Virus record (IMG/VR): IMGVR_UViG_3300022707_003589
Location: 1 to 33,448 of that record
Reading direction: 5' to 3' (one strand)
Source of the DNA: a virus
Length of the DNA stretch: 33,448 nucleotides
The notes under the pieces are model-generated. The model saw nothing but the letters and a program-made list of their open reading frames with translations, made no database searches and was not told the DNA's origin. The position numbers were made by a program, and so were the translations under genes. Positions 1 through 33,448 of this stretch are shown one piece after another; the stretch's first letter is position 1, and every line of letters starts with the position of its first letter.

Positions 1-1689
1 AAAGGGGCTCAGGTTGGCGGTACTGAGTGCGGTAATAATTGGATCGGCTACATCATTGATCATGCGCCGGGGCCAACCCTTTCAGTCATGCCCCGGACTG
101 AGGATGCAAAGAAAACCTCAAAAATCAGATTGCAGCCTCTCATTGATTCAAGTGAACGGCTCAGCGAAAAAGTAAAAGATCCAAGATCGCGCGATTCAGG
201 CAATACCATGACCCAAAAAGATTTTCCGGGGGGCACCATTGTTTTGACGGGGGCCAATTCTGCTGCCGGGTTGCGGTCCCTCCCAATTAGAAATTTAATG
301 CTAGATGAGGTTGACCTTTACCCCGGTGATGTAGAGGGGGAGGGTGACCCGCTTGATCTTGCCAAAAAGAGGACTGATACCTTTTCGGCTAAACGAAAAA
401 TCTATTATGTGTCCACTCCCACGGTTGAGGGCCGATCCAAGATTGAGGCTCTTTATAATAAGACTGAGCAAAAGCGATATTTTGTGCCTTGCCCAAGTTG
501 TGATCACATGCAGTGGCTCCAATGGCAGCAAATTAAGTGGGAGGATGATGACCCAGAAACCGCCCGGTATGAATGTGAGGAGTGCGCCTATAAAATCCAA
601 AACTGGCAAAAAACAAAAATGTTGGCCAAAGGGGAGTGGCGCGCCACTAGTGAGTCTAAAAGTAAAAAAATCACCGGATATCATCTCAGTGGCCTTTACT
701 CCCCGGTGGGTTGGCTCTCTTGGGAGGAGTGCGTGCAGGCATGGTTGGATGCTCACAATCCCCGCAATGTTGAAAAGCTAAAAACCTTTATCAACGCCAC
801 ACTGGGTGAATCGTGGAAAGATAAAGGGGAGGCCCCTGAGTGGGAGAAAATTTACAAACGCCGTGAGTTGTATGAAACCAACACTGTACCTAAAAACGTT
901 TGTTTTTTGACTGCCGGGGTGGATGTACAAGCTGACCGCATTGAGGTGGAAATAGTGGGGTGGGGCCGTAGCAAGCGGTCTTGGTCGATTGATTACCGAA
1001 TTTTTGAGGGGGACACCGCCTCTTTAGATTCAGAATCGTGGCAGCAACTTGATTTTTTATTGGCTGAGGTTTGGACTAATGAAAAGGGCGTGGATCTGGA
1101 AATCAAGCGCATGGCTGTTGATTCGGGTTACCGGACGCAAACCGTTTACAGTTGGGTCAGGCAGTATTCAATTAATAAAGTTATTGCTGTTAAAGGCAAG
1201 GATACCCAAAGTGTAACTTTGAATGCGGGCACTTTAGTGGATATCAAAAAGGGCCGCCGGCGGATTAAAAACGCTACCAAACTTTTTACGGTGGGAGTGT
1301 CAGGATTAAAAGATGAGCTTTATGGTTGGCTTAAGCAAGAGCCCCCTGATGAGGGGGAGCAAGAGCCTTACGGCTATTGTCATTTTCCTCAATATGGTGA
1401 GGAGCATTTCAAACGGTTGACTTCGGAAACATTGGAAACTAAATGGGTAAAGGGCAAGAAAAAATATGAATGGGTGGCCGATGGCCGCAATGAGCAACTC
1501 GATTGCCGAAATTACGCACGTGCTGCGGCAGCCTTTTATGGTATGGACCGATTCAAAGAAACTAAATGGGCCGCTCTTGAGACTGATGTTGGAATAATTT
1601 ATGAAGGACAAACCGATAAAAACATGCAAAACTCGAAAAAGAAAAAGCAAAAAGTGACAATAAAGCGGCGTAAATCGAGTTTCACGTAA
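1..1689 (+). CDS. Terminase large subunit, lambda GpA type (5' partial)
   Basis: This is the DNA-packaging motor and nuclease that cuts concatemers and pumps DNA into the prohead through the portal. The frame is open from base 1, so the N-terminus lies outside the window; the first ATG (88) is internal. The first visible residues, KGAQVGGTE, fit the GpA-family variant Walker A (lambda KSARVGYSK). Walker B is LMLDEVD at visible residues 99-105, followed by a YYVSTPT coupling motif near 136-142. A zinc-ribbon-like pair, CPSC and CEEC (about 164-195), separates the ATPase from the nuclease half. That half has AGVDVQADRIEVE (about 305-317), MAVDSGYR and a C-terminal EQLDCRNYA. The 562 visible residues imply that only about 60-90 are missing. 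It is the first gene of the late rightward cluster and is followed by the gpW-like gene. Family assignment is firm. Confidence 0.95.
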   Translation, partial: KGAQVGGTECGNNWIGYIIDHAPGPTLSVMPRTEDAKKTSKIRLQPLIDSSERLSEKVKDPRSRDSGNTMTQKDFPGGTIVLTGANSAAGLRSLPIRNLMLDEVDLYPGDVEGEGDPLDLAKKRTDTFSAKRKIYYVSTPTVEGRSKIEALYNKTEQKRYFVPCPSCDHMQWLQWQQIKWEDDDPETARYECEECAYKIQNWQKTKMLAKGEWRATSESKSKKITGYHLSGLYSPVGWLSWEECVQAWLDAHNPRNVEKLKTFINATLGESWKDKGEAPEWEKIYKRRELYETNTVPKNVCFLTAGVDVQADRIEVEIVGWGRSKRSWSIDYRIFEGDTASLDSESWQQLDFLLAEVWTNEKGVDLEIKRMAVDSGYRTQTVYSWVRQYSINKVIAVKGKDTQSVTLNAGTLVDIKKGRRRIKNATKLFTVGVSGLKDELYGWLKQEPPDEGEQEPYGYCHFPQYGEEHFKRLTSETLETKWVKGKKKYEWVADGRNEQLDCRNYARAAAAFYGMDRFKETKWAALETDVGIIYEGQTDKNMQNSKKKKQKVTIKRRKSSFT

Positions 1690-1706
1690 GAGGGGTAAAA
1701 CAAAAA

Positions 1707-1910
1707 ATGGCAAGTTGGACCCAAGAGGATTTGGATGCGCTTGAGGAGGCAATGGCTCAATCGGTAAGAAAAGTTGAGTATAATGACCGCACTGTCACTT
1801 ATACCTCTTTGGCTGAAATGAGAGAGTTGCGTGAGATGATGAGGCGCAGTCTGGGTCTTGTAAAAAGGTCGAGTGCCATTCTTTGCAGAGCACGTAAGGG
1901 GACTTGTTAG
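1707..1910 (+). CDS. gpW-like head-tail connector (head completion) protein
   Basis: This 67-residue protein matches the size and pattern of lambda gpW, which binds under the portal after packaging and forms the platform for gpFII and the tail. It begins MASWTQEDLDALEEAM, and the middle KVEYNDRTVTYTSLAEM fits the gpW beta-hairpin followed by a second helix. A Shine-Dalgarno sequence (agaggggt) lies about 10 bases upstream of the ATG. It sits between terminase and portal genes, exactly as W sits between A and B in lambda. Its TAG stop shares one base with the likely GTG start of the portal gene, which suggests translational coupling. The basic end (RKGTC) is not distinctive. Confidence 0.88.
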   Translation: MASWTQEDLDALEEAMAQSVRKVEYNDRTVTYTSLAEMRELREMMRRSLGLVKRSSAILCRARKGTC

Positions 1911-3499
1911 TGGCTGAAAAAATTGAAATCAAATTAAATTGGTTTGATCGGACAGTTGGATTTTTCTCGCCCACCGCGCTGATCAAAAGGCGCAAAGCTC
2001 GGACTTACGATAAGTGGCTCTCAACCCGGAAATATGAGGGTGCCGATGCAGGCAGGCGCACCGATGGGTGGAATACCAACAACCAGTCGGCTAATGCTGA
2101 AATCGCAACGGCTCTACCCAGAGTAAGGGACCGTGCCCGTGATTTGGTGAGAAACAATCCTTATGCCGCCCGTGCTGTACAGGTCATTACAAATAATGTG
2201 GTGGGCAAGGGCATCCCCACTGAAATCAAAGTGGATACGCGGTCTGAAAAAAGCACCCGTGAAAAAAAGCTAAATAATATTTGGAAAACGTGGGCTGAAA
2301 CCACGGCTTGCGATTTTGAGGGCGTTCACACATTGGCCGGATTGCAGCGGTTGGCAATGCGGGCCGTGGTTGAGAGTGGTGAGGTATTGATCAGGCGGCG
2401 GCGGGTTGGCCGGCGCACGGTAACCGGGGCTAATGGAAAACCGACTGAAATACCTCCGATTCAATTGCAGGTTTTAGAATCAGATTTTCTATCGGTGGAC
2501 CGCCGTTCAGGTATTTTGCCCAATGGCAACCAAGTTATTCAGGGCGTAGAAATAGATCGGCAAGGCAAAAAGGTGGCGTATCACCTGTTTATGTCTCATC
2601 CGGGCAGTAATGATTTGGTATTTGCATCGCGCTTTACCACTATCCGCGTGCCGGCTAATGAGATTTTGCATCTTTATAGAATGGACCGGCCCGGCCAGAT
2701 TCGGGGTATGTCATGGCTTGCCAACATTATATTGAGATTGCGTGATTTTGATTTATATGAGGATGCCCAGCTAAAACAACAGCAATGCACGGCCATGTTT
2801 ACTGCTTTTGTGCATGATCTTGAGGGTCTTAGTGAGGATGAGGAGGTACAGCAAGAAGTAGAATTTGGTGAGAAAATGGAGCCGGGCCGGATTGATATGC
2901 TCCCACCCGGTAAAACTATTACTCTTGCAAAGCCGCCCTCTGTTTCAAATTATGGGGAATATACTTCTGTTATTTTACATTCTATTGCCGCCGGTTTGGG
3001 CATTACTTATGAATCAATGACGGGCAATTTAGCCAAAGTAAACTTTTCTAGTGGCCGAATGGGTTGGCTTGAAATGCACCGCAATGTGGTGACTTGGGCT
3101 AACAATATTATGATTGCTCAAATGATGCGGCCTACTTTTACTTGGTTTACCAATGCTATTGAATTAATGGGTGAAAGTACAAAAGACATGCGCGCTGTTC
3201 ATACTCCACCCCGGCGTGAGATGATTGATCCGGTAAAAGAAACACAGGCTCTTAAAACAGCCGTGCGCAGTGGTTTCAAAACTCAAAGTCAGGCGTTAAG
3301 GGAGTTGGGTTTTGACCCTGATACCTTTTATGAAGAAAAAATGGCGGATGATAAAACGTTGGATGATAATGAAATCGTTCTGGACACTGACCCCCGTAAG
3401 GTCAATAATGTAGGCAATGCGAATTCAGATCATAATGACGACGACGACGACGACGACGATGATGATGACAAGAATGATTCGACGCCGCAAAAATCATGA
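1910..3499 (+). CDS. Portal protein, lambda gpB family
   Basis: The portal forms the ring at the capsid vertex through which DNA enters and leaves, and it nucleates head assembly. I chose the GTG at 1910, which has an aagggg Shine-Dalgarno 8 bases upstream and overlaps the gpW-like stop by one base; a TTG at 1904 is also possible. The product is 529 residues. Lambda-type signatures include ARDLVRNNPYAARAVQVITN near the N-terminus, RRRVGRRT, QVLESDFL, a DRPGQIRGMSWLA segment and GLGITYESMTGNLAKVNFSS, the usual clip/stem-region landmark. The C-terminus is unusual: eleven consecutive aspartates encoded by a GAC/GAT repeat, then a short polar tail. It lies between gpW-like and capsid genes, as in lambda-type head modules. 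Confidence 0.93.
   Translation: MAEKIEIKLNWFDRTVGFFSPTALIKRRKARTYDKWLSTRKYEGADAGRRTDGWNTNNQSANAEIATALPRVRDRARDLVRNNPYAARAVQVITNNVVGKGIPTEIKVDTRSEKSTREKKLNNIWKTWAETTACDFEGVHTLAGLQRLAMRAVVESGEVLIRRRRVGRRTVTGANGKPTEIPPIQLQVLESDFLSVDRRSGILPNGNQVIQGVEIDRQGKKVAYHLFMSHPGSNDLVFASRFTTIRVPANEILHLYRMDRPGQIRGMSWLANIILRLRDFDLYEDAQLKQQQCTAMFTAFVHDLEGLSEDEEVQQEVEFGEKMEPGRIDMLPPGKTITLAKPPSVSNYGEYTSVILHSIAAGLGITYESMTGNLAKVNFSSGRMGWLEMHRNVVTWANNIMIAQMMRPTFTWFTNAIELMGESTKDMRAVHTPPRREMIDPVKETQALKTAVRSGFKTQSQALRELGFDPDTFYEEKMADDKTLDDNEIVLDTDPRKVNNVGNANSDHNDDDDDDDDDDDKNDSTPQKS
3437..3469 (+). repeat. GAC/GAT trinucleotide repeat encoding 11 aspartates
   Basis: Seven GAC codons, three GAT codons and a final GAC form an uninterrupted in-frame trinucleotide tract near the end of the portal gene. 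It encodes an Asp-11 stretch in the C-terminal tail. Changes by whole repeat units would keep the reading frame and only change the length of the acidic tail. Confidence 0.95.
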
Positions 3500-3562
3500 G
3501 TAAAATTTTTTTGCAAAAGTCCTGTAAATGAGAGATGAGTTGAGCATGGGGATAAAGACTTT

Positions 3563-5797
3563 ATGAAAACTCGAAAAATTAGCCTGCCGGCAATGACCCG
3601 CGTGGCAGCAGTCCTGCCTAAAACAATTAATAAAAAAGACCGCACTGTTGATGTTATTTTCACAAAAGGTGCCCGCGTTTTAAGACGTGGATTTTTTGAA
3701 ACGTTTTTTGAGGAGCTGGGTCTAGAAAAAGATAATGTGAGAATGGGTCGGCTCGAAAGTGGCCGTGCGCCTGTTTTGGACACTCACGGTCTTGGGCATC
3801 GGGGGCAGGGTTTGGGCTCTGTGCTGGGAGTAGTTGAAAGTGCCAAATTAATCCCCGGTGTAGAGGGACGTGCAAAATTAAGATTTTCAAAACGTGATGA
3901 TGTTACGCCTGTTTTTCAGGATATTGAAGATGGCATCATTCGAAATATTTCTTTTGGTTACACCACTTTTCGTTTTGAAAAAGTAGGTGAGGACAATGGC
4001 ATTCCAATTTTTCGGGCTACCGATTGGGAGCCCTCTGAAATTTCGCCGGTCCCTGCCGGTGCCGATGGGGATGCTTTTATTCGGAGTCAAGAGCAAAACT
4101 TGACTGAGTGCGTTTTCTTTGATCCTGAAAAAGAAAATGAAGGGGATGACCCGGCTGCGGGCACTCGAAATTTAGACGCCGGAAAAAATACAACGGAAAA
4201 ACCCGCTGAAACGCCCGCAAAAACGCCCGTGAAAACTGATCCGCCTGCACCGGATGCAACCCGTAACGCACAGCCACCTGCTGAAAAAACAAAAAATGAA
4301 AATGAAACCCTTGCCAATCCTGAAAATGTAAGGGAAACTGATTCCACTACTACCGGAGGAAATGAAACAATGACCCCTGAAGAAATCGCAAAAATTAAAC
4401 TGGCTGCACGCAATGAAGGTATTAAAGAGGGTGCAAAAGAGGGCGCAAGCAACGAAAACAAGCGTCAGTTAGAAATCCGGTCTATTGTTAAAAAGTCGGG
4501 TGTCAAAGCAGAATTGGCTGACACCTACATCAAAGAGGAAAAAACTCTTGATGAAGTTCGTACGCTCGTAATTGATGCGCTTGCCGCAAAAGATGCGAAA
4601 CCCGAAAACGAAACCCGCGCGACAAACATCAGCGTTGGTGAAGACCTTGCAAGAAAAGGTCGGGTTGAGGGAATGACAAGCGCACTCCTTCACCGTTTCC
4701 GGCCAAAGGCTGTTGATACCCGAAACGAATCGGGCCAAAAAATGACTCTGCCGGGATATGAGTTGAATGATGCTGCCCGGTCTTATGCATATTTTTCTCT
4801 GATTGATATGGCCCGCAGTTGCCTTGAGCTTGGTGGCCATACAACCGGAATGTACCCGAAACATCGGATTGCGGATATCGCTCTCAATAATGATCAGGTC
4901 CGGGGCCTGCATTCGATCAGTGATTTCCCTGAAATTCTTGCCAACGTTGCAAACAAGACTTTGCGCGGCGGATACCTTGCGGCCCCAAAAACGTGGGGAC
5001 CTTTCACCAATGAAGTTTTTGTTGCGGATTTCAAAGAAATTTCGCGCACCAACTTGGGTGATGCACCCAAGCTTGAAAAGCTTGAAGAAGGGTCCGAAGT
5101 TAAGCACGGCACCATTTCTGAGGCGGCTGAAAAATATCAGGTTGAGGAGTTTGCAAAAATTATTGCGATTTCTCGAAAAGTCATCATCAATGATGACCTT
5201 GGGGCCTTTACCCGCATCCCAGAGCGAATGGGCCGGCGGGCGGCTGATCTTGAATCGGATACGGTTTGGGATATCATAAAAGCCAATGCGGCTTTGGCCG
5301 ATACTTTTGCACTTTACAGTGCTCAGCATGGCAACCTTTCAACGGCACCGGCAGCTCCTTCTGAAACTGGATTGAGTGAGGGCCGCAAATTGATGCGTAG
5401 GCAGGTCGGACTTGACGGGGCTGAGATTTCTCTGACTCCTGTTTGGCTTTATGTCCCGCCTGAGCACGAAACTGCTGCGGAAAAATTGATTGCGTCTATT
5501 GTACCTGACAGTTCTACCAATGTTTCGCCTTTCTCAAGTGCGGGCCGGACCCCACTTAGGCTTGATGTTGAGCCCCGCCTTGAAACGGGCGGCGATGGCT
5601 CACTCACGTCATGGTTTTTGATGGCTGATAAGGGTCAGGTTGATATGATTGAGCTTGCACGGCTTGAGGGGACTGATGGCCCTCAGATTCAGTCCAGAGA
5701 TGGATTTGAAGTAAACGGAATGCAGATCAAAGTCATGCACGATATTGGTGCAAAGGCGATTGATTTCCGTGGGCTGTTCAAAAACGCCGGGGCATAA
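3563..5797 (+). CDS. Prohead protease / scaffold / major capsid fusion protein
   Basis: One 744-residue reading frame carries three head functions. Residues 1-175 look like an HK97/U35-type prohead protease with candidate catalytic His75 (VLDTHGLGHR), Ser130 (IRNISFGYT) and Glu159 (EPSEISPVPAGADGDA). Residues about 176-268 are a Pro/Thr/Glu/Asn-rich linker. Residues about 270-365 are charged and helical (IAKIKLAARNEGIKEGAKEG, then TLDEVRTLVIDALAAK), typical of a scaffolding or delta domain. From about 370 to the end is a Mu gpT-like HK97-fold major capsid protein. Such protease/capsid fusions are known in Mu-like phages, where the protease frees the capsid subunit during maturation. The start ATG has ggggat about 10 bases upstream. 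An in-frame ATG at 4370 preceded by GGAGGA may give a second, protease-free product. Confidence 0.92.
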   Translation: MKTRKISLPAMTRVAAVLPKTINKKDRTVDVIFTKGARVLRRGFFETFFEELGLEKDNVRMGRLESGRAPVLDTHGLGHRGQGLGSVLGVVESAKLIPGVEGRAKLRFSKRDDVTPVFQDIEDGIIRNISFGYTTFRFEKVGEDNGIPIFRATDWEPSEISPVPAGADGDAFIRSQEQNLTECVFFDPEKENEGDDPAAGTRNLDAGKNTTEKPAETPAKTPVKTDPPAPDATRNAQPPAEKTKNENETLANPENVRETDSTTTGGNETMTPEEIAKIKLAARNEGIKEGAKEGASNENKRQLEIRSIVKKSGVKAELADTYIKEEKTLDEVRTLVIDALAAKDAKPENETRATNISVGEDLARKGRVEGMTSALLHRFRPKAVDTRNESGQKMTLPGYELNDAARSYAYFSLIDMARSCLELGGHTTGMYPKHRIADIALNNDQVRGLHSISDFPEILANVANKTLRGGYLAAPKTWGPFTNEVFVADFKEISRTNLGDAPKLEKLEEGSEVKHGTISEAAEKYQVEEFAKIIAISRKVIINDDLGAFTRIPERMGRRAADLESDTVWDIIKANAALADTFALYSAQHGNLSTAPAAPSETGLSEGRKLMRRQVGLDGAEISLTPVWLYVPPEHETAAEKLIASIVPDSSTNVSPFSSAGRTPLRLDVEPRLETGGDGSLTSWFLMADKGQVDMIELARLEGTDGPQIQSRDGFEVNGMQIKVMHDIGAKAIDFRGLFKNAGA
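4355..4372 (+). promoter_or_regulatory. Internal ribosome-binding site and ATG inside the protease-capsid gene
   Basis: GGAGGA at 4355-4360 lies 9 bases before an ATG at 4370-4372, in frame with the fusion (codon 270). It falls exactly at the boundary between the low-complexity linker and the helical scaffold-like segment. Starting here would give a product of 475 residues (scaffold plus capsid, no protease). The Shine-Dalgarno is stronger than the one before the annotated gene start. Confidence 0.55.
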
Positions 5798-5827
5798 TTT
5801 TAGAAACTGATTTTATAGGAGAGCAAA

Positions 5828-6157
5828 ATGAAAAATTTCTTGCAGTCGGGTGACTCAATTGATGTGGATGCCCCCTCTGATGTAGTAAGTGGTGAGGGTG
5901 TTTTGGTTGGCACTTCCCTTTTTGGGGTTGCAACGGCTACCGCACTTACGGGCAAAAAAGTTGCCCTGAAAGTCAAAGGGGTTTTCACTCTGCCAAAATT
6001 GGCGGCTGATGTAATGGTTGCCGGCAATAAAGTCAATTGGAATAACGGCAACACAGAAATGCAAAACGCAACATCCACGTTGGATAATGTGGCCACAATC
6101 GCCAAGGCAGCCGGCAACGGTGTACTTACGGTTGAGGTAAGGCTCACGCCCGTATAG
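5828..6157 (+). CDS. Capsid cement / head decoration protein, DUF2190 type
   Basis: This 109-residue small beta-rich protein follows the major capsid gene. The pattern is typical of DUF2190 cement proteins, which bind the outside of the expanded capsid: an N-terminal segment ending in GDSIDVDAP, then VSGEGVLVGTSLFGVATAT, VALKVKGVFTLPK and a final VEVRLTP strand. A strong Shine-Dalgarno (taggagag) precedes the ATG. No cysteines, signal peptide or membrane segment are seen. Position and composition agree; the role in this virion is inferred from the family. Confidence 0.85.
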   Translation: MKNFLQSGDSIDVDAPSDVVSGEGVLVGTSLFGVATATALTGKKVALKVKGVFTLPKLAADVMVAGNKVNWNNGNTEMQNATSTLDNVATIAKAAGNGVLTVEVRLTPV

Positions 6158-6174
6158 CGGGGAGGGGGTAACTG

Positions 6175-6513
6175 ATGCCTCCATTTGATTTTGACAAGCT
6201 TGCAAAAACTGCCTTTCGCAGAATTAAAAAAGCACTAGGCACTCCTGTTACTTATAAGCCTAAAAAGGGCGGTGAGTTTAATTTCAAAGCGGTCTTTGAT
6301 GACAGAGCCCAAGAAGTAGACCCGGATACTGAGCGGCCCGTTTCCTCAAATGCTTTTACTCTTGGAATACAACTGAGTGATATCCCCTTTGAGCCCGAAA
6401 AAGGCGATACAGTGATTATCAAACAAGTAAAATACCGGGTCGAAAACCCACTTGAAGACGGCGTGCCGGGGGTAAGTGTAGTGCTGTTTATGCATAGAGT
6501 GGGTGCCGCATGA
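6175..6513 (+). CDS. Head-tail joining protein, lambda gpFII-like
   Basis: This 112-residue protein has the features of gpFII-type connector proteins, which bind below gpW and present the surface to which the tail attaches. It has an N-terminal helix (FDFDKLAKTAFRRIKKALG) followed by a small beta-barrel pattern (VTYKPKKGGEFNFKAVFDD, SDIPFEPEKGDTVIIKQVKY, RVENPLEDGVPGVSVVLF). The phrase beginning KGDTV and ending in RV is typical of these ATP-binding-sugar-like small barrels. A ggaggggg Shine-Dalgarno precedes the start. The stop overlaps the next gene by four bases (ATGA). Size and gene order between cement and tail-terminator genes support the call. Confidence 0.78.
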   Translation: MPPFDFDKLAKTAFRRIKKALGTPVTYKPKKGGEFNFKAVFDDRAQEVDPDTERPVSSNAFTLGIQLSDIPFEPEKGDTVIIKQVKYRVENPLEDGVPGVSVVLFMHRVGAA

Positions 6514-7121
6514 TCCAAGACAATGCCGGGCCAAAAAGAGATGCAGCCAAAATGCGAAAACTCATTCGCAAAAAGGTGGCCGAACTCTTAAAAAACAATA
6601 CAGCCGCCGGCAAACGTGTATTTCCAAACGCCTCAGTGCCCCCCAATGAAAAGCAATTACCTGTAATTTTAATTTATCCAAGGTCAGAGAGTGCGGCCAA
6701 ATATGCTGAGGCTCCCCGTGAGCTTGAACGCGGCTTAGATTTGGCCATTGAAATTTATGCAGCCGGGCCAGAAGTGGATGAGGATGGCAATGAGCCAGAG
6801 GATGAGGATTCTTTGGAGGATATACTGGATGATTTATCAGAGCAAGTTGAGCGCATCATGCACAAAGATGAAACGCTGCAAGGTACTGCCGACGATTCAA
6901 TTTTAACCAATACTGAAATGGAATTTAGCGGCACCGGTGCCCAACCCATTGGCTCATCGAGATTAACTTACAGCGTCACTTATTACACTCATGCGCCGCG
7001 CAGTATTGAGCAACAACTTGACCGAATTGATAATTTTGAAAAAGCTAATGTTGACTGGAATATTAGTGATGATGATAATACACGTGAGGCCAAAGATACT
7101 ATTGCTTTGGATCAAACCTAG
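6510..7121 (+). CDS. Tail terminator, lambda gpU-like
   Basis: This 203-residue protein probably caps the head-proximal end of the tail tube and stops polymerisation. The layout resembles lambda gpU: an N-terminal helix (MRKLIRKKVAELL), a strand with LPVILIYPRSE, a strand LDLAIEIYAAGP, an acidic helix region (EDILDDLSEQVERIM) and a terminal RLTYSVTYYTHAP, comparable to the LTYVITYE ending of gpU. It is longer than gpU (131 residues) because of a charged, disordered C-terminal tail. It starts within the stop of the joining-protein gene (ATGA). It could instead be named a Mu gp37-type tail completion protein; the role would be the same. Confidence 0.68.
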   Translation: MIQDNAGPKRDAAKMRKLIRKKVAELLKNNTAAGKRVFPNASVPPNEKQLPVILIYPRSESAAKYAEAPRELERGLDLAIEIYAAGPEVDEDGNEPEDEDSLEDILDDLSEQVERIMHKDETLQGTADDSILTNTEMEFSGTGAQPIGSSRLTYSVTYYTHAPRSIEQQLDRIDNFEKANVDWNISDDDNTREAKDTIALDQT

Positions 7122-7136
7122 AGGTAAGATTTTATC

Positions 7137-7454
7137 ATGACAAAGACTGAGAAACATTCGAGTAAGGTAGAAGTTTTAAGACCCTTTCTAAACCCACTGA
7201 CCAAAAGATTAACGACTGTGGGTGATTGTTTCAATGCTCCTAAAGACAAATTTTGGGGACGGCGTGAGCGTGATAAAGATATACAAAGAGTTGCCCAGAG
7301 TACGCCCACGGTTTCGGTTGGCCATCAAAAATTAGTAAAGGCTGAAAATGAAAAAAGGGCTGAGGGTGCGAAACGCGCAGCCGTAAAATTGGCAGCCGAC
7401 AAGGCTGCTTATGAAAAAGCCAAAGCGCAGGCAAAAAAGGGTGGGAATAAATAA
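7137..7454 (+). CDS. DUF2635-like protein (Mu gp38 position)
   Basis: This 105-residue protein lies directly upstream of the tail sheath gene, where Mu-like phages carry a small DUF2635 protein of unknown role. The first half fits that family: VEVLRPFLNPLTKRLTTVGD followed by a Phe-Trp-Arg-Arg-x4-Asp block (KFWGRRERDKDI), comparable to the usual PapGlkvrdP...W.RRl.DGDV pattern. The second half is an Ala/Lys/Glu-rich helix (about residues 65-105), probably a coiled coil, not part of the small family core. The stop TAA overlaps the sheath ATG by one base. The function is unknown, although its fixed position suggests a structural or assembly role. Confidence 0.6.
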   Translation: MTKTEKHSSKVEVLRPFLNPLTKRLTTVGDCFNAPKDKFWGRRERDKDIQRVAQSTPTVSVGHQKLVKAENEKRAEGAKRAAVKLAADKAAYEKAKAQAKKGGNK

Positions 7455-8929
7455 TGGCTGGCATCGCATTTTTACAAATCCCTATTGGTTTCAAAGTCCC
7501 AGGTGTCATCTCTGAATTTGACACTTCCAAAGCGCAACAGGGCGTTGCGATTAAATTTTATAACGCTCTTTTGATCGGGCAAAAGCTCGCTGATGGCACC
7601 AAAGCCGCCGGCCAGATTGATAAAATTACAAGTGATTCACAAGCCCGCCAATTTTACGGCAAGGGCTCACAACTTTTTCACATAGCCAAATCGTTTATCG
7701 GCCAAAACAAAGGGCTCAATGAAGTAAACACGATTGCCCTTGACGATGGCGGGGCTGTTAAAGCCGCCGGCTCTTATGAAATTTTAACCCCCCCAACCGC
7801 TGATGGCACTTTGAGCCTTATGCTTGCCGGCAAACGATACCGCGTGCCCGTATTGGATGCTGATGATGAGGCTGATGTTATTTCCAACTTGGTAACCGAA
7901 ATTACTGCCGATGAGGACCGGCAGATTACGGTTGCCATCAATGGCGGCAATTCGGATTTAATGGATATCACGGCCCGAAATGGCGGTACGCCCTCCAATG
8001 ATATTGATATCAGGGAAAACTTTTTTGACGGTGAGGAGTTGCCAGAGGGTATTACCAGCGCGATTGTCGCCATGAGTGGCGGATCGGGCAGCCCCTCCAT
8101 TGCAAGCGTCATTGCGGCAATGGGTGAAACCCAATTTGATGTTATTGTTATGCCCTATTCGGATGCAGCCAATTTGCTCCTCATGAAAAATGAGCTAGAT
8201 GATCGGTGGCAGCCGCTCAGGCAAATTGACGGGCACCTTTTCGTTTGCCGAAAAGAGGATTTTGCTACTCACTCCACATTCTTGGATGGCCGAAATAGTG
8301 AGCAAGAAACGGTTATGAATATTACCGGTCCCACGCCTCAGTGGGAGTGGGCAGCCAACATCGCAGCTCAGGTTGCGGCCAATGCTCAAGTTGACCCGGC
8401 AAGACCTTTTCAGACTTTGCCTCTTAGTCAGGTTTTGGCTCCAAAAGATGCTGAGCTTTTCGATCTGACTGAGCGTAACTTGATTTTGAACGCGGGCAGC
8501 TCCACCTACAATGTTGATTCGGGTGGCAGCGTTCGGATTGAGCGATTGCGCACAACCCGGATTGAAAATGAATTTGCAGCCCCCGATGAGGCTTTGGCTG
8601 ATCTAAACCCAAAACTCACTTTGAGTTTTATTCGGTTTGATTTCAGAGTACTCATGTCTACGCGCTACCCGCGCCACAAATTAGCTGACGATGGGGTGAA
8701 ATTCGCGCCGGGGCAGCCCATTATTACCCCCAAAGTTGGAAAAGCTGAGGCAGTTGGCCGCTTTGAACTTTGGCAGGAGCTTGGTTTGGTTGAGGGTCTT
8801 GCACAGTTCAAACGTGATTTGATTGTTGTGCGTAACAGCCAATCGGTAACTCAATTGGATTTCTTGTTATCGCCTGATCTCGTTAATCAGTTGAGAGTGG
8901 TTGGCGTACAAATTGGATTTTTACTCTAA
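7454..8929 (+). CDS. Contractile tail sheath protein, Mu gpL-like
   Basis: The sheath surrounds the tail tube and contracts to drive it through the host envelope. This 491-residue product has the Mu L architecture. The N-terminal PIGFKVPGVISEFDTSKAQQ gives the linker strand. ALLIGQKLADGT, the SQARQFYGKGSQLFHIAKSF block and a variable beta domain (about residues 105-190) follow. The conserved core holds VIVMPYSDAAN, FLDGRNSEQETVMN, PARPFQTLPL and the YNVDSGGSVRIERLRTTR strand pair. A C-terminal domain ends in VVGVQIGFLL. The gene order DUF2635-sheath-tube-chaperone-tape measure confirms it and shows that the virion is a myovirus type. Confidence 0.95.
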   Translation: MAGIAFLQIPIGFKVPGVISEFDTSKAQQGVAIKFYNALLIGQKLADGTKAAGQIDKITSDSQARQFYGKGSQLFHIAKSFIGQNKGLNEVNTIALDDGGAVKAAGSYEILTPPTADGTLSLMLAGKRYRVPVLDADDEADVISNLVTEITADEDRQITVAINGGNSDLMDITARNGGTPSNDIDIRENFFDGEELPEGITSAIVAMSGGSGSPSIASVIAAMGETQFDVIVMPYSDAANLLLMKNELDDRWQPLRQIDGHLFVCRKEDFATHSTFLDGRNSEQETVMNITGPTPQWEWAANIAAQVAANAQVDPARPFQTLPLSQVLAPKDAELFDLTERNLILNAGSSTYNVDSGGSVRIERLRTTRIENEFAAPDEALADLNPKLTLSFIRFDFRVLMSTRYPRHKLADDGVKFAPGQPIITPKVGKAEAVGRFELWQELGLVEGLAQFKRDLIVVRNSQSVTQLDFLLSPDLVNQLRVVGVQIGFLL

Positions 8930-8945
8930 GAGGAGGATGTAAGTT

Positions 8946-9308
8946 ATGGAACGCAGAGTTGGTGGTATCCTTTTCTTTAAGGTCAATGGGGAGCTTTTTC
9001 AAGCCAAAGGTGAATTCACTTACAACATTAATCCAGTCAAACGCGAAAGTGTTGTTGGGCAAGACGGTGTGCATGGGTACAAAGAAGTCCCCACCGCTGT
9101 ATTTGTTGAGGGGTCAATCACTGATTCGGATGAGTTGGATCTTGAGGCTTTTCAGGCAATCAAGGACGCAACAGTTACACTTGAAGTTGCCAATGGAAAA
9201 GTTTATCAGTGGCGTGAAGCTTTTTACGCAGCCGATGGCGATGTAACCAGTTCTGAGGGTGAAATTCAAGTCAGATATGAAGGGATTACTGCAAGAGAAA
9301 TCAGGTAG
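8946..9308 (+). CDS. Tail tube protein, Mu gpM-like
   Basis: This 120-residue protein fits the phage tail tube family that polymerises inside the sheath. It starts with RRVGGILFFKVNGELFQAKG, then has the FTYNINPVKRESVVGQDGVHG loop region, PTAVFVEGSITDSDELDLE, and an ATVTLEVANGKVYQWREA strand pair. This is the usual order in Mu M and related tube proteins. A strong Shine-Dalgarno (agaggagg) lies before the ATG. Size and placement directly after the sheath support the call; no unusual feature is seen. Confidence 0.92.
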   Translation: MERRVGGILFFKVNGELFQAKGEFTYNINPVKRESVVGQDGVHGYKEVPTAVFVEGSITDSDELDLEAFQAIKDATVTLEVANGKVYQWREAFYAADGDVTSSEGEIQVRYEGITAREIR

Positions 9309-9350
9309 TAAGTAACAAAAACAAATCGAATTTGGGAGGGAGCCAACCAA

Positions 9351-9704
9351 ATGACAAATCAAAAAGACGACACGTCTACAAGCGAAAATTCAGAAAAAAA
9401 ATATCCATACACTGACCCGACTACGGGCGCGGTAACAATCGAGTTACTATATCCAAATGATGTAAAGGCTTTTGCTGAGGAGGGCACTGACCTTACTCAC
9501 ATTGAGTTGAAACGCCCAAAAGGAAAACATATCAAAGGGCTCACCAAAGACGTGGGCATGACTGATATTTTCAAAATTGCGGGCAAGGTTTCCGGCTACA
9601 CTACTGCATTTTTCGATGAGTTGGATGCAGCGGATTGCTTACAGGTTTCAGAGGTAATTGGTGATTTTTTGGACGGTGGCCAAGAGACTGGGAGGACTGC
9701 CTAG
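9351..9704 (+). CDS. Tail assembly chaperone, short form (gp41/gpE-like)
   Basis: This 117-residue protein precedes the tape measure gene, where contractile and siphophages encode tail assembly chaperones. Its core, VTIELLYPNDVKAFAEEG then HIELKRPKGKHIKGLTK and DIFKIAGKVSGYT, matches the E/41/14-type chaperone pattern with an ADCLQVSEVIGDFL helix at the end. These chaperones coat the tape measure protein before tube assembly. A gggaggg Shine-Dalgarno is present. A perfect slippery heptamer (TTTTTTG, 9665-9671) near the 3' end should divert some ribosomes into the -1 frame, giving a longer form described separately. The short form ends GGQETGRTA at the TAG 9702-9704. Confidence 0.85.
   Translation: MTNQKDDTSTSENSEKKYPYTDPTTGAVTIELLYPNDVKAFAEEGTDLTHIELKRPKGKHIKGLTKDVGMTDIFKIAGKVSGYTTAFFDELDAADCLQVSEVIGDFLDGGQETGRTA
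9665..9671 (+). promoter_or_regulatory. Programmed -1 frameshift slippery site (T TTT TTG)
   Basis: The heptamer TTTTTTG is in the correct phase for the X XXY YYZ rule: codons TTT and TTG of the chaperone frame, preceded by the last T of GAT. Both tRNAs can re-pair after slipping back one base. No clear downstream stem-loop was identified by eye. Confidence 0.85.
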
Positions 9705-9826
9705 CTCTAATTGGTTTCACATTCCATTGGCCGCGCTGGGAGCTTTACGATCTTGACGAAAAAGAAGTTGTTGAGTGGTATGATAGAGCTAAGAGTATAC
9801 AAGGGCGGGTAAATGGCAAGAGATAG
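9665..9826 (+). CDS. -1 frameshift extension of the tail chaperone (gpE'-like)
   Basis: This frame has no start of its own and is closed just upstream by TGA 9662-9664, one base before the slippery heptamer T TTT TTG (9665-9671). A -1 slip there adds about 51 residues and yields a product of about 158 residues. The added segment contains FTFHWPRWELYDLDEKEVVEW, which matches the pattern of P2 GpE-type extensions (F-H-W-P, then an acidic helix ending in E-W-x-x-A). It ends at TAG 9824-9826, overlapping the tape measure start (9813) by 14 bases. From memory, P2 gene E uses the same heptamer. The ratio of long to short chaperone is usually important for tail assembly. Confidence 0.85.
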   Translation, partial: FFGRWPRDWEDCLALIGFTFHWPRWELYDLDEKEVVEWYDRAKSIQGRVNGKR

Positions 9827-11639
9827 AACTTTAGGACTAAAACTCAGGGCAATTGACAGAATGTCAAATGTCATTGATCGGGTCCAAAGAAAATTTCCAA
9901 AGCTTACCAGATCAATTCGGCGCGGCTCACGTGCCGCTCAAATATTTAATGCCCAAACCAAACGGATGCGGGCAAACCTATTAAAAATAGGGCAGGGTTT
10001 ACGCCGTTTCGGCAGTATCATGACTATTGGTGTAACCCTGCCAGTAATCGCCGCCACCGGTGCCGGCGTAAAAATGTTTGCCGAATACCAGCAAGGGTTG
10101 CGTGGCGTGGAAAAAACCACGGGGTTATCACGCAATCAAGTTGCAAAGATGGGTGATGTTTTTGATCGGCTCTCAACCAAGATACCCGTTTCCACAAAAG
10201 AAATGTTGGACCTTGCCAAAGCCGGCGGCCAATTGGGTGTCAAGGGTACTGCCAATTTAGAAAAATTTGCTATTACTATGGCCAAATTGGGCCGGGCCAG
10301 TGACGTGGCCGGTGAGGAGGGTGCCAAATCCATTGCCCGAATCTTGACTGTTACGGGGGATGGCATTGGAAAAGTAGAGCGATTTTCCTCAGCCCTTGTG
10401 GAGCTTGGAAATAATGCAGCCGCCGGGGAGCGTGAAATCTTAGCTGTGGCCGTTCGGGTTGCGGGTCAGATTGGCCGCTTTGATGTTGCCAGTGATAAAG
10501 TGCTGGGTATCTCAACCGCCCTAAAAGCATTGGGCAAAAACGCTGAATCATCGGGCTCAGTAGTTGGCCGCTCCTTTGATGCCATTGATCAGTCTATTCG
10601 AAAAGGTGGGGACGCCGCTTTACTATTATCCAAGCTTACAGGCATTTCAGTTAAGCAATTAAAAGTACAATTTGAGCAAGATGCTGCAAAAGTATTTCAA
10701 AAATTTGTTGAGGGGCTCAACAAAGTTGAAAAAGGCGGCGGCAACATGATCAAGGTACTTGAATTCATGGGGTTGCAGGGCGTTCGAATTAATGACGTGC
10801 TGGGTACGCTTGCCAAAAATCCCAAAGTACTGGCCATAAATATGGACCGGGCCACTAGGGCATTTAAGGATAACGTGGCCTTGCAAAAAGAATTTGCAAT
10901 CCAAATTGATTCATTGGGCTCTGAAATTACAACTTTAATGAATACGTTTACCCGGTTACTCAGATTAATAGGGAGTGACCTTGCCCCGGTTGTAAGATTT
11001 TTTGGGGATATCTTAAAAAGTATTTTCAAATTTTTGGCAGACAACCCCACGATTCGGGCGTTAGTTTTGACGTTCGCACTTTTAGCGGCAGTGATGGCCC
11101 CCGTGCTTACTGCCTTTGGATTTTTTCTAATTATCTTACCCGGATTGATTACAGGGGCGGGGATTTTGGGCATTGCGCTGATACCACTTGCTATTAAATT
11201 TTTAGTGATTGGTTTGGCTATTGGGGCATTAGTTGCAGTTGGGGTAATTTTATTTAAGCAATGGCAAAATATAAAAGATTTTTTTAATGAAAATCCATTC
11301 GGGAAATTTTTGAAATTTATATTTCTAATGTTTACCCCTCTTGGGCAAATGATCACTTTGGTGAGATTGGTGATTGCATCGTTTAGTGGGCTGGATGCTG
11401 TTAAAAATGTATTGAGAGATACATTACCTACTTTTGTAGCTGATAAACTTTTTGGAAAAGAAAAAGGTGCGCGGCGAGAGGCAAGCGGTGCAGGACGCCG
11501 GGCAGGCGGTGATATTGCTGATAGTATAAAGGGCAAAATTGGGGTGAATTTTAGTAACATACCGGCGGGGACTAACATTAAAGCTGAAAGTGAGGGGCCA
11601 ATTGGCCTTGATCTTGGGTTTGCGGGGGCACTTCAATAA
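9813..11639 (+). CDS. Tail tape measure protein
   Basis: The tape measure sets tail length and is ejected through the tube at infection. This 608-residue product lies directly after the chaperone pair. It has a basic N-terminus (RAIDRMSNVIDRVQRKFPKL), then the TP901-type core: a VKMFAEYQQGLRGVEKTTGL helix, PVSTKEMLDLAKAGGQLGV, and an ISTALKALGKNAESSGSVVGR segment. A hydrophobic stretch at residues about 415-485 has three or four membrane-like segments (for example LTFALLAAVMAPVLTAFGFF), common in tape measures that help cross the inner membrane. The short C-terminus (RREASGAGRRAGGDI) is flexible. By the usual 0.15 nm per residue, the tail would be about 90 nm. The stop overlaps the next ATG (TAATG). 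Confidence 0.9.
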   Translation: MARDRTLGLKLRAIDRMSNVIDRVQRKFPKLTRSIRRGSRAAQIFNAQTKRMRANLLKIGQGLRRFGSIMTIGVTLPVIAATGAGVKMFAEYQQGLRGVEKTTGLSRNQVAKMGDVFDRLSTKIPVSTKEMLDLAKAGGQLGVKGTANLEKFAITMAKLGRASDVAGEEGAKSIARILTVTGDGIGKVERFSSALVELGNNAAAGEREILAVAVRVAGQIGRFDVASDKVLGISTALKALGKNAESSGSVVGRSFDAIDQSIRKGGDAALLLSKLTGISVKQLKVQFEQDAAKVFQKFVEGLNKVEKGGGNMIKVLEFMGLQGVRINDVLGTLAKNPKVLAINMDRATRAFKDNVALQKEFAIQIDSLGSEITTLMNTFTRLLRLIGSDLAPVVRFFGDILKSIFKFLADNPTIRALVLTFALLAAVMAPVLTAFGFFLIILPGLITGAGILGIALIPLAIKFLVIGLAIGALVAVGVILFKQWQNIKDFFNENPFGKFLKFIFLMFTPLGQMITLVRLVIASFSGLDAVKNVLRDTLPTFVADKLFGKEKGARREASGAGRRAGGDIADSIKGKIGVNFSNIPAGTNIKAESEGPIGLDLGFAGALQ

Positions 11640-12829
11640 TGGCTGATTGGCGCGATAATTTCAGAGAGGGCACTTTCAGGGGTGTACCGTTCAAAACTGT
11701 GCGCTCCAAAGTAGAGGGTGGCCGGCGTAAGCAAGATCGTGAGTTTGCAAAACGCGATATTGGAAACTCTGAGGATTTGGGTAAAAGGCTAAAAAGATTC
11801 ACACTTGATTTGTTGGTTATTGGTGATGATTATTTTGCTCAAAGAGATGCGCTTGAGGAGGCATTGGAAACTGAGGGGCCGGGTGAATTAGTCCACCCTT
11901 ACCGGGGCACTCTACGAGTACAAGCAGGCGATTTTACTTTAACTGAAACTGATGATGAGGGCCGCATGGCCCGCTTTATTGTGGATTTCACATTGGCCGG
12001 GCAAGCCAAATTTCCGGTGCAAGTTGCCGATGATCTAAACCAAGCGGCTACTGATGCGGGCTCATTAAAAGATAATTCAAGAGGATTTTTTGAAACGGCT
12101 TTTTCTGTGGCCAATCAGGCAGCGTTTGTTGTTGAAAGTGCATCAGATAAAGTTACCGCCGTTACTGATTTTGCTGAAAACGCAGTCAATCAAGTCACCG
12201 GGCCGGTTACCAATTTTACGTTTGCGATAAGTAACTTAAAAGCTGATTTGGATGATTTGCTCAATGCCCCCGATGAGCTTGCCCAACGGTTACAAGATGC
12301 GTTTGATTTACTCTTGGATGAGTTTGCTGATGACCCTGAAACTACTGAGCGGATCTTTGGAAACTTTAGAACGCTGGGGGATGACCCGGCTTTTGTGCCA
12401 GTTGTGGGCACCACTCCCTCACGCCTGACAGAGCAAGCAAATCAAACTGCAATTTTCAATTTGGCAAAAGAATTGGTTTTATCCAATCAGGCATTATCGG
12501 CAGTTGACGTGGATTTTGCCTCAACCGCTGCCGCTCTAAAAAGCCGTGACGATATTGTAAAGGGATTGGATCTACAACTTGACGCCGCCGGTGATGATGA
12601 CTTGTTTCAGGCAATCAAAGATTTGCAAACCTCACTTACCAGAGCCATCCCCCGCACGGGCACCACTGAGTTGGTAACTATTGAAGTGAAAAAAACAATC
12701 CCTGCAATAGTACTTGCTCATGACAATTTTGAGGATTTGGATAAAGAGAATGAGATTGTAGAGCAAAACGATATTGAGCACCCCGGCTTTGTACCGGGTG
12801 GCGACACAATACAGGTTAGTGCGGGGTGA
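11639..12829 (+). CDS. Mu gpN-like baseplate/tail protein (DNA circularisation N-terminal domain)
   Basis: This 396-residue protein starts MADWRDNFREGTFRGVPFKT and has the KRLKRFTLDLLVIGDDYF, RDALEEALETEGPGELVHPY and RMARFIVDFTLAG blocks of the family named DNA circularisation protein N-terminus (Mu N, gp43). Despite that historical name, in Mu the protein belongs to the baseplate/tail hub region. The remainder (about residues 130-396) is helical and acidic with little family signature, ending in IQVSAG. It is translationally coupled to the tape measure gene and precedes the gpP-like hub gene, exactly as in Mu. The role is inferred from synteny. Confidence 0.85.
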   Translation: MADWRDNFREGTFRGVPFKTVRSKVEGGRRKQDREFAKRDIGNSEDLGKRLKRFTLDLLVIGDDYFAQRDALEEALETEGPGELVHPYRGTLRVQAGDFTLTETDDEGRMARFIVDFTLAGQAKFPVQVADDLNQAATDAGSLKDNSRGFFETAFSVANQAAFVVESASDKVTAVTDFAENAVNQVTGPVTNFTFAISNLKADLDDLLNAPDELAQRLQDAFDLLLDEFADDPETTERIFGNFRTLGDDPAFVPVVGTTPSRLTEQANQTAIFNLAKELVLSNQALSAVDVDFASTAAALKSRDDIVKGLDLQLDAAGDDDLFQAIKDLQTSLTRAIPRTGTTELVTIEVKKTIPAIVLAHDNFEDLDKENEIVEQNDIEHPGFVPGGDTIQVSAG

Positions 12830-12832
12830 TGA

Positions 12833-13942
12833 GTGGCAAACCAACGCATACCCACCAAAAGAGGCAGGCAACAAAAAGAAGAGGTAACCCTCTCTATTGG
12901 CTCCCAAACATTTGACGGGTGGGAAATTGTTTCAGTTACTAAAAATTTAGAATCAATTGCCAATGATTTCTCAGTTGGCCTTTTTGATAAGTTTGAAGGA
13001 TTGGCCCAAGACTGGCCTTTGAAACCCGGTGTACCCGTTAAGGTAAGTATTAACGGTGAGGAGGTTATTACCGGTAATATCGAAACGCTTGAGCCGGTTT
13101 ACACTGATGAGCGGCGGGGCTTTACGATTGCCGGCAGATCCAAGTCCGGTGATTTAGTTGATTCAATGCACACCGGCCCGTGCGAATACAAAAATATTAC
13201 CCTTACAAATCTGGCAAGAGAGTTAGTCAAACCCTTTGGCCTCAAAGTTTTTGAATCTATCATCCCAAAAATTATTGATAAATTTGCAGTCAAACCCGGT
13301 GAAACAATTTTTGAGGCGTTGGACCGGGCGGCCAGAGCACAGGGATTATTTTTTATCAGCACACGTGAGGGAAACATCAGATTAACTAGAGCCTCACGGG
13401 CGCGCTCTTTTTCAAGCATTGAGCAAGGCATAAATATTTTGGGAGCCAATGCAAAGTACGATGATTCTAAAAGGCATAGTGAATATATTGTAAAGGGTCA
13501 AAGCTCAGGCATTGAAAGTTTCTTTGGTGAAAAAGTGGCTCAGGCTGAGGGCAAGGCGTTTGATCGGGGCATTACCCGGCACCGGCCCTTTATCATGATT
13601 GCTGAGGGAAATTCAGATACCACGCGCTCTAAAACGCGGGCCGAATGGGAGGCAAGTTCAAGACTGGCCCAAGCTTTGAGAGTTGAGGTAACCGTTCAAA
13701 ATTGGACCCAAGAGGATGGCAGCCTTTGGGGGATTAATCAGGTCACCACTTTTACCTCAAGTTTTTTGGGGCTTAACCGTGATTTGCTCATTACACGTGT
13801 GAATCATTCGGATGCAGCTAAAACCGGAAAAACCACAACCATGACTTTGGTTGATCCAAATGCCTACAATCCAGAGCCGGAAAAAAATAAAAATAAAAAA
13901 GATAATATTTTTGATTCATTAGGAGCGGGGTTTACTAAATAA
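12833..13942 (+). CDS. Baseplate hub protein, Mu gpP-like (gp44)
   Basis: This 369-residue protein is expected to form the trimeric hub joining tail tube and spike (T4 gp27 fold). Supporting blocks are TLSIGSQTFDGWEIVSVTKN, FSVGLFDKFEG, WPLKPGVPVKVSINGEEVIT, FTIAGRSKSGDLVDSM, GETIFEALDRAARAQGLFFI and the C-terminal VNHSDAAKTGKTTTMTLVDP. I use the GTG at 12833, preceded by gcgggg with 6-base spacing; a nearby ATG (12829) is in another frame. The C-terminus is lysine/asparagine-rich. The stop overlaps the next ATG by one base (TAATG). Order and motif pattern match Mu P. Confidence 0.88.
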   Translation: MANQRIPTKRGRQQKEEVTLSIGSQTFDGWEIVSVTKNLESIANDFSVGLFDKFEGLAQDWPLKPGVPVKVSINGEEVITGNIETLEPVYTDERRGFTIAGRSKSGDLVDSMHTGPCEYKNITLTNLARELVKPFGLKVFESIIPKIIDKFAVKPGETIFEALDRAARAQGLFFISTREGNIRLTRASRARSFSSIEQGINILGANAKYDDSKRHSEYIVKGQSSGIESFFGEKVAQAEGKAFDRGITRHRPFIMIAEGNSDTTRSKTRAEWEASSRLAQALRVEVTVQNWTQEDGSLWGINQVTTFTSSFLGLNRDLLITRVNHSDAAKTGKTTTMTLVDPNAYNPEPEKNKNKKDNIFDSLGAGFTK

Positions 13943-14643
13943 TGCCGGCTCAATTTATCACCATGGAAATGGTTAAGAATACGATTCGCCAAATGATGAC
14001 ACCCCTCAGAAACCGGGTATATGGCATCATCACGCGCGCGGTGATTGAATCAGTAAAAGATTCTGAGGGAATGCAGGTCATGAAACTCAACATGTTGGCC
14101 GGTGAATCGCGCACCGATGTTGAGCGTTTTCAAAATTTTGGTTTTACGAGTAACCCACCTGATAATGCTGAGGCAGTTGTGGTTGCAGTCGGGGGTAATC
14201 GTGATCATTTGATTGTGGTGTCAGTAAGTCATCGGCAGAGCCGCTTAAAGGGTTTGCCCAAAGGTGGATCAGCAATCCATTCGAGTGACGGCACTAAACC
14301 GGTGGCGATTGTAAAAACCCTACCCGATGGCACTGTTGAAATATCCCACTCGACTAGTGATGCAAAAGTTTTAATGAAACCTAGTGGTGAAATTGTACAT
14401 AAATCAGTGGGCAAGTTGCTTTTGGGGGATGATCCACTCACTGAATTTGCGGCGATTGCAAGCCGGGTGGAGGCGCGCATTGCGGCAGTTGAAACAAAAG
14501 TCACAAGCCACATAGTTACTTACAATCTACATAATCATCCGACTGCGCCGGTCGGGCCGGTGAGTACCCCGGCTCCACCTGATACTCCTTTTGTACCGAA
14601 TACATCAGTTATTGCCTCAAGCAAGGTAAACGTGGCAACATGA
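13942..14643 (+). CDS. Baseplate spike protein, Mu gp45-like
   Basis: The central spike pierces the host outer membrane. This 233-residue protein shows the gp45 pattern. An N-terminal RNRVYGIITRAVIESVKDSE is followed by an OB-like domain (VMKLNMLAGESRTDVERFQN, FGFTSNPPDNAEAVVVAVGG, HLIVVSVSHRQSR). A repetitive beta-prism region (TVEISHSTSDAKVLMKPSGE, then IVHKSVGKLLLG) follows, and the tail has YNLHNHP at residues 194-200. In Mu and P2 spikes a His-x-His motif binds iron at the tip; His197-Asn-His199 is the candidate here, though assigning it to the tip is inference. The downstream APVGPVSTPAPPDTPF segment is typical for the family. Confidence 0.88.
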   Translation: MPAQFITMEMVKNTIRQMMTPLRNRVYGIITRAVIESVKDSEGMQVMKLNMLAGESRTDVERFQNFGFTSNPPDNAEAVVVAVGGNRDHLIVVSVSHRQSRLKGLPKGGSAIHSSDGTKPVAIVKTLPDGTVEISHSTSDAKVLMKPSGEIVHKSVGKLLLGDDPLTEFAAIASRVEARIAAVETKVTSHIVTYNLHNHPTAPVGPVSTPAPPDTPFVPNTSVIASSKVNVAT

Positions 14644-14662
14644 TTAAAAGGGAGCAAATTTT

Positions 14663-15145
14663 ATGAGCGGTCAAGACGTGGGTTTTTTTGATGTAGGTAC
14701 GGGCTGCCCCGATTTGGTTATTGAAAACGGGGATCTAAAAGCCGATAACGGTTTGGAAACTGCCGCGCTTATCTCTGTTTTTTCAGACCGCCGATTGAGC
14801 CTAGAGGAGTTACCCCGTGGCCAAGAGGGTCAAAAAGGTTGGTGGGCTGATTTGCAGTCAGAGCCAATCAATGATCAAATCGGCTCCAAATTACACCGGC
14901 TCGAATTGATTGGAAAAGTGAGTACCAATACAGCGGTAGAACTTGAAACTGTTTTACGTGACGCCTTTGAGTGGGCATTGGATGATGGGTTAGCTGCAAA
15001 AGTTGTGGTAACTGCCGCCCGAACGCAAAGTAATAGGGTTAATGGCACGGTGAAAATTTTTAAGCCTAATGGCGATAACATCCCATTTAAGTTTGCTTGG
15101 GATGGCCAAAGGCTTAAGCTGACACTTGATGAGTCAATTGGGTAA
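14663..15145 (+). CDS. Mu gp46-like baseplate wedge protein
   Basis: This 160-residue protein of the phage GP46 family acts as a baseplate wedge component near the tail tube tip (comparable to T4 gp25). Recognisable blocks are DVGFFDVGTGCPDLVIENGD near the start, the ETAALISVFSDRRLSLEELP helix, GWWADLQSEP, and IGSKLHRLELIGKVSTNTA. It ends in the usual strand FKFAWDGQRLKLT. A gggagc Shine-Dalgarno precedes ATG 14663. It lies between the spike and J-like genes as in Mu (45-46-47-48). Confidence 0.9.
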   Translation: MSGQDVGFFDVGTGCPDLVIENGDLKADNGLETAALISVFSDRRLSLEELPRGQEGQKGWWADLQSEPINDQIGSKLHRLELIGKVSTNTAVELETVLRDAFEWALDDGLAAKVVVTAARTQSNRVNGTVKIFKPNGDNIPFKFAWDGQRLKLTLDESIG

Positions 15146-15162
15146 GGATATGAGGGAATAAT

Positions 15163-16287
15163 ATGGCATTTACAAGACCGACCTTAAAACAAATTATTAA
15201 GCGAATTGAGGGGGATTTCAAATCTGGCCTCACTTTGCAAACGATTATCCGCCGGTCTTTTTTGGCTGTATTCGCAGCCGCCTTTGGTGGGGCAAGCCAC
15301 ACGCTGCACGGCCATATTGCTTTTGCTATTTTAAGAAAATTTTTCCCTGACACCGGTGATGAGCCAACAGTAATTCGGTGGGGTGGTTTGTTTACTACCC
15401 CAAGAAAAGCCGCCCAAAAAGCTGAATTGACAATTGATGTTGTGGGCACCACGGGGGCCACCCTCCTAGTTGATACTATTTATGTCAGGTCTGATGGCAC
15501 TGAGTATGAAGTAAAAGCGGATGTTATAGTGCCCGCCGCAGCTACCGTGCCGGCAACCATTGTCGCAAGAGATGGCTTTGAGGGTGCGGATGCCAATATA
15601 GATACAGGGGACAGTGTGAGTTTGCAAAGTGCGCTCCCCGGTATTGAAAGTGATTCAGAGGTAACGGCCACTGAGGTTGAGGGTGAGGATGAGGAGGATT
15701 TAGAGCTATACCGGCAGCGGGTTTTAGACCGGATGGGATTTCCACCTAGCGGGGGCACGGTGCCTGATTTTGAAACTTTTGCAAAAAAAGTGGCAGGTAT
15801 TACGCGCGCATGGGTCTTGCCCAATTTCTTGGGTGAGGGCACGGTGGGTGTTACTTTTGTTGAGGATGGCAACGCGCCCGCCTCCATTATCCCAAGCCCC
15901 ACAAAAGTGGATGAGGTACAGGTGCAACTTTTATTGGATGAGCCTCAAGGCACGGCGGGCTCCACTGCATTTGCTCCCTCAGAGTTGGAAATGAATTTGG
16001 AAATTCAACTTGAGCCAAACACCGCTGCCGTGCAGGCTGCGGTAAATGCTGAGTTAGCGGATTTGCTTTTGAGAGATGGGGAGGTGCGGGGCGCATCGGA
16101 CCCGGAAAAAGTGGGGCTCAATGTGATTTTTGATGGCAAAATATTACTGTCAAAAATCAATGAGGCGATTTCAATTGCCAAGGATGAGGATGATCACAAA
16201 GTTCTCAACTTTACTGATGATGTAAGACCGCTCAATGACGGGGGTTTGGTAACTTTGGGTACTACGGTTTTTAGCGCATTTCCATAA
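15163..16287 (+). CDS. Baseplate J-like wedge protein, Mu gp47-like
   Basis: This 374-residue protein matches the baseplate J/gp47 family (T4 gp6-like wedge). It has an N-terminal helix region with FTRPTLKQIIKRIEGDFKSG, a hydrophobic helix around FLAVFAAAFGGASHTLHGHI, the WGGLFTTPRKAAQKAELTID block, and a beta domain with GDSVSLQSALPGIES. The conserved EDLELYRQRVLDRMGFPPSG motif precedes GTVPDFETFAKKVAGITRAW and a GTVGVTFVEDGN strand. The C-terminal half is more divergent and helical. A gagggaa Shine-Dalgarno is present. Synteny with gp46 and gp48 makes the call secure. Confidence 0.92.
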   Translation: MAFTRPTLKQIIKRIEGDFKSGLTLQTIIRRSFLAVFAAAFGGASHTLHGHIAFAILRKFFPDTGDEPTVIRWGGLFTTPRKAAQKAELTIDVVGTTGATLLVDTIYVRSDGTEYEVKADVIVPAAATVPATIVARDGFEGADANIDTGDSVSLQSALPGIESDSEVTATEVEGEDEEDLELYRQRVLDRMGFPPSGGTVPDFETFAKKVAGITRAWVLPNFLGEGTVGVTFVEDGNAPASIIPSPTKVDEVQVQLLLDEPQGTAGSTAFAPSELEMNLEIQLEPNTAAVQAAVNAELADLLLRDGEVRGASDPEKVGLNVIFDGKILLSKINEAISIAKDEDDHKVLNFTDDVRPLNDGGLVTLGTTVFSAFP

Positions 16288-16301
16288 GAGAGGGGTGAAA
16301 C

Positions 16302-16892
16302 GTGGCCAGTCCAGCACTGATTGAAAAATACAAACAGCTCCTCATCAATTTGCTACCGCCCGGCAGGCTTTGGCAACCAAGGGAGCAACCTACTTTCGAC
16401 AAGCAACTCAAAAGCACTGCGCAAGAATTGTGTCGGGTAGACGACCGCGTTAGGCAAATGCGTTTGGAAATTGACCCGCGTACTACGACTGAAACAATTG
16501 AAACGTGGGAGGAAATAATGAAACTCCCCGATGAGTGTACACCGCTTGCTCCCACACTGGATGAGCGTAGAACTCAGATTGTCAATAAACTCATAACCAT
16601 ACGGGGCCTGAGCAAAACTTTTTATGAATTCATTGCCGCTCAATTTGGCTTCACAATTACAGTGGAAAATTATCTTAACTTTGTGGCCGGTCGGGCCAGA
16701 GCAGGCGACCGGCTTACCAACTTTTTTAATCGTCATTTTGTGGCAGGCTCCACGGCGGGTGAGCGTTTAACTGAAATCGGTTGGCGTTACTACTTCAATG
16801 TGGATGCGGATGGGGTTGCTGATGATGAGTTGATTTGTCTGATTACGAAATTGAAACCGGCACATGCCGGTGTTACGTTTATAGACTACTAA
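16302..16892 (+). CDS. Mu gp48-like / YmfQ-family (DUF2313) tail protein
   Basis: This 196-residue protein is the last conserved baseplate gene before the fibres, probably linking the baseplate wedge to fibres. It has the family features: YKQLLINLLPPGRLWQP at the start, ELCRVDDRVRQMRLEIDPRT, TLDERRTQIVNKLITIRGLS followed by a helix with FGFTITVENY. It ends in the usual KLKPAHAGVTFIDY. GTG at 16302 is the start, with an agagaggggt Shine-Dalgarno. An inserted GRARAGDRLTNFFNRHF region replaces part of the core but is common in this family. Confidence 0.9.
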   Translation: MASPALIEKYKQLLINLLPPGRLWQPREQPTFDKQLKSTAQELCRVDDRVRQMRLEIDPRTTTETIETWEEIMKLPDECTPLAPTLDERRTQIVNKLITIRGLSKTFYEFIAAQFGFTITVENYLNFVAGRARAGDRLTNFFNRHFVAGSTAGERLTEIGWRYYFNVDADGVADDELICLITKLKPAHAGVTFIDY

Positions 16893-16907
16893 GAGGGAAT
16901 AGAAACT

Positions 16908-17465
16908 ATGCATAAAATTGACGCACCCGGCGCAACATTTGATAATTTATTCACAGAGGGCAATCCCTCACTCAGTATTCCGGCCACTGAGGTAAGTGAT
17001 GACTGGCTAAATGACGTTCAAGAGGAGTTGGTAACTGTCATTGAGGGCGCGGGTATTGTGCTGGTAAAGGGCCAGCAAGATCAACTCCAAACCGCGATTT
17101 TTAATATCTTGGGGGATGGGGGCTCAGGTGCCGGGCAGGTAATCAATAACTCCCAAGGCGCGCCGGCCAACATATCGGCCCTCCTTTTTGATAAGGCCAT
17201 TTACAAGGCTGCCGTTGCAACTATTGATATAGAGCGGCTCACAGATTCAGGTAATACCCAAGCGACCGGGGAGCTTAGAATTACTCACAATACTAACGAC
17301 AATATTTGGCGAGTATCGCGTAACACCTCTTTTGATATATCGGGGGTGACTTTCACGATTACCGCTGCGGGTCAGGTCCAATATATAAGTGACACTTTGG
17401 CCGGTGCAAGTTATGTGGGCAGAATTAGAATAGTAAATATCAACAGAATCAGGCAGTCGCTTTAA
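16908..17465 (+). CDS. Tail fibre-type protein with virion-attachment N-terminus
   Basis: The N-terminal 60-70 residues match the domain by which many phage fibres attach to the baseplate: FTEGNPSLSIPATEVSDDWL then VQEELVTVIEGAGIVLVKG and DQLQTAIFNIL. The remaining 115 residues include a Gly/Asn hinge (GDGGSGAGQVINNSQGAP) and a beta-rich domain (TGELRITHNTNDNIWRVSR, ISGVTFTITAAGQVQYIS). At 185 residues it is too short to be a full receptor-binding fibre. It may be an adaptor or a short fibre that works with the large protein encoded next. A Shine-Dalgarno (agagggaa) is present. Confidence 0.7.
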   Translation: MHKIDAPGATFDNLFTEGNPSLSIPATEVSDDWLNDVQEELVTVIEGAGIVLVKGQQDQLQTAIFNILGDGGSGAGQVINNSQGAPANISALLFDKAIYKAAVATIDIERLTDSGNTQATGELRITHNTNDNIWRVSRNTSFDISGVTFTITAAGQVQYISDTLAGASYVGRIRIVNINRIRQSL

Positions 17466-17497
17466 TTTTTGGATAGTAAAATAAGTAGAGGGAAAAA

Positions 17498-19975
17498 ATG
17501 AAAAACAAATTTAGAAATACAATACTCGCAACACTTTTAATTTTGCTTGCCCCTATCGCGCAGGCTGTTGAGCAATTTGACGATAACGTCATGCGATTTG
17601 GGGATGACAATTCAACTATTGATAAAACAACGCAATACGGCACGCTTGGGCGTTTACGGTGGAATGGCACTACCGGAAAAATGCAACTCTCTGAAAATGG
17701 CGGCGGCGTTTTCAATGACATTGCAACCGGAATGGGTGGCGGCGGTGGCGGCGCAACCGGGGTTGAAACGGCTGAGGCAAATTGCGAAGTCCGGCGGTCG
17801 GTAGTTGGCGGGTTAGCCGTGGATGATCCTGATGAGGGCGCGTGCGAAACTTTCACAGAATTTATAGAAGTTACGGGAGTTCTCTTAGAAGATTTGGCAT
17901 CCTCAACTACCCCGGCAGTCATTGCGTGGGGACCGCTCTTTGCTGATGCAAGTAATCCTGACAGTTTATTTGAGGCAGGATTTGCAGCCGTCAATGATGC
18001 CAGTGTAATTGACACAATTGCAGTTACCAAATTATCAACTTCTTCTACCTCTTGGAATAAGGCAGGCGGTACAAATACCTCATCTTGCATTCAACATTCG
18101 CTCACTGAGCAAATTAGTGTGGCAGGTAATCGTACACTCTTAATTTGGTTTAATTTACCAACAATAACTTCGTTTTCGACGTTTGCGTTTCGGGCGTCAA
18201 GTGGGTCCGACGATACGGGCACCAACTTTTCAGAGTGGCAAGAGTCAACTGATATTGATGGCAACGCTGCCGTCACAGGTTTTCAGCTCATCAAAATTGA
18301 TCTAGACCGCACGCCCGATATTACGGGCGGTACGTCTTGGGCTCCGACAGACGTTTTAAAAACATATGCTATATGCACCAACTGGACTGTAGCAGGGGCC
18401 GTAGCAACCGATATTCATTTTGACGGTCTTACTTTCATGAGGGATTCGGGTGTACCTGTACCTGAGTATGAAAGGCTGATGCCAGAGGGGCACCGCTTTA
18501 CCGTTCACAGTTCAACTACATTTGATAAGGCACAAATTGCAGTCGCCTCTGATGCAAACCACGGCACTGTAAATTTGCTTGCCGGGTTGGCCAATTCTTA
18601 TACCGCCGGTACGGGCAGTATTTTATCAGCTCACACGATAAAGCATGATGATGGATTTGGTATTTTTAATCCTGATCTAACCTCTGGCACGATTGACTTA
18701 ACCCAATCGACAATCAAAGGAAAAACTCTCAATGCATCGGTAACGGATGGCTCATATAGTGCATCAGCCTCTTTTGTAACTGAGCTTGAGTTTGAAATAA
18801 AAGAAATTTTGAGCGGCACCCAATTCAAAGTTGATTCAAGTGTGAATTATACCGCTCAAATGCCAATTACTACGGTGATGCACCGGTGTCTCAGTACTTA
18901 TTCCAATGGTGTACCTCAGTATCAGTGTGCAACTGCAACTGACATAACCCTCACAAGTGGGGCCACGTTTTCTGCCGATGAGATTACGTTTGCAGTTACC
19001 GATACGACCGGTTTTAATGTGGGGGATTTGGTATGGGTCAGTAATTTGATAGATGCTGATATGAGTATCGTACCCAAGGGAGCAGATCACTCGTACACCT
19101 CAGTTGCATTAAATTCTATTTCGGCAAGTGAGGCGGGGCTACCTTATCCGGGCGCATCTCAGGTCTTTGGCCATTGGCTTGGGTCATTTACGGGCTCTCA
19201 GGCTGATCAATTGAAAAACCGGCAGGGGCCGGCACCTGATTTAACACTCAACTCATCGGGTGCGGATGGCTTTACTCTGCCGTTTCTCAATCAGCAATTT
19301 GCGGTTGGGCCGTTTACTTTTCCGAATTCACTGGATATCCCCAATACATCCTCTGAGCCAATTAACGGGGACACCTCACAGGTTACTCCTATTAGTGGAT
19401 CATTTTGGGTAATCCCACTTGATATAACGCCCACCAATTCAGAGCATTATATTACTAAAACTAATAATGCCGGTGCGGGTTGGTCTGTGGCCATGTCAAC
19501 AGCCACCGGGGTTATCTTTTTCGCAACCAATGGTACGCCAAGAATTAGTCATGGAACTTTGCTCAATGAATTTGTGCCAAATCATATTGCATTTACATAT
19601 GACGATTCGGCAGGGACCGCCTCTCTTTGGGTTAATGGGGTGGAGGAAACTGTAAGCTCAATCACCATGGTGAGTTCAAGTGCTCAGAATTTCTTCATTG
19701 GAAACTATGACAGTGGCGGCGGTACAGTTGACGCTGATCAATCCCATATTGCCGATGTTGTAATGTGGTCGGGTTTTGCTCTAAATTCAGACCTAGTTTC
19801 ATTAATTAGGCAGAATGGCAGCCATATTAATTTGGGCCACCGGGCAAAATTCAAATACCGTTGGCAGTTTGGACCTTTCACGGGTCAAGAAATTGCGGCT
19901 GAGGCAGCCATTACCCGGATTACCAATGTTGTGTTTCCGACTATCACAAAATTTTTGTGGCAGCGCGTGGAGTAA
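17498..19975 (+). CDS. Large fibre/tailspike-like protein with Sec signal and LamG-like domain
   Basis: This 825-residue protein occupies the receptor-binding slot after the baseplate genes. Its first 24 residues look like a Sec signal peptide: Lys/Arg-rich MKNKFR, a hydrophobic ILATLLILLAPI core, then A-Q-A before VEQF. Residues about 25-85 include the fibre-type phrase RFGDDNSTIDKTT...GRLRWNGTTGKMQLS and a glycine-rich hinge. The middle is beta-rich with no family I recognise. Residues about 610-780 resemble a LamG/concanavalin-like jelly roll (GSFWVIPLDITPTNSEHYIT, HIAFTYDDSAGTASLWVNGV, FFIGNYDSGGG), a carbohydrate-binding fold. A signal peptide is unexpected on a virion protein, so it could instead be an exported or surface-displayed adhesin. 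The fibre role is inferred from position and composition. Confidence 0.7.
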   Translation: MKNKFRNTILATLLILLAPIAQAVEQFDDNVMRFGDDNSTIDKTTQYGTLGRLRWNGTTGKMQLSENGGGVFNDIATGMGGGGGGATGVETAEANCEVRRSVVGGLAVDDPDEGACETFTEFIEVTGVLLEDLASSTTPAVIAWGPLFADASNPDSLFEAGFAAVNDASVIDTIAVTKLSTSSTSWNKAGGTNTSSCIQHSLTEQISVAGNRTLLIWFNLPTITSFSTFAFRASSGSDDTGTNFSEWQESTDIDGNAAVTGFQLIKIDLDRTPDITGGTSWAPTDVLKTYAICTNWTVAGAVATDIHFDGLTFMRDSGVPVPEYERLMPEGHRFTVHSSTTFDKAQIAVASDANHGTVNLLAGLANSYTAGTGSILSAHTIKHDDGFGIFNPDLTSGTIDLTQSTIKGKTLNASVTDGSYSASASFVTELEFEIKEILSGTQFKVDSSVNYTAQMPITTVMHRCLSTYSNGVPQYQCATATDITLTSGATFSADEITFAVTDTTGFNVGDLVWVSNLIDADMSIVPKGADHSYTSVALNSISASEAGLPYPGASQVFGHWLGSFTGSQADQLKNRQGPAPDLTLNSSGADGFTLPFLNQQFAVGPFTFPNSLDIPNTSSEPINGDTSQVTPISGSFWVIPLDITPTNSEHYITKTNNAGAGWSVAMSTATGVIFFATNGTPRISHGTLLNEFVPNHIAFTYDDSAGTASLWVNGVEETVSSITMVSSSAQNFFIGNYDSGGGTVDADQSHIADVVMWSGFALNSDLVSLIRQNGSHINLGHRAKFKYRWQFGPFTGQEIAAEAAITRITNVVFPTITKFLWQRVE

Positions 19976-19993
19976 AACAGTAAGGGGGCCTTT

Positions 19994-20305
19994 ATGTTCA
20001 AACTCCTGATTGCTCTTTTCAAAGAGCCCAAGGCCATGAGTGGCGCAGTCGGACTGATAACTATATTGGGCACCGGTGGGTATTTTCTCTTTAATGAGAT
20101 TCAAGCCAAACACGCTATGGCTATGGCCAAAATAGAAAAAAATACCGATCAGGTTGTTACCATGGTTGTGCAGCATGAAAAAATTTTAGTGACATTGCAG
20201 GCAATCGGTAGCAATTTAAGAGATGTCAAAGATGATGTAAAGGTCACAAAAAACAGAATGTGGCAAATACTTTTGAAAACTAAAAAAGAGGATAAGAATA
20301 AATGA
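19994..20305 (+). CDS. Membrane-anchored coiled-coil protein, candidate lysis (holin/spanin-like)
   Basis: This 103-residue protein has an N-terminal amphipathic stretch (MFKLLIALFKEPKAM), one transmembrane segment at residues about 15-35 (SGAVGLITILGTGGYFLFNE) and a charged helical tail with heptad-like spacing (KNTDQVVTMVVQHEKILVTL, KDDVKVTKNRMWQILLK). This layout fits phage inner-membrane lysis proteins such as i-spanins or XhlA/holin accessory proteins, but no family motif is decisive. The Shine-Dalgarno (aaggggg) is strong. The stop overlaps the next gene (ATGA). It opens a cluster that includes the endolysin about 1.6 kb downstream. Confidence 0.5.
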   Translation: MFKLLIALFKEPKAMSGAVGLITILGTGGYFLFNEIQAKHAMAMAKIEKNTDQVVTMVVQHEKILVTLQAIGSNLRDVKDDVKVTKNRMWQILLKTKKEDKNK

Positions 20306-20634
20306 CTCAAAAATTAACCGTTAAGGATCTGAAAGAGTGTTTGGATTTAGCCATGTCCATTCACATGGCCTATGACAAATCCAAAGCCGATGGCAAATTG
20401 GATTGGGATGATTTGCAATACGCTTACAAACCGGCCATGAAATTGATACCTGCAATCAAAGGCGCGGGCTCCATTCCGGCTCAAATAAAGGATATGGATA
20501 CTACTGAGCTTGAGGAGCTAAAAGCTTGGGCCAAAATCGAATACGACCTAAGAGATGATGAGGTTGAGGCAAAAATTGAAAAAGGTTTGGCCCTTGTACT
20601 CCACATCGCTCAATTTGTTGGCGCGGTCGTTTAG
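20302..20634 (+). CDS. Conserved-type phage protein of unknown function
   Basis: This 110-residue protein is coupled by a four-base overlap to the membrane protein before it. It is acidic and helical: TVKDLKECLDLAMSIHMAYD, KADGKLDWDDLQYAYKPAMK, then a Gly/Pro segment (AIKGAGSIPAQIKDMD), a charged helix (EELKAWAKIEYDLRDDEVEA) and a hydrophobic C-terminus (LALVLHIAQFVGAVV) that could touch a membrane. From memory, proteins with this two-part pattern occur in several phages beside tail-fibre or lysis genes without an assigned role. A DxSxxDG-like loop resembles an EF-hand but has one residue too many. No function is assigned. Confidence 0.7.
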   Translation: MTQKLTVKDLKECLDLAMSIHMAYDKSKADGKLDWDDLQYAYKPAMKLIPAIKGAGSIPAQIKDMDTTELEELKAWAKIEYDLRDDEVEAKIEKGLALVLHIAQFVGAVV

Positions 20635-20677
20635 TTTCAAAGCATTCGCAATACGCGATGAAAGGAGGGATTTTGTT

Positions 20678-21031
20678 ATGAAATCCTATTTACTATCACT
20701 CCTCTGTTTGATTTTCTTGGTGGCAACGCCGGGTCAGACAGACGTTTTAAGTGACGTTACACTTGAGACTGCAATCCACTATTCCACCTCAATGGCTGAG
20801 CTTGTTGCACCGGATTTTTCCGATGTAACCCCAGCATATTTTGCCACGGGGCCGGTTATCGGCCTCTTGTCGAATAGTGAAACAGAGACAATAATCAAAA
20901 TTAACAACCCAAATCTTTATTTGAAACGAAAGAGAGGTGCGGTTTATGGCCTAAGCAAAATTGGGCTTTATGAAAAAATGCTGTATTACAATACGAACAA
21001 AAATCTTGATGTAAGATTGCTATTTGTGTGA
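20678..21031 (+). CDS. Exported protein of unknown function (signal peptide)
   Basis: The ATG at 20678 has an almost perfect Shine-Dalgarno (aaaggaggga, about 8 bases upstream), which decides the start although the frame is open farther upstream. The 117-residue product begins with a Sec signal peptide (MKSYLLSLLCLIFLVATPGQ, cleavage likely near residues 20-22). The mature part has a helix (TLETAIHYSTSMAELVAP), a GPVIGLLSNSETETIIKINN stretch and a basic, tyrosine-rich end. A periplasmic location is expected. It lies inside the lysis-like cluster and is followed by a terminator-like hairpin. It could be a lysis accessory or an envelope-modifying protein, but no family is recognised. Confidence 0.65.
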   Translation: MKSYLLSLLCLIFLVATPGQTDVLSDVTLETAIHYSTSMAELVAPDFSDVTPAYFATGPVIGLLSNSETETIIKINNPNLYLKRKRGAVYGLSKIGLYEKMLYYNTNKNLDVRLLFV

Positions 21032-21040
21032 TGACATGGT

Positions 21041-21085
21041 GGGGGGGAAAGGGCTGACATATCTCTTTTCCCCCTCTTTTTATTT
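21041..21085 (+). terminator. Intrinsic terminator/attenuator inside the lysis-like cluster
   Basis: GGGGGAAAGGG (21043-21053) pairs with 21064-21074, ending TTTTCCCCC, to form an 11-bp stem with two G-U pairs and a 10-base loop. It is followed directly by a T-rich run (TCTTTTTATTT). It lies 10 bases after the stop of the exported-protein gene and only about 11 bases before the next ATG (21096). Read-through would therefore be needed to express the downstream endolysin from the same transcript. Confidence 0.72.
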
Positions 21086-21095
21086 GGATTTTTAT

Positions 21096-21692
21096 ATGAA
21101 AAAATTTCTACAATTACTTTTAATATTTTCTTGTTTGGGAGCCTCTGATTGCTCCACCCCTGCCATGATTGATAAAACCGCAAATGCGGCAAGCATGGGG
21201 GACGCCACCGCATTCATGTCCGGTTGTGGGTCCACTCCGATACCCGGCTATGTGTACTGCCGTAAAAAAGAGGGCGCGATTACAAGCGTCGATAAAGTCA
21301 CGTTTTACGGGCCAAAGGGTACGTGCGATAGAGATAATTGCACCTTTATCACCATTTATTTTAGGACGGGTGAGCCCCGCCTCTCACTGGCCATACCAAA
21401 AGACAAAACCTATGTATCAGCGACCTTCAAACAACTTACCCGCCGCGACCGGTTTGAGAAATTCGACCGGGGGTATTGGCCAGTACTCATGAAAACCTAC
21501 TGGATTGATGATGATGATGATGAGCGTGAGACTGTGCAAGAGGGCGAAATCAGATTACGGGTTTACGGTACGGGCTACGCTCCCTTACATGAGATTCGAA
21601 ACAACCCCAATTTTGGTTGGGGATGGAAACTCAATGGTAGAGTATTCAAACTAACAACAGCGGGGAGGGCGTACACCGGTGCCGTGGACTGA
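21096..21692 (+). CDS. Exported cysteine-containing protein, unknown function
   Basis: I place the start at ATG 21096, which gives a 198-residue protein with a signal-type N-terminus (MKKFLQLLLIFSCLGASDC). Longer starts would put 24 hydrophilic residues and the terminator hairpin in front of it. A lipobox is possible (IFSC) but poor, so it may be secreted or a lipoprotein. The mature part has several cysteines (FMSGCG, YVYCRKK, GTCDRDNC) that could form disulfides, and beta-rich blocks (TFITIYFRTGEPRLSLAIPK, GEIRLRVYGTGYAP). A run of five Asp follows WID. No clear Shine-Dalgarno is present, which is unusual here. The last 14 bases overlap the next gene. A role in the host envelope is inference only. 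Confidence 0.6.
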   Translation: MKKFLQLLLIFSCLGASDCSTPAMIDKTANAASMGDATAFMSGCGSTPIPGYVYCRKKEGAITSVDKVTFYGPKGTCDRDNCTFITIYFRTGEPRLSLAIPKDKTYVSATFKQLTRRDRFEKFDRGYWPVLMKTYWIDDDDDERETVQEGEIRLRVYGTGYAPLHEIRNNPNFGWGWKLNGRVFKLTTAGRAYTGAVD

Positions 21693-21948
21693 AATAATTG
21701 CCCTTGTAACCTCACTTATATCTATTGGATTGGTGCTTTTTAGAGAGTGGTTTGCGTGGCGTGCCCGCAAACGCCTTGAGCGTGAGGAAAAAGAAAAAGT
21801 ATTAGCCATTGAAAAGAAGGTTTACCAACAGGTTATGGACCGGCTCACTTCAAATGCCAAAAACGAAAACGATGGCATTGATGATATGGAGGACCGGATT
21901 GATAAAGACCGGGCCGCCGGCAGGATACAAGGGTCAAGTGGCCGATGA
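21679..21948 (+). CDS. Small TM plus coiled-coil protein, spanin/holin-like
   Basis: The GTG at 21679 has a ggggaggg Shine-Dalgarno 9 bases upstream and overlaps the preceding gene by 14 bases. The 89-residue product has one N-terminal membrane segment (TEIIALVTSLISIGLVLFRE), then a highly charged helix (RKRLEREEKEKVLAIEKKVY, continuing to residue 70) and a polar tail. An N-terminal anchor with a periplasmic coiled coil is the usual design of inner-membrane spanins, and the gene is joined by ATGA to the endolysin gene. It could equally be a small holin or endolysin-associated protein. No matching outer-membrane lipoprotein spanin is certain, although the gene before it is a weak candidate. 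Confidence 0.5.
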   Translation: MPWTEIIALVTSLISIGLVLFREWFAWRARKRLEREEKEKVLAIEKKVYQQVMDRLTSNAKNENDGIDDMEDRIDKDRAAGRIQGSSGR

Positions 21949-22472
21949 TTGATTGGGCAATGCGCTTAAATTGGGCTCTCATTTCCAAGGTTGCCAAAAG
22001 ATATTTACTTGACCCAGAGCTTGTGGGGTCCGTTGTGCAGGTCGAATCAAGCGGCAACTCATTCGCAATGAAATATGAGCCGGGCTACCGTTGGACCCAT
22101 TCGGTTGAGCCTTTGGCCAAAAAGGTCGGCACTGATTATGCCACCATGACAATCATGCAAAAAACGAGTTTCGGACTGATGCAGGTAATGGGTGGCGTAT
22201 TTTATGAGTACAACAACCACGCCGGTGCCAAAGCCCTGTGGGCGGGCTCAATGCTTGACCCGGAAATTGGTTTGGAATATGGCTGCAAACACCTTGCCCA
22301 AAAGGCAAATAAATACGGCCCTCAAGCTGACAGAATTTATGCAGCATATAATGGCGGCAGCGTTCGATTGGAAAAAAACGGGGATTTTGAAAATAAAAAG
22401 AATGTGGACCGATTCATGCGCTACTATAATGAATTGAAAGGAATACTCCCTAATGGCCAACCCCGTAATTGA
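21945..22472 (+). CDS. Endolysin: lytic transglycosylase, SLT/goose-lysozyme type
   Basis: This enzyme should cleave the MurNAc-GlcNAc bond of peptidoglycan with formation of a 1,6-anhydro product. The 175 residues show the SLT signature: catalytic Glu34 in VQVESSGNSF, SFGLMQVMGG (residues 75-84), and IYAAYNGGS (residues 131-139). There is no signal peptide or anchor, so it would need a holin or another partner to leave the cytoplasm. The start overlaps the preceding TM gene by four bases (ATGA), and the 3' end overlaps a 42-residue gene by 20 bases. Motif spacing is standard; the family call is secure and the endolysin role follows from the cassette context. Confidence 0.88.
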   Translation: MIDWAMRLNWALISKVAKRYLLDPELVGSVVQVESSGNSFAMKYEPGYRWTHSVEPLAKKVGTDYATMTIMQKTSFGLMQVMGGVFYEYNNHAGAKALWAGSMLDPEIGLEYGCKHLAQKANKYGPQADRIYAAYNGGSVRLEKNGDFENKKNVDRFMRYYNELKGILPNGQPRN

Positions 22473-22581
22473 AATTGATATTGCGCCCAACAAAAGAATC
22501 AAAGTGGAAATTGCAGACCCAGACCCAATCGAGTTGGATGTTACGGGCAATGAAGTTTTTGAACTAGATATCTGTGATTAG
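22453..22581 (+). CDS. 42-residue acidic beta-type protein
   Basis: A short gene overlaps the endolysin by 20 bases. The ATG at 22453 is preceded by aaagga about 10 bases upstream. The product alternates Ile/Val/Leu with Asp/Glu (VIEIDIAPNKRIKVEI, then PIELDVTGNEVFELDI), suggesting two or three exposed beta strands. Similar Ile-Glu-Leu-Asp phrases occur at the start of some phage fibre proteins, which would suit a small structural or fibre-associated role. The evidence is the Shine-Dalgarno, the tight packing and the lack of other use of this stretch. Function unknown. Confidence 0.55.
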   Translation: MANPVIEIDIAPNKRIKVEIADPDPIELDVTGNEVFELDICD

Positions 22582-22596
22582 AGGAGCAAAAATATT

Positions 22597-22974
22597 ATGG
22601 CTAGCAAAAAAGAAGTTATTGAAATTAGAAAAGGCGCGGATTTCACAATACCTTTTCGGCTCACCAAAGACGGCGTAGCTGAGCCTCTTAATATTGATTT
22701 AGGCGGCGGCGATACTATTGCTTTGCGCCTGCCGGCTGCCGACAATTCGGTAAACTCGATTGAACTCACCGCCGCTGCCGGGGATATCGTGATTGATTCG
22801 GACCCGCGTGGTGAATTTACGGCCAGAGGGGATGAGGTAAAGAGCGCACTTCTTAAATCGGATCAAAGCAACCTGCAAAATTTCACTCTTGTTATTGTCA
22901 GGGGTGGCGACACGCTTACAAAGAACGTAACTCAAGTACTTGATATCCAAGAGCCCGCATTACAGGCTCCATAG
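22597..22974 (+). CDS. Beta-sandwich phage protein (BppU N-terminus-like), unknown role
   Basis: This 125-residue protein begins MASKKEVIEIRKGADFTIPF, then RLTKDGVAEPLNIDLGGGDT, a variable strand region and ends LVIVRGGDTLTKNVTQVLDI. The order of a short basic start, a G-x-D-F-phi phrase, linear strands and a closing strand pair resembles small Ig-like or BppU N-terminal modules used in phage baseplate or head-fibre proteins. The likeness is by pattern only. A good Shine-Dalgarno (agaggagc) is present. It closes the rightward late operon, 15 bases after the 42-residue gene. It might be a virion decoration protein. Confidence 0.6.
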   Translation: MASKKEVIEIRKGADFTIPFRLTKDGVAEPLNIDLGGGDTIALRLPAADNSVNSIELTAAAGDIVIDSDPRGEFTARGDEVKSALLKSDQSNLQNFTLVIVRGGDTLTKNVTQVLDIQEPALQAP

Positions 22975-23145
22975 ATAAGCTCAATACCCCCATTTTTTCG
23001 GCATAAACGCCCTAAACCAAGGCCCTGAGCGGCGTTTTAAGCCCCGCCCGGCCATCGGGTAGGGCATCCGGGTCGGCCAACCCTGTGGCAATTTGGACAC
23101 ACCCGCCTTGAAATCATTGAGCGATAACTACGTGCGTCTTTTTTC
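22975..23145. other. Intergenic GC-rich structured spacer
   Basis: About 170 bases with no credible gene follow the late operon. AAACGCC (23005-23011) can pair with GGCGTTT (23031-23037), followed by TTAAG, which makes a weak terminator candidate for the late transcript. GC-rich short inverted repeats follow (GCCCGG/CCGGGT, 23044-23080 region). The stretch ends at the candidate promoter of the next gene. Confidence 0.4.
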
Positions 23146-23174
23146 TTGACTTTATGCGTTAAATATGAGATTAT
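23146..23174 (+). promoter_or_regulatory. Candidate sigma-70 promoter for the moron-like genes
   Basis: TTGACT (23146-23151) is followed after 17 bases by GATTAT (23169-23174), with a 5/6 match at -35 and a 4/6 match at -10. Transcription would begin near 23181, just at the 22-base repeated leader of the following gene. Confidence 0.5.
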
Positions 23175-23180
23175 AGAGAT

Positions 23181-23202
23181 AAGAGGTAACGGAAAATGAA
23201 AA
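23181..23202 (+). repeat. Translation-start repeat, copy 1 (contains AGGTAACGGAAA)
   Basis: These 22 bases are identical to 23396-23417. The core AGGTAACGGAAA (23184-23195) carries the Shine-Dalgarno and directly abuts the ATG at 23196. The reverse complement of the core occurs at 23851-23862. Confidence 0.9.
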
Positions 23203-23339
23203 ACAAAAAAGCATATCAAGTCATCGTGTACATAATGTTTCAGCAAGATACCTATGATTTTGAAACTGAAAAAGAGGCCAAAGCTTTTGCCCGCAAACTC
23301 TCAAAAAGAGTGAAATACACAATCAAAAAAGCCGCTTAA
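23196..23339 (+). CDS. Small basic protein, 47 residues, unknown function
   Basis: ATG 23196 lies directly after an aagagg Shine-Dalgarno within the repeated leader. The product has a short beta segment (AYQVIVYIMFQQDTYDFE) followed by a basic helix (EKEAKAFARKLSKRVKY) and ends KKAA. This strand-helix pattern with EAKAFA is common in small phage early or moron proteins. It follows a candidate promoter and is separated from the next gene by a 10-bp GC hairpin. Identical translation signals suggest that it and the next gene are co-regulated. Function unknown. Confidence 0.7.
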   Translation: MKNKKAYQVIVYIMFQQDTYDFETEKEAKAFARKLSKRVKYTIKKAA

Positions 23340-23353
23340 AAATTTTCAAACGA

Positions 23354-23391
23354 GCCCCGCCGGCTCCTATCTATCTAAAAACCGGCGGGGC
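23354..23391 (+). other. Perfect 10-bp GC-rich hairpin between moron genes
   Basis: GCCCCGCCGG (23354-23363) pairs with CCGGCGGGGC (23382-23391) across an 18-base loop. The next bases are A-rich and lead straight into the Shine-Dalgarno of the following gene. It therefore looks like an mRNA stability or processing element, or a translation barrier, and not a rightward terminator. Confidence 0.7.
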
Positions 23392-23395
23392 AAAA

Positions 23396-23417
23396 AAGAG
23401 GTAACGGAAAATGAAAA
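23396..23417 (+). repeat. Translation-start repeat, copy 2
   Basis: Second copy of the 22-base direct repeat. Core AGGTAACGGAAA at 23399-23410 abuts ATG 23411. Confidence 0.9.
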
Positions 23418-23836
23418 TAAATCAAAAGCTAAATGGTGGAATAGTAAAGGCGATAAAACCCTTCTCAGCGCATCCGGGCGATACCCATTTATATGTGGTG
23501 TTGATTGAGCGTGACCAAATTGTAGAGCCGTGGGTAACATGGATCTATGACAGTAAAAACAAATCCTGTTTTAGTGGTAACTATTTTGAATCTGCTAAAT
23601 TCGCTCTTCATGATTTTAATAGGCGACAATACTCAAGACGACTAGATTCAAATCGACTAATGTCACTTCCTTTTGAAATTAGAAGGAATGAAACAACACA
23701 AGTCAATTTAATCGGTCGTAAATTAAAAACAAAACACATCACGTGGCATGTCTATAAAGATGGCAAATGGCTTCGTCGGTTTAATAAAAGAAAACAAGCT
23801 AAAGAGTATGTTAAAAAAAATGAGATAAAAGTTTGA
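23411..23836 (+). CDS. Basic protein of unknown function (moron-like)
   Basis: This 141-residue, strongly basic protein has AT-richer codon use than the late genes. Visible blocks are a beta region (THLYVVLIERDQIVEPWVTW), an aromatic stretch with SGNYFESAKFALHDF and a basic C-terminal domain (KHITWHVYKDGKWLRRFNKR, then KQAKEYVKKNE). The C-terminal strand-turn-helix pattern (W-x-V-Y-K-D-G-K-W, then KQAKEYV) resembles the small neighbour at 23196, suggesting a shared domain type. No family is recognised. It is translated from the repeated start element. Its 3' UTR contains the complement of that element, followed by a strong terminator. Confidence 0.75.
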   Translation: MKINQKLNGGIVKAIKPFSAHPGDTHLYVVLIERDQIVEPWVTWIYDSKNKSCFSGNYFESAKFALHDFNRRQYSRRLDSNRLMSLPFEIRRNETTQVNLIGRKLKTKHITWHVYKDGKWLRRFNKRKQAKEYVKKNEIKV

Positions 23837-23850
23837 TTGCGCTCAGATAA

Positions 23851-23862
23851 TTTCCGTTACCT
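23851..23862 (+). promoter_or_regulatory. 3' UTR element complementary to both upstream ribosome-binding sites
   Basis: TTTCCGTTACCT is the exact reverse complement of the AGGTAACGGAAA core that covers the Shine-Dalgarno of the genes at 23196 and 23411. It sits 14 bases after the stop codon and 11 bases before a terminator stem, so the transcript end could base-pair with either start site. Confidence 0.7.
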
Positions 23863-23873
23863 AGCGTAGTCTG

Positions 23874-23924
23874 CCACTCTGGTGCCCGCTTACCGCGTGG
23901 GGCATCAGAGTGGTTTTAATTTTA
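23874..23924 (+). terminator. Strong intrinsic terminator
   Basis: CCACTCTG-GTGCCC (23874-23887) pairs with GGGCATCAGAGTGG (23100-series arm, 23900-23913) with a single G-U pair, giving a 14-bp stem and a 12-base loop. TTTTAATTTTAT follows. It ends rightward transcription of the moron-like pair. Confidence 0.88.
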
Positions 23925-23941
23925 TGAATAAAAAGGAAATC

Positions 23942-24202
23942 ATGAAAAACTCAATTAAGATGAGCATGACTAGGCAAAAAACTTTCGCAGTTAATGGCCT
24001 TAAAATAAAAGTTATTTCAATATTTTATTCTGATTTGATTGTTAGAACGTCTATTAACCGCATTAAATACTATTCTAATGTTGAAATTATGCAAAATTGG
24101 GACAAACGTAACACAAATTTTAGCAAGGAAACTTTTATGAAGGAGTTTATTAAAAGAGCCATGGATAAGGCATATGTGGAGTGGGTTAAAAAATATACAT
24201 GA
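23942..24202 (+). CDS. Basic protein of unknown function, 86 residues
   Basis: I chose ATG 23942, which has aagga 5-6 bases upstream; ATG 23924 is in frame but lacks a Shine-Dalgarno and sits in the terminator T-run. The product is basic and AT-rich in codon use. It has a beta pattern (KTFAVNGLKIKVISIFYSDL, IVRTSINRIKYYSN) and a helical C-terminus (FMKEFIKRAMDKAYVEWVKK). It lies immediately downstream of a strong terminator, so it either depends on read-through or on a promoter that I could not identify. No family is recognised. A convergent terminator hairpin lies just after it. Confidence 0.6.
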   Translation: MKNSIKMSMTRQKTFAVNGLKIKVISIFYSDLIVRTSINRIKYYSNVEIMQNWDKRNTNFSKETFMKEFIKRAMDKAYVEWVKKYT

Positions 24203-24205
24203 AAA

Positions 24206-24238
24206 AGTTTGCCCACCCTTTGAGTACCAAGGGTGGGC
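24206..24238 (-). terminator. Terminator hairpin at the convergent junction
   Basis: GCCCACCCTT (24211-24220) pairs with AAGGGTGGGC (24229-24238) over an 8-base loop. On the minus strand it is followed by AAACTTTTTC, so it fits the end of the leftward early operon. On the plus strand the following sequence is only mildly T-rich (GGTTAATACTT). Confidence 0.68.
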
Positions 24239-24251
24239 GGTTAATACTTAA

Positions 24252-24290
24252 TTGAAAGGCGCATGAGGAAAGGGGCCACACGCCTTTCAA
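24252..24290 (-). other. 10-bp inverted repeat downstream of the 59-residue gene
   Basis: TTGAAAGGCG (24252-24261) and CGCCTTTCAA (24281-24290) are perfect complements around a 19-base loop. It lies 14 bases past the stop of the leftward small gene. It may support termination together with the hairpin at 24206-24238; no strong T-run follows. Confidence 0.5.
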
Positions 24291-24303
24291 CCAAATAAGA
24301 AAA

Positions 24304-24483
24304 CTACTTCTTATGCTTTTTGAGCTGCCGGCAATAGGCCATCATCTGCTGGACAGAATGTTGCTTGCCATCAGTCAAGGCCATCGCCTCAGCCAAAATC
24401 AACTCCTCAAGATCAGCTTTGGCTTTTACCAATGCCGCTTTTTGATCAGCCGCTTTGACGGTTGTTTCTTTTTTATTACTCAT
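24304..24483 (-). CDS. 59-residue helical protein, unknown function
   Basis: This leftward gene starts at ATG 24483 with ggag 8 bases upstream and ends at TAG. The product is Lys/Ala-rich and helical: MSNKKETTVKAADQKAALVK, then KADLEELILAEAMALTDGKQ and a C-terminal VQQMMAYCRQLKKHKK. It has no recognised family. It is the last gene of the leftward operon and has two perfect 12-bp palindromes and a candidate promoter in the 90 bases before it, so it may also be expressed separately. A rightward open frame across this region is its antisense shadow. Confidence 0.65.
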   Translation of the reverse strand: MSNKKETTVKAADQKAALVKAKADLEELILAEAMALTDGKQHSVQQMMAYCRQLKKHKK

Positions 24484-24495
24484 TCGAATTGCTCC

Positions 24496-24523
24496 AATCT
24501 ATAGATTTGCGTTATTGCAATAA
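24496..24523 (-). promoter_or_regulatory. Two perfect 12-bp palindromes (operator candidates)
   Basis: AATCTATAGATT (24496-24507) and TTATTGCAATAA (24512-24523) are separated by four bases and end next to the Shine-Dalgarno of the 59-residue gene. They would overlap the start of a transcript from the candidate promoter at 24532-24559. Confidence 0.55.
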
Positions 24524-24531
24524 GGCCAAAG

Positions 24532-24559
24532 CTTAAACCCCAACCCATACAAGGGTCAA
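24532..24559 (-). promoter_or_regulatory. Candidate promoter for the 59-residue gene
   Basis: Reading leftward, TTGACC (24559-24554) is followed after 16 bases by TTTAAG (24537-24532). Each element has a partial consensus match. It lies in the 90-base gap between the primase-helicase stop and the small gene, directly before the paired palindromes. Confidence 0.35.
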
Positions 24560-24573
24560 CTCTCAAAACATAA

Positions 24574-26820
24574 TCAGCTAAAAAGATCAACTGCGTCAAT
24601 CACATTTGAGGGCAAGCCATCCTCCCACTCTAATTCATGGCCAATAAAGTGATCAAAGTGGGCGCGTGAGGCATCCAAACCCGGCAATAGGTAAACCCGT
24701 TGGCGTGAGCGTTGCTCCCCCACCCTTTGACTCTTAATATGGGGCAGGGGTTGAGTAAAAACACGTGAAAAGGTGGAGGCATCGGGCAGCCATGAGCGAA
24801 TGCCACGCGCTTTGGCGTAAGATAAAAAGGCGTTTCGCAATTGCTCTTTACCAATCGTTTTAGGCCATTCATTATCACCAAAATCAAAGTGCAAAATCAC
24901 GCCCTCTTTTAAGCAACCAAGCCACCATGAGTGAATGGGATTTAAGGATGCAATTTTTTGGTGGAGTAGCCCGATTGTTTGAGGGGCTGCGTTTACATCC
25001 ACGCTTTTCAAATCAAAGTCCATTAGCTCACGCAACAGCAAACGGTTGCCACCTTTTTTATCTATAAGCACGCGCATGGTATGAAAAAATTCTTTATCTT
25101 GCGCCCGCGCGTCCCCCACATTAAATACTGCAAACCGCCGCTCATCCTCAGAGGCAGGGATAACCCACTCCTCATTGCCGATGATGCACACTCGCAGTAA
25201 GTTGCGCGACCGGTACATTTCACGCCCTTTTTGCTCAATGAGATGGGAGCCACCCGTGATTAAGTCTTTTAATATTCCCTCAGCCTGTTTGTCGCCACTC
25301 CAAAAAGCCTCATCCAAAACAAACAAAATCAAATTGCCTAGATGCTTGTTAAAATTAGAAGTAATATATCGACGATTAGAAGTGAGCAAATAATGAGTGC
25401 CAAACAAATTGCCAATACGGTCGATAAGCGCATTTTTTCCTACTCCCTTTTTACCTTTGAATACCAACGCGGTTAGTGGTTTTTGCCATGGCTTTTGTAC
25501 CAAGTGCGCAAAATATCCCATGAGCCAACGGAATAAATCCGCGTTATCCAAGCAAACGTTTTTAAGCGCGTGCTCCTTAAACAACTCAACCCCCCGGATT
25601 TGATCGGGGGTTGCGTCTTGCTGGGATTTAAGCGGCTCACACGTAAACCCACGCCACAAATTGTAAACGCCTTTTGCAGTTTCTCTGCATGGTAGCATTT
25701 CAATTGACTCGTAGGTGGCGCGTTTATGGGAGGCCATCCACAATTCACTTAACTGTTTGCGCCGGCCATTGCCGGTTTGAATCGTGGATGCTTTTATCAA
25801 GTCATGAAACGCGCTCACGGTTAGATATGAAACTTCATTTCGAGTTTGTTTCAAAATGGTGGACTTGCCGCCAATGACAATAAAGGCAAACTCTTTATTT
25901 AGCTCCTCAATCGGATCAGTAATATCATCCTCATCCTCACAACCTGTTTCACTTGTGCCACCCTCACCGCTCTTACCGCTCCCCTCAATCACCTCAAAAT
26001 CGTTTTCAGGTGCATCAGCCCCCGGCGCATTTTGGCCATAGGCATATGCGTTCTCAATTTTTTGTTTCAAATCATCGGGTGCCCAAGGCGGTTGGCAATT
26101 TTCATTCCAGTTATCTTGCATCACCTCAAAGCAATTGGATGCGCTCAGTCCGAAATCTTTTAATCGCACGGCCACGGTGAAAGTTGTTTGGTCCCCGCCG
26201 GCTCCCTCAATAGCCACGGGGGCTTGCTGCAAAAGATATTCTTTTGCGCGGATCATTGCGCCTTTTTGCGAGATTTTTTTACCGGATTTTTTAGCTGCCT
26301 TTTTTGTGACACGCTTTTCATTGCACTTTTTTACAATCCACTCAGGCGCATCAGCAATACCCACGGTATTAATTTTATAAGTTTTACCGTCTACAATGGA
26401 GCCCGCGCCCACGATGTAGCCGCCACGCGCGCGGATATCCAGACCCGGACCCAGCACGTTTGCGCCTTGGGGGATTGGCTTTTTAATTTTGTAAATGTGG
26501 TGAAACCCATGAGGCGTTTTTTGAGTGAGGGTTTTAGAAAACGTTTTACCCTCAAGTTCCAATTTCAATATCGAATCAGAGCCGGTTTTCTTACCCTTGT
26601 TATCCACGTCTACAACCAAAAGAGTATTTGTGGCAATCCCAATATTGTAGTGATGCTCCAATTCTAAAACCGGATCATACCAAAACTTTTTCAAATCGTT
26701 TGGGTCATTAGTGGCAGCGTGAGTGAAATCCGAAACGGCGGGCGTCTTACCGTTTTCCAATAGAGGAAAAACATAAAAGCCTTTTGCGGCTAACTCTTTG
26801 GCCGATTGGTAAAAACTCAT
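24574..26820 (-). CDS. Primase-helicase: Prim-Pol domain plus SF3 (D5-like) helicase
   Basis: This 748-residue enzyme should synthesise primers and unwind DNA at the phage fork. The N-terminal Prim-Pol (AEP) domain shows the catalytic Asp71-x-Asp73 (LLVVDVDNKG), the TPHGFHHIY motif (102-110) and GYIVGAGS (134-141). A linker holds an acidic low-complexity run near residues 280-305. The C-terminal helicase has Walker A GKKGVGKN (456-463), Walker B ILFVLDEAFW (498-507), a sensor-like VCIIGNEEW and a likely arginine-finger segment EDERRFAVF. The protein ends in AVDLFS, a peptide shared with the ssDNA-binding protein of this operon. Start ATG 26820 has only a weak gagaga site. Confidence 0.92.
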   Translation of the reverse strand: MSFYQSAKELAAKGFYVFPLLENGKTPAVSDFTHAATNDPNDLKKFWYDPVLELEHHYNIGIATNTLLVVDVDNKGKKTGSDSILKLELEGKTFSKTLTQKTPHGFHHIYKIKKPIPQGANVLGPGLDIRARGGYIVGAGSIVDGKTYKINTVGIADAPEWIVKKCNEKRVTKKAAKKSGKKISQKGAMIRAKEYLLQQAPVAIEGAGGDQTTFTVAVRLKDFGLSASNCFEVMQDNWNENCQPPWAPDDLKQKIENAYAYGQNAPGADAPENDFEVIEGSGKSGEGGTSETGCEDEDDITDPIEELNKEFAFIVIGGKSTILKQTRNEVSYLTVSAFHDLIKASTIQTGNGRRKQLSELWMASHKRATYESIEMLPCRETAKGVYNLWRGFTCEPLKSQQDATPDQIRGVELFKEHALKNVCLDNADLFRWLMGYFAHLVQKPWQKPLTALVFKGKKGVGKNALIDRIGNLFGTHYLLTSNRRYITSNFNKHLGNLILFVLDEAFWSGDKQAEGILKDLITGGSHLIEQKGREMYRSRNLLRVCIIGNEEWVIPASEDERRFAVFNVGDARAQDKEFFHTMRVLIDKKGGNRLLLRELMDFDLKSVDVNAAPQTIGLLHQKIASLNPIHSWWLGCLKEGVILHFDFGDNEWPKTIGKEQLRNAFLSYAKARGIRSWLPDASTFSRVFTQPLPHIKSQRVGEQRSRQRVYLLPGLDASRAHFDHFIGHELEWEDGLPSNVIDAVDLFS

Positions 26821-26827
26821 ATTTCTC

Positions 26828-27037
26828 TCAATGGATAATTAGGCAATGCACGCCTTTGATAATTGATAATATTACAATAGCCAAACACGCCATGCTATTT
26901 ACAATGGCGAAATAACCATGCCAAAACATTAACCCAACCTTTTCATGTATAGATATTTTTTGAAAACAAATTCTAATTGTACATAAAATGATAACTATTG
27001 CGGCCAACCCCATTAAAATTAAAATTATTTGATTCAT
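26828..27037 (-). CDS. Small two-TM membrane protein
   Basis: This 69-residue protein has two hydrophobic segments: residues about 4-24 (IILILMGLAAIVIILCTIRI) and about 42-66 (GYFAIVNSMACLAIVILSII). A short basic loop (FQKISIHEKVG) lies between them. It sits between the polymerase-side gene and the primase gene, 7 bases before the latter, with a gggggaaa Shine-Dalgarno. An early inner-membrane protein could take part in superinfection exclusion or in anchoring replication; this is inference. No family is recognised. Confidence 0.65.
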   Translation of the reverse strand: MNQIILILMGLAAIVIILCTIRICFQKISIHEKVGLMFWHGYFAIVNSMACLAIVILSIIKGVHCLIIH

Positions 27038-27052
27038 AAGTTTTCCCCCGAT

Positions 27053-27352
27053 TTATAAAAGCTCATTCATCACCTTGCGAATACGCTTTTTCAATCCTTT
27101 TGTGCCATCTTGCCTAATTTTATCCAAGCCAAGAGGTGATAATTTCCATTCATAATACCGATCTGCATGGCAAATCGTAGTCCACCACTCAGTACTCATC
27201 TTTGCATTCATGAATTTACATTGACGATTTTTCATAAGGCTGTGGTGCATCACCACATAAGTTTTACCCAATGGCCATCCCCCAAGATCATCTATTCTTC
27301 TAAAAAATTTTTCAATTGGCTCCATCCACACATGATAAAGTTTTTCGATCAT
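27053..27352 (-). CDS. Unknown basic protein, 99 residues
   Basis: The start ATG (27352) overlaps the last base of the DNA polymerase stop codon (TAATG on the minus strand), so translation is coupled. The product is rich in Trp, His and Lys: LYHVWMEPIEKFFRRIDDLG, GWPLGKTYVVMHHSLMK, STEWWTTICHADRYYEWKLS, then a basic helix (GTKGLKKRIRKVMNELL). The phrase WWTTICHADRYYEWKLSPLG suggests a compact winged-helix-like or small alpha/beta domain, but I recognise no family. Placement directly after polymerase suggests a replication accessory. Confidence 0.7.
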   Translation of the reverse strand: MIEKLYHVWMEPIEKFFRRIDDLGGWPLGKTYVVMHHSLMKNRQCKFMNAKMSTEWWTTICHADRYYEWKLSPLGLDKIRQDGTKGLKKRIRKVMNELL

Positions 27353-29364
27353 TACTTACGATACCTTTCGCCAACCCACGCCTCAGCTTTAATGGGTAAG
27401 TCTTTGGCCCAATCGGGCAATGTACACATTAGGTCAACCAACTCATCCACCGATCCCAAATTAGTTTTTAACTCAGTTACAATCTCATCATGCACGTGCA
27501 TCACAATGGGGTAGCCTGCCGCCTCAACCCGAAACAAGCCATCAGCCAACAGGTCACGCGCGGTTGCTTGGGTAATATTCTCAGCTAAGAGCCCGCCATA
27601 TGCAACCCTTGTAATAAATTTGCCGTACAAAGTACCCTTGTAAGTAAGTGCGTTTTTCATTTCACCCCAAGGTGTTTTAACTAAACGCATTTTTGGGTAG
27701 GGGTAGCACATGGCGCGCCCGGACGGTAACCGACAAAACAAGAATGATCCATTTTTTAAAAAGATGACATGCCTACCCTTTGGCCCACATGCAAACCGCT
27801 TACCCGGATTTTGAGCGGCTGCGATTGCCGCGCGCTCTAAATTGTACCAATATGAAACTATGTGGGGATTGGCTTGCCGCCATAATAATTTAATCGCCTC
27901 AGCGCGCTCATCCGGTACTTTAATGAAATAAACTTTGGCCATTGATTGAAACGCGCGCTTGCCGCCCTGATACCCCAAAGCTAATTCTGCTACCTTGCCG
28001 ATTAGTCTTTGATCTTTTGTCACGTTAGTAATCATTGTGCCCTGAAAAATCTGGGTGGCTCTATGCTCATAAATCCGGCCATGGCCCCGGTAAATGCTTA
28101 AGGTGCGCTCCTCACCGGCAAGCCACGCAAGTATTCTGCCCTCTATTGCACTCCAATCCCCGGCTATGAGTTTCTTACCGGGCGCAGCTTGCAGCATCGC
28201 GCGCACGCAATCGGCAATGGGTTGGATGGCTGAGCTGTGGAAAATGTTGAGCCATTCACGCGCCTCATCAGCCGGGGCACGTGATAGTTTTTTCATGATC
28301 AGCTCAATTTCCTCTTGAGTGATATCGGGCCGTTTCATGTTTTGTAATTGAATGCGCCGGCCCGCCCACCGTCCGGTTGAGGCGGCACCGTAGTATTGGA
28401 GGCATCCCCTCACTCTATTGTCATTTGATTTAGAGGTGATCATTGCCTTGAGTTTGGCCGTGGATGATCGGCTTGCCCCTTGCCGTAACAAAAGGGCATT
28501 GCGCACAATCTCAGGCAAGTCCCCCTCCATTAAATCCAAAACCTCAGCCTTACCCACGCCTAGGCATTTGATGCCCTTTTTATTAATCCATTTTCTTAAG
28601 GCCACATGAGAGTTGCACGTGCCCACTTCACCCTCTGTTAACTCCGAAATAGAGTTGTTGAATTTGGTTTGCTCTGCCTTGACTATTATAATGGCTTTTC
28701 GGGCAGCCTTTTCATTGAGGTACACACCCCGGTGATTGATTTTTTGATCTAAGATCCACAAATTCTTTTCATAATGTGAAAGGGGCAAGAGGCGTTTATC
28801 TAGCTCACGCTCCACCACAATATCTTGTTTGCAGTATCGGTACAGTGCCTCATATTTCTCTTTGATATTAAGTTTTTCAGTACTATCACTTTGCTCCCAC
28901 CATTGAATCTGTTTGCCATCATCACTCATTTTGCGCGGCTTACAAAGCTGCAACATAATCCGGTGGCCCTTTGCATCCTTTGAAAACTTCATGCCCACGG
29001 CTTTGGCCGCCATTTCAAGTGAGCCGGGCAATCCCATATTGTAGGCCCGAATCATGGTGCAATCCATACGCCTGATTGGGAGGTTGGGCCATTTATATTT
29101 TTGGGTGCAAACGTAATTCCATATTAGAAATTCAAATTGAGCATTTTGAGCGGTGAAAGTAACCGACTGATTAGCCATGCATTTCCAAATCAGATCGGGC
29201 AGCGGCTCCCCCAAGATCCAAATTTTTACGGGGCCATTATCCAAGGCGTAAGCCATGCACAGAGCGTCCGTTGTGGGGTGGGATGCATAGACGTGAGCCC
29301 CCGCTTTTTTTAGGTCACATGCAGAGCGCGTTTCAAAGTCAATGTGGAGGATTGGGTTTTTCAT
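27352..29364 (-). CDS. DNA polymerase, family A, with 3'-5' exonuclease
   Basis: This 670-residue replicative polymerase has an N-terminal proofreading domain with Exo I Asp9-x-Glu11 (LHIDFETRS), Exo II AQNAQFEFLIWN (72-83) and Exo III YCKQD (177-181). The polymerase half has TGRWAGR (330-336), motif A GDWSAIEGR (402-410), motif B with Lys457 and LALGYQGG (461-468), and motif C MHVHDEIVTE (622-631). There is no 5' nuclease domain, as expected for phage T7-like enzymes. I start at ATG 29364 because MKNPILHIDFE fits the family; a TTG at 29382 is in frame. There is no Shine-Dalgarno close to the ATG, and a 14-bp hairpin ends 6 bases before it. The stop overlaps the next gene. Confidence 0.95.
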   Translation of the reverse strand: MKNPILHIDFETRSACDLKKAGAHVYASHPTTDALCMAYALDNGPVKIWILGEPLPDLIWKCMANQSVTFTAQNAQFEFLIWNYVCTQKYKWPNLPIRRMDCTMIRAYNMGLPGSLEMAAKAVGMKFSKDAKGHRIMLQLCKPRKMSDDGKQIQWWEQSDSTEKLNIKEKYEALYRYCKQDIVVERELDKRLLPLSHYEKNLWILDQKINHRGVYLNEKAARKAIIIVKAEQTKFNNSISELTEGEVGTCNSHVALRKWINKKGIKCLGVGKAEVLDLMEGDLPEIVRNALLLRQGASRSSTAKLKAMITSKSNDNRVRGCLQYYGAASTGRWAGRRIQLQNMKRPDITQEEIELIMKKLSRAPADEAREWLNIFHSSAIQPIADCVRAMLQAAPGKKLIAGDWSAIEGRILAWLAGEERTLSIYRGHGRIYEHRATQIFQGTMITNVTKDQRLIGKVAELALGYQGGKRAFQSMAKVYFIKVPDERAEAIKLLWRQANPHIVSYWYNLERAAIAAAQNPGKRFACGPKGRHVIFLKNGSFLFCRLPSGRAMCYPYPKMRLVKTPWGEMKNALTYKGTLYGKFITRVAYGGLLAENITQATARDLLADGLFRVEAAGYPIVMHVHDEIVTELKTNLGSVDELVDLMCTLPDWAKDLPIKAEAWVGERYRK

Positions 29365-29517
29365 ATTAAAAGAGCCGCACAACTCCCAGCGGTTAAATTA
29401 TAGAAGTTGCACGGCTCTAAACCCTCTCATACTAACTTATTTGCAAGGTCATAACTCCCCACAATAACAAAAGTAGGCATGTTTTTTAGAATGAGAGGGC
29501 TGTTGTGGGACACTTTT
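29365..29517 (-). promoter_or_regulatory. Structured leader of the DNA polymerase gene
   Basis: This 153-base gap contains several inverted repeats. On the minus-strand RNA, 29418-29405 pairs with 29384-29371 over all 14 positions (two G-U pairs), and TTTAAT and the ATG follow directly. Upstream, CCCTCTCAT (29422-29430) complements 29491-29499, and CCCACAA (29458-29464) complements 29503-29509. These two pairings cross each other, so they form either a pseudoknot or alternative folds. Confidence 0.6.
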
Positions 29518-29706
29518 TTAAGTTGGCAAAATCGTTACGCGGCTCTCAGCCATCCACCGCGCAGCAACCCACTTACCGTCTTTATCAATAGGCGGTTGCA
29601 AGCAAACCTCAAAATGAGTAGGGTATTCGCACCGTCCGGTCGCAACCCCAACTAATCCGGTATATTTACATTGTATTTTATCACCTAGTTTTACTCTGTC
29701 ATCCAT
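29518..29706 (-). CDS. Small SH3-like phage protein, unknown function
   Basis: This 62-residue protein has a pattern I associate with small phage proteins that start with a G-D-K phrase followed by T-G-phi-x-G-V-A-T. Here it is VKLGDKIQCKYTGLVGVATG, then CEYPTHFEVCLQPPIDKDGK and AARWMAESRVTIL. The alternating strands and turns suggest a small SH3/KOW-type barrel. It has an aagga site about 11 bases before the ATG. It is encoded between the ssDNA-binding protein and polymerase genes. The role is unknown; a nucleic-acid-associated function would suit fold and position. Confidence 0.7.
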   Translation of the reverse strand: MDDRVKLGDKIQCKYTGLVGVATGRCEYPTHFEVCLQPPIDKDGKWVAARWMAESRVTILPT

Positions 29707-29738
29707 TTTACATTTTTCCTTTTTGGTTATGGTTTGGT

Positions 29739-30338
29739 TTAACTAAACAAGTCTGCCGAACTCTGAGAGTTTTCACCCGCAGGAGTAGAGACTGCACTGA
29801 AATCATCAGTCGCTTTGGTACGATTACCAAACGCATCCCCGTCTCTGATCTTTTGCAAATTGATCAGTCCGAATGAAACCCCACGGTTGCCTTTTTTGTT
29901 GTAGCCAAACGCATTGACTGAGGCGCGCGCCCAACAACCCCCATAAAAATCAGAGGTATCAATGATTTCCTCAACTGCCGAATCAACAACGCCCGGCTTT
30001 TGAGTGGATTTCAAATTGATATAAATTGCACCCTTAACATAGCCTTGAGGCAAAACCATTTTGCCGGTTTCCTCATCCAATTTTTCCCTATCACCCTGAT
30101 CTTTGAAAGGGGTCTTGAGCTTTTTGGGCCATTTGGCTTTATCCGGCCCGAACTCTTGATGTAGGGCCACTAACGCCGCTGCCTTTAATTTTGACAAATC
30201 GGCCCCCGGTGGAAACAAAGCCACAACGGAATACTCATCCTTGCCACTTAAGTCATTGCGTCTAGCTTGGAATACCGATGGGAATGCAACCCGAAATTCA
30301 GGTGTGTTTACTTTGGTTTTACTATCTGTTTTGCTCAT
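29739..30338 (-). CDS. ssDNA-binding protein, DUF2815 / T7 gp2.5-like
   Basis: This 199-residue protein is the likely single-stranded DNA-binding protein of the phage replisome. ATG 30338 is chosen because AAGGAG lies 7 bases upstream; an in-frame ATG at 30356 would add six residues. Family blocks are VNTPEFRVAFPSVFQARR, DEYSVVALFPPGADLSKLKA, VKGAIYINLKSTQKPGVVDS, and DFYGGCWARASVNAFGYNKK followed by GNRGVSFGLINLQKIRDGDAF. The disordered acidic C-terminus ends SSADLFS. gp2.5 and bacterial SSB also use acidic tails to recruit partners, but this tail has a clamp-motif-like S-A-D-L-F. It sits in the replication operon, two genes before the polymerase. Confidence 0.85.
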   Translation of the reverse strand: MSKTDSKTKVNTPEFRVAFPSVFQARRNDLSGKDEYSVVALFPPGADLSKLKAAALVALHQEFGPDKAKWPKKLKTPFKDQGDREKLDEETGKMVLPQGYVKGAIYINLKSTQKPGVVDSAVEEIIDTSDFYGGCWARASVNAFGYNKKGNRGVSFGLINLQKIRDGDAFGNRTKATDDFSAVSTPAGENSQSSADLFS

Positions 30339-30378
30339 AAGTTTCTCCTTTTTCACTTTTTAAGTGTGAGCGGTTTTA

Positions 30379-30714
30379 CTACAAAATTGTGTCAATCATT
30401 TGAGCTTTGTAAATACGTGTGTCAGGCGGTACGTTTTTCAAACCGTCTTTGCAAACAGCAATGTAATGAATACGGCAGCCAAAGATAATCATATCCCCAA
30501 AATCCAATACCCAATTTGTCGATTGGGGAGGTGCAAAACCAATTACATCCTCAACCCGTTTCAAATAGGCATCACCATAAATGTGTTTGTATTCTTGCCC
30601 GGTCGGGGATGCAAACCAGTCATCAGTTGTGACTAACAGGTTTTCCAAAAGCCGCCCGGCCAACAGATTTTTTTCTACTTTTTTTGGTGTTTTCTTTTTT
30701 GCTTTTTTTGCCAT
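30379..30714 (-). CDS. Unknown protein with Lys-rich N-terminus, 111 residues
   Basis: I use ATG 30714; a TTG 12 bases upstream is in frame but overlaps the Shine-Dalgarno (aagga). The N-terminus is a basic tail (MAKKAKKKTPKKVEKNL), followed by LAGRLLENLLVTTDDWFASP, YGDAYLKRVEDVIGFAPP and a beta region (STNWVLDFGDMIIFGCRIHY, IAVCKDGLKNV). No family is recognised. Its start region resembles that of the gene at 33297: both begin MAKK and share ACCAATCCTTTTT (plus-strand reading) just upstream. The basic tail suggests nucleic-acid binding, as an inference. Confidence 0.7.
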   Translation of the reverse strand: MAKKAKKKTPKKVEKNLLAGRLLENLLVTTDDWFASPTGQEYKHIYGDAYLKRVEDVIGFAPPQSTNWVLDFGDMIIFGCRIHYIAVCKDGLKNVPPDTRIYKAQMIDTIL

Positions 30715-30726
30715 GATTTTTACCAA

Positions 30727-30905
30727 TCCTTTTTGATTTGTTTGTTAAATAAGCCCTATGACGGGGGCCAGCCGTTTTGAATTTAGCCAGAGGCGATTGG
30801 TGACCTCCCCTGATTCACATTCAAAAATCCGAAAAGTCAAACCTGCAATAAGACGTTTCGTTTTTGAACGTAAGAGGGAATGCCAACAAAGTACAATAAA
30901 ATTTT
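30727..30905. other. Gene-poor gap within the early operon
   Basis: About 180 bases separate the membrane-protein gene (30906) from the Lys-rich gene (start 30714). A rightward open frame (30758-30949) exists but has no Shine-Dalgarno and runs against all neighbours, so I do not call it. A leftward TTGACT (30841-30836) could be a -35 element, but no convincing -10 follows. The leader repeat ACCAATCCTTTTT begins at 30722. Confidence 0.5.
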
Positions 30906-31109
30906 TCATGAATTTAAGAATCTCACCATGCCAATTACATCAGAGATAAACGTTACAAAAACCAATGTGGTGGCAACTATCCAGAGGATTTCAAACCAAT
31001 CCCACCAATGCCTATTTTGATTTTTACTTTGGATTTTCCAATGGTACATGCCGTAAAAAAATATAAAAACGATTATATCCCACAAAATCTTTAAGCTAAT
31101 TTGGATCAT
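30906..31109 (-). CDS. Small two-TM membrane protein with Trp/His-rich loop
   Basis: ATG 31109 has ggggag about 10 bases upstream and lies 14 bases inside the end of the preceding gene, showing coupling. The 67-residue product has two membrane segments (residues about 7-21, ILWDIIVFIFFYGMY, and about 43-63, ILWIVATTLVFVTFISDVIG). The polar loop between them is basic and aromatic (HWKIQSKNQNRHWWDWFE). It is the second small membrane protein of the early operon. No family is recognised. Confidence 0.65.
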   Translation of the reverse strand: MIQISLKILWDIIVFIFFYGMYHWKIQSKNQNRHWWDWFEILWIVATTLVFVTFISDVIGMVRFLNS

Positions 31110-31281
31110 AACCGTATTTCTCCCCGCACGTGGCGCACTTGATTTTCGTTTTGTCAGTCATCCACGCTAGAAATTGTTTTTTATCAGGCACCGGATGGGT
31201 CTTTTGCCACTTGCAAAGCATGTAGTAATTGAATTTGTGGAAAAACCAATTGGTAAATCTGTCCATTAATTTATCAATCAC
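31096..31281 (-). CDS. Small protein with C-terminal Cys pair, 61 residues
   Basis: The start ATG 31281 overlaps the stop of the upstream gene by four bases (ATGA). The N-terminal half is basic and aromatic (DRFTNWFFHKFNYYMLCKWQ), followed by HPVPDKKQFLAWMTDKTKIK. The C-terminus has CATCGEKYGYDPN, a single C-x-x-C pair typical of half a zinc ribbon. A partner pair is missing, so zinc binding would need a dimer, Cys17 and a His, or may not occur. Function unknown. Confidence 0.65.
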   Translation of the reverse strand: MIDKLMDRFTNWFFHKFNYYMLCKWQKTHPVPDKKQFLAWMTDKTKIKCATCGEKYGYDPN

Positions 31282-31619
31282 CCCGGCTTACCCAATTTAT
31301 CAAAATCAAATCCCAAATATTTGGCCCAATCACGCGCTTGCACCTCTGATACTTCTATCATATTAATGAAAGTTGCTGCCTCACCCCCAACAGACTGGCA
31401 CAAACCGGCTGCCACTTTACCAATTTTACATTCTTTACCGGGTGATACTTTATCCAACATATTGGCATACCCAGCTCTGCCTTTGACAAAAACATGAAAC
31501 GTTAAAAGAAAATACTTAGGTTTTATTATTTCTGAATTTACACCCCAACACTTACTACATGTGCTGAATGGTGAGTGCTCTTCTTTAGTACCATCGCGCG
31601 GGCATTTTTTCTTACTCAT
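31278..31619 (-). CDS. Unknown protein with N-terminal cysteine cluster, 113 residues
   Basis: ATG 31619 overlaps the nuclease stop codon (ATGA), which decides the start although the frame is open farther upstream. The N-terminus MSKKKCPRDGTKEEHSPFST leads to CSKCW, so Cys6, His15, Cys21 and Cys24 could bind zinc. The rest has a beta region (YFLLTFHVFVKGRAGYANML), KVAAGLCQSVGGEAATF and a helix-rich end (VSEVQARDWAKYLGFDFDKL). It is translationally coupled to the RecB-like nuclease gene, which suggests a shared process. No family is recognised. Confidence 0.7.
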   Translation of the reverse strand: MSKKKCPRDGTKEEHSPFSTCSKCWGVNSEIIKPKYFLLTFHVFVKGRAGYANMLDKVSPGKECKIGKVAAGLCQSVGGEAATFINMIEVSEVQARDWAKYLGFDFDKLGKPG

Positions 31620-32371
31620 ATCGGCGCAAAATCCTCCTTTGGATCTTTGTAAAATTTGAAATCCGATTTTGCGCCGGTAACGTTTGCTTTGGCCTTTTGA
31701 GGGCAAACGGTTTTGGCAGGGCAAAACATACAATGGGAGCCGGCCAGTAATAGCGCGTCTTTTTCCAATGTTTCTTTTGCCTCTGCCACAATCTTGTTTT
31801 CCACATCAATGAAATGAAGGGCGGGCACTTTCCAATGCCTGATAGGGCCATCCGGGTGATAGGCGCGCGGCTGCACGATTGTCATGTGTACCCAGCGGCA
31901 CGGGTAGCCCAACGTGGTGAGTGCGCCTAGGGCGTAGTATTCCAATTGGCCATTGCCCTCCACCTCAACAACCAAATTTTCACCATGCTTGTAATCAATC
32001 ACGTGCAAAGTGGAGGATTTTTGGTTGTAAACCACGCAATCCGCCGTGCCGTATAAGTCCTCAAAGATTGCCCCCATATCAAATGAGTGCTCAATGTGGA
32101 TGGCATGGCCCTGTTTAATCCCCTCCACATAATCCGCGTAAACATCGACTGCCTTGACAATATCGTTTAATACATCAATCGTTTTTATATTCTTGGAAAA
32201 CGCCCGTTGCATGGCCAAACTTATAAGCTCATGAGCGGCGGTGCCCTCTTGGGCTGCAATCCCAGAGGTGTTTGGCATTCCTTTTGAGAGTGCGACTGAG
32301 CCGGGGCATTTGGAAAAGCGGTAACGTGAGGATGCGCCGATGGGTGAGTGGACGGGTCTATCAGCACTCAT
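31616..32371 (-). CDS. Cas4/RecB-like PD-(D/E)XK nuclease with Fe-S cysteines (DUF2800-like)
   Basis: This 251-residue nuclease probably resects phage DNA ends during recombination-dependent replication. ATG 32371 is chosen (aaaaggat 7 bases upstream). Motifs in order are Cys22 (FSKCPGSVAL), His47 in GTAAHELIS, Asp111 in YGTADCVVY, then Asp126-Tyr-Lys128 (LHVIDYKHGEN) and the RecB-type QLEYYALGAL helix (142-151). C-x-x-C-x5-C at 214, 217 and 223 (HCMFCPAKTVCP) follows. Together with Cys22 this is the four-cysteine Fe-S arrangement of Cas4/AddB-type enzymes. Despite the Cas4-like fold there is no CRISPR context. Downstream and upstream genes overlap it by 4 and 11 bases. Confidence 0.88.
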   Translation of the reverse strand: MSADRPVHSPIGASSRYRFSKCPGSVALSKGMPNTSGIAAQEGTAAHELISLAMQRAFSKNIKTIDVLNDIVKAVDVYADYVEGIKQGHAIHIEHSFDMGAIFEDLYGTADCVVYNQKSSTLHVIDYKHGENLVVEVEGNGQLEYYALGALTTLGYPCRWVHMTIVQPRAYHPDGPIRHWKVPALHFIDVENKIVAEAKETLEKDALLLAGSHCMFCPAKTVCPQKAKANVTGAKSDFKFYKDPKEDFAPI

Positions 32372-32531
32372 ACAAAAATCCTTTTTCAACAAAAAAATTA
32401 ATCAATTGCTTTTGCTCCTCAGTCGCCCCACGCTCAGTGCCAACAGTTGATTTCAAATAACATCTGAAATCAGACTGAATGGATTTTTTAGTGCGCTCTA
32501 AAATTTCACCCGGCTGCGATTCTGTTTCCAT
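32361..32531 (-). CDS. 56-residue protein, unknown function
   Basis: This short leftward gene fills the space between the zinc-finger protein and the nuclease genes. ATG 32531 has gagga about 10 bases upstream, lies 26 bases inside the previous gene and ends 11 bases inside the nuclease gene. The product is METESQPGEILERTKKSIQS, then DFRCYLKSTVGTERGATEEQ and KQLINFFVEKGFLYEC. The central RCYLKSTVGTERGATEEQKQ and helical ends look like a compact helical protein. It has no recognised family. Dense overlap with both neighbours and a usable Shine-Dalgarno support that it is real. Confidence 0.6.
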   Translation of the reverse strand: METESQPGEILERTKKSIQSDFRCYLKSTVGTERGATEEQKQLINFFVEKGFLYEC

Positions 32532-32787
32532 TCCAATCAGTCCTCACTTTTGAATCGTCGTTTAATTTTTCACACTTTTGCAACCCAACCTCCTCCCTCA
32601 GCTCATAAACGATTCTATGAGCTGATTTGTGGGAGGGGTTGGATCGGCACTGGTAACAAAACTTAGTAGCGTAAGAGAAATCAAAAAGCTCATCACCGCA
32701 TTCGATGCAAAAGCCCCAATCTTTTCCCTTTTCACCATGAGCAATTTTAGCCGTGGCACCGTATCGCTTACTTTTGTTTTGACTCAT
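32506..32787 (-). CDS. C4 zinc-finger protein, possibly DksA/TraR-like
   Basis: This 93-residue protein has four cysteines in two pairs: FCIECGDELFDFSYATKFCY then QCRSNPSHKS, that is C-x2-C-x14-C-x2-C. The C-x-x-C-G-D-E-L start and ATKFC phrase resemble the C4 finger of DksA/TraR-type proteins, which bind RNA polymerase, but the spacing is short and the coiled-coil arm with its acidic tip is absent. A C-terminal segment (IVYELREEVGLQKCEKLNDD) is helical. It might be a small nucleic-acid-binding or polymerase-associated regulator. It is an early gene, 12 bases after the preceding one. Confidence 0.65.
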   Translation of the reverse strand: MSQNKSKRYGATAKIAHGEKGKDWGFCIECGDELFDFSYATKFCYQCRSNPSHKSAHRIVYELREEVGLQKCEKLNDDSKVRTDWNGNRIAAG

Positions 32788-32799
32788 TTGCGATTCGCT

Positions 32800-33297
32800 C
32801 TATTTGGCAGCGTTACAATCAGTGTAAAATTGAACGTAATCAGATTGCTTGAGAGCTGATACATTTTCTGCGTTGTACTTGCCTAGCAACTCTTTTACTT
32901 TTGGCAATCCGAATTTGGCAGCCACCTCTTGCAAGGCAGTCGTGATCTCATCTTGAGTGATTGTCACGTGGGCATCAGTGCCGCCGTTGCCGTCACTCAT
33001 ATCTGGGGCAGGTGGATCAAACAAGTCAGCTTGATTGCCCGTGCTCTGCTCATTCTTGGTTTCTATAAGTGGTGGGGCGATGCCATGTTTGTCTAACAAA
33101 AAGCGCACACTTTTACCGACCGCCAAAAGCAATTCAGCAATTTTGTGATATTTAGCATTTAACGCCTGTAATTCTTGAGCGACCGTTAGTGTTTTTGTTT
33201 TGGCCGTTTTGGTTGCGGCTTTTTTAGCCGCCGGCTTTTTTGATTTGGATTTTGTTTTTGATTTTTTAGATACTTTTGAACGTGACTTTTTAGCCAT
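32800..33297 (-). CDS. Early protein with histone-like Lys-rich tail and QADLF motif
   Basis: This 165-residue product is the first early gene seen in the window. ATG 33297 is used; aaaagga lies about 12 bases upstream. Residues 1-36 are a Lys/Ala/Ser-rich basic tail (MAKKSRSKVSKKSKTKSKSK, continuing KKPAAKKAATK) like histone H1 tails. Residues 37-75 form a helix (TVAQELQALNAKYHKIAELL). Residues 89-93 are QADLF, close to the bacterial sliding-clamp motif QL(S/D)LF. The C-terminal 50 residues (ITQDEITTALQEVAAKFGLP, KVKELLGKYNAENVSALKQS, DYVQFYTDC) form a small helical domain found, from memory, in phage early proteins near ssDNA-binding genes. Function unknown; DNA association is likely. Confidence 0.72.
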   Translation of the reverse strand: MAKKSRSKVSKKSKTKSKSKKPAAKKAATKTAKTKTLTVAQELQALNAKYHKIAELLLAVGKSVRFLLDKHGIAPPLIETKNEQSTGNQADLFDPPAPDMSDGNGGTDAHVTITQDEITTALQEVAAKFGLPKVKELLGKYNAENVSALKQSDYVQFYTDCNAAK

Positions 33298-33448
33298 GAG
33301 ATTCACCAATCCTTTTTTAATTTACTATTGTTAATTCTTATTTCCCTAACGTGTAAACAACTAGGCCAGTGGCCGCTTATCTGTCAACAGTGTGTTTTGG
33401 TTTTTTTGATTTTTCTCTTAACTAAAATACGGGGGGGCTAAAATCATT
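33298..33448 (-). promoter_or_regulatory. Candidate early promoter region with palindromic spacer
   Basis: Reading leftward, a perfect TTGACA (33387-33382) follows an A-tract-rich stretch (AAAATCAAAAAAACCAAAA) that could act as an UP element. The -10 is weak (CTAGTT at 17 or TAGTTG at 18 bases). The spacer contains the interrupted palindrome GGCCA-C-TGGCC (33364-33374), which could be an operator. Leader repeat ACCAATCCTTTTT lies at about 33306-33318, just before the first gene. Confidence 0.4.

Follow-up and report, generated by a model that had tools for sequence, protein, structure and literature searches.

Identical start-site repeats and a complementary 3' UTR hairpin in a two-gene viral cassette: a candidate for RNA-level feedback

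Control of translation by the distal end of the same message is known from hok mRNA, the 3' end of which stays paired with the translation region at the 5' end until the message is processed (fold-back inhibition). The c4 antisense RNA is derived from the same transcript as its target, lies upstream of the target and acts in trans. The c4 RNA of phages P1/P7 has loops complementary to a gene's RBS region (PMC12197685). The icaR mRNA of Staphylococcus aureus contains a 3' UTR motif complementary to its own SD, and pairing of the two blocks the translation initiation complex as evidenced by toeprint and RNase III experiments on a message with one cistron and a long 3' UTR; the hok fold-back inhibition is mentioned in the same report (PMC3868564).

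Here we describe a cassette of a 33,448-base virus record (the whole of which is termed the window) in which, as in icaR, a 3' UTR motif is perfectly complementary to the SD region of its own mRNA. In contrast to icaR, the cassette is a phage dicistron with about 40 nt of UTR before the terminator, known from sequence and prediction. The cassette resembles c4 in that a phage RNA loop is complementary to an RBS region, whereas c4 lies upstream of its target and the cassette element lies in the 3' UTR; comparison of the window with Rfam revealed no match to any family, the covariance models of c4 and other antisense RNAs included. Pairing of the mRNA 3' end with a 5' translation region, predicted for the cassette, is shared with hok, although the sequence differs and no toxin-like membrane peptide was recognised. 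By analogy, the mechanism proposed below would be closest to those of icaR (PMC3868564) and phage c4 RNA (PMC12197685).

Setting and genes of the cassette

The cassette occupies the gap between convergent operons. The structural operon on the + strand, with terminase, baseplate, tail and transglycosylase (21945-22472) genes, terminates near 22974 and is faced by a replication operon on the - strand encoding a primase (24574-26820) and a PolA-type polymerase (27352-29382). The polymerase showed a weak partial match, far below the cut-off (E 1e-4), to the aminoadenine-incorporating DpoZ. The GC content is 37.2% in 23146-23924 and 29% in gene 3 compared with 45.3% for the whole window. The unit and its surroundings comprise the following features.

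23146-23174, + strand: candidate promoter; -35 TTGACT, 17-nt spacer, extended -10 TGaGATTAT (9/12 match plus TG)
23196-23339, + strand: gene 1, 47 aa, no confident family
23411-23836, + strand: gene 2, 141 aa; residues about 8-72 form an N-terminal domain of the phrog_19112 type
23874-23923, + strand: intrinsic terminator with a 14-bp stem (23874-23887/23900-23913), a loop of 12 nt and the tail TTTTAATTTT
23942-24202, + strand: gene 3, 86 aa, an orphan downstream of the terminator with SD AAGGA
24211-24238, strand not assigned: strong hairpin at the end of the AT-rich segment, resembling a terminator on the minus strand

The candidate promoter is a consensus match only, one of five such sites in the window and alone not significant; its placement fits an AT-rich unit flanked by two operons. 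Use of this promoter and the ends of the transcript are inferred. The terminator was not listed by the terminator scan as a consequence of its 12-nt loop. The candidate promoter, the terminator, the low GC content (37% versus 45%) and the location between convergent operons make the description "moron-like" in the original prediction a fair one; as for phage morons, the unit is an AT-rich insert, with a promoter (by consensus match only) and a terminator, that is absent from relatives, the primases of which are at most 55% identical. The cassette continues beyond this terminator. Gene 3, which had been overlooked, begins 18 bases past the terminator tail, and the second strong hairpin lies beyond it. 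No promoter of its own was found for gene 3, which would therefore need read-through.

Thirteen primase relatives (39-55% identity) contained no homologue of the cassette; in one of them (L005) a 59-aa neighbour gene is kept beside the primase and the cassette is absent. Integrase-like genes, judged by eye, are located in the gap between the primase and structural operons of two primase relatives (L012:10263-11003 and L015:8672-9826), and no integrase was recognised among the window ORFs inspected. The N-terminal domain of gene 2 is 31-37% identical to proteins of Roseobacter phages CRP-227, -114 and -361, where the gene is among the first early genes, and of Bacillus phage P59, where it is a terminal-repeat gene; further, more distant matches to the domain were found in viral contigs. 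None of these relatives has the start repeat described below or a start complement longer than 10 nt. Modelling of gene 2 with AlphaFold from its sequence alone gave a poor prediction (pLDDT 44). No homologue was found of the cassette by blastn of the region against phages, of gene 1 in phages, of gene 2 beyond the N-terminal domain in viral contigs or genomes, or of gene 3 in viral contigs or phages. Use of a 20-mer of the start repeat as query yielded no homologue for covariation, and the neighbouring 22597-22974 yielded none of use for that purpose.

Start repeats and their inverted copy

Genes 1 and 2 of the cassette begin within an identical 22-mer, the core of which recurs in inverted orientation in the 3' UTR.

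23181-23202, + strand: copy 1 of the start repeat, AAGAGGTAACGGAAAATGAAAA (core 23184-23195), with the SD, the spacer and the ATG of gene 1
23354-23391, + strand: GC-rich hairpin of 10 bp, GCCCCGCCGG/CCGGCGGGGC, directly before RBS 2 (-23.6 kcal/mol, z -4.5)
23396-23417, + strand: start repeat copy 2, AAGAGGTAACGGAAAATGAAAA; SD, spacer and ATG of gene 2 (core 23399-23410)
23835-23871, + strand: local hairpin of the 3' UTR (-13.5 kcal/mol, z -3.4; equal stability in 1/200 shuffles)
23851-23862, + strand: inverted copy TTTCCGTTACCT, the perfect 12-nt reverse complement of both start-repeat cores

Re-inspection of the sequence established the sequence and complementarity of these elements and confirmed the positions originally given for the start cores, the inverted copy and the terminator, including the claims that the 12-nt core AGGTAACGGAAA reaches the base preceding the ATG at both starts within the identical 22-mer and that the inverted copy stands 11 bases ahead of the 14-bp terminator. 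Among the non-simple direct repeats seen in the window the 22-mer is the longest, followed by one of about 18 nt. Both copies contain GAGGT, a usual SD, with the ATG nine bases after GAGG. The 11-base partial copy reported at 15657-15667 is present, and no fourth full copy of the 12-mer was found elsewhere in the 33 kb window. The GC-rich hairpin, absent from the original prediction, lies between genes 1 and 2, is followed by AAAAAA and is possibly a processing or stability element.

The identity of the two starts stops abruptly at 22 nt, with unlike flanks, unlike proteins and unrelated genes. Simple gene duplication as the source of the repeat was rejected on the grounds that flanks and proteins differ. 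The unusual feature is that two adjacent, unrelated genes have the same 22 bases within differing flanks. The 17-base core AGAGGTAACGGAAAATG plus ATG was also found in eight other IMG/VR contigs, where it opens a reading frame in seven; these frames are 74 to 470 codons in length, several of them long and not all necessarily genes. In none of the eight contigs does a complement within 2.5 kb exceed 7 nt. Since the core starts frames in seven of eight contigs of which none has the complement, the start repeat itself is a plain RBS in use by other phages.

The results with these contigs speak for the explanation that an ordinary RBS is shared by two genes as a result of recombination or recent copying, and that the stem in the 3' UTR has no connection with it and matches by coincidence. 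The abrupt end of the start identity, with no homology in the flanks, argues against it. The coincidence was evaluated with dinucleotide shuffles in which the longest complement of the 22-mer was scored with 12 nt as the mark. None of 20000 shuffles of the 42 nt of UTR ahead of the terminator yielded a 12-nt complement, which was obtained in 1.5e-4 of shuffles of the 88-nt 3' UTR (UTR plus terminator), 2e-4 of those of 23146-23924 and 1e-3 of those of the wider gap 22975-24303, establishing the local rarity of the match. The frequency increased to about 8% (23/300) with shuffles of the whole window scored on either strand, and the window contains 159 exact inverted 12-mer seed pairs. In an empirical control, 251 ORFs with an SD, taken from the window and its relatives, were examined for complements of the start site within 1 kb downstream; a complement of 10 nt was present in six, one of 11 nt in none and one of 12 nt in the cassette alone, against an expectation of 0.1-0.4 among 251 genes when scaled from the 10-mers. 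The broad counts are consistent with coincidence, whereas a match inside the 42-nt UTR by one element that fits two starts speaks against it. Overall, the match is locally striking yet not overwhelming once the look-elsewhere effect is counted, suggestive rather than proof, and the ordinary RBS with a chance complement is a plausible explanation, ranking close behind RNA feedback.

A further possibility is that copy 1 and the 3' copy, 12-bp inverted repeats that bracket genes 1 and 2, are the ends of an invertible or mobile segment of 679 bp, consistent with an AT-rich cassette that is missing from relatives. This explanation is very improbable considering that a third, direct copy lies inside the segment, that no target duplication was seen, that no recombinase was recognised in the ORFs inspected and that the repeats are short and coincide with RBSs.

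Predicted pairing of the 3' element with the start sites

The original description of the 3' element as an exposed seed is incorrect when the 3' UTR is folded alone; the element then constitutes the UUCC loop (23852-23855) and the 3' arm of the local hairpin. Only UUCC is free to start pairing in this hairpin and is complementary to the GGAA beside the start codon. The whole 3' UTR folds with -38.3 kcal/mol (z -5.3). The original interpretation is partly supported.

Partition-function folding, a check proposed with the original prediction, paired the 3' element with the start sites. In the two-gene RNA the element is predicted to pair with copy 1 at a probability of about 0.7-1 per base, and with copy 2 both in the gene-2 RNA (probability near 1) and in an RNA reading through gene 3. 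The predicted gain in ensemble energy over the parts folded separately is 6.8 and 11.2 kcal/mol, and the duplex of element and start has an energy of -16.9 kcal/mol; the predicted stability is thereby established, and in prediction the pairing prevails over local structure, as expected of a regulatory 3' UTR of the icaR type. The folding models leave out ribosomes and co-transcriptional folding, and 12 perfectly complementary bases are expected to pair in them. Scanning the complete window with the UTR by RNAduplex was uninformative, most of the hits being long gapped duplexes.

The best single reading, which we favor tentatively, is RNA-level feedback in which the 3' UTR, in cis or as a processed RNA, would pair with either the gene 1 SD or the gene 2 SD. 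The 12-nt perfect complement is located in the 3' UTR beside the terminator, is rare by shuffling and is unique among the 251 SD genes. The identical 22-nt starts with unlike flanks and proteins would fit a shared regulator better than plain duplication, the element lies in a stable hairpin and partly in the loop in the manner of known antisense RNAs, and the predicted TSS (~23181) coincides with the first base of copy 1. Against RNA feedback, homologues of the three genes that carry the element were not found, Rfam gave no match, the local hairpin is predicted to compete with target pairing, the whole-window and 251-gene chance expectations are as given above, and a ribosome-free fold of a 700-nt coupled mRNA overstates long-range pairing.

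The same three sites could instead be read by a protein, either a phage repressor binding asymmetric 12-13 bp DNA at all three places in the manner of stoperators or a phage translational repressor binding the RNA starts. Monomeric repressors that bind asymmetric stoperators are described for mycobacteriophages (PMC9283540). The occurrence of three asymmetric copies, all in non-coding gaps of a single small unit, the position of copy 1 at the predicted TSS and that of the 3' copy within an imperfect dyad are consistent with such a site. However, both direct copies match functional SD and spacer positions exactly, the 33 kb lacks a fourth full site and the inverted orientation of the third copy is explained by the RNA model only. 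No repressor was recognised in the parts of the window examined, a record that may be a fragment. A protein-read site is considered unlikely, ranking third after RNA feedback and the ordinary RBS.

According to the RNA-feedback model, the message of a small phage accessory operon with start-associated repeats could silence itself. Pairing would be nucleated by the UUCC loop on GGAA, after which unfolding of the 3' arm over AGGUAACGGAAA would mask the ribosome site. In the full-length RNA the element would target copy 1, located at the very 5' end, resulting in 5'-3' closure, and in a shorter gene-2 RNA it would target copy 2; a processed piece of the 3' UTR could act likewise in trans. Such pairing in vivo, and the translational repression that it would cause, may serve the purpose of capping the dose of two small proteins.

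Start-associated sequences of cluster K mycobacteriophages

The start-associated sequences (SAS/ESAS) of cluster K (PMC3203893) are short, asymmetric, conserved SD-containing sequences before the starts of several small phage genes, the SAS being 13 bp with 11-19 copies per genome and some copies preceded by inverted repeats. Pope et al. reported that four K1 genomes each have one copy on the opposite strand with no obvious gene start beside it, and left the function open (PMC3203893). The cassette repeat is likewise a repeated SD-containing sequence at the starts of small phage genes accompanied by one inverted copy, and its conserved segment extends beyond the SD (22 nt at two starts, the only two copies in the window). 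In contrast, the inverted SAS is in a separate gap rather than in the 3' UTR of the target operon, and the cassette has two copies in one operon. Both start repeats read AAGAGGTAACGGAAAATGAAAA and not the SAS consensus GGGATAGGAGCCC, and the comparison is one of analogy only.

The inverted SAS of Adephagia (L034:38683-38695) and Anaya (L035:39871-39883) was found to be the loop of a strong hairpin.

L034:38660-38715 (Adephagia, about 58659-58714 of the record) and L035:39848-39903 (Anaya): inverted-SAS hairpin, also in L036-L044, L048 and L049

The hairpin has a conserved stem of about 19 bp and a 10-nt loop, CCUCCUAUCC, and lies close to the right end in a gap that is for the most part without annotation; no gene is annotated there in Adephagia and Anaya, and in some other cluster K records the hairpin is covered by a small hypothetical ORF. 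Among 13 cluster K phages the stem is paired in 90.6% of cells, compared with 37-47% after sliding, and at two pairs both partners have changed. The aligned Anayavirus genomes retain the loop CCUCCUAUCC. In two Amginevirus genomes (Hammy and Ekdilam) the loop reads CCUCCUUCCCC, one A fewer, while the SAS is unchanged, on which basis the loop may match the SD in general and not the SAS exactly. The hairpin is a candidate anti-SD/anti-SAS RNA, a description of which was not found in the portions of the SAS literature examined. Since a hairpin copy is present in cluster K mycobacteriophages as well as in the cassette, a start repeat plus an inverted hairpin copy is a pattern seen twice, in unrelated sequences.

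A more specific proposal, which we consider improbable, is that a single 3' UTR stem-loop serves both identical start sites, with silencing of gene 1 in the long RNA but of gene 2 in the processed one, whereby RNA processing would pick the protein that is made, and that start repeats with one inverted hairpin copy are a recurring phage device that includes cluster K mycobacteriophages. If RNA feedback is true, the phage would control the dosage of two accessory proteins through 12 bases of 3' UTR, and 5'-3' UTR feedback would be extended from a bacterial gene to phage cassettes. It would also suggest a mechanism for start-associated sequences, the role of which has been open since their description in 2011.
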